Shown here: piece by piece, positions 1 to 36,220 of the stretch | How the letters are laid out: every line of letters starts with the position of its first letter | Position numbering within the stretch: the stretch's first letter is position 1 | Source: a virus | Length of the DNA: 36,220 bases | Direction: 5' to 3' (one strand) | Virus record (IMG/VR): IMGVR_UViG_3300039151_000034 | Coordinates: 1-36,220 of that record | Made by a program: the position numbers and the translations under genes | Notes under the pieces: model-generated | Databases searched by the model: none | The model's input: the letters and a program-made list of their open reading frames with translations, nothing else | What the model was told of the DNA's origin: nothing

Positions 1-126
1 TACCCTTGCAATACCTACGGAAGCTTTAGAAGCGAAGCCATGCACGTTGGCACTCATGCGCCTTAAAGTAGGACTAAGTTTGTCATTTGCGGTAAAAATA
101 ACGGGTGCTTTAATCGTGGCGGCCAT
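1..126 (-). CDS. Tail tape measure protein, N-terminal 42 residues (runs off the left edge)
   Basis: The reverse strand opens with ATG at 126 and stays open to the window edge. It reads MAATIKAPVIFTANDKLSP followed by TLRRMSANVHGFASKAS. A short N-terminus with a 'ND+LSPxLRRM' segment leading into an Ala/Gly/Ser-rich amphipathic stretch is typical of phage tape measure proteins, which set tail length and pass through the tube. Position supports this: in lambda and Mu the gene after the frameshifted tail chaperone is the tape measure gene. Here the two are separated by a reverse-oriented gene (306..1154). The rightward reading frame over 47..253 is a shadow of this gene. Only the start is visible, so length and domains cannot be given. 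Confidence 0.7.
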   Translation of the reverse strand, partial: MAATIKAPVIFTANDKLSPTLRRMSANVHGFASKASVGIARV

Positions 127-186
127 AGCTACAAAAATAATAAAAAAATATATGGTAAGTTGTTTTTGTGGGTTTATATTATTACA

Positions 187-223
187 TACGTTTATTCTAT
201 ATTATTGCCTACGTTTATTCTAT
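187..223. repeat. 14-bp direct repeat, 23-bp period
   Basis: TACGTTTATTCTAT occurs at 187-200 and again at 210-223. It lies in the 178-bp non-coding gap between the divergent starts of the tape measure gene (126, leftward) and the gene at 306 (rightward). It may be an operator or simply a local duplication. No function can be assigned from sequence. Confidence 0.6.
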
Positions 224-238
224 GCTTTATTTAATTTA

Positions 239-289
239 CTAAAACTTTGTTAATTATTATTTTAAAGGTTTGTTTGTTTACTATGTTTG
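239..289 (+). promoter_or_regulatory. Early-class promoter module, copy 1 (15-mer box + TAnnTTTG)
   Basis: The box CTAAAACTTTGTTAA (239-253) is followed by TATGTTTG (282-289). The distance from ACTTTG to the -7 box is 32 nt, the same as in six other copies. TAnnTTTG is the known Bacteroidetes -7 element. The expected transcription start near 295 lies downstream of the TTG at 270 but upstream of the ATG at 306, so it fixes the start of the gene it drives. Confidence 0.75.
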
Positions 290-305
290 TCAAAAATATA
301 AACTT

Positions 306-1154
306 ATGGAAGCGGCAAATGTTGAGAATACTAAAATTTGTACTGGTTGTAAAATAGAAATGTTAGCGACTAAGGAGTTTTTTCATGCTCATAAGCCAAG
401 TAAAGATTTGTTAACCCCAAAATGTAAAAAATGTAAAAATGCTTATAAAGAAAAATACTATAAAAAAAATTCTAAAAAAATCAAAGAAAGTCAAATAAAA
501 TATAATAAAAAAAATTCTGAAAAAATTAAACAATATAAGGAAAAATATAGTAAAGAAAATTCTGAAAAAATTAAAAAATATTATAAAAAATATTATAAAG
601 GAAATTCTGAAAAATGTAAAGAACTAGCTGAAAAATGGGCAAAAAATAATCCTGAAAAAGTTAAACAACAGAGTAAGAAATGGAGAAAAAATAATCCTGA
701 AAAAATTAAAAAAATTTCTAAAGAATATATAGAAAATCTAACAGATTATTATATAGCTAAACTCCTAAAAAAACCATTAAAACACTTAAACCCTCAAATA
801 ATAGAAACAAGAAGGCTAATAATTTTAATCAAAAGAGAACTTAGAAAAAATAACTTTAAAACCCTAGAAACAATGCAAGAAGATTCAACAAACAAAAACA
901 ATTCACAAATGGAAAACAACTTAAAAGAAAATGACAACAAAAGAGATTTAAGCTTTGAGGTCAAGAATTCAGATGATTTAAACAAAATGCTTTCTGGCTT
1001 TTTGATGGATGTAAGACGTGGAAGCGTTACTCATTATTCGGCAAACAGTATTAATTTAGTGGCTGACAAAATCAACAAAAACAATTTTAACCAGTTAGAA
1101 TACAAAAGACTTTCTGGAGGTAATCAAAAGATTGATTTCTTTGAAAAGGAGTAG
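306..1154 (+). CDS. Cys-knuckle, Lys-rich repeat protein inserted between tail chaperone and tape measure (moron candidate)
   Basis: 282 aa from the ATG at 306; an upstream TTG (270) would lie before the predicted transcript start. The N-terminus carries two CxxC knuckles (CTGC and CKKC, about 27 residues apart), probably one zinc site. About eight imperfect 13-15 residue repeats of the form K-x-N-[SP]-E-K-[IVC]-K follow, then a segment 'LTDYYIAKLLKK...RRLIILIKREL', then an unrelated C-terminal part. The Cys-knuckle plus 'NPEK' repeat architecture is common in phage proteins that end in an HNH nuclease, but no HNH motif is visible here. It is strongly basic, so nucleic-acid binding is an inference. 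The gene has its own early-class promoter and a terminator and points against the surrounding tail genes. Confidence 0.8.
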   Translation: MEAANVENTKICTGCKIEMLATKEFFHAHKPSKDLLTPKCKKCKNAYKEKYYKKNSKKIKESQIKYNKKNSEKIKQYKEKYSKENSEKIKKYYKKYYKGNSEKCKELAEKWAKNNPEKVKQQSKKWRKNNPEKIKKISKEYIENLTDYYIAKLLKKPLKHLNPQIIETRRLIILIKRELRKNNFKTLETMQEDSTNKNNSQMENNLKENDNKRDLSFEVKNSDDLNKMLSGFLMDVRRGSVTHYSANSINLVADKINKNNFNQLEYKRLSGGNQKIDFFEKE

Positions 1155-1171
1155 TAAGATTAACCAACACA

Positions 1172-1205
1172 AAAAAACCCTAACATCTACTTGCTAGGGT
1201 TTTTT
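1172..1205. terminator. Bidirectional hairpin terminator
   Basis: Perfect 11-bp stem AAAAAACCCTA / TAGGGTTTTTT with a 12-nt loop, A-tract on one side and T-tract on the other, so it can act both ways. It ends the rightward gene at 1154. On the reverse strand it overlaps the stop of the tail chaperone extension (1194-1196), so it should also stop late transcription before the tape measure gene. Confidence 0.85.
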
Positions 1206-1370
1206 CATTTTATCATGCATTTCTTTAGCGTTATCATACCAGTAACCTATTCCATGATAATCTAAGGAATCCAGATACATTGCATCGATAATAGAAGGCG
1301 GCCAGTGATGCTCATTAATTATCGATTTAATCGCTATATCAATGTTTGCAGCGTCTAACCACCCGTCTAA
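1194..1370 (-). CDS. -1 frameshift extension of the tail assembly chaperone (gpT-like part)
   Basis: This frame overlaps the end of the upstream chaperone ORF in the -1 frame and has no good start of its own (only TTG at 1382). The junction on the reverse strand reads GTT TTT TAG: a run of six T (1369-1374) right before the zero-frame stop. A tRNA-Phe on TTT can slip back one base and re-pair perfectly, continuing at TTA. The fused product would be about 200 aa, adding 58 residues ending ...HDKMKKP. In lambda (G/GT), Mu (gp41/gp42) and many other phages the gene pair just before the tape measure gene is expressed this way. The slip site is not the classical X XXY YYZ heptamer, so the mechanism is inferred. 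Confidence 0.7.
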   Translation of the reverse strand, partial: LDGWLDAANIDIAIKSIINEHHWPPSIIDAMYLDSLDYHGIGYWYDNAKEMHDKMKKP

Positions 1371-1795
1371 AAAACCGAGCAAAGTTGATTTAAAGTGTCG
1401 AAATCATCCTTTTCAAGTTCCTTAATGTCTACCTCTTGGAGCATAGTTATATAAGCAATTATTCGTAAAGTATAAGTTCCTAACTTTTTTTGTACTTCTA
1501 AACCATCCATAAGAACATGCTTATCAGCTGCTTTTATTCTGCTTCTGATTTCAACTTTCTTAATGGCTAATCCAGAATCTTCTTTATCCGTAAATAAAGG
1601 ATATCTTAATGTGTATTCAACTTTTCCTTTTGATGATATAATTAACAAACCATCTTCAACGGCTTCAATCATATCCTCGTATTCATCGTAAATTTTAGAA
1701 TCTGGCATTTGTTTTCGCCTAAATTCTTTTTTTAGATGTAATTCTAAATAACTTTTAACGTCTTTAAACGCTACTTCTCTACTTACTTTGCTCAT
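1367..1795 (-). CDS. Tail assembly chaperone (gpG-like)
   Basis: 142 aa with no obvious catalytic motif, acidic and mixed alpha/beta in appearance. It is assigned by position, straight after the tube gene and before the tape measure gene, and by the overlapping -1 frame extension (1370..1194). Proteins of this kind bind the tape measure protein and organise tube assembly and are not in the virion. It contains '...IRSRIKAADKHVLMDGLEVQKKLGTYTLRIIAYITMLQEVDIKELEKDDFDTL', read as internal fragments rather than a known motif. Start ATG at 1795; the gap to the tube gene is 58 bp. Confidence 0.65.
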   Translation of the reverse strand: MSKVSREVAFKDVKSYLELHLKKEFRRKQMPDSKIYDEYEDMIEAVEDGLLIISSKGKVEYTLRYPLFTDKEDSGLAIKKVEIRSRIKAADKHVLMDGLEVQKKLGTYTLRIIAYITMLQEVDIKELEKDDFDTLNQLCSVF

Positions 1796-1853
1796 TGGTT
1801 TTATATTGTGGCGGTTATTACACCGCCGTTGTTATTTCTCTTTCTTACCATTT

Positions 1854-2264
1854 TTAAAGTTGTTCCAATCTACCACCTCCAGCGATCTTAGCTGTTAGTT
1901 GTGCTGTGTTACTGTCGATTTGAATATCGCCTACATACTTACCTCGACCCCTAAAGGTAACGCCAGAAATATGAGTAAATGTCCATGTGGCTAAATCCAT
2001 ACTTTCCGCTAATTTTGGTAAATTAAGCAACTCATTGTTGCTTATAAAATCAGCTTGCAAAGGCCCTTCGAATGACCAACGGACCCGATTAACTTGATCG
2101 ATCATGTCACCGCCTCCTGTAATCATATTTGCATCGTCATTAGATCTAAAACCTCCTGGGTCCATTGTGTAGGACTCGTTTGATTTAGTAGCAAATTTGA
2201 AACTGCCTAAAGTTGGATGGTTGCATGTGACCTCTATAATGTCACCTCCTGCGTATTTTGCCAT
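1854..2264 (-). CDS. Tail tube protein
   Basis: 136 aa, about the size of Mu gpM and other contractile-tail tube proteins. It begins MAKYAGGDIIEVTCNHPTLG and is rich in short beta-prone segments with Gly turns, ending in a Gly-rich AGGGRLEQL. It directly follows the sheath gene, the standard sheath-tube order in Mu- and P2-like tails. It should form the inner tube around which the sheath contracts. There is no single diagnostic motif, so the call rests on size, composition and position. Start ATG at 2264, 24 bp after the sheath stop. Confidence 0.7.
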   Translation of the reverse strand: MAKYAGGDIIEVTCNHPTLGSFKFATKSNESYTMDPGGFRSNDDANMITGGGDMIDQVNRVRWSFEGPLQADFISNNELLNLPKLAESMDLATWTFTHISGVTFRGRGKYVGDIQIDSNTAQLTAKIAGGGRLEQL

Positions 2265-2288
2265 AGCTTTTTTTTGTTTTTATATTAA

Positions 2289-3806
2289 TTAATAACCGGC
2301 TTCAACGGTTGTGGATTCAATTCTGGCAATTCCAGTTCTCTTATATCTGAAAAAAGATTCAAAACGATCTGGATTTGTTTCTCCCCTTTGTACCAAACAA
2401 CTATCTTTCGAAAAATCTGGATCCGTGATTAAGGCCCGACTTGCTAAATCTTCAAAGTAATCGGACAAAATACTTTGCCATTGACGCGGCTTAACAGTTT
2501 TTTGAGCGTCGCTAACTTGGTTATCAGCTATAATAACGTGATCTTTTACGCTTAGAGTTTCTAAAATCCCATATCCTTCTCTGACATTGAAATCAATATT
2601 TAAATTTCTAGGATAAGCATATTGCAAAGGAACCTCTCCTTCTGGATGATAGGTTGTAACTAAATCCTGAACCTTATATGCTCCGTTTTCCAAAATAACA
2701 GTTGAGCATCCATTTTTGACTAATAAATCTCTATTGTTATAATCCGCCATATCTCCAATCACTCCTGATGCTGGCGAAGGCATGTCTGGATAACTTTGAT
2801 TATTTACCGTTAATTGTGGCGTATCTTGCATAATTCTAGCCGATAACGCAACCATGTTTGCAGCAGCTTCCCACGTGCATCCATTTGATTTTGGAGCAGG
2901 GCAAAGTACGTTAGTAACCTGACTTATTCTATCCGTGGCTCCTGTTATTGCTACCAAATCGTCCTTATCATCTAAAGTGCTACCGAAAAAAGCGAAAGAA
3001 GGTTTAAAGTCAATCGCATTATACCTTCCAGTTGGTGTTGTTCCATAGGGTATACCATTAAATTGTTCAAAAGCTTCTAACTTGTCAATGTAAGGATTAA
3101 TTATTGAGTTGTACCACGTAGATCCAAATTGAGCGAGGCTAGGTAGTAAATCTACCGTTCCAGCTCCTTCTGTTCTATCTGTTTGAGAATAAGTAACTCC
3201 AGCGGCGTCTCCTTCGTTGCTTATTACAACATTGCCTTCTTTGCTTGTTGCTCCCTTCCATTTAGTTGTGAAAGTTACTACAGCGGCGGATGAAGTAGCT
3301 GTAAAGCTAGATCCTAAAACTGAGTTAACAGCTAAAACAATCTTTGCAGCCGTTGCAGTTGGCGTGTCGTCCTTTACAACTGAATAATCATAAGTTTGAA
3401 AATCTAAATTGTCCCTTCCGTTCACTACTAATGTATGAGTAGCGTTTTTTGTTGCGTTACCTGTAACTGTCCATTCTATAGATGTAGCGGTTGCATCGTT
3501 TGCTGTTTCTTGCGGAAATACTACTGTAGGAATACCCGCAACTCCTGGTGAATTTACAGGGCGTAAAATTCTTAAAATTTGATGAATTGGACTACCAAAA
3601 CCATAAAGTTCTCCAGCTTCTTGAGCGGAGGTGACTTCCTTTTTTGTGGTGTCTAAAGTTCCCTGATTAGCCGTGTTGGCTTCGCCGAAAATAGCTATAA
3701 TTTGATTTAGATTTGCGCTCGTTTCATTAAAGAATCCTTTTGTGATTCTATAACCAGCGACCCTAGATCTTCTCTCTAAACCTACTGCCGTTGAAATTGC
3801 TGCCAT
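2289..3806 (-). CDS. Contractile tail sheath protein (Mu gpL-like)
   Basis: 505 aa, the usual size for a Mu-like sheath. The N-terminus (MAAISTAVGLERRSRVAGYR) leads into a 'QIIAIFGEAN' segment and 'SAQEAGELYGFGSPIHQILRILRP', both typical of the first sheath domain. A beta-rich insert (about 110-210) follows. The C-terminal part (about 400-505) has 'NFNVREGYGILETLSVKDHVI...RQWQSILSDYFEDLASRALI', matching the conserved C-terminal domain that carries the interlocking strands. A sheath gene marks the virion as a myovirus even though the head genes are lambda-like. Start ATG at 3806; followed by the tube gene. Confidence 0.85.
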   Translation of the reverse strand: MAAISTAVGLERRSRVAGYRITKGFFNETSANLNQIIAIFGEANTANQGTLDTTKKEVTSAQEAGELYGFGSPIHQILRILRPVNSPGVAGIPTVVFPQETANDATATSIEWTVTGNATKNATHTLVVNGRDNLDFQTYDYSVVKDDTPTATAAKIVLAVNSVLGSSFTATSSAAVVTFTTKWKGATSKEGNVVISNEGDAAGVTYSQTDRTEGAGTVDLLPSLAQFGSTWYNSIINPYIDKLEAFEQFNGIPYGTTPTGRYNAIDFKPSFAFFGSTLDDKDDLVAITGATDRISQVTNVLCPAPKSNGCTWEAAANMVALSARIMQDTPQLTVNNQSYPDMPSPASGVIGDMADYNNRDLLVKNGCSTVILENGAYKVQDLVTTYHPEGEVPLQYAYPRNLNIDFNVREGYGILETLSVKDHVIIADNQVSDAQKTVKPRQWQSILSDYFEDLASRALITDPDFSKDSCLVQRGETNPDRFESFFRYKRTGIARIESTTVEAGY

Positions 3807-3822
3807 AGTTTTTTTATTTTTA

Positions 3823-4422
3823 TTAATTGATTAATTCATATTTATATCCTAAATCGGTATCTGATAATTTAACCGTTGTTAGATTATTTGTTAATAAAAC
3901 CCCTTGCTCAACTTTATAATTCTGATAAAATCTAACTTCATGATTAAGGCGTGCCATGCTCACAAAACTTGCGTCTTGATTATTGTTTGGCTCGTATGGC
4001 TCAATATTTTGAACATTTGAGGACATAACCAAACCCGGTACAAAATCTAATGTAACATAAAAATTACTTTGCAAAATTGCTTTAATTTGGAATATAAGTT
4101 TGTCTCTTAAATTAGTGCTTAATAAATCGCCTCTCTTTGTTGGTGTTTGTTTTGCTACCGCCCACGTGTCAATTGTAAATGTTGCATCTTCTTGAGACCC
4201 ATGTTGATTTATAGATTCTGGATTCAGACTTTCAAACCTTACATTAATAACTACAATTTCTGACTTATCAATAGGGACCATTCGATCAACAAAAACATTA
4301 ATAGGAAAATCATCTGACTGTAGAGCCTTTTGATTCTCTAATTCAGTCTTTAATATAGCGGCAATTTGATGTTTTATCAACTCAACGCCCGAAGGTCCAA
4401 TAATGCTATTAATCAGTGCCAT
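3823..4422 (-). CDS. Tail terminator / completion protein candidate (Mu gp37 or gpU position)
   Basis: 199 aa from the ATG at 4422. A TTG three codons upstream (4431) is less likely. The pattern 'IGPSGVELIKHQIAAILKTELENQ', then 'PINVFVDRMVPIDKSEIVVINVRFES', then 'ATFTIDTWAVAKQ...GDLLSTNLRDKLIFQIKAIL' fits a small alpha/beta tail-terminator fold with an amphipathic helix packed on a beta sheet. It lies just before the sheath gene, where Mu-like phages encode tail-completion proteins. It overlaps the end of the previous gene by 14 bp, suggesting coupled translation. No catalytic residues are expected. The role is inferred from position and size. Confidence 0.6.
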   Translation of the reverse strand: MALINSIIGPSGVELIKHQIAAILKTELENQKALQSDDFPINVFVDRMVPIDKSEIVVINVRFESLNPESINQHGSQEDATFTIDTWAVAKQTPTKRGDLLSTNLRDKLIFQIKAILQSNFYVTLDFVPGLVMSSNVQNIEPYEPNNNQDASFVSMARLNHEVRFYQNYKVEQGVLLTNNLTTVKLSDTDLGYKYELIN

Positions 4423-4792
4423 AGTCTCCAAGTATGCAGGTTATTAATCCCAAAGTTTCATCTGGAAAATTCTCTATAACAACGTAATTTCTTAGATTGC
4501 CAGTTGAGTCTTTTACATTAACCAAATGATTTATTAGTGCAACTTCATTATTACTATTCCGAGGATTGTAATTTTGACTAACTAAATCAGCTTCATCTAA
4601 AGAAACATGAACATTCTTACTATTAATAGGCAAACCATCAGAATCAAAATTAATATGATGTTTAGAGGTCAATCCGTCGGTTTCGATAGTTAAACCAGTA
4701 TTAGGATGAATTAGAGTGATACTATCACTAAATCCTCCCTTCATGATCTTGTTAGCGTCCCTTCTTGCTTTTATTAATAGTTTACCGCTCAT
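4409..4792 (-). CDS. Putative head-tail connector / stopper protein
   Basis: 127 aa. It starts MSGKLLIKARRDANKIMKGG, then has beta-prone segments ('DSITLIHPNTGLTIETDGL', 'NYVVIENFPDETLGLITCILGDYG'). It sits between the small gene after the capsid and the tail-completion gene, where lambda- and Mu-like phages encode neck proteins. The Lys/Arg-rich N-terminus and short beta-barrel-like body would suit a head stopper, but there is no diagnostic motif. Its stop lies inside the next gene (14-bp overlap). Confidence 0.5.
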   Translation of the reverse strand: MSGKLLIKARRDANKIMKGGFSDSITLIHPNTGLTIETDGLTSKHHINFDSDGLPINSKNVHVSLDEADLVSQNYNPRNSNNEVALINHLVNVKDSTGNLRNYVVIENFPDETLGLITCILGDYGTD

Positions 4793-4797
4793 TTTAT

Positions 4798-4974
4798 CTA
4801 CTTAGCTGGTTTAAAAGGTTTTGGTTTCTTTTCAACTTTTACCTCTTCAACAAATCCGCCTTTTAAGCTTTCTTTTATGTTAACAAACTTTGATTCATTG
4901 ACAATATCGCCCTTAACTGCGAGTTTATTACTTGCTAAAAGATGCTTAAACGTTATAATTCTGTATTGTTTCAT
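4798..4974 (-). CDS. Small protein (58 aa) after the major capsid gene
   Basis: A short ORF from ATG 4974 to TAG 4798. It reads MKQYRIITFKHLLASNKLAV, a middle 'KGDIVNESKFVNIKESLKGG', and ends in a Lys/Pro-rich tail (KVEKKPKPFKPAK). It fills the gap between the capsid and connector genes with 5 bp to the next start, so it is probably real. Many phages have a small gene here (compare the position of lambda FI), but no homology can be claimed. Confidence 0.6.
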   Translation of the reverse strand: MKQYRIITFKHLLASNKLAVKGDIVNESKFVNIKESLKGGFVEEVKVEKKPKPFKPAK

Positions 4975-4988
4975 TTTATTTTAATTAA

Positions 4989-5006
4989 GGCGGTTTTTAA
5001 GCCGCC
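4989..5006 (-). terminator. GC hairpin after the major capsid gene
   Basis: GGCGG (4989-4993) pairs with CCGCC (5002-5006) across an 8-nt loop, in an otherwise AT-rich gap 39-56 bp beyond the capsid stop. There is only a weak T-run after it, so it is more likely a partial terminator or an mRNA 3'-end stabiliser that raises capsid mRNA relative to downstream genes. Confidence 0.5.
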
Positions 5007-5019
5007 GTTAAATTATTTT

Positions 5020-5047
5020 ACTTCGCTTTTATTTCACTTCGCTTTTA
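5020..5047. repeat. 12-bp direct repeat overlapping the capsid stop codon
   Basis: ACTTCGCTTTTA occurs at 5020-5031 and 5036-5047. The second copy contains the capsid stop (5045-5047). Translated past that stop, the frame stays open for 8 codons (KRSEIKAK). It is probably a small local duplication. Confidence 0.6.
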
Positions 5048-6124
5048 CGCTAAAATTTGAGCTGTGTAAATTTTGTCTATAGTAATTGGCATTGCTAAAG
5101 GAGCTGATGTGATTTCAAGAGTTGAACTCATTGTCTTCATATCTGAATAAGCTCTAAGCAAAAATTCAGCCTCTACAACGGATGGCATTGACGCCGTTTC
5201 TCCGCTAATTTCACGATCTACCATGTTTGGTAAACCAGCAAAAACAGTTTTTGCTGCGAAATCATCTGGAATAAACACCGCCTTATTACTGTCTAAGTAA
5301 TAAGTTGTATCGCCATTTGCAGCAGAATACTTCTGGTTATAAGTCCAAAGATTAATATTGAAATCCCCAGCAGATATCTGACCATGAAAAGCAAAACCAG
5401 TTACGTTATTAAATTCTGGCGAAATAACATCAGATCTATTGATACGTCTATTATCAGCTTCTTCTTTAAACTTTGGATTGCTTAATAAACCTGATAACCC
5501 TTCGCCACGCATAACCATGTTTAAAGTTGTTGATGCGCTCGCTCCAACATCTCTCAAGAAAGTACCTGCGTTTTTTATACTTGCTAAAGGATTAGCAGTT
5601 GGATTGGTGAAGTATTCCCCAGCCCCTAAATCAACCATAGAAGCGGACTTTCTCTTGTAATCAATAGAATCTCCATTAATTAGCTCAACGATTCCCGTTT
5701 GCATAACATCGGCTTGCTGCTTTCTGATTGATCGCTCAATCTTATCACGCATTTTTCTAATATTACGCAAAGCGTTTTGAGCGATAATTGCGTTAACAGT
5801 TGAATTTTCCAATCCAACGCCTAGCGCAATCGTAGACATATAAATTTCATCATTTTGAAAATCGTATTCCTCTCTAAAATATGGAGGCTCAAATTTCTTT
5901 TCAGTAACGATACTAAATTTATTTTTGTTTCCCTCAGTAAATCTTCGAACGTCCACGGCGATAGTATCATTGTCCCGTTGAACTTCTAAATCTACCTGTC
6001 TAGTCAAAGCGGTTTCTCTTGGAAAAAATCCAGAAAATCCCGCTAAAACTGGTTTGTCCTCTACAAATGTACCGACTACCCTACTGGCAATCGTTTTTGT
6101 ATGATTTTGAATTGTGATTGCCAT
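5045..6124 (-). CDS. Major capsid protein (lambda gpE family)
   Basis: 359 aa, close to the 340-aa lambda gpE. It has the gpE-family signs: an early 'FSGFFPRETALTRQVDLEV' segment, 'AVDVRRFTEGNKNKFSIVTEKKFEPPYFREEYDF', a long spine helix with 'AQNALRNIRKMRDKIERSIRKQQADVMQTG', and a C-terminal 'NMVDREISGETASMPSVVEAEFLLRAYSDMKT'. It forms the HK97-fold shell. It lies directly after the decoration protein gene (2 bp gap), in the lambda order C-D-E. Start ATG at 6124. Confidence 0.9.
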   Translation of the reverse strand: MAITIQNHTKTIASRVVGTFVEDKPVLAGFSGFFPRETALTRQVDLEVQRDNDTIAVDVRRFTEGNKNKFSIVTEKKFEPPYFREEYDFQNDEIYMSTIALGVGLENSTVNAIIAQNALRNIRKMRDKIERSIRKQQADVMQTGIVELINGDSIDYKRKSASMVDLGAGEYFTNPTANPLASIKNAGTFLRDVGASASTTLNMVMRGEGLSGLLSNPKFKEEADNRRINRSDVISPEFNNVTGFAFHGQISAGDFNINLWTYNQKYSAANGDTTYYLDSNKAVFIPDDFAAKTVFAGLPNMVDREISGETASMPSVVEAEFLLRAYSDMKTMSSTLEITSAPLAMPITIDKIYTAQILA

Positions 6125-6126
6125 AG

Positions 6127-6570
6127 TTAATTATCGATTTTAGTTTGTTCTTGGACTGCGAATATCACAAATCCTAAATCATTAAGAACGTCTCTCAATG
6201 CCTTGTTTCCTACGGTGGTGTCAAGTGTGACATTTGCTGGTAATTGTAACAATCCACCGTCAATATCTCCACGAATTGCATAATCAATAGATACGGTTGC
6301 AGCGTTATCCGCTAAAACGGTAGTATCCATAAAAGTAATTCCCAAAACATCGGCTAAATTACTAGCTGTTGCTAATTCTAATTGACCAGCCGTGTCGGTA
6401 TCTCTAACGACCAATTGACCAACTGTTGCGGTCTGGGAAGCTTCTGGATCTGTGTTATTAACTAGCAAGCCTTTTGCAAATCTAGCGCCGTATAGGAATA
6501 AATTTTTCCTTACAAAATCAACCGTTGATTGATTTCTTGTTTCATCTCTTTGTGTTGCTGTAATGCTCAT
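6127..6570 (-). CDS. Head decoration protein (lambda gpD-like)
   Basis: 147 aa, slightly longer than lambda gpD (110 aa). It has Ala/Thr/Asp-rich beta segments ('TVGQLVVRDTDTAGQLELATASNLADVLGITF', 'VSIDYAIRGDIDGGLLQLPANV'), which match the HDPD pattern of 'AGxLVxx....a..G.......V.G....' in the decoration family. These proteins bind trimer-wise to the expanded capsid and stabilise it. It lies between protease/scaffold and capsid, the lambda C-D-E order. Only 3 bp separate it from the protease gene. Confidence 0.8.
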   Translation of the reverse strand: MSITATQRDETRNQSTVDFVRKNLFLYGARFAKGLLVNNTDPEASQTATVGQLVVRDTDTAGQLELATASNLADVLGITFMDTTVLADNAATVSIDYAIRGDIDGGLLQLPANVTLDTTVGNKALRDVLNDLGFVIFAVQEQTKIDN

Positions 6571-6573
6571 AAT

Positions 6574-7809
6574 TTATTTGAGTTTAAAGTTAAATGCTGC
6601 ATTTAATTCTTTTTGCTCAGCAGAAAGTCCAGCTTCAAGAGTTGATTCGCCTGTTTGAAAATCCTTTGCGGATTCGCTTTGCATTTGCTCAACTGTTTTA
6701 ATTTTGCTAGATTTAACTAACAACTTTTCACGCTGTGAGCTTGAAATTTCCAAACCGCTCTCGATTCCCTCCATTACCGTTTTTGAGTCGGTTTCATTGT
6801 GAGCCAACCAGCTTTGGACTCTTTCATATTCAGAAGTTACACCCATTCCAAGAACTTCACTATAAAGTTCTGGATGTTGTGATTGAAGTTCTTGTTTTGT
6901 CATTTTGGTGTTTGAATTAAAATTAATATTGGTATTTGTAATATTATTATTTGTTATTATTTTTTGAAATAAATCCTCAATTGTTGATTTACCGTCTAAG
7001 TAAATTCCAGAATCATCTTTTGCAAAAATTGCATTTCCGTCTAGTTGATTGTTTGTAAGCTTTGGTCTATTGGTTTGTAATGTAGAAATAAATCGTTCAT
7101 TGACTGGATCTAAAAGCTCATTGACTAATAATGTATAATTGTCATTATTTAGTGCCTCTTCTATTGACTTGTTTTTCAAAACTGATTTTGTAGCATACAA
7201 CCTAATGTATTTAACACCGTCTTTTTCGCTGTTTGCTGCTCTTCCCTCAGTTTGTAACATAGTCCCAAGACTTCCAACCATCGACATATCGCTTTGATAG
7301 TAAATTGCATCAGCAGCGGAAGCTATGCCATAAGCAGCACTGGCTAAAGTCCCGCCTTTTGAAATCAAAACGTAAACGGGCTTTCCCATTGCTTTGACCT
7401 CATTAATAGTGTCGACCATTATTTCAACAGCAGCAGTTGACCCACCACCAGAATCCATATCAAAAATAAATCCTTTGACTCGGTTATCCTTCGCCATTGA
7501 TAAGACATTTTTTGAAACGTCTAGCATTCCCAAAGTCGAAGCGCCACCACCCATAAGAATTGGCCCGTTAATCTTAACAATTCCAACGCCGTTGAATTGA
7601 TCTTGATTTTCTAATTCATAAGTTCGACGAATTAAACGATCCTCACTATTGAATACAATATCTAAACAATCATTTTTAAAGCTGCCTACGGCGTCAAACT
7701 TTACGCCATTCTTAATATCGCTTAAAATAGCCAACATGGCTGGCAACGTAAAAGAATCAACACAAAAAGGGGTTAATCCGTATATTTCTCTGGCTAATTG
7801 AAAATTCAT
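6574..7809 (-). CDS. S49-family prohead protease with C-terminal scaffold domain (lambda gpC/Nu3-like)
   Basis: 411 aa. Residues about 70-270 form an S49 (SppA/ClpP-like) domain: 'GFIFDMDSGGGS' (113-124), the nucleophile Ser157 in LASAAYGIAS, 'DMSMVGSLGT' (174-183), and Lys208 about 50 residues later as the likely general base. The last ~110 residues are helical and charged with Gln/Glu-rich segments, as in Nu3-type scaffolds. An ATG at 6903 is the first codon of this part (MTKQELQSQHPEL...), so the scaffold (6574..6903, 109 aa) may also be made alone, as Nu3 is within lambda C. The protease matures the prohead. It lies before decoration and capsid genes. Start ATG at 7809. Confidence 0.88.
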   Translation of the reverse strand: MNFQLAREIYGLTPFCVDSFTLPAMLAILSDIKNGVKFDAVGSFKNDCLDIVFNSEDRLIRRTYELENQDQFNGVGIVKINGPILMGGGASTLGMLDVSKNVLSMAKDNRVKGFIFDMDSGGGSTAAVEIMVDTINEVKAMGKPVYVLISKGGTLASAAYGIASAADAIYYQSDMSMVGSLGTMLQTEGRAANSEKDGVKYIRLYATKSVLKNKSIEEALNNDNYTLLVNELLDPVNERFISTLQTNRPKLTNNQLDGNAIFAKDDSGIYLDGKSTIEDLFQKIITNNNITNTNINFNSNTKMTKQELQSQHPELYSEVLGMGVTSEYERVQSWLAHNETDSKTVMEGIESGLEISSSQREKLLVKSSKIKTVEQMQSESAKDFQTGESTLEAGLSAEQKELNAAFNFKLK

Positions 7810-7885
7810 ACTACAATATTAACGATTATTTGTTTATTATAAGTTTTTTTGATAGTTATAGTTTTTTTGAAACTATTTTAAGATA
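7810..7885. other. Non-coding gap with T-tract repeats
   Basis: The 76-bp gap between the spanin-like gene and the protease gene contains two copies of AGTTTTTTTGA within about 20 bp and a short AGTTT/AAACT inverted repeat. It might be a weak terminator or a promoter region. There is no clear TAnnTTTG on the reverse strand. This marks the change from lysis cassette to head genes. Confidence 0.35.
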
Positions 7886-8434
7886 TTAAAATCTTATTAA
7901 TTTATAAGTAATTCCTAAGCCTAGATAAGGAATAAAGCCATTTGCACTGTAAGTCATTCCAACCGATGGACCAATTACAAATTGATAGTTTTTCACCTTC
8001 ATATCAGTCTGCGCTTTTCTGGCTTTTAATCTGTAATCAAACGCCATGGACTGAACTTCGCCTTGGACTCCACCCGTTACTGTTCCAGTCAAATAGCTAT
8101 CTTCAAAGGTCTTAGAATAATTTTCAATAGTGATAGCCTCTAAGAATAGTTTATAACGATCAAATTCAGATTTTAATTCTTTATAATCTTCGGCCAGTTT
8201 TTTATTAAATTTATTTTCTGTATAAATTATTGAATCTTTTGTCTTGTAGATAATAGAATCTTCTTGTTTAATCGGAAATTGCAAAACATCATAGTTCAGC
8301 TTGAAGCTACCTTTTATCTCAGGAACTTCTATAGTAATAGTTTTAATTTTATCAGGATCAGACCATTGTTTTATATTTAGAATAATTAATAAGACAATGA
8401 CAATACTAAGTATTAGTGTTTTATCTATTTTCAT
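7886..8434 (-). CDS. Membrane-anchored coiled-coil protein, spanin-like candidate
   Basis: 182 aa. One N-terminal membrane segment (about 7-22, TLILSIVIVLLIILNI) is followed by an extracytoplasmic stretch with 'DSIIYKTKDSIIYTENKF' and a charged helical region (75-110). The C-terminal ~50 residues ('YQFVIGPSVGMTYSANGF...YLGLGITYKLIRF') alternate like outer-membrane-type beta strands ending in an aromatic. Proteins with an inner-membrane anchor, periplasmic helix and beta-rich end next to a lysin fit a single-protein spanin that disrupts the outer membrane. This is an inference from context; the sequence has no lipobox. It lies 14 bp after the lysin gene. Confidence 0.55.
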   Translation of the reverse strand: MKIDKTLILSIVIVLLIILNIKQWSDPDKIKTITIEVPEIKGSFKLNYDVLQFPIKQEDSIIYKTKDSIIYTENKFNKKLAEDYKELKSEFDRYKLFLEAITIENYSKTFEDSYLTGTVTGGVQGEVQSMAFDYRLKARKAQTDMKVKNYQFVIGPSVGMTYSANGFIPYLGLGITYKLIRF

Positions 8435-8448
8435 CTGTTTATTTTTTT

Positions 8449-9054
8449 TTACATATCGAATTCAAAAACTTTTGGATTATAAGGCAAGTCGCATACATCT
8501 AGGTGTACCCATGTGATTTGCCTATTATTAACCTTTCCAATCAAACGTATAGGGTGCGGAAGCAATAAAGCCCTATCTCTAAGCCATTTTCTATGTTCTT
8601 TAGCCGTTTGCCCCTTGACATCATAGTCTATTCCCATTGCGAGTACATGACCGCTTAACCAAGGGTCGTTCTCTCTGGCTTTTTTTTGAACCATTGGGGT
8701 TGAAGTGTCTCTCAGCCCTCTCTCATCAAGATTTCCACCGTGCATCCAGTTGTTAATCGTAATACTTGAATCTACATTTATTCTTATCCAAAGCAAGTTT
8801 TCAAGCAATCGAAGATCAAATCGCGCTAGGAAAAAATAATCGCTCTTGTCTTTAAATTTCTTGTAGACCCCTGGGCTAACGAGTTCTCGAATATCAAAAT
8901 AAACGAGTAACTGATTGTAGGTTTCTTTAGTCGTGTTAGAAGTTACTTCAGATGCTTGTACGGTTGTCTTTTCAGATTTTGACGAGCATTGTATGATAGT
9001 GTGTAAAAAAAATAATCCAATTAAAAGAGTAAGTATTACAGATGTTTTTTTCAT
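8449..9054 (-). CDS. M15-family peptidase endolysin with lipoprotein-type signal
   Basis: 201 aa. The N-terminus has KK then a hydrophobic stretch and a Cys at 23 followed by SSKSE, a signal peptide II-like pattern (IIQC is a weak lipobox). The catalytic domain has the M15 pattern: 'HGGNLDERGLR', then SGHVLAMGIDYD (HxxxxxxD zinc ligands), and WVHLDV near the C-terminus with the third ligand His. M15 D,D-carboxypeptidase-type enzymes cut peptide bridges of peptidoglycan. Its neighbours are a holin-like gene upstream and a spanin-like gene downstream, so it is the phage lysin. A membrane-anchored lysin would be exported without a holin pore, then released or activated. Confidence 0.85.
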   Translation of the reverse strand: MKKTSVILTLLIGLFFLHTIIQCSSKSEKTTVQASEVTSNTTKETYNQLLVYFDIRELVSPGVYKKFKDKSDYFFLARFDLRLLENLLWIRINVDSSITINNWMHGGNLDERGLRDTSTPMVQKKARENDPWLSGHVLAMGIDYDVKGQTAKEHRKWLRDRALLLPHPIRLIGKVNNRQITWVHLDVCDLPYNPKVFEFDM

Positions 9055-9088
9055 AAGTGATTAAGTGAATATTTTTTAAGTTGTTTCT

Positions 9089-9319
9089 TTAAATTTTACT
9101 TATTAAAAATAATATAACAGGAAGTAAAATAGTAGCAAAAAAGTCTAAACCTTCGCCGTTTTTAGTTTTTACATTAAAACCGTTAGCTAATTTGGTTCTA
9201 AAAAACTGATCGTAAATCTCTTTAGAAAATCCAGCTATCAAAGCCAAGATAAGACCAATAGCAGGAGAAAAAAAGTATGCCCCTGCGATGTAAATTATTG
9301 AACCCACTATTAGGTGCAA
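9089..9319 (-). CDS. Holin-like small membrane protein (true start probably upstream, non-AUG)
   Basis: 76 aa from TTG at 9319, with two hydrophobic segments (about 2-31 and 59-74) flanking a loop 'GFSKEIYDQFF...NGEGLDFFATIL'. The 'KEIYD...DFxAT' pattern is common in small Bacteroidetes phage membrane proteins next to lysins. In the same frame upstream, residues KKLFKTYIWKRDKLLH lead directly into HLIVG. 'W..DKLLH' looks like the conserved N-terminus of this family, but no ATG/GTG exists before the upstream stop at about 9407. Initiation may be at an ATT (for example 9364 or 9370) or at the TTG. Role as holin is inferred. Confidence 0.65.
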   Translation of the reverse strand: MHLIVGSIIYIAGAYFFSPAIGLILALIAGFSKEIYDQFFRTKLANGFNVKTKNGEGLDFFATILLPVILFLISKI

Positions 9320-9381
9320 TAATTTGTCTCTTTTCCAAATGTAGGTTTTAAATAATTTTTTAATTTTAATAATTTCTTTTT

Positions 9382-9768
9382 TTAATTGATTAATATTTTT
9401 ACGTCTTCACCCTTCAATCCAAAATTAGACTGAGCATCTTTAGCGTAATCTTGGTCGAGAATTGCGGGGAAAACCTGCTGTATTCTTTTTGTAGCATAAG
9501 CGTAGATGTTAGCTTCATTGATCCTCCCTATCATGTGTTCAGTTTGAGCTACCAAAGCATTTGGCATGGTAAAAGAGATATCATTTATTTTTCTATGCTT
9601 GCCTTGAGAATCGGTGAAGCTCCAAATACCAGTCACCTTCAACGTGTGTTCTGTGAGATACATATTTGTCAAGGTGACTTTTACAACCTCTTCGTTAATT
9701 CTCGTATTAAATTTACTTGAGAATTTAACTTTTTCTTTACTTTCAAATTGTGCGTTTATTTTTGACAT
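9382..9768 (-). CDS. Unknown protein between fibre genes and lysis genes
   Basis: 128 aa, soluble, no signal peptide. It has a beta-rich first half ('KFNTRINEEVVKVTLTNMYLTEHTLKVTGIWSF') and 'AYATKRIQQVFPAILDQDYAKDAQSNFGLKGEDVKILIN' at the C-terminus. It follows the LRR protein (19 bp gap) and precedes the holin. A fibre-associated or chaperone role is possible from position only. I do not recognise the family. Confidence 0.55.
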   Translation of the reverse strand: MSKINAQFESKEKVKFSSKFNTRINEEVVKVTLTNMYLTEHTLKVTGIWSFTDSQGKHRKINDISFTMPNALVAQTEHMIGRINEANIYAYATKRIQQVFPAILDQDYAKDAQSNFGLKGEDVKILIN

Positions 9769-9787
9769 ATTTTTTTATTTTTAAAAT

Positions 9788-11056
9788 TTATGATGGTAAA
9801 AAAGTTTGTTCACCTCCGTTAGTAATTCCATCACCAACAGTCCAAGTATGTCCATAGTTTTCTACTAAACAATATATTATTTCTAGCTCATTTGCAGGCG
9901 TACCATTACTTACATTTTTATCAAAACCAGTTGGTGCTTGGTAAGTTCCAGAAGGGCGATTTGTTAACCTACTACCTTCATTTAAGTAAAAAATCATACT
10001 TCTAAAAGGAGTAGATGAATCTCCTGTTATAGTACTAAAACCTCTTGTTACCATAAAATTAAACCAGTTATTAACGATTGCATCAGTTCCAATTTGATAC
10101 CCTACAGAAGCTCTTTTGTATTCTACGTATTTTAATTTTACACAACTTGCTAATTCATCTCCAATTAATACATTTTCATTTTCAAAACCATCTAAAAACA
10201 CAGATTCTAAATTTACAAGTCTATCAAAGTTTTGATAAGAAGTTAGTTCCCCTTTAGTTTTATCTAAAATAACAAGTCTAGTTATAGATGTAGGAATGTT
10301 AATAGGCAAAATAGTAAATGGATTATTGCCTGATATATTAAGCGCTTCTAATAAATTTCTATTGATAAAATTGGCCGGAAACTCTGTTAGATTTGTATCT
10401 GTAAAATATAGACTTTCTAAAAAAACTAACTCAGCTAATCTAGCAAGACTATTCCCTGCCACGGTTTCTGAAAAATCTATAGAGTTATCAAAATTTAAGA
10501 CTGTCAATGGTAATGAAAATAAACTGTCGTCTAGTTTTGTAATCTCTGCATCCGTTACTGTTAACTCTGTTAACTGAGTTAATGAGCTTAAATCTGCTGG
10601 AAATGATTTTATTCCTGTTCTAAGAATAAAACTAATTTTTTGTAAAGAAGTAAACTTTTTCAAATCTTCAGGAATAACCTCACCTAAAGTGAAATTACCA
10701 GTTGAGATTTCTGTAATAGCTTTTGGTTTCTCAAACGTAAAAACTATTGTGTGGAAATCAAGTCCATCTGTATATTCATGGGCATCTCTTGCAAATGAGA
10801 TAGTACCTATACTAAGCTGTATTTGTTCAAAAGTACCATCACCCCAAGATATAAGAAGTCTTTGACTTACTGATGAAACAAATCTAAATGATATACTTGA
10901 TAGCATTACTCCACTATTCCCATTATTACCACAAAAAAACCTTCCTGTAACTGGTGGGTCTTGTGTATTGTCTGTTAAAGATGGTGTTGGCACTGTAAAT
11001 GCTAATCTGTTAAATTGATATCCAAAAAGAACATCATCTGCTGTGTATGTTGACAT
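9788..11056 (-). CDS. PKD-like plus leucine-rich-repeat protein, putative fibre or receptor-binding protein
   Basis: 422 aa. An N-terminal beta domain has the PKD-like signature ISWGDGT (69-75) followed by 'HEYTDG' and 'TIVFTF'. Residues about 125-290 form a leucine-rich-repeat array with units such as 'LTQLTELTVTDAEITKLDD' and 'LLEALNISGNNPFTILP', spaced about 22-25 residues. The C-terminal ~100 residues (NNWFNFMVTRGF..., TYQAPTGFDKN) are unlike LRRs. LRR proteins of this sort are binding surfaces. Together with the adjacent fibre-like gene this suggests a host-recognition protein. The start ATG at 11056 follows the fibre stop by 6 bp. Confidence 0.65.
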   Translation of the reverse strand: MSTYTADDVLFGYQFNRLAFTVPTPSLTDNTQDPPVTGRFFCGNNGNSGVMLSSISFRFVSSVSQRLLISWGDGTFEQIQLSIGTISFARDAHEYTDGLDFHTIVFTFEKPKAITEISTGNFTLGEVIPEDLKKFTSLQKISFILRTGIKSFPADLSSLTQLTELTVTDAEITKLDDSLFSLPLTVLNFDNSIDFSETVAGNSLARLAELVFLESLYFTDTNLTEFPANFINRNLLEALNISGNNPFTILPINIPTSITRLVILDKTKGELTSYQNFDRLVNLESVFLDGFENENVLIGDELASCVKLKYVEYKRASVGYQIGTDAIVNNWFNFMVTRGFSTITGDSSTPFRSMIFYLNEGSRLTNRPSGTYQAPTGFDKNVSNGTPANELEIIYCLVENYGHTWTVGDGITNGGEQTFLPS

Positions 11057-11062
11057 ATTTTC

Positions 11063-12913
11063 TTATGTTAAAATAAATTTCTTCCAAACCCCTGTTGTAT
11101 CGTTTACTAGCTTATATACGATTCCGTTGTCACCAGCATTTTCGCATATAAGTTCAAAACCAATAACCTTCCCAGGAACACGAATGTTAAGCTCTGCATC
11201 TGTTAGAGTAGAAGAAGTAATAGATGGGTCTGGCTCATACAGATTCACTATTTGTTTGGATCTACTCACAGAGCCTTCACCTACTACAACTGCTGCATCT
11301 TCATCTAGACCTTGATGCTCTGGCATATACCTAGAACCAAAGACATCTATAATTTGCCATTTGTTTAAGCCTCCCTTAGTAATATATGCAAACTTGGTAG
11401 TCCCTTGAAGACCAACATTTGCGGTATTGTTTGGTAGTGATATTTGATTTTCCTCTAAAGAATTAGAATTTTCATTATCAATTTGAATTTCAAAATTTGA
11501 GTTGTTGATAAGGTATATAATTTTGTGATCGTCCGAAATATTAAATCCAGTGAATACAGCTTTACCGTCTGTATTTGTGCATACTATAATATTACCATCG
11601 ACTTGAAAGTTATCATAAATACCGCCTATGATAACCTCTTGCTCTTCTGATTTTATCTGGAAATCTTCTAGTACAGTGTCAATGCCAAGATTACTTCTTG
11701 CTGCAGCAACATTTAATATTTCGGAAAAGTTGTTTCCAATTAAAAAAGCACCTGACAATGAACTTGACGAACCCCCTTGAACTCCTATAGTGTATTCTAC
11801 AAATTGAGCCTTTACTGTTCCTGATGATTGCGTTGCTGTGGATTCTATTAACCACCAGCCTAAGAATGTTGCATTCGCTGATAATGGATTAATAACATAC
11901 TCCTCTAGCTTAACTCCTGCTTTTGCAAGCGTCATATTTGCGTAGTTCCCTTGCCCTAATTGCAAAGCTACAACCCCAGAATTAAAGAAATAAAGCCTAC
12001 ATCCCGACACTGTAGTAGAGCCAAGCGGTGTTTTAACACCATTATTATCCCAGAACTTAGGGATTAAAGTATTGCCGCCCGAATCAGCAGAATCTCTGTC
12101 AGCCAGCACAAAGCTTACATTTTCATTATTTGCAAAAGCCGGTGTACTAGGTTCTAATGAGTTTCCAGTACCTCCAAATCTTAGCAACGAACCCGCACCA
12201 ATCCCAAAGCCTAAACTATTGTTTTTTCCTGTGACTGTAAGACCTTTTTTAAGCGGCACGCCTGCTTCTTTTACATAATCGACTACATCTCTAATTAAAT
12301 TGGAATATTGCCCTATAGGGTTGTAGAAATATTCAAAGCCTATTATTTCGTTTACATTAACATCTATAACTATCCTAGCCACAAAAGCCTTTCTTACCCA
12401 TTCAACCCTTGTTGGATAAGTTGTTTGTTGTGCTAAATTTCCATCTTTATCTACATAGACAAAAGTTGAATTTGCGTTTAAGTTTGCTACTGTGACATTA
12501 TTAGCTCCTGCAAAATCAATAGCTACATAACCTTGATCGCTGCTTATTTCTAGTTTTAATGGTGAGATGTTAAAAACAGTGCCACCATTTTTTGCCGATA
12601 CGGTAAAAGAATTATGTATTCCAGTACCTCTATCTTTCAATAATGCAGAATCTACACTTTCGGCAAACGACTGTAGTTCATCCTCCTTTGCAACGACTAA
12701 ATTAGTATCATCTATAGCTATTCCCGCCGCATTATTTGCGCTTTTAACCAAAATCCAATCATTATCATTTGATACGTTAGGTTCTGAGTTTATACCAGAT
12801 AGACTAACCCATTGATTATCTAAGTGGCTAACACTTTGACCAACTTTAGGTCGAAAGTTTACGCTCCAAATCTTTTTTTTATTTTCTGATGTAGCCGTTG
12901 TTTGCGCTGCCAT
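11063..12913 (-). CDS. Large tail fibre / appendage protein
   Basis: 616 aa, rich in Asn, Ser, Gly, Val and Thr with many short beta repeats and no catalytic motif. The N-terminus 'KIWSVNFRPKVGQSVSHLDNQWVSLSG' looks like a fibre attachment domain. The middle carries 'YVDKDGNLAQQ' and 'GNNTLIPKFW'-like surface loops, and the C-terminus ends in a compact beta domain ('GKVIGFELICENAGDNGIVYKLVNDTTG'). Size and composition fit a trimeric receptor-binding fibre. It is encoded right after the portal rather than after the baseplate genes, which is unusual. Start ATG at 12913. Confidence 0.65.
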   Translation of the reverse strand: MAAQTTATSENKKKIWSVNFRPKVGQSVSHLDNQWVSLSGINSEPNVSNDNDWILVKSANNAAGIAIDDTNLVVAKEDELQSFAESVDSALLKDRGTGIHNSFTVSAKNGGTVFNISPLKLEISSDQGYVAIDFAGANNVTVANLNANSTFVYVDKDGNLAQQTTYPTRVEWVRKAFVARIVIDVNVNEIIGFEYFYNPIGQYSNLIRDVVDYVKEAGVPLKKGLTVTGKNNSLGFGIGAGSLLRFGGTGNSLEPSTPAFANNENVSFVLADRDSADSGGNTLIPKFWDNNGVKTPLGSTTVSGCRLYFFNSGVVALQLGQGNYANMTLAKAGVKLEEYVINPLSANATFLGWWLIESTATQSSGTVKAQFVEYTIGVQGGSSSSLSGAFLIGNNFSEILNVAAARSNLGIDTVLEDFQIKSEEQEVIIGGIYDNFQVDGNIIVCTNTDGKAVFTGFNISDDHKIIYLINNSNFEIQIDNENSNSLEENQISLPNNTANVGLQGTTKFAYITKGGLNKWQIIDVFGSRYMPEHQGLDEDAAVVVGEGSVSRSKQIVNLYEPDPSITSSTLTDAELNIRVPGKVIGFELICENAGDNGIVYKLVNDTTGVWKKFILT

Positions 12914-12925
12914 TTATTTTATATT

Positions 12926-12982
12926 TTATCCTTTATTTGCTACTCCGTTGTTTGCCACTCCGTTGTTTGCCACTCCGTTGTT
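12926..12982 (-). repeat. Three tandem 15-bp units just after the portal stop, open in the portal frame
   Basis: On the reverse strand three 15-bp units (12941-12955, 12956-12970, 12971 onward) differ by one base. In the portal frame, after its TAA (12983-12985), they translate as NNGVANNGVANNGVANKG before a second TAA (12926-12928). A period of exactly five codons in the portal frame suggests the repeat once extended the portal C-terminus or reaches it by read-through. The portal tail itself is Asn/Gly-rich (NGAVNGNSGEGANSNE). Confidence 0.7.
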
Positions 12983-14647
12983 TTATTCATTCGAATTTGC
13001 GCCTTCGCCGCTGTTACCATTAACGGCTCCATTTCTGGTTTCCCTTATTTCTAGCAAAGGCTTTAATTCAATTCGAGAACTTTCCTTTTTGTATTTGTTG
13101 TAATTACTTATCCAATCGCCACCATTTGCCATTTCAGCAGCTTGTTCTCTGCTTATTAGCGGGCTATCATCCTTTAATAGTGTTCTTATTGCTCTAGCCT
13201 CTTTTAGTGGGTCAATATGCGGCATTTTCTTACCTACAAAACGAGATGAATAATAAGCCTCTAAAGCCATTTCATCATTTGTGGCAACAGCTCTATCATA
13301 TCCATCGCTATCTAATACGCCAGTCATATACTGATAGTAGCACCAGTAGCGGTTTATTGGCTTGTAGAATTGCTCTACAATTGTATATTCTCTAATAATA
13401 TCAATAACATACTCCCACATGTTAAGAGCTGCCCTTGAGCTGCTATATGATTGCTCAAACATTTGATTTGCCACTTCTGGCGGAATATCTTGTGAAGCAC
13501 AAAGCGATCTAACAATTGCCTTATAAAATGGATCAAAATTAACTTCACTTTCGTTTGTTGTAGATTTTAATTTAGCTCCTTTTGGTAAGTTCAAAACTTG
13601 ACCACTTGTCGATTGTCTTAACGCCTGAGCAGTTCTTCCGCTTTCTTCAAAAGTATTATCTTCATTGGTAACATTAGCGACTTTCCTAGCTCCAAAATTG
13701 CCGATAGGATTTTCTCCAGTTGATGAATCATCGTGTTCAAAAGTATAAACTAAATCAGCCATTTTTTCAGCCTTTGAAACGGAAGCTTCAACAAATCTAT
13801 CTAATTTAGATATTTTCTCCATTATAGAGCTGATTTGAGGAATACCCCTGTGATGATCTACTCGGTGTTTACCGCCATAGATCATCCAAACCATTAGATT
13901 TCCTCTTGAATCTTTAGCCTTTATTCTCTCGTAATCAGCTAGGTTATTATTTTTATCAGTTTTTACCCAAAATGCAATATGCTCACCCTTTGGACTAACT
14001 TCAACACCTTGTACTATTTTGTTTTTATCCCCTTTGCCGTTATCATCAAATGGTGTTTCGATTTGCTCGCCGTCAATTAACTGTATTTTTATTCCTGTTT
14101 TTTCTAAACGCATTACGATTAATCCGTCACCACCCAAATAAGCGGTTTTAAACGCATCACTAGCCTTTGCGTGTAAGTTTTGGCGACCTGAGTAGTCGCT
14201 TAATTTGGATTTAGACCAAAGGTTAAAAAGCCTTTCTTTTTTTACAATATTTTCATCGCTTACCTCATCGTAGCCTAATAATTGCAGAACTTGGTTATCT
14301 GGCTCATATTCAAACTTTAATCCAGTACCTACGCACCATTTAAAGAATTTTCCAGTAATTAACTTAACTAAATCTGTTTTAAGATCTAATTCATAAGCTC
14401 GAAGCCTTAATTTTAGATGATCTGGCTTTAAGTCGTATATATCTCCAAGCTCTCCAATGGTTTTTTCACCGTCGAAAGCAGCAGAGTATACTAGGTTTTG
14501 AGTACGCGGATAGGCTGGCATGTAGTTACCGCCAAAACTATTAGGATCTAAGGGTTTTAAGCTACTATTTTTACTAGATTGATCGTTTTTTTGCTCAGCT
14601 TTTTTTGGCTGTTTAGATTCTTTTTTGAAAAAGTCATTCCATGCCAT
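12983..14647 (-). CDS. Portal protein (lambda gpB-type)
   Basis: 554 aa, near the 533 aa of lambda gpB. It contains typical family segments: 'YDLKPDHLKLRLRAYELD', 'WCVGTGLKFEYEP', 'KTAYLGGDGLIVMRLEKTGIKIQLIDGEQIETP', 'HIAFWVK', and the C-terminal 'DIPPEVANQMFEQSYSSSRAALNMWEYVIDIIREYTIVEQFYKPINRYWC', which forms stem and wing helices. It makes the dodecameric DNA gate at the capsid vertex. The C-terminus is Asn/Gly-rich and is followed in frame by a VANNG repeat after its stop. Lys/Gln-rich N-terminus. Start ATG 14647, 3 bp after the small gene upstream. Confidence 0.9.
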   Translation of the reverse strand: MAWNDFFKKESKQPKKAEQKNDQSSKNSSLKPLDPNSFGGNYMPAYPRTQNLVYSAAFDGEKTIGELGDIYDLKPDHLKLRLRAYELDLKTDLVKLITGKFFKWCVGTGLKFEYEPDNQVLQLLGYDEVSDENIVKKERLFNLWSKSKLSDYSGRQNLHAKASDAFKTAYLGGDGLIVMRLEKTGIKIQLIDGEQIETPFDDNGKGDKNKIVQGVEVSPKGEHIAFWVKTDKNNNLADYERIKAKDSRGNLMVWMIYGGKHRVDHHRGIPQISSIMEKISKLDRFVEASVSKAEKMADLVYTFEHDDSSTGENPIGNFGARKVANVTNEDNTFEESGRTAQALRQSTSGQVLNLPKGAKLKSTTNESEVNFDPFYKAIVRSLCASQDIPPEVANQMFEQSYSSSRAALNMWEYVIDIIREYTIVEQFYKPINRYWCYYQYMTGVLDSDGYDRAVATNDEMALEAYYSSRFVGKKMPHIDPLKEARAIRTLLKDDSPLISREQAAEMANGGDWISNYNKYKKESSRIELKPLLEIRETRNGAVNGNSGEGANSNE

Positions 14648-14650
14648 AAA

Positions 14651-14947
14651 TTAATTGTTTAATCGACCCCTTAAAATGGTTATTCTTCCATTATATCTGT
14701 TAATATACATCTGTAATTGCGTATCTAATGCGTGTATTCCTTTGATAATTTGATCTAAAGACCTAAACTCTGTGCTTATCTTAGTTTGTCCCGTATCTAA
14801 GGTATAAGAGGCAGTTCCAGAATCATCTATTGCGCTAGCCATCGTATCATACATAAGATCGATTAAAACCTCTATAGCTTCAATCTTAGCCTTATTGGAG
14901 GCTCTTGATGTAATATATTCTGAAATACTATAAATGTATATTCCCAT
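14651..14947 (-). CDS. Small head-joining protein at the lambda gpW position
   Basis: 98 aa from ATG 14947. A TTG at 14986 lies inside the terminator hairpin and upstream of the -7 box, so it is not the start. The sequence has a helical first half ('SNKAKIEAIEVLIDLMYDTMAS') then 'ASYTLDTGQTKISTEFRSLDQIIKGIHALDTQLQMYINR'. A helix, a short beta hairpin with 'YxxDTGQTxI' and a second helix are what the small gpW-type head-completion proteins look like. It lies between the terminase (with cassette) and the portal, the place of lambda W. Function inferred from size, pattern and position. Confidence 0.6.
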   Translation of the reverse strand: MGIYIYSISEYITSRASNKAKIEAIEVLIDLMYDTMASAIDDSGTASYTLDTGQTKISTEFRSLDQIIKGIHALDTQLQMYINRYNGRITILRGRLNN

Positions 14948-14952
14948 ATATG

Positions 14953-14960
14953 CAAATATA
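14953..14960 (-). promoter_or_regulatory. -7 promoter box TATATTTG after a terminator
   Basis: On the reverse strand TATATTTG sits immediately downstream of the 14963-14997 hairpin and 6 bp before the ATG at 14947. The 15-mer early box is absent at the required distance. It may restart late transcription into the portal genes, with a very short or no leader. Confidence 0.45.
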
Positions 14961-14962
14961 AT

Positions 14963-14997
14963 AAAAAAAGCTATTGCGGTTAACAATAGCTTTTTTT
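14963..14997. terminator. Strong bidirectional hairpin terminator at the end of the Rieske cassette
   Basis: A 14-bp perfect stem (AAAAAAAGCTATTG / CAATAGCTTTTTTT) with a 7-nt loop, flanked by A and T tracts. On the reverse strand it ends the cassette transcribed from 16333-16383. Confidence 0.88.
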
Positions 14998-15025
14998 ATT
15001 TTTTTAAGAATACCTCCTAGATGTT

Positions 15026-15169
15026 TTATTTTTGAAGTTCAATAGATTCAACTTCTTGATATCCAAAAGAAACATAAAAAGCAATTATAGCACCTAATAC
15101 ACTGTAAGCGCTAACTATTTTATCATCATTTACACATCTAGCATTGTAAGTAACTTTGTATTTTTTCAT
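15026..15169 (-). CDS. Small unknown protein (47 aa), last gene of the Rieske cassette
   Basis: Short ORF from ATG 15169 to TAA 15026: MKKYKVTYNARCVNDDKIVS, then 'AYSVLGAIIAFYVSFGYQEVESIELQK'. It starts 7 bp after the stop of the preceding gene and ends before the terminator. The pattern of an N-terminal beta strand and a short helix suggests a small soluble protein. No family recognised. Confidence 0.6.
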   Translation of the reverse strand: MKKYKVTYNARCVNDDKIVSAYSVLGAIIAFYVSFGYQEVESIELQK

Positions 15170-15175
15170 GGCTTT

Positions 15176-15379
15176 CTAGTTATCATTAATTATTAAAACA
15201 TTTATATCATCGGTAATTTTGAAATCATAATGCTCGGTATTATAACCGCCATAGGCTAAAGTGTAAAGAATTGAACTTTTTGAAATAACTAACTCGGTTA
15301 CAATTTTTTTTTCTCTTTGAATATCTGTAATTAAATAAACAAAATCTCCAATATCAAATTTGTTGTCTATGACCATCAT
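15176..15379 (-). CDS. Small SH3/KOW-like phage protein
   Basis: 67 aa, starting MMVIDNKFDIGDFVYLITDIQREK and containing 'VTELVISKSSILYTLAYGGYNTEHYDFKI'. The 'F.IGD.VYL.TD.' start and 'Y.L..G....H.D.EI' end are a pattern seen in small phage proteins with an SH3-like barrel. No enzymatic motif. Its ATG overlaps the stop of the Rieske gene (ATGA), so the two are probably translationally coupled. Confidence 0.6.
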   Translation of the reverse strand: MMVIDNKFDIGDFVYLITDIQREKKIVTELVISKSSILYTLAYGGYNTEHYDFKITDDINVLIINDN

Positions 15380-15918
15380 TTTGTTTTATTTATTACTATT
15401 CCTTTTTTGTTAAACTTTAAGCCGTGCAAAGGACAGGTTTTTACCCCATCTTCGTCAGCTTTGACTTGGCTCAAATCATATCCCCTATGAGGACATTTTC
15501 CTTTATGAATACATTTATTTTTTAGTTTTGACTTTTCGATTAAAGAAACATCCGTAATTCCTGTAAAATCTTCGTTTAAAACTGGTAATAAATGATATTC
15601 TAAATCTCCAAAATCTTTCTCAGGTCTTAATTCAGTTGCAAATATGTGTAAAGAATGAGAATTTATAACTGTTGGAAAATTGCCGTCGTTTTTATGATTT
15701 ATAAATCTGTAATCTAAATGAAAATGACTTTCTTTTTGACCATTCTCAACATCGTTATGAGGATGATTAATGATTGGTAATACAAAAATCTTAGTATTCT
15801 TTTTAATTTTTACATCTAACCAAATATTTTCTTCATCTTCTAATTCTCTTTTGACCAGACAAGGTACTAAGAATATTTCTCCCTTTATTAATGGTCGTTG
15901 CGCTTCTTCAACTTTCAT
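15376..15918 (-). CDS. Protein with a C-terminal Rieske [2Fe-2S] motif
   Basis: 180 aa. The C-terminus contains a complete Rieske signature: C142-P-H144, 17 residues, then C162-P-L-H165, with the usual Gly after each (CPHRG, CPLHG). The two Cys and two His bind a [2Fe-2S] cluster. An extra C136/H138 lies just upstream. The N-terminal ~130 residues are beta-rich with a His-rich stretch (HPHND..., HFHLDYRF) and match no family I can name. No signal peptide or membrane segment, so it should be cytoplasmic. Rieske centres carry electrons, usually to oxygenases or in respiratory complexes; no partner oxygenase is visible. It is third in a five-gene cassette driven by an early-class promoter. Confidence 0.85.
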   Translation of the reverse strand: MKVEEAQRPLIKGEIFLVPCLVKRELEDEENIWLDVKIKKNTKIFVLPIINHPHNDVENGQKESHFHLDYRFINHKNDGNFPTVINSHSLHIFATELRPEKDFGDLEYHLLPVLNEDFTGITDVSLIEKSKLKNKCIHKGKCPHRGYDLSQVKADEDGVKTCPLHGLKFNKKGIVINKTK

Positions 15919-15931
15919 AATTTATTTTTTT

Positions 15932-16120
15932 TTATTTCCAGTAAGTTACTTTCCAGTTAATATTTGGCATATCAAAATGGAATCTTTTTTTAGTTATAAA
16001 ATATGTGCAAAACGATTGTTTTGTTTTTCCATCGCAATCGATTAAAACCTGATATTTTTCTTCTTTATCAGGTTTTTTATCTTCGATTTTATTCCAGTTT
16101 TGAAAAGTTATTTTTTTCAT
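15932..16120 (-). CDS. Small unknown protein (62 aa), Rieske cassette
   Basis: MKKITFQNWNKIEDKKPDKE, then 'EKYQVLIDCDGKTKQSFCTYFITKKRFHFDMPNINWKVTYWK'. The pattern 'W..I.D.KP....YQVLID.DG......Y......F........V.YW' is a small beta-rich protein of a type seen in phages as 'DUF551'-like (short WxPI...P proteins). That match is tentative. The start overlaps the stop of the preceding gene by 4 bp (ATGA). Confidence 0.55.
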   Translation of the reverse strand: MKKITFQNWNKIEDKKPDKEEKYQVLIDCDGKTKQSFCTYFITKKRFHFDMPNINWKVTYWK

Positions 16121-16308
16121 CTTACAAGTATATCACTACCTACATAGCTAGGTCTACTGTGCATTTCTATATCACACATTTTTTGATTAAAAACTATATA
16201 ATCATTTTTAGGAAAGTTATCCATTACAAATAAATGATATTTGTTTTTAGTAGCGTTTGTTTTGTTTGCACATTTCTTAGCTAGTTGGTTTATTGTAAGA
16301 TTTTTCAT
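16117..16308 (-). CDS. Small basic protein (63 aa), first gene of the Rieske cassette
   Basis: MKNLTINQLAKKCANKTNAT, then 'KNKYHLFVMDNFPKNDYIVFNQKMC...'. Start ATG 16308, about 18 nt after the transcription start expected from the promoter at 16333-16383. Basic, no membrane segment. Function unknown. It overlaps the next gene by 4 bp. Confidence 0.55.
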   Translation of the reverse strand: MKNLTINQLAKKCANKTNATKNKYHLFVMDNFPKNDYIVFNQKMCDIEMHSRPSYVGSDILVR

Positions 16309-16332
16309 GGTGTATCGTTTTTAAGTACACTA

Positions 16333-16383
16333 CAAATATAAAACACAAAAAAACATAATAAACTAATATTAACAAAGTTTTAA
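16333..16383 (-). promoter_or_regulatory. Early-class promoter module, copy 2 (reverse strand)
   Basis: On the reverse strand TTAAAACTTTGTTAA (16383-16369) is followed by TATATTTG (16340-16333) with exactly 32 nt between ACTTTG and the -7 box. It lies in the 119-bp gap between terminase (stop 16428) and the first cassette gene (start 16308), so it gives the Rieske cassette its own transcription. Confidence 0.8.
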
Positions 16384-16427
16384 TAGTTTGCTCTTGCTTT
16401 TACTTTTATATCCGCGCCTTTGCTTTG

Positions 16428-18476
16428 CTATTCACTTACAAACTCAACAAAACTCGCCCAATCTAAATGTCTAAATTTAGAAGGGTTACTTCTTTTTATT
16501 AGGTCCATGAAAACATATCTAGCCGCTAAATTATAGATCTCTACATCCCAAAAGTGGTTTTCTGTCATGCTTGTTTTTTTATCCCATTTGAATCCAACTA
16601 CTTGACCGTTTTCTTTTACCTCTTTTCGTTGCTCACTTTCAAAATGTTTAAAATATTCCTTAAAACTATATTTACCGTCCCTCGGGTTTGGAAAATTCAT
16701 AAACCCTGGAGGTTGTGTTCCATCATCTGTTTTTCTTAGCTTCATGTAGCTTGCCAGTTCATCTTTTAACTGGTCGACCTCTGCAATATATAGCTTTGGA
16801 TTTTCTCGGCTTCTCTTAACGGCTGGCGTGTCCTTTAAATCAGATCTAAACTTTTTATCTGACCTACCTTTAATTCCGTACACTGGATTATCTCCGTCAT
16901 ACATATTGATAAATTGATCGGCATATCTAGTGAAGTTTCCAGTATCAACTATCGAAATACTAATTATGTATTCAGTACCACTTTGACCAATTATATCCCT
17001 TTTTATTATTTTATCCAAAATAGGCCATACGCTGTTTTTCTGACCATGCATGTAAGTGTATTTTTTTCTCTCATGATCTTTTTCAATTTCCTTTTTTGAT
17101 TTTGTATGTTTACGCTTAAAAGTTCCAATGGCTCCTTGATCGATTGAATATTTTACACCATTTGCAGCATATGCGGAAATTGCCCAATCGATTCTTACAT
17201 CTTCAATATCTTCATCGGTATTCATAATTCCTCCAAGGTCAGCAGCAAGAGATATAAAAACAATTTCGCCGTTTCCGTCCTCCTTTGATAGCTCATCTGG
17301 TATTATTCCAATATCATAGGTTCCCGTATTTTTCATTAATTGCATGATCTTTGGAGCCTCGCCACGTTCCTCAAATGGTAAACCTAGCCGAACATTGTAA
17401 AACGCTTTTAACATGTCAACGTTTACGGGTTTTTTTGGTGGACATGCTTCCAAAAATTCCTTTACAAGATCTTGCCAGCTAAAAAAGCCAGGAAGTATTA
17501 TAAGCGAATTAATATAGTAGCTTTTATAATTTTCCTCTATTGCTTGAGCTGTTGCAATCCATTTGCCGCTCTTGTTTAATTTAACTTTTGATTTTTGACT
17601 AACCTTGTGACCACAATGCGGGCATTTATATCTTACACTATTTTTTATTAATTTGTTATTTTCGTCAGTTTCCCAGACTATTCCAGCGCGTTTATTATTA
17701 GGTAGATTAATTTGAAAATCTGTAGGCATCCAACCATCGCATTTTTCGCAAAGCCAATGCCATTTTCTCTGGTCCCCTTGCATGTAAGATTCATAAACGT
17801 TTGACGATTGGGTTTCTGTAGGCGTGGAAATAACATACATTTTGGCTAAATTACCATAGGAGGTTTGACGCGCTTCAACTAGCTTTCTAATACTACCCTC
17901 TTTTTTATCGCTCTTAGGAGCCGCATCGAAATCATCCATGAAAACAGTCTTAACACTGAAAAATCTAAACTTACTTGCATTATTAGTTCCTTCAATAATT
18001 GCGGACCCGCCAGCAAATTCTTTAGACAAATCCGTATCTCCAGATCGCTGGCCTTTTGCTCTTATAGTGTTTGGCCTTATAAGATGTTTCAAATTGCTGG
18101 CTTGCATAATATTATCAAACCGTTCTCGAATTGTTTTTTTCGCTAGATCTTTATCTCCAGCGGTAAACAAAAAATTATCTGGATTTTCAGAAATTATGTA
18201 AGCCATCCCAGGAACCACCAAACCTTGAGTAATTCCAGATTGAGCGGACTTCATAACCGCAACCATTTTTGTTGGATCGCTCGGGTGTAACGTGTCAACA
18301 ATCTCCCGACAATATGGGGATAAATCATAACTCATTCTCCCGTTAAATCTCGATACTTCTTTTGGTAAATAAATATTATCCTCAATCCATTGACTTGGTA
18401 TTTCTTTTACAGATTTATAACTGTATAGTTTTTCTTGGAAACTATTTACTTTGTCCCTCCATTGTTCTGCTATCAT
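16428..18476 (-). CDS. Terminase large subunit (GpA family)
   Basis: 682 aa, near lambda gpA (641 aa). Walker A-like KSAQSGITQG (76-85), Walker B region VFMDDFDA (178-185; lambda-type proteins usually have a DE.D here), 'VISTPTE' coupling motif about 215. A Cys4 zinc knuckle lies in the middle (CEKCDGW ... CPHCGHK), then a nuclease half with 'FISLAADLGG', 'DIGIIPDELS' and 'SIVDTGNFT'. It packages DNA by ATP hydrolysis and cuts concatemers. It follows the methyltransferase gene by 3 bp. Start ATG 18476. Confidence 0.92.
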   Translation of the reverse strand: MIAEQWRDKVNSFQEKLYSYKSVKEIPSQWIEDNIYLPKEVSRFNGRMSYDLSPYCREIVDTLHPSDPTKMVAVMKSAQSGITQGLVVPGMAYIISENPDNFLFTAGDKDLAKKTIRERFDNIMQASNLKHLIRPNTIRAKGQRSGDTDLSKEFAGGSAIIEGTNNASKFRFFSVKTVFMDDFDAAPKSDKKEGSIRKLVEARQTSYGNLAKMYVISTPTETQSSNVYESYMQGDQRKWHWLCEKCDGWMPTDFQINLPNNKRAGIVWETDENNKLIKNSVRYKCPHCGHKVSQKSKVKLNKSGKWIATAQAIEENYKSYYINSLIILPGFFSWQDLVKEFLEACPPKKPVNVDMLKAFYNVRLGLPFEERGEAPKIMQLMKNTGTYDIGIIPDELSKEDGNGEIVFISLAADLGGIMNTDEDIEDVRIDWAISAYAANGVKYSIDQGAIGTFKRKHTKSKKEIEKDHERKKYTYMHGQKNSVWPILDKIIKRDIIGQSGTEYIISISIVDTGNFTRYADQFINMYDGDNPVYGIKGRSDKKFRSDLKDTPAVKRSRENPKLYIAEVDQLKDELASYMKLRKTDDGTQPPGFMNFPNPRDGKYSFKEYFKHFESEQRKEVKENGQVVGFKWDKKTSMTENHFWDVEIYNLAARYVFMDLIKRSNPSKFRHLDWASFVEFVSE

Positions 18477-18479
18477 TTT

Positions 18480-19088
18480 TTAAAACATTTTTAATTGTTG
18501 TTGATGTTGGAATAATCTCTTGTTGCCATCATTAAAATAGTCTTTATCAAGTTCACAAGTTACAAGGTCAAAGCCTAAATTATGGCAGGCTATATCTAAA
18601 CTTGCCGAGCCTCTATGAGTGTCAAGTATCTTGTCTCCTTCTTTTGCGTAGTTCATTAAACAATATTCGTAAAGCTTTATAGGTTTTTGGGTTATATGAA
18701 TCCTTTTTTCAGTTGTGTTTCTCGAATGTTTATATATTTTAGCATTAGAATCAAGTGATGACCAAGCATACTCACAATCTGCCATTGTAGGCATGTGGCT
18801 TAATTTATCCCAAATTATAAAATGTCTATTTGAAGTTAAAAATTTATGCGCATAATTACCACCCCATATAATTTGATTTTTAGAAACTCTAAATAGCTCA
18901 TCAAAATATTTTTTCGTTGGTAACTTATCCCAGTCTGCATCTCCTTTTTTATATTTACTAGCCCATGTACCTCCTTGCGTTAATTTATCGCCCAATCCAT
19001 AAGGAATGTCAACAATAGCCAAATCAAAATAATCATCTGGATAACGTGCCATCATTAACATATTATCTTCGTTTGTTGCTGCTATCAT
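18480..19088 (-). CDS. DNA adenine methyltransferase (beta-class type)
   Basis: 202 aa. Catalytic motif IV is DIPYG (27-31), a known variant of DPPY. 'HITQKP' (131-136) precedes the SAM-binding motif I region 'DTHRGSAS' (156-163; the usual form is D.F.GSG.), so the order IV-then-I is that of beta-class N6-adenine enzymes. It has 'NQIIWGGNYA' and 'FIIWDK', typical of phage methyltransferases encoded beside terminases. It probably modifies phage DNA against host restriction, or marks it before packaging. It lies between small and large terminase genes with 3-4 bp gaps. Confidence 0.85.
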   Translation of the reverse strand: MIAATNEDNMLMMARYPDDYFDLAIVDIPYGLGDKLTQGGTWASKYKKGDADWDKLPTKKYFDELFRVSKNQIIWGGNYAHKFLTSNRHFIIWDKLSHMPTMADCEYAWSSLDSNAKIYKHSRNTTEKRIHITQKPIKLYEYCLMNYAKEGDKILDTHRGSASLDIACHNLGFDLVTCELDKDYFNDGNKRLFQHQQQLKMF

Positions 19089-19092
19089 AGTT

Positions 19093-19842
19093 TTATTTCC
19101 TTTGCCCCCTGTTTAACGTTTCTGAATATTCCTCTATTGCGTTATCTAATTCTTGTTGAGATAGATCTTTTGATTTTTCCACGTTTAAATTTATTATTGT
19201 GGAAAGTTTACCTATGATCTCCGCTAATTTATTTCGATCCCCTTCCGCTAAGATCTCACAATATACGCTAGCTAGGTTCTCGGCGTCACTTTGAAAAGTT
19301 GAAAAAATACTTTTGTTATGAATGTTTAAAATTTGAAAAACTAAATCAACTGGAATTAATTTACCCGCCATTTTTTCAATTTTTAAGCGCTCATGCTCTG
19401 CTCTGTATTCTACTAGCTCAGCATCCGCTTTCTTTTTTCTAGTGTTCCAATCAACTATTAATTGGCTATTTAAATCAGCAGCACTTGGAGGGTCGTTATC
19501 TTCTTTGTTTTTGGACCTGCTATCGGTTAAACCGATGTTTGTTTTTGCAATTAGTTTTTTACTTTCCTTTGCTGTAGCGGTTTCTTTTGATTTGTTTTCG
19601 GATTTGTTTTTTGGTTGTTTTTTTTTAACCACCTCTACGACCTCAGTATGAACCTCATTTATAGATCTATTTTTATCATCAAACTTTTTTTGATACCTAT
19701 CAAAGAAGGCTTTATTTTGGGCGTTCTCGGTATTTATTTTTCTGAACTCTACAACTAAATTATTTCTACCAACGTTTGTGTTAATTACTTGAGCGTTCGT
19801 ATGACAAAGAGCAGCAAATTCTTTTCTAGTTAGTTTGGCCAT
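19093..19842 (-). CDS. Terminase small subunit (Nu1-like)
   Basis: 249 aa. The N-terminus 'LTRKEFAALCHTNAQVINTNVGRNN' reads as a short DNA-binding helix-turn-helix. It is followed by a low-complexity Lys/Glu/Ser linker (about 70-130) and a coiled-coil 'WNTRKKKADAELVEYRAEHERLKIEKMAGKLIPVDLVFQ', which resembles the Nu1-family pattern of a long Arg/Glu helix leading to 'G.L.P...V'. It should recognise the packaging start on DNA and load the large subunit. Its ATG (19842) overlaps the stop of the upstream ORF as TAATG. Function assigned from pattern and position before methyltransferase and large terminase. Confidence 0.75.
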   Translation of the reverse strand: MAKLTRKEFAALCHTNAQVINTNVGRNNLVVEFRKINTENAQNKAFFDRYQKKFDDKNRSINEVHTEVVEVVKKKQPKNKSENKSKETATAKESKKLIAKTNIGLTDSRSKNKEDNDPPSAADLNSQLIVDWNTRKKKADAELVEYRAEHERLKIEKMAGKLIPVDLVFQILNIHNKSIFSTFQSDAENLASVYCEILAEGDRNKLAEIIGKLSTIINLNVEKSKDLSQQELDNAIEEYSETLNRGQRK

Positions 19843-20168
19843 TATTGGTTTATGATGTCAATGCAATTCTCAATTTTAGAAATACATTTCTGATAATATT
19901 TAATATTTGTATTTTGATTTAATTCAGTAGCTATTTTTAAATTATAAGTATATATAAACCTTTTTTCTTTTAGTAAATTTTTTAGCTCTTCAATCTCTTA
20001 TTTTTTTAGTTTTTCAAATCTTAAAGTGTATTTTTTTCCATTACATTTATAAGAAGCATCTATATAGTTTGGTATTTCTAAAACATCCATTGTTCCTATT
20101 AAAGTTTTTCCAATTTCTTGTAATAAACTGTCAAATTCTTTTTTATTTTTTTCGCTTAGTTTTTCCAT
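19842..20168 (-). pseudogene. First late-operon gene, interrupted by one in-frame TAA
   Basis: From ATG 20168 the frame reads MEKLSEKNKKEFDSLLQEIG ... to a TAA at 19998-20000 (56 aa), then continues in the same frame for 51 codons (EIEELKNLLKEKRF...ENCIDIINQ) to a TAA at 19842-19844 that overlaps the small-terminase ATG (TAATG). The coiled-coil character ('FEKLKK*EIEELKNLLKEK') runs straight across the stop, and the coupling at the far end shows that the whole 108-codon frame was once translated. Either it is a recent nonsense mutation or the stop is read through. Function unknown. Confidence 0.7.
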
Positions 20169-20205
20169 AGCTTCCAGTATTTTAATCTGTTATTTTTTTA
20201 CACCT

Positions 20206-20234
20206 AAACCCTATATTTTACAAGGGTTTTTAAT
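20206..20234 (+). terminator. Hairpin with T-tract upstream of the late operon
   Basis: AAACCCT (20206-20212) pairs with AGGGTTT (20223-20229) over a 10-nt loop, followed by TTTAATTT on the forward strand. On the forward strand it could stop antisense transcription entering the control region. In the late leader (reverse strand) it would be a possible attenuator. Confidence 0.55.
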
Positions 20235-20245
20235 TTCTTATATAA

Positions 20246-20253
20246 CAAATATA
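20246..20253 (-). promoter_or_regulatory. Candidate late-operon -7 box
   Basis: TATATTTG on the reverse strand, about 78 bp upstream of the first late start (20168). The early 15-mer box is missing at the required distance. TTTG motifs lie 13 and 26 nt upstream, so the spacing is not a standard Bacteroidetes promoter either. A late promoter of another class is possible. Confidence 0.4.
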
Positions 20254-20646
20254 AGATAATTTATTGCAAATGAATATAACAAATCGCAAATCTGTGAAAA
20301 ATGCCTAAAGATTGTGGTGTTTAAAGTATTGCATAATTTAACAGAACCTCTGAAAGTACCTAAAAAATTTAGTGTCTAACGTACCACACTTAACGCCTAA
20401 GACATTTAAACAACACACGCACACACATATAAGTAATTAATCAATACAGTTGCTTAGAAGGCTTTAAAATCACTATTTATTTTACTGATTTGCTTTAATA
20501 AAGAATAAATTAACAACTTAACGGGTAATATTATCAATTATATTCTGTTTGCTGTTTTTTACTATCTCATTTGCTACTTTTTACTGTAATAATTATCTAT
20601 AGTTAACATCATTAATAATAGATTAAGTTTATATAAATAAAAAAAT

Positions 20647-20925
20647 AGTGCAACATTATAGTAAAAAAGTGCATCAAAACAACTAAATAATATTGATGCA
20701 CACCTTTGATGCCCACCCCTTAACTAAAGATAATACATTGAATACGTGATAGTTATAGTTAAGATAGTGCAACACTTGGTAAAAAACCCCTATAACTATT
20801 ATAGAATAATATAAAAGTTAGGGTGATATTTAGAGAATGTTGCACTTTTTACTCATAAAACGTTGATAATCAAGTATTTAAAGGGTGTGCATCAAGGGTG
20901 TGCATCAGAATGTTGATGCACACCT
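20647..20925. repeat. Iteron-like cluster of AGG(G)TGTGCATCA and GTGCAACA repeats
   Basis: Perfect tandem 13-mers AGGGTGTGCATCA at 20882-20894 and 20895-20907; inverted copies TGATGCACACCT at 20694-20705 and 20914-20925, with a degenerate inverted copy at 20707-20720. Core GTGCATCA also at 20669-20676. A sister core GTGCAACA occurs at 20648-20655 and 20767-20774 and inverted at 20838-20845. Eight cores in about 280 bp, in both orientations, are what a replication initiator or a repressor would bind. Confidence 0.8.
20749..20799. repeat. 10-bp inverted repeat, 31-nt spacing
   Basis: ATAGTTATAG (20749-20758) and CTATAACTAT (20790-20799) flank one GTGCAACA core. It may be an operator pair or a hairpin within the control region. 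Confidence 0.6.
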
Positions 20926-20970
20926 ATAGATCTTATAATATTTTTTTGCTGCTTTTTTAGTTTATTACTA

Positions 20971-21021
20971 TTAAAGTTTTGTTAAGTATATCTTTTAAAG
21001 CTTTTTTCTGACTTATATTTG
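20971..21021 (+). promoter_or_regulatory. Early-class promoter module, copy 3 (first early operon)
   Basis: TTAAAGTTTTGTTAA (20971-20985) then TATATTTG (21014-21021), 32 nt from GTTTTG to the -7 box. The leader after it contains AAAACAACTAAAAAAAAG (21029-21046), identical to the leader of copy 4. Confidence 0.8.
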
Positions 21022-21050
21022 CATGAGTAAAACAACTAAAAAAAAGCATT

Positions 21051-21392
21051 ATGATAACTAGAATACAAAGAGAAAGAGCCACCGAAATAGCTATAAAAGT
21101 ACACTCAGTCGTTTACAGTATGAAGGAGTATGATTTAGCTAGGCTTGTTTATGGAGTTGCATTTGAAGCGGGCGAATGTGCCAAAATATATGAAAGTGCA
21201 AAAGCTGCAAATAAGCGGAATAATTACAACCTAAGTAAGGGTTATATAGGCGATCATGTTATGTATTATAATGTAGAGACAAGCCTAAAAACCAGCGTTA
21301 AAAGAGACACGGAATATTTTTTTATATTAAAGCTATTGGGAGAAAGTTTTATTTCTAAAGATATAGCCAAAGAAGTTTTAAATAAATTCTAA
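21051..21392 (+). CDS. Unknown early protein (113 aa)
   Basis: MITRIQRERATEIAIKVHSV, then mostly helical with 'YDLARLVYGVAFEAGECAKIYESAKAANKRNNYNLSKGY' and a second helical half 'TEYFFILKLLGESFISKDIAKEVLNKF'. Soluble, no membrane segment, no recognised motif. It is the first gene after the control region, on its own early promoter, and is followed by another promoter copy (21409-21459), so it may be a single-gene transcript with a regulatory role. That role is an inference from position only. Confidence 0.6.
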   Translation: MITRIQRERATEIAIKVHSVVYSMKEYDLARLVYGVAFEAGECAKIYESAKAANKRNNYNLSKGYIGDHVMYYNVETSLKTSVKRDTEYFFILKLLGESFISKDIAKEVLNKF

Positions 21393-21408
21393 TCGCAAAA
21401 TCTAAATC

Positions 21409-21459
21409 TTAAAACTTTGTTAACTATAATATATATACGTTTGTTGTGACTTACATTTG
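21409..21459 (+). promoter_or_regulatory. Early-class promoter module, copy 4
   Basis: TTAAAACTTTGTTAA (21409-21423) and TACATTTG (21452-21459), 32-nt spacer. The leader carries the same 18-mer AAAACAACTAAAAAAAAG (21467-21484) as the leader after copy 3. Confidence 0.8.
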
Positions 21460-21489
21460 TACAATCAAAACAACTAAAAAAAAGATATT

Positions 21490-21753
21490 ATGAGCAAATC
21501 AATAAAAACAAACAAAAGCCATACAATGATTTACCCAGAGTTAGGAGAAACAACAAAAGCAGCAATAGAATACAAAGTGACGTATGGCGGAAAGTTTTAC
21601 GTAACTACAGACCTAGAATTAAAAGCTCAAGGCATTAAATTAGTCGGTGATGGTAGCGATCACAAAAGAGGTAAAAAGACTTATACTGCTACAGAAAAGG
21701 CTATGGATAAATTAAAAATTAATCATGAGGTTTGCTATATTGCAAGCCTTTAA
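21490..21753 (+). CDS. Unknown early protein (87 aa)
   Basis: Starts MSKSIKTNKSHTMIYPELGE. Contains 'YKVTYGGKFYVTTDLELKAQGIKLVG' and 'KTYTATEKAMDKLKINHEVCYIASL', a small mixed alpha/beta protein with Lys/Thr-rich composition. No motif recognised. First gene of the long replication operon after promoter copy 4; 12 bp before the next gene. Confidence 0.6.
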   Translation: MSKSIKTNKSHTMIYPELGETTKAAIEYKVTYGGKFYVTTDLELKAQGIKLVGDGSDHKRGKKTYTATEKAMDKLKINHEVCYIASL

Positions 21754-21765
21754 TAAATAAGCAAA

Positions 21766-22071
21766 ATGAAAAAGGTAAATTTAGAAAAGACAGAAGTTTT
21801 AAAAGTTAGTGATTTAGATGATACCCAAATTATAGGAGTCCAATCTTTGCAACATAAATATCAAGTTGTTAAGCTAGACAGAAGGTCTACTGAGTTAAAT
21901 AAGCTTTGCTATCAATTAGTTTATATTGGAAGTCATAATAAATATAGAAATGCTTATGGGAGTAGTATTGAATCTTTATTAAAAGGATTAGATGAATCGA
22001 CAACTCAAGTTTTTGTGTTTGATAATATTAAAGAATTTTATGGATGGTTATCAGAAATGAATTTTGATTAA
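21766..22071 (+). CDS. Unknown early protein (101 aa)
   Basis: MKKVNLEKTEVLKVSDLDDT, then 'QIIGVQSLQHKYQVVKLDRRSTELNKLCYQLVYIG', ending 'TTQVFVFDNIKEFYGWLSEMNFD'. A beta-beta-alpha type small protein; the end resembles 'F.d..ef..wl.e' helices of small phage proteins. No function can be assigned. Confidence 0.6.
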   Translation: MKKVNLEKTEVLKVSDLDDTQIIGVQSLQHKYQVVKLDRRSTELNKLCYQLVYIGSHNKYRNAYGSSIESLLKGLDESTTQVFVFDNIKEFYGWLSEMNFD

Positions 22072-22103
22072 TAAAGCAAATAAATTATGAAAAAAGTAAA
22101 GCA

Positions 22104-22238
22104 ATGGTAAAATGTACTTGCAAAACGGAAACAATTGATGAGCATTTTTGCCCTTACAAAGCTGATATTTATGATGATTATGAGGATTTGTGTAAATGCT
22201 GTGATGTATGTACTGAGGAATGCGCATGGGATGTTTAA
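22104..22238 (+). CDS. Small Cys-rich protein (44 aa), probable zinc binder
   Basis: Short ORF from ATG 22104 to TAA 22236-22238. It reads MVKCTCKTETIDEHFCPY, then 'KADIYDDYEDLCKCCDVCTEECAWDV'. Eight Cys (CTC, C, CKCC, C, C) and a His with the pattern 'C.C.....HFCPY...I..D...LC.CC..C...CA.D' indicate one or two zinc sites. Small Cys-rich proteins of this kind recur in phage early regions. An alternative ATG at 22087 gives only seven codons. Confidence 0.65.
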   Translation: MVKCTCKTETIDEHFCPYKADIYDDYEDLCKCCDVCTEECAWDV

Positions 22239-22315
22239 TTTATTTATGCGCAGTTCTTTATCTTGCCACTATTAAAAAACTACAAAACGACTTATCTAAT
22301 AAATCTAAAAATTAG
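22220..22315 (+). CDS. Possible 31-aa membrane peptide
   Basis: An ATG at 22220 (or 22226) overlapping the end of the Cys-rich gene gives MRMGCLIYLCAVLYLATIKK then 'LQNDLSNKSKN' to TAG 22315. One hydrophobic segment followed by a charged tail. Its overlap and size fit a tiny membrane protein, but such ORFs can arise by chance in this composition. Confidence 0.35.
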   Translation: MRMGCLIYLCAVLYLATIKKLQNDLSNKSKN

Positions 22316-22349
22316 TAAGTTTTTAGCCCTTAAAAAGACACTTAACTAA

Positions 22350-23663
22350 ATGAAATATAAAACTAAAACTGATAAAGATAGGTTTGATGAGTTCGACACC
22401 TCATTTGAAGCTCATCAGAAAACAGGAAAACTAAAAGAACAATTTACTTATTTAGCTTTAAAATATGACTTTCGGCATAACATTGTATTAAGCCGAAAAG
22501 AGTTTAGAGATAGTTACCATGACAATAAAAAGAAAACAATATCTAAAAGCGAATGGCAAATATTAACCGATTCAGACGTTAACACAATACGCCTAAAACT
22601 CATAAGCGAAGATTTGCCATTAGTCGAAAAAGATCTAAGAACCTATATTGACTCAAAAGACACTTGTTTAAGATATAATCCATTACAAAATTATTTTAAT
22701 GATTTAGATGATTGGGGCGGCGAAGTTGACCATATAAGCGATTTGGCGAAAACCTGTAAAACTGATAATGATGATTTATTTCAAGTGGTTTTAAAACGAT
22801 TTTTAGTGGCTTCTGTTGAATGTTTGCTTAATGAGGACGCAGTTAATGACATTTGCTTAATAATGCAAGGTGCTCAAGGTGTGGGAAAATCCAGATGGAT
22901 GAGAAAGTTATTACCAAACCAATTCATGCGAGAATATTATTACGAGGGACCGATTGATACGGGTAAAAACGATCATGTAGAATATTTAAGCAAATGTTGG
23001 TTTATCAATTTAGAAGAGTTGGAAGTCATGAATAAAAATAGCGTTAACTCGCTTAAAAGTTTCGTCACTAGACAAAGGATAAACTTTAGAAGATCTTACG
23101 GTCATTTTACGGAGGATTATTTAAGGCGGGCTAGCTTTATTGGATCTGTAAACGACACTACTTTTTTAACCGATATGACCGGTAATAGAAGGTGGTTAGT
23201 TTTTAGAGCTTTAGAAATTGACCACATGCATGATTTAAACTTAGATCTTATTTGGTCCCAGGCTTATTCGCTTTATTTAAGCGGGTATAGAAGTTGGTTT
23301 AATTTAGAGGATATTGCAAAGATCAACGATAGAAACGAACAATTTAGGGATCAAAGTTATGAAGAGGAATTGATTATACGATTCTTTAAGTTTCCAGAGA
23401 GTGAAAAAACTTACGGTGAATGGTTGTCAAGCTCGGATGTAATTGATTTTCTTAGCGCGCAAAACAAAAGCCAAGCGGCAAAGTACAACGCCAGAGGAAT
23501 TGGCCGCATACTAGGAAAAAACACAGATATGAAAAAAAGATCTGGAGGTGTAACGAAATACTATTTAAAAACCGTTGTCGATTCTAGTAATAATTCGGGC
23601 GGAGAAAGCGGGCAAAGTGATGTGTTTAAAAGCGTAGATAATAATGACGATTTACCTTTTTAA
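22350..23663 (+). CDS. VirE/VapE-type replication ATPase (superfamily 3-like helicase candidate)
   Basis: 437 aa. 'YNPLQNYFNDLDDWGG' (109-124) is the usual lead-in of the VirE family. P-loop QGAQGVGKS (173-181), Walker B-like WFINLEEL (217-224), sensor-like 'FIGSVNDTTFLTDMTGNRRWLVF' about 270-292. The family acts as the replicative helicase or primase partner in phages and satellites. The C-terminus is a disordered, Ser/Gly-rich linker ending DNNDDLPF, the same acidic-aromatic tail as the SSB-like protein at 28530. Followed by a broken methyltransferase; the primase is two genes further on. Confidence 0.85.
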   Translation: MKYKTKTDKDRFDEFDTSFEAHQKTGKLKEQFTYLALKYDFRHNIVLSRKEFRDSYHDNKKKTISKSEWQILTDSDVNTIRLKLISEDLPLVEKDLRTYIDSKDTCLRYNPLQNYFNDLDDWGGEVDHISDLAKTCKTDNDDLFQVVLKRFLVASVECLLNEDAVNDICLIMQGAQGVGKSRWMRKLLPNQFMREYYYEGPIDTGKNDHVEYLSKCWFINLEELEVMNKNSVNSLKSFVTRQRINFRRSYGHFTEDYLRRASFIGSVNDTTFLTDMTGNRRWLVFRALEIDHMHDLNLDLIWSQAYSLYLSGYRSWFNLEDIAKINDRNEQFRDQSYEEELIIRFFKFPESEKTYGEWLSSSDVIDFLSAQNKSQAAKYNARGIGRILGKNTDMKKRSGGVTKYYLKTVVDSSNNSGGESGQSDVFKSVDNNDDLPF

Positions 23664-23682
23664 TAACTAACAAAAAGAAAAA

Positions 23683-24462
23683 ATGATACTTAGAAGATTA
23701 GGAAATAAAAAGAAAATCGCAAAGGAAATACAAAAATATTTTCCACCTCATAAAATTTATATAGAGCCGTTTTTTGGTGCTGGTGGAATGTTCTTTAATA
23801 AACCTAAAGCAAAGTATAATATTGTGAATGATTTAGATAGTGATGTATTTAATCTATTTAATGTTGTTATGAACCAAAAAGAAGATTTAGAAGATTCTTT
23901 TTATAATATGCCAGTACATACTGATTTATTAAAATATTGGGGTGAAAATAAAGAAACAGACCCAATTAAAAAAGCATTGAGATTTTTATTTTTAAGCAAC
24001 TTTACATATTTAGGAAAACAAGATTGTTTAAGTATTACAGGCTACAATAATAGCAAGGAATTGTTATACAAAAACCTAAATGAAACTAATAGGCTTTTAT
24101 TTGATGTTTAATTTACGAACTGGCATTTTAAAGATTTTTTTAATAAATATTCTTTAGATGATAGAGGTAATGGTGGAAGAAAAGCAACGTTTATTTATTG
24201 CGACCCACCATATTTAAACACCGTTGATAAATATGAGATGGATGATTTTAATGAAGATGATAGTAACGATTTATTTAACTGTTTAGAAGAAAGCGAATGT
24301 AAATGGGCAATGAGTGAATTTGATCATCCTTTTATATTAGAACAAGCAAAACAAAGAAACTTAAATGTTATTATAATAGGCGAAAGACAAAACCTAAAAA
24401 ACAGAAGAACAGAAATATTAGTAACTAATTATGAAAATAATCAAAAATCTCTTTTTGAATAA
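23683..24462 (+). pseudogene. D12-class (Dam-like) DNA adenine methyltransferase interrupted by an in-frame TAA
   Basis: The first 142 codons carry motif I EPFFGAGG (28-35) and 'NDLDSD'. A TAA at 24109-24111 is followed in the same frame by 'FTNWHFKDFFNKYSLDDRGN' and, at codons 24202-24213, the catalytic DPPY (FIYCDPPY), then 'KWAMSEFDHP' to TAA 24462. Full length would be about 259 codons, normal for this class. The stop separates the SAM-binding part from the catalytic motif, so neither half should be active unless the stop is suppressed. 'LLFDV*FTNWHFKDFF' reads like the family's usual 'V.F.N.DF..F'. The simplest cause is one base change in an AAA, GAA or CAA codon. A restart at 24238 would lack DPPY. 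Confidence 0.85.
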
Positions 24463-24497
24463 AAGCAACACCAACAACAATTAAAAATGTTTTAACT

Positions 24498-24821
24498 ATG
24501 AAAAAAGTAATAATAGAAAGTCCATACGCTGGAAATATAGAGCGAAATATAAAATATGCAAGAGCGTGTTTAAAAGATAGTTTAACCCGTGGCGAAGCTC
24601 CACTGGCTAGCCATTTATTATACACTCAAGACGGAGTTTTAGATGACGGCATAAAAGCAGAAAGGATGCAAGGCATAAATGCTGGATTGGCTTGGGTAGA
24701 ATTTGCAGATATACACGTCTTTTATATTGATTATGGAATGAGTAAAGGCATGAAAGATGCTTTATTATACTCACTTACTAAAGGTCTAGAAGTCGAATAT
24801 AGAAAGTTAGTACAATTTTAA
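24498..24821 (+). CDS. DUF7768/DUF4406-like protein (nucleoside deoxyribosyltransferase fold)
   Basis: 107 aa. 'VIIESPYAGNIERNIKYARACLKDSLTRGEAPLASHLLYTQ' then 'DGIKAERMQGINAGLAWVEFADIHVFYIDYGMSKGMKDAL' is the pattern of a family related to nucleoside 2-deoxyribosyltransferases: 'SPYAG', Arg/Asn helix, 'AP..SHLLY', 'ER..GI..G..W'. Phages often carry these near replication genes, where they may act on nucleotides. Substrate and activity are not proven by sequence. Start ATG 24498. Confidence 0.75.
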   Translation: MKKVIIESPYAGNIERNIKYARACLKDSLTRGEAPLASHLLYTQDGVLDDGIKAERMQGINAGLAWVEFADIHVFYIDYGMSKGMKDALLYSLTKGLEVEYRKLVQF

Positions 24822-24824
24822 AGC

Positions 24825-25673
24825 ATGTATAAAATTTCAATTTTTGAAAACGTAAGAAGCAACGTCCCTCATGATTATGATTTAGATGATTGGTTAAGGC
24901 ATACAATATGCCCAAAAGGTAGACTAAAAAGATCAATCGATAATTATAGAAATACTTTTTCTAAAAAGGATAAAAAAGCTTTGCCATGCATTACCGTTTC
25001 CGCCAGATTTACAAAATGGCGGGAGGAAAAGAATATAGTCGAAAAGATGCCGTTTATTTGCTTGGATATCGATAGAAAGACAAATCAGTGCGTTTCTATG
25101 TTATTAGTAAAAGAACTGTTTATGAATCATCCTTGCTGCTATTATACAGGCTATAGCACTTCTATAGATGGCGTTTATGCCATTATGAAGATAAGAGATC
25201 CAGAAAAGTTAGATAAATATTTTAAATACTTTGAATCATCATTGAAAAAGATAGGTATAAACATAGATCAAAGCTGTAAAGATTATGCCCGTTTAAGGTT
25301 TTTTAGTTTTGATTCAGAAGCGTATCACAACACAGAGGCCAAAGCATTTAATCTAAAAAAACCAGCAGCAAAGAAATCTTACAACAATTACACAATAACA
25401 AGCGAAAGCGAAAAGGTTGATAAATTGATTGATGAGCTAAATAAATTTTCTATCGATATTACCTCAAATTATGAGGACTGGATAAAAATAGCAGGAGCCT
25501 TAAATAGTGAATTTGGAGAAAATGGAAGAGGTTACTTTCATAATATAAGTAAATATCATAAAGATTATTCCGTAAAAGGAGCCGATAAAAAATATGATAG
25601 TTGTAAAAAAATGAATAAAACAAACCTTGGAAGTTTATTTAAAATCGCAAGTGACTACGGGGCGAGATATTAA
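24825..25673 (+). CDS. DNA primase, VirE_N plus PriCT_2 domains
   Basis: 282 aa. The first ~170 residues match the VirE_N (BT4734-like) family: 'ICPKGRLKRSIDNYRNTFSKKDKKALPCITVSARF', 'MPFICLDIDRK' (an Asp-Asp pair typical of primase-polymerase metal binding), 'YYTGYSTSIDGVYAIMKI', 'DQSCKDYARLRFFSFD'. Residues about 200-280 ('YEDWIKIAGALNSEFGENGRGYFHNISKYHKDYSVKGADKKYDSC') match the PriCT_2 domain found at the C-end of phage primases. It should make primers for the VirE-type ATPase. Usually the two domains and VirE sit in one gene or next to each other; here three genes separate or flank them. Confidence 0.85.
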   Translation: MYKISIFENVRSNVPHDYDLDDWLRHTICPKGRLKRSIDNYRNTFSKKDKKALPCITVSARFTKWREEKNIVEKMPFICLDIDRKTNQCVSMLLVKELFMNHPCCYYTGYSTSIDGVYAIMKIRDPEKLDKYFKYFESSLKKIGINIDQSCKDYARLRFFSFDSEAYHNTEAKAFNLKKPAAKKSYNNYTITSESEKVDKLIDELNKFSIDITSNYEDWIKIAGALNSEFGENGRGYFHNISKYHKDYSVKGADKKYDSCKKMNKTNLGSLFKIASDYGARY

Positions 25674-25723
25674 TAAGTAGCAAGCGCGCCAATAAAAATA
25701 ATAAACGCTAAAAAAAGAAAATT

Positions 25724-25981
25724 ATGGAGCATAAAATTGAATTAAAATTAAAGGTTGCAACCTTTAAAGACTTTATTGAATTTAGCCACTTTAAAGCTGA
25801 TAAAAAAAGTAGAGTATTTAAAATGAAAGTTGGACATCCGTTTTGGTGTATTAATTCTAAGGGGATTATTGAAGAGAAAAACTATTGTATAAAGGAGGAT
25901 ATGGATAAGGATGAGTTTAAAATACTATTGATGCATGAGCAAATTTTGGTTTGCGATATTGAGGATAATTTTCCTAAGTGA
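25724..25981 (+). CDS. Unknown early protein (85 aa)
   Basis: MEHKIELKLKVATFKDFIEF, then 'SHFKADKKSRVFKMKVGHPFWCINSKGIIEEKNYCIKEDMDKDEFKILLMHEQILVCDIEDNFPK'. Mixed alpha/beta with two Cys. No recognised motif. Last gene before promoter copy 5. Confidence 0.55.
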   Translation: MEHKIELKLKVATFKDFIEFSHFKADKKSRVFKMKVGHPFWCINSKGIIEEKNYCIKEDMDKDEFKILLMHEQILVCDIEDNFPK

Positions 25982-26012
25982 TACAGTCCATTTAAGCGAA
26001 GATATTATTTTA

Positions 26013-26063
26013 CTAAAACTTTGTTAATAACTATTTAACAAGCATGTATATGTATTATATTTG
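26013..26063 (+). promoter_or_regulatory. Early-class promoter module, copy 5
   Basis: CTAAAACTTTGTTAA (26013-26027) and TATATTTG (26056-26063) with the invariant 32-nt spacing. Leader about 12-15 nt to the ATG at 26081. Confidence 0.8.
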
Positions 26064-26080
26064 TTAAAAAATAATTAGTT

Positions 26081-26251
26081 ATGAAAACATTTGAGCTTAC
26101 AATATTTAAAGGTCATGATACAAAGCAAGTCAAAACAGTTTTAGTTTCCAGTCAATTAGAATTAAATAATGAACGAAATGCTTTTTGGATGGAATCAGCT
26201 TACAAGAAAGGTGTTTCCAAAAACTGGATGGGAACAAAAAGGATAAAATAA
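26081..26251 (+). CDS. Small unknown protein (56 aa), first gene of the recombination operon
   Basis: MKTFELTIFKGHDTKQVKTV, then 'LVSSQLELNNERNAFWMESAYKKGVSKNWMGTKRIK'. Compact basic protein, no motif. It is followed after 11 bp by a GGGGC/GCCCC hairpin and then the annealing protein gene. Confidence 0.6.
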   Translation: MKTFELTIFKGHDTKQVKTVLVSSQLELNNERNAFWMESAYKKGVSKNWMGTKRIK

Positions 26252-26262
26252 ATAAACCAAAC

Positions 26263-26283
26263 GGGGCTTAACCGCCCCTTTTA
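26263..26283 (+). terminator. GGGGC/GCCCC hairpin after the first gene of an early operon (copy 1)
   Basis: GGGGC (26263-26267) and GCCCC (26274-26278) enclose TTAACC and are followed by TTTT. The core ACGGGGCTTAACCGCCC is shared with 30101-30120. It could be a partial terminator (attenuator) between the first small gene and downstream recombination genes. Confidence 0.65.
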
Positions 26284-26299
26284 ATAAAACCAAATAAAA

Positions 26300-26839
26300 A
26301 TGTCAGAAGAAACAACCGTTGAATACAGATTCGCTAACCATAAAGAATGGAAAGAGGCTATGCAAGAAGCCCCAAATCCTAAATGGATAAAGATTAGAGA
26401 TCTTTATGGTGGTAAAAGTAGTAGTTATATTCCAGTCGGCATTCAAGAAGCTTTAGCCGATTTATTTTTCAGAGAATTTGATATTGTAGATACACAAATC
26501 GAAGTTAATGGAGATCAGATTTTAGCCCAAGTAAAAATTAATCTTTTGCCAGATTACCCACATGCAGAGCATAGGACGATTTCAGGAGTAGCGGCAAGAG
26601 TTATGACAAAAGCGGGTAACTCTTTAGAGTACGGGGCCAGATCAGCGAAGAACGCCGCTAAAAGCGAAGCATTAACCGACTTTTCAAACATTTTTGGAAG
26701 GAACTTAAATAGAGACTTTGCAAATGATTTTAGCTATACTAAGGCTAAGAAAAAAGAACAGCCAAAGCAAACAAAAGAAGATCTAGCGCCAAAAAAACCA
26801 GAATTTCCAAAAGATAGAGTACAAAAAACCGATATTTAA
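26300..26839 (+). CDS. Single-strand annealing protein candidate (Rad52-like)
   Basis: 179 aa. The central segment has beta strands ('QIEVNGDQILAQVKINLLPDY') and then 'RTISGVAARVMTKAGNSLEYGARSAKNAAKSEALTDFSNIFGRNLNRD', a helix rich in Ala/Lys followed by 'IFGR.L.R', which resembles Rad52-type annealing proteins (A..A...A.K.A....G..LG...). The C-terminal ~35 residues are Lys/Pro-rich and disordered. The next gene is a YqaJ exonuclease, the usual partner in phage two-gene recombination systems. No direct ssDNA motif can be proven; position is the main support. Start ATG 26300. Confidence 0.65.
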   Translation: MSEETTVEYRFANHKEWKEAMQEAPNPKWIKIRDLYGGKSSSYIPVGIQEALADLFFREFDIVDTQIEVNGDQILAQVKINLLPDYPHAEHRTISGVAARVMTKAGNSLEYGARSAKNAAKSEALTDFSNIFGRNLNRDFANDFSYTKAKKKEQPKQTKEDLAPKKPEFPKDRVQKTDI

Positions 26840-26842
26840 CGA

Positions 26843-27670
26843 ATGGAATCAGATACAGAAAATGCTCTTTCATTTAAGAAAGTTAAACAAAGCAGCATAA
26901 GTTTTAATCTACCAGATCCAGAACCGCAAAAAGAATCTTTGCAAAGAACCGATGATTGGCATAATAAAAGGCTCGGGAACTGGACAGGGAGCAAGATTAA
27001 AAATATAATGGCTTGCAGTCCAAAAGGTGCAAAAATGTTATGGGCCGATGATGCTAAAGTTTACGAATTTTCTAAAGGCGCAATTAAATACGTTTATTCG
27101 CGCGCTATGGAACGCAAAACAAAAAGATACATAGAAACACCATCAAGTAAAGCGATGGAATACGGTACAAAAATAGAGCCGTTTATTTGCAAAATTGGAG
27201 AGGGTTTAATTAATCAAAAAATTAAAGAAGTTGATTTTATCACTCATCCAGAAATTGAAACATTGGGAGCCTCAAGCGATGGCATTACAGAAGATGGAAA
27301 ATTTGTAATTGAGATAAAAGCCTGCAACAATTGGGAAACTCATTACGATAGAATGTTTGACTTATTGGATGAAAAAAGTATCGATTTCTGGCAAGTGCAA
27401 ACTGAAATGTTAGTTTGGGGAGTTAAAAAATGTTATTATTTAATAGCCGAACCGCCTCACTCAATATGGCCCTATATAAAAGAAGAAAAAGTATTTGAAG
27501 ATTTTAAAAAAGAATGTAAAGTTGATTTTCAAATTGTAGACGCTTCACCATTTCACCAAACCGCATTATTAAAAAGAATAAAAATTGTCGAATCTACCTG
27601 CACTAAATGGATACAGGACGGAGGAGATCTAAATAAAATATTTCATGAACAAATTGAACAGAACAAATAA
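26843..27670 (+). CDS. YqaJ-type (lambda exonuclease family) viral recombinase
   Basis: 275 aa. 'RTDDWHNKRLGNWTGSKI' (35-52), 'YGTKIEP' with Glu112, 'LGASSDGI' with Asp146, 'VIEIKA' with Glu157 and Lys159, and QVQ (184-186) form the nuclease core (E, D, ExK, QxQ). It digests one strand of double-stranded DNA to make the single strands used by the annealing protein. The gene starts 4 bp after the annealing gene stop. The end overlaps the next gene by 26 bp. Confidence 0.9.
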   Translation: MESDTENALSFKKVKQSSISFNLPDPEPQKESLQRTDDWHNKRLGNWTGSKIKNIMACSPKGAKMLWADDAKVYEFSKGAIKYVYSRAMERKTKRYIETPSSKAMEYGTKIEPFICKIGEGLINQKIKEVDFITHPEIETLGASSDGITEDGKFVIEIKACNNWETHYDRMFDLLDEKSIDFWQVQTEMLVWGVKKCYYLIAEPPHSIWPYIKEEKVFEDFKKECKVDFQIVDASPFHQTALLKRIKIVESTCTKWIQDGGDLNKIFHEQIEQNK

Positions 27671-28037
27671 AAGCGAACTCATTGAATTGGCTAAAACCTC
27701 AACCGCCAGCGCGATAGCTTTTAAGAATAACATAAGATCAGAAGTGGTTTACTATATTTTCAAAAAGCATAACATACAGCATTTATTAAAGTATAGTCCT
27801 AGATTTATAAGTGCTTTTCATCGAAAGGGCGGCCTTTCAAACGATCAGATTTGCGTTGAGTTGGGTATTACTTACGATCATTTGTATAGTGTAGCTACCT
27901 CAAAAAAGGTTACAAAATGCCGCTTTGAAAAGGCTAATGAACTCTGTATCGCGCTAAATTATAAAGGTAGTATTGACTACATGGAAAAAAACGGAGCTAA
28001 TGAGTTTAGGAGAAACATAACCTCTCAATTAAGATGA
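27645..28037 (+). CDS. Unknown basic protein with an HTH-like segment (130 aa)
   Basis: Basic. 'LIELAKTSTASAIAFKNNIRSEVVYYIFKKH' and 'LSNDQICVELGITYDHLYSVATSKKVTKCRFEKANELCIALNYKG' look like two helical segments with a possible helix-turn-helix ('QICVELGITYDHLYSVA'). It might bind DNA or regulate the operon. It overlaps the exonuclease gene by 26 bp and the next gene by 4 bp. Not a known family to me. Confidence 0.55.
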   Translation: MNKLNRTNKSELIELAKTSTASAIAFKNNIRSEVVYYIFKKHNIQHLLKYSPRFISAFHRKGGLSNDQICVELGITYDHLYSVATSKKVTKCRFEKANELCIALNYKGSIDYMEKNGANEFRRNITSQLR

Positions 28038-28432
28038 AGCAAAAGAAACAAGTGGATCAGCATAAAATAGGGATATTATTATCCCTATTGCTTGACTACA
28101 CCGACGATCACAAAGAAGTAAGTAAAATATGTGAAGAGGTGGTAAATGATCTATATGGTGAGATCCCAGAGCTATCCAGATCTACATATTTTCAAAAAGT
28201 ATCTTCACTAATTGAAAGTAGAGTATCAAATGATTTATTAATGCTGGGTTTATTGGCGATTAGATCACTAGTCGAGGTAGAAGCCAACGGAAAAACAGCT
28301 CTAAAACTGATTAAAGAATTAGAAATCATGTGTAATTCTTTAGATCAAGTTTATGAAATGAATCATTTTAATGATTGTTGGAATAAGCTGAATACTGTAA
28401 TGAGAAAAAACTATAAACAGATACATCGTTAA
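28034..28432 (+). CDS. Unknown helical protein (132 aa)
   Basis: Almost all helical: 'GILLSLLLDYTDDHKEVSKICEEVVNDLYGE', 'RSTYFQKVSSLIESRVSNDLLMLGLLAIRSLVEVEANGKTALKLIKELEIMCNSL'. Acidic, soluble. It starts inside the previous gene (ATGA overlap) and ends 2 bp before promoter copy 6. No motif that names a function. Confidence 0.55.
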   Translation: MKQKKQVDQHKIGILLSLLLDYTDDHKEVSKICEEVVNDLYGEIPELSRSTYFQKVSSLIESRVSNDLLMLGLLAIRSLVEVEANGKTALKLIKELEIMCNSLDQVYEMNHFNDCWNKLNTVMRKNYKQIHR

Positions 28433-28434
28433 AA

Positions 28435-28485
28435 CTAAAACTTTGTTAAATAATAAACGTAAATAGTATATTAATATTATATTTG
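28435..28485 (+). promoter_or_regulatory. Early-class promoter module, copy 6
   Basis: CTAAAACTTTGTTAA (28435-28449) and TATATTTG (28478-28485), same 32-nt spacer. A small hairpin GAGC...GCTC (28501-28514) lies in the leader before the SSB-like gene. Confidence 0.8.
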
Positions 28486-28529
28486 TTAAAAATAACAACC
28501 GAGCAAATCAGCTCAAAAACAACAATCAA

Positions 28530-28970
28530 ATGTCACAAAGAACACTAAATGGAAGTATTGCATTAGATCGATTAATATCGGTAATGATGAAGAAAAAAAA
28601 CAAAGCTGGACAAGTTATAGAAGGAATATTTATTCCTTTAGAACTTAACAAATTGGAAAAAGTTTCGTACGAAACCCAAGCCGGAACGGTTAATGAAATC
28701 CAGTTGCCAATTAGAGCAATTATAAAGGACTCAACCGACGCAAAGGGTCAAGATGGTTTCATAACTAAAGCCATTGGATCAGCAACCTATAAAGCAGCAA
28801 GCGAAGCAGAAAAAAAGCTGTTTGGAGACTATAATAACGAGGAAACCAAGAAATTAACGCCCATACTTGGTAATTTAAAAGACTTTTCTGGAGGTGGTGT
28901 AAAGGCTAACAATACTCAAATCGCATCCGCCGAGGTTGTAGATGCTGATGATGATGATTTACCTTTTTAA
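28530..28970 (+). CDS. SSB-like single-strand DNA-binding protein
   Basis: 146 aa. The body begins 'MSQRTLNGSIALDRLISVMM' and has beta segments 'IEGIFIPLELNKLEKVSYE' and 'EIQLPIRAIIKDSTDAKGQDGFITKAIGS'. It ends with a disordered tail and DADDDDLPF, the acidic-plus-aromatic tip that SSB proteins use to recruit partners. The fold is not obviously an OB fold from sequence, so ssDNA binding is an inference from the tail and the neighbourhood (nuclease, recombination). The stop is followed by the nuclease start after one base. Own promoter and leader hairpin. Confidence 0.7.
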   Translation: MSQRTLNGSIALDRLISVMMKKKNKAGQVIEGIFIPLELNKLEKVSYETQAGTVNEIQLPIRAIIKDSTDAKGQDGFITKAIGSATYKAASEAEKKLFGDYNNEETKKLTPILGNLKDFSGGGVKANNTQIASAEVVDADDDDLPF

Positions 28971-28971
28971 T

Positions 28972-29436
28972 ATGGAAAAAAGCAGCAACAGAGAAGAAAG
29001 AGTTTTAAAAAAGCAATCAGAGGATCAATTACAATCTTCGATAGTTAGAAAGTTTTCAGAGATCTATCCGGAAAGAAGAGGCCAGCTTTTTCATGTGGCA
29101 AACGAAAGGAATCACGCCTTACAAGCTATGCAAGCGAGAAGTAAAGGAATATTTCCAGGGGTTGCTGATCTTATTTATATAGAATTGGGAGCCATGTATC
29201 GAATAAGAATTTTAGCAATTGAATTAAAAACGCCAGAAAGCAGTCACAAAGTTGAAACAGTTGAGCAACAGGTCGAATGGGGAGAGATCTTAGAGAAAAA
29301 CGGCGGGAATTGGCGTCTATGCGACAATATAGACGATGCTATGTATTGCATCAACGGTTTTTACGAGGGATTAACCACCGAAGATGTGAGAGAAAAATTA
29401 GCCAATAATGGCAATAAAAAAACTATTAAATTTTAG
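28972..29436 (+). CDS. VRR-NUC domain nuclease
   Basis: 154 aa from ATG 28972; an upstream ATG at 28942 would overlap the SSB end and add a Met/Ile-rich peptide that looks like shadow sequence. 'GQLFHVANERNHALQAMQARSKGIFPGVADLIYIELG' (37-73) with Asp66, 'LAIELKTPES' with Glu84 and Lys86, and Gln99 make the VRR-NUC active site (D...ExK...Q). Phage VRR-NUC enzymes act in replication and recombination on branched DNA. Starts right after the SSB stop. Confidence 0.88.
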   Translation: MEKSSNREERVLKKQSEDQLQSSIVRKFSEIYPERRGQLFHVANERNHALQAMQARSKGIFPGVADLIYIELGAMYRIRILAIELKTPESSHKVETVEQQVEWGEILEKNGGNWRLCDNIDDAMYCINGFYEGLTTEDVREKLANNGNKKTIKF

Positions 29437-29471
29437 AAACAACGGTATGAATCGTTAAAAATAAAGAAACC

Positions 29472-29810
29472 ATGAGTTTAAAAGAAAAAATACAAGATAT
29501 TTTAGAGGTTAATGAAAATGATTCTGTTATTATTGATCTGATAAAAAACGAGATTAAGCATTTTAAAAGAAATGAAAAAAGATTAATCTATGATTTGCAA
29601 AAAAGATATACGCATGTAATCCAAAATCGCAATGAATTAGCTCAAGCAATATCTATTAAAGGATCAACGGAGTCTCTGATCTATACAAAAATATATGGCT
29701 ATGAAAAAGGCGGCTTTGATCCTAGAAATGAGAATACAGAACTAACTAAAAAGATCTGTTTAGCTTTAAAATGCAATAGAGAAGATATAGTTAAAAAGTT
29801 TAATTCTTAA
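29472..29810 (+). CDS. Unknown protein with possible regulatory HTH (112 aa)
   Basis: Helical, with 'QAISIKGSTESLIYTKIYGYEKGGFDPRNENTELTKKICLALKCNREDIVKKF'. The end has the look of a lambda-repressor-like domain's last helices ('L.K.IC.AL.C..EDI'), and the first part 'LKEKIQDILEVNENDSVIIDLIKNEIKHFKRNEKRLIYDLQKRY' is a coiled-coil. It may be a DNA-binding regulator, not proven. Its stop codon is part of promoter copy 7 (29807-29857). Confidence 0.5.
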   Translation: MSLKEKIQDILEVNENDSVIIDLIKNEIKHFKRNEKRLIYDLQKRYTHVIQNRNELAQAISIKGSTESLIYTKIYGYEKGGFDPRNENTELTKKICLALKCNREDIVKKFNS

Positions 29811-29857
29811 AGTTTTGTTAAATGTAGTTTTTAGCCTTGTTGTTAGTATTATATTTG
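29807..29857 (+). promoter_or_regulatory. Early-class promoter module, copy 7
   Basis: TTAAAGTTTTGTTAA (29807-29821) overlaps the stop codon of the preceding gene. TATATTTG at 29850-29857, 32-nt spacer. Confidence 0.8.
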
Positions 29858-29887
29858 TCCAAGCAATGACGCTAAAAACTATAAATT

Positions 29888-30094
29888 ATGACTTTTACAA
29901 CAACTACCTTAAACGGAAAAACAGAGCAAGTAATTATAATGAAAACTACTAAAAAAGAAGCTTGCAATATTGGCGGCTTGAAATCTAAAAAAGGTTTAAA
30001 TCCTGTATGTGTGAGCTTTGGAAGTGATAAAATATTTATTGGCTATGGCTACACAGCAAAAGAAGCTATACAAAACGCTTTAAAATTAAAATAA
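29888..30094 (+). CDS. Small unknown protein (68 aa), first gene of operon 7
   Basis: MTFTTTTLNGKTEQVIIMKT, then 'TKKEACNIGGLKSKKGLNPVCVSFGSDKIFIGYGYTAKEAIQNALKLK'. An internal ATG at 29939 would give 51 residues. The C-terminal half 'VCVSFGSDKIFIGYGYTAKEAIQNALK' looks like the second half of a double-stranded-RNA-binding fold (V.V......G.G.T.KEA...A), but the first helix is not clear. It is followed by a GGGGC-type hairpin. Confidence 0.55.
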   Translation: MTFTTTTLNGKTEQVIIMKTTKKEACNIGGLKSKKGLNPVCVSFGSDKIFIGYGYTAKEAIQNALKLK

Positions 30095-30100
30095 ATCAAA

Positions 30101-30120
30101 CGGGGCTTAACCGCCCTTTT
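30101..30120 (+). terminator. GGGGC/GCCC hairpin after the first gene of operon 7 (copy 2)
   Basis: CGGGGCTTAACCGCCC (30101-30116) followed by TTTT. Identical core to the hairpin at 26263-26283, again just after a short first gene and about 12 bp before the next start. Confidence 0.65.
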
Positions 30121-30132
30121 AAAAATAAAATC

Positions 30133-30417
30133 ATGAAACAAGAAAGCAAAAAATTATCACAAACTCAAAGCGAGCTATTATCACAACGAGAAAGCACCAC
30201 ACCGCATAAAGCAGCAAAGAGAGATTTCATCGAATTAGTATCGGAGATTCTACTAATTAGATTAGAATCCAATACAGATGATAAAAGCATGAGTTATGAA
30301 ATGGGCTTAAAAGTAGATCCAGGCTCAATTAACTTATCCGAGTTTAGGGAGATTTTAGTTTTAGCTAGAATTAAAGAAATCACTATTGACAACGTAACTT
30401 TAAAAATTATAAACTAA
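30133..30417 (+). CDS. Unknown protein (94 aa)
   Basis: MKQESKKLSQTQSELLSQRE, then 'RDFIELVSEILLIRLESNTDDKSMSYEMGLKVDPGSINLSEFREILVLARIKEITIDNVTLKIIN'. Gln/Ser/Lys-rich start, acidic helical middle, beta-type end. No motif recognised. Stop overlaps the next start (TAATG). Confidence 0.55.
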   Translation: MKQESKKLSQTQSELLSQRESTTPHKAAKRDFIELVSEILLIRLESNTDDKSMSYEMGLKVDPGSINLSEFREILVLARIKEITIDNVTLKIIN

Positions 30418-30731
30418 TGGGAGTCTATGATGCAATAAGAGCAGGAAATGGAGTTATAAGTTTTTTAAATGCAAACGAAAGTAAAATCGATATTGGAAAG
30501 CCTAAAATCAAAAGCCATAGGCAACAAGAAATTCATTTAAATAATCTAATTATTAAGTTTGGAGAAGAAAATAATATTAAGATGATAAGAAGTAACTCTT
30601 CAAAATACAAAGGCGATTTTTCTCCATTTTTTAGTAATTGCATAGAAGTTCAAAATAATTGGTTTTTATTTAGAAATTGGATTTTCGAAAATTATAGCAA
30701 TAAATTAACCATCACAAAAACCATTAACTAA
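30417..30731 (+). CDS. Unknown protein (104 aa)
   Basis: MGVYDAIRAGNGVISFLNAN, then 'IKSHRQQEIHLNNLIIKFGEENNIKMIRSNSSKYKGDFSPFFSNCIEVQNNWFLFRNWIFENYSNKLTITKTIN'. No clear motif. Starts and ends in TAATG overlaps with its neighbours, so it is coupled to both. Confidence 0.55.
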   Translation: MGVYDAIRAGNGVISFLNANESKIDIGKPKIKSHRQQEIHLNNLIIKFGEENNIKMIRSNSSKYKGDFSPFFSNCIEVQNNWFLFRNWIFENYSNKLTITKTIN

Positions 30732-31156
30732 TGAATAATCAGCAACTAGTATTCACAGAAATCATGGAAGGAGTTACTTTTTTTTTCTTTGCCGCTCTTT
30801 TAATAGGGTTTAGCATAGCGGTTTTAAGAATTATCTATATGTTAATAAGCGATTTTTTAGCTATACATAAATTAAAAAAACCTTTTGATTATGAAAAAGA
30901 AGCTCAAGAGCTTATGAGAAAGTTGAGTGTGCATAAAGATGTAAATCATTTAGACGTTTACCAAAGTGATGATGAATTTTGGGAATATTATTACAGTATT
31001 ATAGGAGTTTACAAAGGTGTTAAATTTTTAATATACATTAATAAAGGTCACGAAACAGCTAGGGAAATTTCATTAATAAAACGCATAAGCAAAGACCCTC
31101 AAGAAATCCAAACTTTCCTAAAAACAATCACACCACTAAAATTCACATTATCATAA
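30731..31156 (+). CDS. Small membrane protein with cytoplasmic tail (141 aa)
   Basis: One or two membrane segments near the N-terminus (about 13-45: 'GVTFFFFAALLIGFSIAVLRIIYMLI') followed by a charged tail with 'DYEKEAQELMRKLS' and 'YYYSIIGVYKGVKFLIYINKGHETAREISLIKRIS'. Function unknown; it lies between unknown genes and the SbcC-like ATPase. Confidence 0.6.
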   Translation: MNNQQLVFTEIMEGVTFFFFAALLIGFSIAVLRIIYMLISDFLAIHKLKKPFDYEKEAQELMRKLSVHKDVNHLDVYQSDDEFWEYYYSIIGVYKGVKFLIYINKGHETAREISLIKRISKDPQEIQTFLKTITPLKFTLS

Positions 31157-31167
31157 AAAAAGAAGCC

Positions 31168-32883
31168 ATGAAAGACCAGTTAAAAAAAGAAGTAAAGATT
31201 ATAGGATTAAGCGTCAATAAGAGCTTTGGCGGATTAAAAGCAACTGAGCTAAAGTTTAATGAAGAAAACAGACTCACAGTCGTTAAAGGCGAAGTTGGAA
31301 GCGGAAAAACCACATTAAACAGGGCTTTATCCTTAACAACAAAAGGATCTAAAACCTTAGAGGATAACAACCTTTATGGTGAAGTTGATTTAACAGCTCA
31401 ATTACTAGATGGAGACTATAAAGTTTTCGTTAACTGCAAAACTGACCAGAACGGCAAATTAATTCATAGTATATACACCATTGATGAACACGGCAATAAA
31501 TTAAAAGATGTTGTTATTGACGGCCAGAAATTAACGCCAGCTAATTACTTAAAAAGCCTTCAAACTTCTTTAACCTGGAGACTGGACGAGTTAACAAGCG
31601 AAAACCCGGTTACGCAAAGAAAGATCTTATTAGAATTGTATTCATCAGAATTGGAAAAGAAGGGAGTTATTTTTGATAAAAACCATCCTAAATTTACCGA
31701 AAGCATAATTCATAAAATAGAGGTATCCAAAAATGATCGCAACTATGCGGACATGAAGCGAAAAGAAGTTGGAGGAATAGCTGAGGACCTTAAATCAAAA
31801 GGTATCGATTATGAGACAGTCAGAGAGTTAAAGGATGTTATTACTTTAGAGCAGCAAATAAGCGCGGCTCATAGCGATATAAATTATTTACAACGTAACG
31901 CAAAGCAAGTTCATGAAGCGGCGTTAAATGAGCTAAAAACAAAGGGATTAGAAATAAATGCAAAGCTTAAAGATTTTAGAGATAAGATCAAAGATTCTAA
32001 TGATGTAAACCAGGAGGAATTAAACCTTTGGGAAGAATTACAGAGGCAAAAAACCGAGGATTTAGATAAAATACAGCAAACTTTAGAAAGTTTAGAATCA
32101 AATAATATTGATGAAGTTTTGATGCTTACTCATGCTGGATTACCTATTGACAAAAAGCCAGAAAATAAATTCTTAACTCAATTAGAGTTTAATGAAAAAG
32201 GGCAGTGTACCTCACAACCAGAGGATTTTCAAGATGAAAAAATTAATCAGCTTTTAAAGGCTTATATTTTTGCTAAATCCCAATACTCTAAAAAAGCAAA
32301 ACAAGAGGATATTATCCCAGATACAAGTAAGCAAGAAGAGAAAATAGCCTATTTAAAAGATGAGTTAAATTCTAATTATACGTGGAATAAAGAAGCTAAA
32401 GCCATTAATTCATTTTATGATTGGAAGGATGCAAATGAAGTAGTCAAAGACTTAAAAAATGATTACTACAAAAAATTAACTGGCATTGATACTGGGGTTG
32501 ATGGTTTGCATATTTCCTTAGAAAATGCAGAAAGCGAAAACATATTTTTGATGTATGATGGCGCTTATGATACCGAGTATTTTCACAATCCAGAAAAGGA
32601 GCTTAGAAAATTAAGCTCATATAGTGACACTCAGAAGCCTTTAATTTGTTTATTAATACAAAACTATCTATTGAAGCAAAAAAGAAAGTCAATGCCTTAC
32701 CTGTGGATCGACAAAGTGCCTATTGATAAGAAAACCAGATTGCTACTTAATAGAATGAGCGAAGAGCTGGGCCTTTGGTTATTTGTTTCATGGACTGGTG
32801 ATTTTGAAAAAGCTAATTTGGTTGATGGCGAATTGTTAATTGAGAATGGCGATGTATTTTTTTCAGAAAATAAAGAGTTATGA
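31168..32883 (+). CDS. SbcC/Rad50-like ATPase with degenerate signature motifs
   Basis: 571 aa. Walker A GEVGSGKT (41-48) follows the usual N-terminal 'LSVNKSFGGLKATELKFN' start. The middle is a long coiled coil (about 200-400), as in Rad50/SbcC/SMC proteins. The C-terminal lobe has a signature-like 'LSSYSDTQKPLICLLIQNYL' (usual form LS.GE.Q) and a Walker B-like 'YLWIDKVPID' where the usual glutamate is absent (DK instead of DE). No SbcD/Mre11 nuclease is adjacent. ATPase function is therefore uncertain; it may act as a DNA-end binding structural protein in the recombination set. The stop overlaps the helicase start by 4 bp. Confidence 0.8.
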   Translation: MKDQLKKEVKIIGLSVNKSFGGLKATELKFNEENRLTVVKGEVGSGKTTLNRALSLTTKGSKTLEDNNLYGEVDLTAQLLDGDYKVFVNCKTDQNGKLIHSIYTIDEHGNKLKDVVIDGQKLTPANYLKSLQTSLTWRLDELTSENPVTQRKILLELYSSELEKKGVIFDKNHPKFTESIIHKIEVSKNDRNYADMKRKEVGGIAEDLKSKGIDYETVRELKDVITLEQQISAAHSDINYLQRNAKQVHEAALNELKTKGLEINAKLKDFRDKIKDSNDVNQEELNLWEELQRQKTEDLDKIQQTLESLESNNIDEVLMLTHAGLPIDKKPENKFLTQLEFNEKGQCTSQPEDFQDEKINQLLKAYIFAKSQYSKKAKQEDIIPDTSKQEEKIAYLKDELNSNYTWNKEAKAINSFYDWKDANEVVKDLKNDYYKKLTGIDTGVDGLHISLENAESENIFLMYDGAYDTEYFHNPEKELRKLSSYSDTQKPLICLLIQNYLLKQKRKSMPYLWIDKVPIDKKTRLLLNRMSEELGLWLFVSWTGDFEKANLVDGELLIENGDVFFSENKEL

Positions 32884-34502
32884 GCAAAATAGTCCTAAGA
32901 GATTACCAGTCAACAGTTGTAAATCAAACTAGACAAAGATTAAAAGATGGTTTTCATCATTTAATTGTTCAATTGCCAACTGGCGGAGGTAAAACAATAA
33001 TCTTTTCATACATAGCTCAAAACGCCATCCCTAAAGGCAAAAAAGTCCTTATCTTAACTGATAGGAATGAGCTTTTAAAGCAAGCTGGAGGAACGCTTCA
33101 AGATTTTAACATTAACCCATATTTTATAAAAGCTGGGGCCAAAATAATAGACCATAGAAAAAGCTGTTTTATCGCTATGTCTCAAACACTTCGCAAACGG
33201 ATTGATAAACCAGATTGGCAAAAATGGATATTAGATGAAATTGATATTGTGATAATTGATGAAGCTCATATTCAAGAATTTAATTATATTTTTGAGAGTG
33301 GTTTACTGGATAAGAAAATGGTTCTAGGATTTACGGCTACACCTTCAAGAAGCGGCAAAATGAGACAGCTAGGATTAGATTATGAACGAATGGTTCGTGG
33401 CCCACAAGTCAAAGAATTAGTTTCTAAGGGGTTTTTGGTAAATTGTGACACTTACGATTGTGGATCTCCAAGTCTTGATGAGGTAAGCGTTAATTCACAG
33501 ACCAATGATTATAATTATACGGCCATGGCGAAACAATTTGATAAGCCAAATTTATACGCTGGATTAATTAAAAATTATGAGAAATATACGCCAAATCAAA
33601 AGATGCTCGTTTTTTGTTGCAATGTAGATCACGCCATAAAGACGGCTATTGAGTTTTCAAAAAAAGGTTATCCCGTTAAATTTGTAAGCAGTAGTAGAGC
33701 GAAACCAAAAAAGCCAGAAAATGGATGCACAGAGGGTAAAATTCAGAAATATAAAGAAAGTGTAAAAGCTTATGATTTTTACAAACAATCCTATGAACAA
33801 CTTAGTGGAGGGCGTAAATCAGTTTTAAAATGGTTTAAAGAAACAAAAGCCGCTATTCTTATAAACGTTGACATGCTTACTAAAGGTTTTGATGAGCCGT
33901 CTATAGAAGTAGTGGCATTAAATAGAGCCACAAAATCAATGACTTTATATTTGCAAATGATAGGTCGCGGATCGCGTACTTTTACCGATAAATTAAATTT
34001 TACCTTATTTGATTTTGGCGGAAATGCTCAACGCTTAGGAACCTATGAAGGGAATCGAGAATGGGGACTTTGGCATGAGGAAAAAAAAGGTGGCGGTGGT
34101 GTTCCACCTTTAAAAGAATGTAGTCTAACTAATAAAGGAAAGCCAATAACAGGATCTGGAGAGGTTAAAAAAGGATGCAAAAGATTAATTATGGCCTCGA
34201 TTAGCTTATGCCCTTTTTGCGGATTCAAATATCCAGAAGCAGATCCAGCTAAAGAAATCGATTTGCAGCTAGCTGAGATAAAAGACGCTAATGGAGTGAG
34301 TATAAAAGTCAAAAGCTTTAAGCTAATGAATCATTACGAGCTAAAGACCTATCGACAAATTAAAGAGCATACAAGCGCGTGGCTATGGCGTCAATTATGG
34401 TTAAGGGGCGGAGAAAAGGAGCTTAGAGATTTCGCAAATTACGATCATTGGAGTAGTGGCGTAACTCATAGAGCTATAGGATTTTGTAGAGGTAAATTTT
34501 AA
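32880..34502 (+). CDS. SF2 DEAH-box helicase, RadD-like
   Basis: 540 aa. Motif I LPTGGGKT (32-39), Ia 'LILTDRNELL', motif II DEAH (127-130), motif III TATPSR (152-157), 'KAAILINVDMLTKGFDEPSIEVVALNRAT' with motif V and QMIGRGSR motif VI. The C-terminal part has a Cys4-like site ending CPFCGF, as in the RadD/type III restriction helicase group. It should unwind or remodel DNA at repair or recombination intermediates. The start overlaps the end of the SbcC-like gene by 4 bp, so the pair is probably made together. Confidence 0.88.
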   Translation: MSKIVLRDYQSTVVNQTRQRLKDGFHHLIVQLPTGGGKTIIFSYIAQNAIPKGKKVLILTDRNELLKQAGGTLQDFNINPYFIKAGAKIIDHRKSCFIAMSQTLRKRIDKPDWQKWILDEIDIVIIDEAHIQEFNYIFESGLLDKKMVLGFTATPSRSGKMRQLGLDYERMVRGPQVKELVSKGFLVNCDTYDCGSPSLDEVSVNSQTNDYNYTAMAKQFDKPNLYAGLIKNYEKYTPNQKMLVFCCNVDHAIKTAIEFSKKGYPVKFVSSSRAKPKKPENGCTEGKIQKYKESVKAYDFYKQSYEQLSGGRKSVLKWFKETKAAILINVDMLTKGFDEPSIEVVALNRATKSMTLYLQMIGRGSRTFTDKLNFTLFDFGGNAQRLGTYEGNREWGLWHEEKKGGGGVPPLKECSLTNKGKPITGSGEVKKGCKRLIMASISLCPFCGFKYPEADPAKEIDLQLAEIKDANGVSIKVKSFKLMNHYELKTYRQIKEHTSAWLWRQLWLRGGEKELRDFANYDHWSSGVTHRAIGFCRGKF

Positions 34503-34521
34503 TTTAAAAAATAGAAAAATC

Positions 34522-34776
34522 ATGAATACTAAAAGATTAATATTATTATTTATGAAAAAATTAATGGTTGGACATTTTGAATTTTTTGTTTTCAAACTAA
34601 AAAACGGTTTTACGTCTTATAGTTGTACTGATTCAGCCACTGGAAACAGTGAAGGTAATGACGCATGTTATGAACAGTGCTTTTTTTGCAAAACAAGTAC
34701 TAACACAGGTAGAGGATTAAAATTTTACGATAAAAAAACAAAGCGTTTTTACAAGTTAGGTAAATGGGTAGATTAA
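34522..34776 (+). CDS. Small Cys-rich protein (84 aa)
   Basis: ATG at 34522 (an internal ATG at 34552 is also possible). 'YSCTDSATGNSEGNDACYEQCFFCKTST' has four Cys in a C-C..C..C arrangement, possibly zinc. The end 'GRGLKFYDKKTKRFYKLGKWVD' is basic. Function unknown. Confidence 0.55.
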   Translation: MNTKRLILLFMKKLMVGHFEFFVFKLKNGFTSYSCTDSATGNSEGNDACYEQCFFCKTSTNTGRGLKFYDKKTKRFYKLGKWVD

Positions 34777-34796
34777 TAATCAATAAATAAAAAAAA

Positions 34797-34895
34797 ATGT
34801 TTAATAAACTAGTAAGAGATGTAACAATCGTTGTAATTGTAGTAATAATAATCGTAATGATATCAGCCTTTTTAATAGGTAAGTATTATTCTTAA
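34797..34895 (+). CDS. Tiny membrane protein (32 aa)
   Basis: ORF from ATG 34797 to TAA 34895: MFNKLVRDVTIVVIVVIIIV then 'MISAFLIGKYYS'. It is one hydrophobic segment of about 20 residues with a charged N-terminus and a short polar tail. It fits the tight spacing between the two flanking genes. It could be an early membrane protein; function unknown. Confidence 0.5.
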   Translation: MFNKLVRDVTIVVIVVIIIVMISAFLIGKYYS

Positions 34896-34908
34896 AAAAT
34901 AAAAACCA

Positions 34909-35148
34909 ATGAGCAAATCAAAAGAATTAGACTTATCAGATTTATATCCAAAAGGTGGATCAAAAAATCATATCCATATTGATTTTGTTAGACTTGAAAG
35001 TGATAAAACATCTAATACATTTAAAAGATTAATCAATGCTAATGTTTCTAAATCTCCAGATTTATGCGAACATCCAAAAAGCGAAATTCTTTATACAAGT
35101 TTTGTTAATTCTGAATGTACTCAATGTGGTAAAAAGTTTAATAAATAA
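34909..35148 (+). CDS. Small protein with C-terminal zinc ribbon (79 aa)
   Basis: MSKSKELDLSDLYPKGGSKN, then 'LCEHPKSEILYTSFVNSECTQCGKKF' at the C-terminus. The CxH...CxxCG pattern (one His and three Cys) is a zinc site. The next gene ends in the same kind of motif, though the rest of the two proteins differs. Confidence 0.6.
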   Translation: MSKSKELDLSDLYPKGGSKNHIHIDFVRLESDKTSNTFKRLINANVSKSPDLCEHPKSEILYTSFVNSECTQCGKKFNK

Positions 35149-35171
35149 TCAATAAATAAAAAGAAAAACGC

Positions 35172-35555
35172 ATGAAATATTCAAACGAAATAACAGTATC
35201 AAAAGAGAATTTTACAAACCCAAAGATTAATGACGAGGTTTTTCTTAGAAGGTTAGCTGGTAAAATGGTAAGTCAAATACCATTAGAAGAATTACACAAA
35301 ATAATTACTTTTAAAAAAATTGATCCTAATTCAATTATAAGTAATGCTAAAATGTCAAGTGATTCGACTACGCATTGGGAGTTTGAACAAATAAAAGATT
35401 TAAAAGAAAAAGATTTAATTTATTACTCAGCTGAGATAAATACAGATTTAGAATGTAAAAATAAAAATGTTGAAAGTATATGTTTCCATAATTTTGAACA
35501 TATAGATAATTTTAGCGATAGAAAAAAATGCACAAAATGTGGAAATAGTATTTAA
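35172..35555 (+). CDS. Unknown protein with C-terminal zinc ribbon (127 aa)
   Basis: MKYSNEITVSKENFTNPKIN, central 'IDPNSIISNAKMSSDSTTHWEFEQIKDLKEKDLIYYSAEINTDLECK', then 'ICFHNFEHIDNFSDRKKCTKCGNSI' at the C-terminus (CxH...CxxCG). The middle is beta-rich. Last early gene before the terminator. Confidence 0.6.
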   Translation: MKYSNEITVSKENFTNPKINDEVFLRRLAGKMVSQIPLEELHKIITFKKIDPNSIISNAKMSSDSTTHWEFEQIKDLKEKDLIYYSAEINTDLECKNKNVESICFHNFEHIDNFSDRKKCTKCGNSI

Positions 35556-35625
35556 TAATCAACTAATTAAACTATATTTGTAACGCTTCTTATATTTTTC
35601 ATGATTATTTTTTTTAGGTTATTGC

Positions 35626-35658
35626 AAAACTCCTTAGCTACCCAGTTAAGGAGTTTTT
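35626..35658. terminator. Strong bidirectional terminator between convergent early and late blocks
   Basis: AAAACTCCTTA (35626-35636) and TAAGGAGTTTT (35647-35657) form a perfect 11-bp stem over a 10-nt loop with T and A tracts on the two sides. It stops the early operon from the left and the late baseplate gene from the right; the stop codon of that gene (35646-35648) is inside the hairpin. Confidence 0.9.
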
Positions 35659-36134
35659 ATTTGATCTATTTTTGAGCTGATTATATTGGTATTAACAGGA
35701 GTATGCTCATAAATAAGACCTAAACCAGCAAACAGCGCTTTTATTTTTACTAATTCAACGTTAAGAAGTCCGTCTGACGAAGCCAAAGAACTCTGTAAAG
35801 CACTAAACCTAACCGCATTATCAACGGCTCCACCTATCTCGCATGTTCCATCAGTTTTTAAATGTATTGCAAAGCTTATCGAGCCGTTCATAGATTGCGA
35901 AAATATGCGTTTTTCCCCCTCCTGTGCTATTTGATTAGTATTTATATATCCTATTATAACAGGTTCGGAGTTAACCGCTGTGGGCGAATATATAGCGGTC
36001 ATATTTTTTAAAGGCTGTGAATCATCGCCATAATTAGCAGCAACTTTAGCGGTTTTAGCTCCATACTCTTGCACCTTTAAAATGCGTTTTCCATTTTCGA
36101 TTATAAAATCCCTTACTTTGCTTAGTGTTATCAT
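35646..36134 (-). CDS. Baseplate assembly protein V-like (spike; Mu gp45 type)
   Basis: 162 aa. 'GDDSQPLKNMTAIYSPTAVNSEPVIIGYINTNQIAQEGEKRIFSQ' followed by 'GSISFAIHLKTDGTCEIGGAVDNAVRFSALQ' matches the gpV-like baseplate pattern: an OB-like N-terminal part and a beta-helix stem with 'L..DG...I.G...N.VR'. This protein forms the central spike under the tube. It is on the reverse strand like the other virion genes, coming in from the right edge, so it belongs to the late block continuing beyond the window. Confidence 0.75.
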   Translation of the reverse strand: MITLSKVRDFIIENGKRILKVQEYGAKTAKVAANYGDDSQPLKNMTAIYSPTAVNSEPVIIGYINTNQIAQEGEKRIFSQSMNGSISFAIHLKTDGTCEIGGAVDNAVRFSALQSSLASSDGLLNVELVKIKALFAGLGLIYEHTPVNTNIISSKIDQIKTP

Positions 36135-36138
36135 GTTT

Positions 36139-36219
36139 CTACGCTTTTTTTATCATGTTAGATATATATTTTCTTCTTTTTATTGTATATAATTTTACAG
36201 TTTTATTGTATCTCAAAAA
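36139..36219 (-). CDS. Possible C-terminal end of the gene upstream of the baseplate V gene (partial)
   Basis: One reverse frame stays open from the right edge to TAG at 36139-36141: 26 residues '...FLRYNKTVKLYTIKRRKYISNMIKKA'. The other two reverse frames have stops. A basic C-terminus right before the V gene would suit a baseplate hub-type protein, the usual neighbour. Too short to prove. Confidence 0.35.
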   Translation of the reverse strand, partial: FLRYNKTVKLYTIKRRKYISNMIKKA

Positions 36220-36220
36220 T

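Follow-up and report, generated by a model that had tools for sequence, protein, structure and literature searches.

What does a Rieske-motif protein do in the middle of the virion genes of a phage? The window analyzed here, a virus record of 36,220 bases with a G+C content of 32.6%, is a phage contig of Bacteroidota type, and such a gene lies in a small cassette between its terminase and portal genes. A first-pass annotation of the locus suggested host reprogramming, such as redirecting electrons or modifying a small molecule or a DNA base. We tentatively favor, at slightly less than an even chance, a DNA-damage-response metalloprotein in which a Rieske [2Fe-2S] center would feed a second metal for redox chemistry on damaged or modified nucleobases.

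Organization of the cassette

The minus strand carries, in order, a gpA-type terminase (16428-18476), the five-gene cassette, a small gene in the gpW position that matches phrog_5196 in PHROGs and separates the cassette from the portal, and a lambda-type portal (12983-14647). The first cassette gene (16117-16308) encodes 63 aa and has no family match above cut-off. It shares an ATGA overlap with the second (15932-16120, 62 aa), for which there is a weak match to phrog_7704 (E=0.0014). The third gene (15376-15918) starts 13 nt further on and encodes the 180-aa, two-domain Rieske-motif protein, assigned from PF00355, phrog_10072 and a 36-member alignment. Its end overlaps the fourth gene (15176-15379, 67 aa, no family match) in a further ATGA, and a 6-nt gap leads to the fifth (15026-15169, 47 aa, no family match above chance). 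The two overlaps and two short gaps agree with the coupling described in the first-pass annotation.

That annotation placed an early-class promoter at 16333-16383. We find it at 16333-16375 on the minus strand as TTGTTA-N29-TATATTTG, with TTGTTA at 16375-16370 and TATATTTG at 16340-16333. Promoters with TAnnTTTG are of the type described for Bacteroidetes and Flavobacterium. At this exact spacing, TTGTTA-N29-TAnnTTTG occurs seven times in the window, where a second-order Markov model of its sequence predicts 0.023 sites; spacings of 13, 20 and 23 give one site each. Six of the seven sites (247, 20979, 21417, 26021, 28443 and 29815) are on the plus strand, and the cassette promoter (16375) is the sole one of the class on the virion-gene strand. 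Because five of the six plus-strand sites front replication or nucleotide gene clusters, the class is probably early, and early expression may reasonably be predicted for the cassette, which shares the pattern. The rigid N29 spacing exceeds the usual Bacteroidetes -33/-7 distance. The class may be phage-specific and may require a phage-encoded activator or sigma factor.

The cassette ends in an intrinsic terminator (14963-14997, minus strand), whose 14-bp stem had been recognized at the outset; it is followed by a T-run, and the fold has an energy of -19.1 kcal/mol with z=-9.4. A pattern scan finds a promoter-like TTGTTA-N20-TATATTTG (14953-14986, minus strand) that overlaps and follows the terminator and fronts the gpW-position gene and the portal. 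Terminator and next promoter are thus fused within 14953-14997, TTGTTA lying in the stem and TATATTTG following it for the portal operon.

The site can be followed in three close relatives. The cassette promoter precedes the Rieske gene in all of them (L006, L007 and L008), with an identical distance of 29 nt and an altered spacer sequence. L008 is the relative whose whole cassette stretch was read. It keeps the terminator, and also the fused arrangement, there with a spacing of N21. Both small genes upstream of the Rieske gene are absent from L008, and the downstream cassette genes are replaced by one for a 123-aa protein whose N-terminus is signal-like. Its identity to the window is 96% for the Rieske protein, 96% for the terminase, 86% for the portal and 80% for the gpW-position protein. 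Given this 96% identity and the exchange of the other cassette genes, the conserved cargo is the Rieske gene, which exceeds the adjoining portal in conservation and roughly equals the terminase. The self-contained anatomy that was first described is therefore confirmed: with its own promoter and terminator, variable cargo and a fixed site between virion genes, the cassette is moron-like, and the promoter/terminator site is kept in close relatives.

Two invariant sets of candidate ligands in the Rieske-motif protein

The C-terminal part of the protein (residues 125-177) matches PF00355 with E=2e-7 and 31.3 bits, against a cut-off of 20.3. The match covers profile positions 27-77 of 88, which are the cluster-binding loops. 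The motif CPHRG-x15-CPLH (residues 142-165; 15424-15495, minus strand) contains the candidate ligands in the form C142-P-H144-x17-C162-P-L-H165, so the C-terminal Rieske assignment made at first reading stands. A sequence profile matches PDB entries through the Rieske part only (SxtT/SxtDIOX, carnitine monooxygenase, T4moC and dicamba demethylase). The protein also matches phrog_10072 (E=2.5e-13). This profile is matched by 13/13 members of set A2 and is covered nearly full-length by one of the homologs (L078, residues 4-136 on positions 9-159 of 178).

The N-terminal domain spans about 125 aa, is mostly beta and matches no known family; a metallo-beta-lactamase-like reading of its HxHxD was rejected on these features. 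From the alignment, the motif H-x-D-x8-H-x-H-x-D-x-R-F (residues 54-72; 15703-15759, minus strand) is a putative second metal site. Across 36 divergent proteins, with window-to-bacterial identity near 20% and extremes of about 20%, exactly 12 columns are invariant: H54, D56, H65, H67, D69 and R71 in the N-terminal domain, and C142, P143, H144, G146, C162 and H165 in the Rieske part. F72 is kept in 35/36. Ten of the invariant positions hold H, D, C or R, classic residues for metal binding or catalysis; the proline and glycine of the Rieske loop make up the remaining two. The pattern suggests two metal sites. Loss of either Cys-His pair in homologs had been named in advance as an argument against cluster binding; all four CxH...CxxH ligands, two Cys and two His, are retained in 36/36. 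Residues E58, N59, G60 and Q61 are constant, or almost so, across the phage branch and variable in the bacterial branch. Cys136 (in KCIHKGKCPHRG) was considered as a further invariant residue and rejected as dispensable, being lost in L053, L078, L115 and L118.

Most phage members have 16-17 residues between H144 and C162, one (L025) has 29, and the branch of bacterial and prophage proteins has 13; raw values of x22-23 count from an upstream CIH and are not Rieske spacings. Proteins of the x13 branch score 14-17 bits with PF00355, under the cut-off. Because of the shortened spacing and the low score, zinc instead of an Fe-S cluster is possible in that branch.

Structure prediction had been proposed for the N-terminal domain. 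A first AlphaFold2 model, from four sequences, was unusable (pLDDT 38), and a second reached pLDDT 82 and pTM 0.78, with strands at residues 54-56 and 61-65. These strands would allow a hairpin with H54/D56 near H65/H67, and with it a plausible second metal site. Foldseek found no relative of this model in PDB or BFVD at E<=0.001. The prediction thus delivered a usable model and no related fold, and the first description of the domain as of no known type is upheld.

Distribution of the family

Scanning viral contigs by pattern and by profile gave about 26 distinct family proteins. Whether the N-terminal domain is joined to Rieske in other phages, a point raised in the first-pass annotation, can be answered from motif searches of these contigs. 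Either motif alone, N-terminal or C-terminal, retrieves nearly the same loci, and judged from this the halves are passed on as a unit. Three family copies lie on one 146-kb phage contig, a prophage (L160) has a copy near a terminase related to that of the window, and one further phage-like contig (L181) has a Rieske gene. The latter contig also encodes, at 1722-2963, a PurA/PurZ-like adenylosuccinate synthetase, recognized by eye from GFGDEGKG, and is possibly that of a 2-aminoadenine phage. Among the INPHARED isolate phages, tblastn found no credible relative, only ordinary bacterial-type Rieske genes or chance matches.

A DNA pattern search of bacterial genomes gave 18 matches, all by chance or to NUDIX-like proteins. 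Full-length bacterial relatives (E of 8e-14 and 4e-12) came only from a profile search, run on 395 Bacteroidota genomes, and this bacterial branch overturned the idea of a phage-only family. Wider searches brought the bacterial set to 12 intact copies and one broken copy, all in one genus. No homolog was found in Pseudomonadota (0/299), an empty answer that carries little weight. In the tree, a well-supported branch (98/99) sets the 12 bacterial proteins apart; closest to them are the third copy from the 146-kb phage and the prophage copy.

Bacterial homologs lie in SOS-associated polymerase cassettes

In 12/12 intact bacterial loci the Rieske gene is beside an error-prone polymerase cassette; the loci come from one Bacteroidota genus and hence are not independent. 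Seven loci have a PolY-DnaE pair (L148, L157, L158, L159, L182, L184 and L185) and five have ImuA-ImuB-DnaE2 (L147, L183, L186, L187, which runs off its contig, and L188). Pfam matches on representative genes are IMS, DNA_pol3_alpha with PHP, SRAP and 2OG-FeII_Oxy_2 (AlkB type); ImuA was assigned by eye and position and has no Pfam match. SRAP is present in most of the loci. The AlkB-type 2OG oxygenase (PF13532) is present in some, in the same operon as the Rieske gene in L147 and adjoining in L188. Spacing between genes is tight. SRAP and Rieske genes overlap by 1 nt in L148, L157 and L182; in L147 the series AlkB, 80-aa protein, Rieske and 642-aa protein has 4-nt overlaps and one 34-nt gap; and in L158 and L159 PolY, DnaE, a 77-aa protein and Rieske are co-directional with gaps of 4-31 nt. 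PolY genes are few in these genomes, 3-8 in 3.9-8.1 Mb. With 12/12 loci and two cassette types, the adjacency is therefore far from chance, common descent allowed for.

Small proteins of 77-85 aa recur in the SOS cassettes next to the DnaE and Rieske genes (L147:10026-10268, L157:3769-4026, L158:10181-10414 and L159:9362-9595). The broken copy lies in a decayed SOS cassette (L161:2700-10151), where Rieske and SRAP genes are split, DnaE is truncated and transposase-like genes lie among them.

SOS repressors of Bacteroidetes bind CTAA-N5-TTAG, and the SOS regulons of Sphingobacteriaceae and Chitinophagaceae are large, including dinB, imuA-imuB-dnaE2, SRAP and splB (PMC8565304). The bacterial loci contain 22 CTAA-N5-TTAG sites against 2.4 expected. 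An intergenic SOS box is present at the cassette promoters in 12/12 intact loci, and in two loci a box lies directly ahead of the Rieske gene (81 bp in L183, 74 bp in L184). Damage is a likely theme for the family because of this SOS setting. The window has three CTAA-N5-TTAG sites (20360, 27997 and 30253), none of them at the phage cassette. The site at 20360 is intergenic, between divergent late and early gene blocks.

The same loci bear on the leading alternative, that the protein is an accessory or sensor subunit whose Fe-S cluster or zinc is structural or senses oxidants or NO, and which binds and gates an error-prone polymerase or DNA. Bacterial copies are always by polymerases, of two types, the protein is small, and its Rieske part is limited to the cluster-binding loops; mutasome modules are also known to take on small regulators, SRAP-like proteins among them (PMC12926913). 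Set against this, the strict ligand set of the second domain (three His, two Asp and one Arg) exceeds structural need, and phage copies exist without adjoining polymerases. We consider a subunit of this kind fairly unlikely.

The 642-aa gene that overlaps the Rieske gene in L147 (7542-9470) matches the PADLOC candidate defense family PDC-S56 with E=9e-195; the Rieske gene itself matches no PADLOC defense family. Such a neighbor would suit a zinc-binding structural protein of a mobile element or defense island, with CPH...CPLH holding zinc and a coincidental resemblance to Rieske. Since true Rieske proteins are matched by both Pfam and PDB profiles, and the 642-aa gene was not found in the other bacterial loci, we regard this as very improbable.

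Phage neighborhoods and the proposed function

Several phage copies are near genes for a DnaB-like helicase, DNA polymerase, primase, dUTPase, exonuclease or RNA ligase. In one phage group the Rieske gene directly follows a match to spore photoproduct lyase (PF20903, E=1.5e-22), and PF20903 is above cut-off in four Rieske-carrying contigs. These neighborhoods agree with a DNA role and are weaker evidence than the bacterial loci. SplB-like radical SAM genes are seen in L139 (3963-4832) and in G014 and G017-G019, directly upstream of Rieske in three. A radical-SAM-like gene matching phrog_27142 (Fe-S-cluster redox) lies directly downstream of another phage Rieske gene (L047:8563-9402).

Could the protein be a plain electron carrier, a Rieske ferredoxin supplying a host or phage oxygenase as an auxiliary metabolic gene product? 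The intact ligands would allow it, and the ferredoxin T4moC is among the PDB profile matches, besides oxygenases. Yet no recurrent oxygenase gene was seen alongside the phage copies, and the invariant N-terminal motif and the SOS context would be left unexplained. AlkB enzymes, which occur in some bacterial cassettes, depend on 2-oxoglutarate and require no ferredoxin. A carrier is therefore improbable, and the earlier suggestion of redirected host electrons finds no support.

A phage enzyme for DNA hypermodification or anti-restriction, oxidizing bases of phage DNA, would fit the early-type promoter, the replication and dUTPase neighbors in several phages and the window's two DNA methyltransferase-like genes. 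The bacterial homologs are tied to SOS mutagenesis instead of modification/restriction systems, and no modification partner gene recurs beside the phage copies, which makes this enzyme quite improbable. Among the roles first listed, a DNA role is strongly supported in context by the SOS cassettes and the replication and SplB-like neighbors; base hypermodification and general reprogramming fit less well than repair or damage response, because the bacterial copies share a damage-tolerance context.

In the damage-response metalloprotein that we favor, the C-terminal Rieske-type [2Fe-2S] center, if occupied (C142, H144, C162 and H165), would accept electrons from a host reductase for transfer to a second metal. 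This metal, probably non-heme iron, would be held on a putative N-terminal β-hairpin by some of H54, D56, H65, H67 and D69, with R71 nearby. Redox chemistry at the N-terminal site would then act on nucleobases that are damaged or modified, either within DNA or in the nucleotide pool. The homolog in Bacteroidota would be made together with the error-prone polymerases under SOS control. The phages, if they retain the bacterial function, would carry the gene as conserved cargo of an early cassette inserted between the terminase and the portal operon, and the protein would act before or during replication. The benefit would be that phage DNA can still be replicated when the cell is damaged or hostile. 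The sequences themselves establish the anatomy of the cassette, the homology, the conserved residues, and the SOS cassettes and boxes around the bacterial genes; cofactor occupancy, catalysis, substrate and equivalence of the phage protein are inferred from them. Against this reading, neither a polymerase nor SRAP adjoins the Rieske gene in the window, and the N-terminal domain offers no enzymatic precedent, since Foldseek found no related fold in PDB or BFVD; the possible zinc in the x13 branch and the origin of the bacterial loci from a single genus also weigh against it. A bolder version makes the family a new DNA-repair enzyme class, miniature Rieske-driven non-heme metalloenzymes that would reverse or process nucleobase damage in SOS-regulated Bacteroidota mutasome cassettes and that phages acquired as an early gene. 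We consider this doubtful, its chances lying well below even.

Comparison with known systems

The window protein belongs to the same family as phrog_10072, listed in PHROGs v4 with 'unknown function'; the entry has no function, context, metal-site analysis or link to bacterial SOS cassettes. With PF00355 proteins such as SxtT/SxtDIOX and T4moC it shares CxH...CxxH in the CPHRG/CPLHG style, with x16-17 in most phage members. Unlike in those proteins, only the cluster part is recognizable, it is C-terminal and joined to an unrelated N-terminal domain, and the bacterial branch has x13. The proposed likeness to alpha subunits of Rieske non-heme iron oxygenases is a Rieske center that would feed a mononuclear metal site in one chain. 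Those subunits have an N-terminal Rieske domain and a C-terminal helix-grip catalytic domain with a 2-His-1-carboxylate site, and are over 300 aa long; the protein here has 180 aa, the reverse domain order and no family match to the catalytic domain. With AlkB-type 2OG-Fe(II) oxygenases (PF13532) it would share the use of non-heme iron on nucleobases, whereas sequence and cofactor system are unrelated.

The bacterial homologs are co-located with ImuA-ImuB-DnaE2 or with the Bacteroidetes DnaE2B-PolY-RecA modules (PMC12926913), and the phage gene lies outside such modules. SOS boxes of the Bacteroidetes LexA regulon (PMC8565304) are present at the bacterial loci. The main texts of PMC12926913, a survey of DnaE2/PolY modules, and PMC8565304 do not mention a Rieske protein. 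A corpus of 5.39 million open papers, main texts only, gave none pairing 'Rieske' with 'ImuB' or Rieske with mutagenesis and DnaE2, no relevant phage Rieske paper, and no report of a Rieske protein in connection with either SOS mutagenesis or DNA repair. The protein thus joins a Rieske motif to a new partner domain, and its association with SOS appears to be unreported. An enzyme of the proposed kind would bring a redox cofactor system into the handling of DNA damage. It would also account for retention of the gene by phages with quite different genomes. Were the protein a regulatory subunit only, it would still give the Bacteroidota mutasome cassettes that bear SOS boxes a component that seems not to have been reported.
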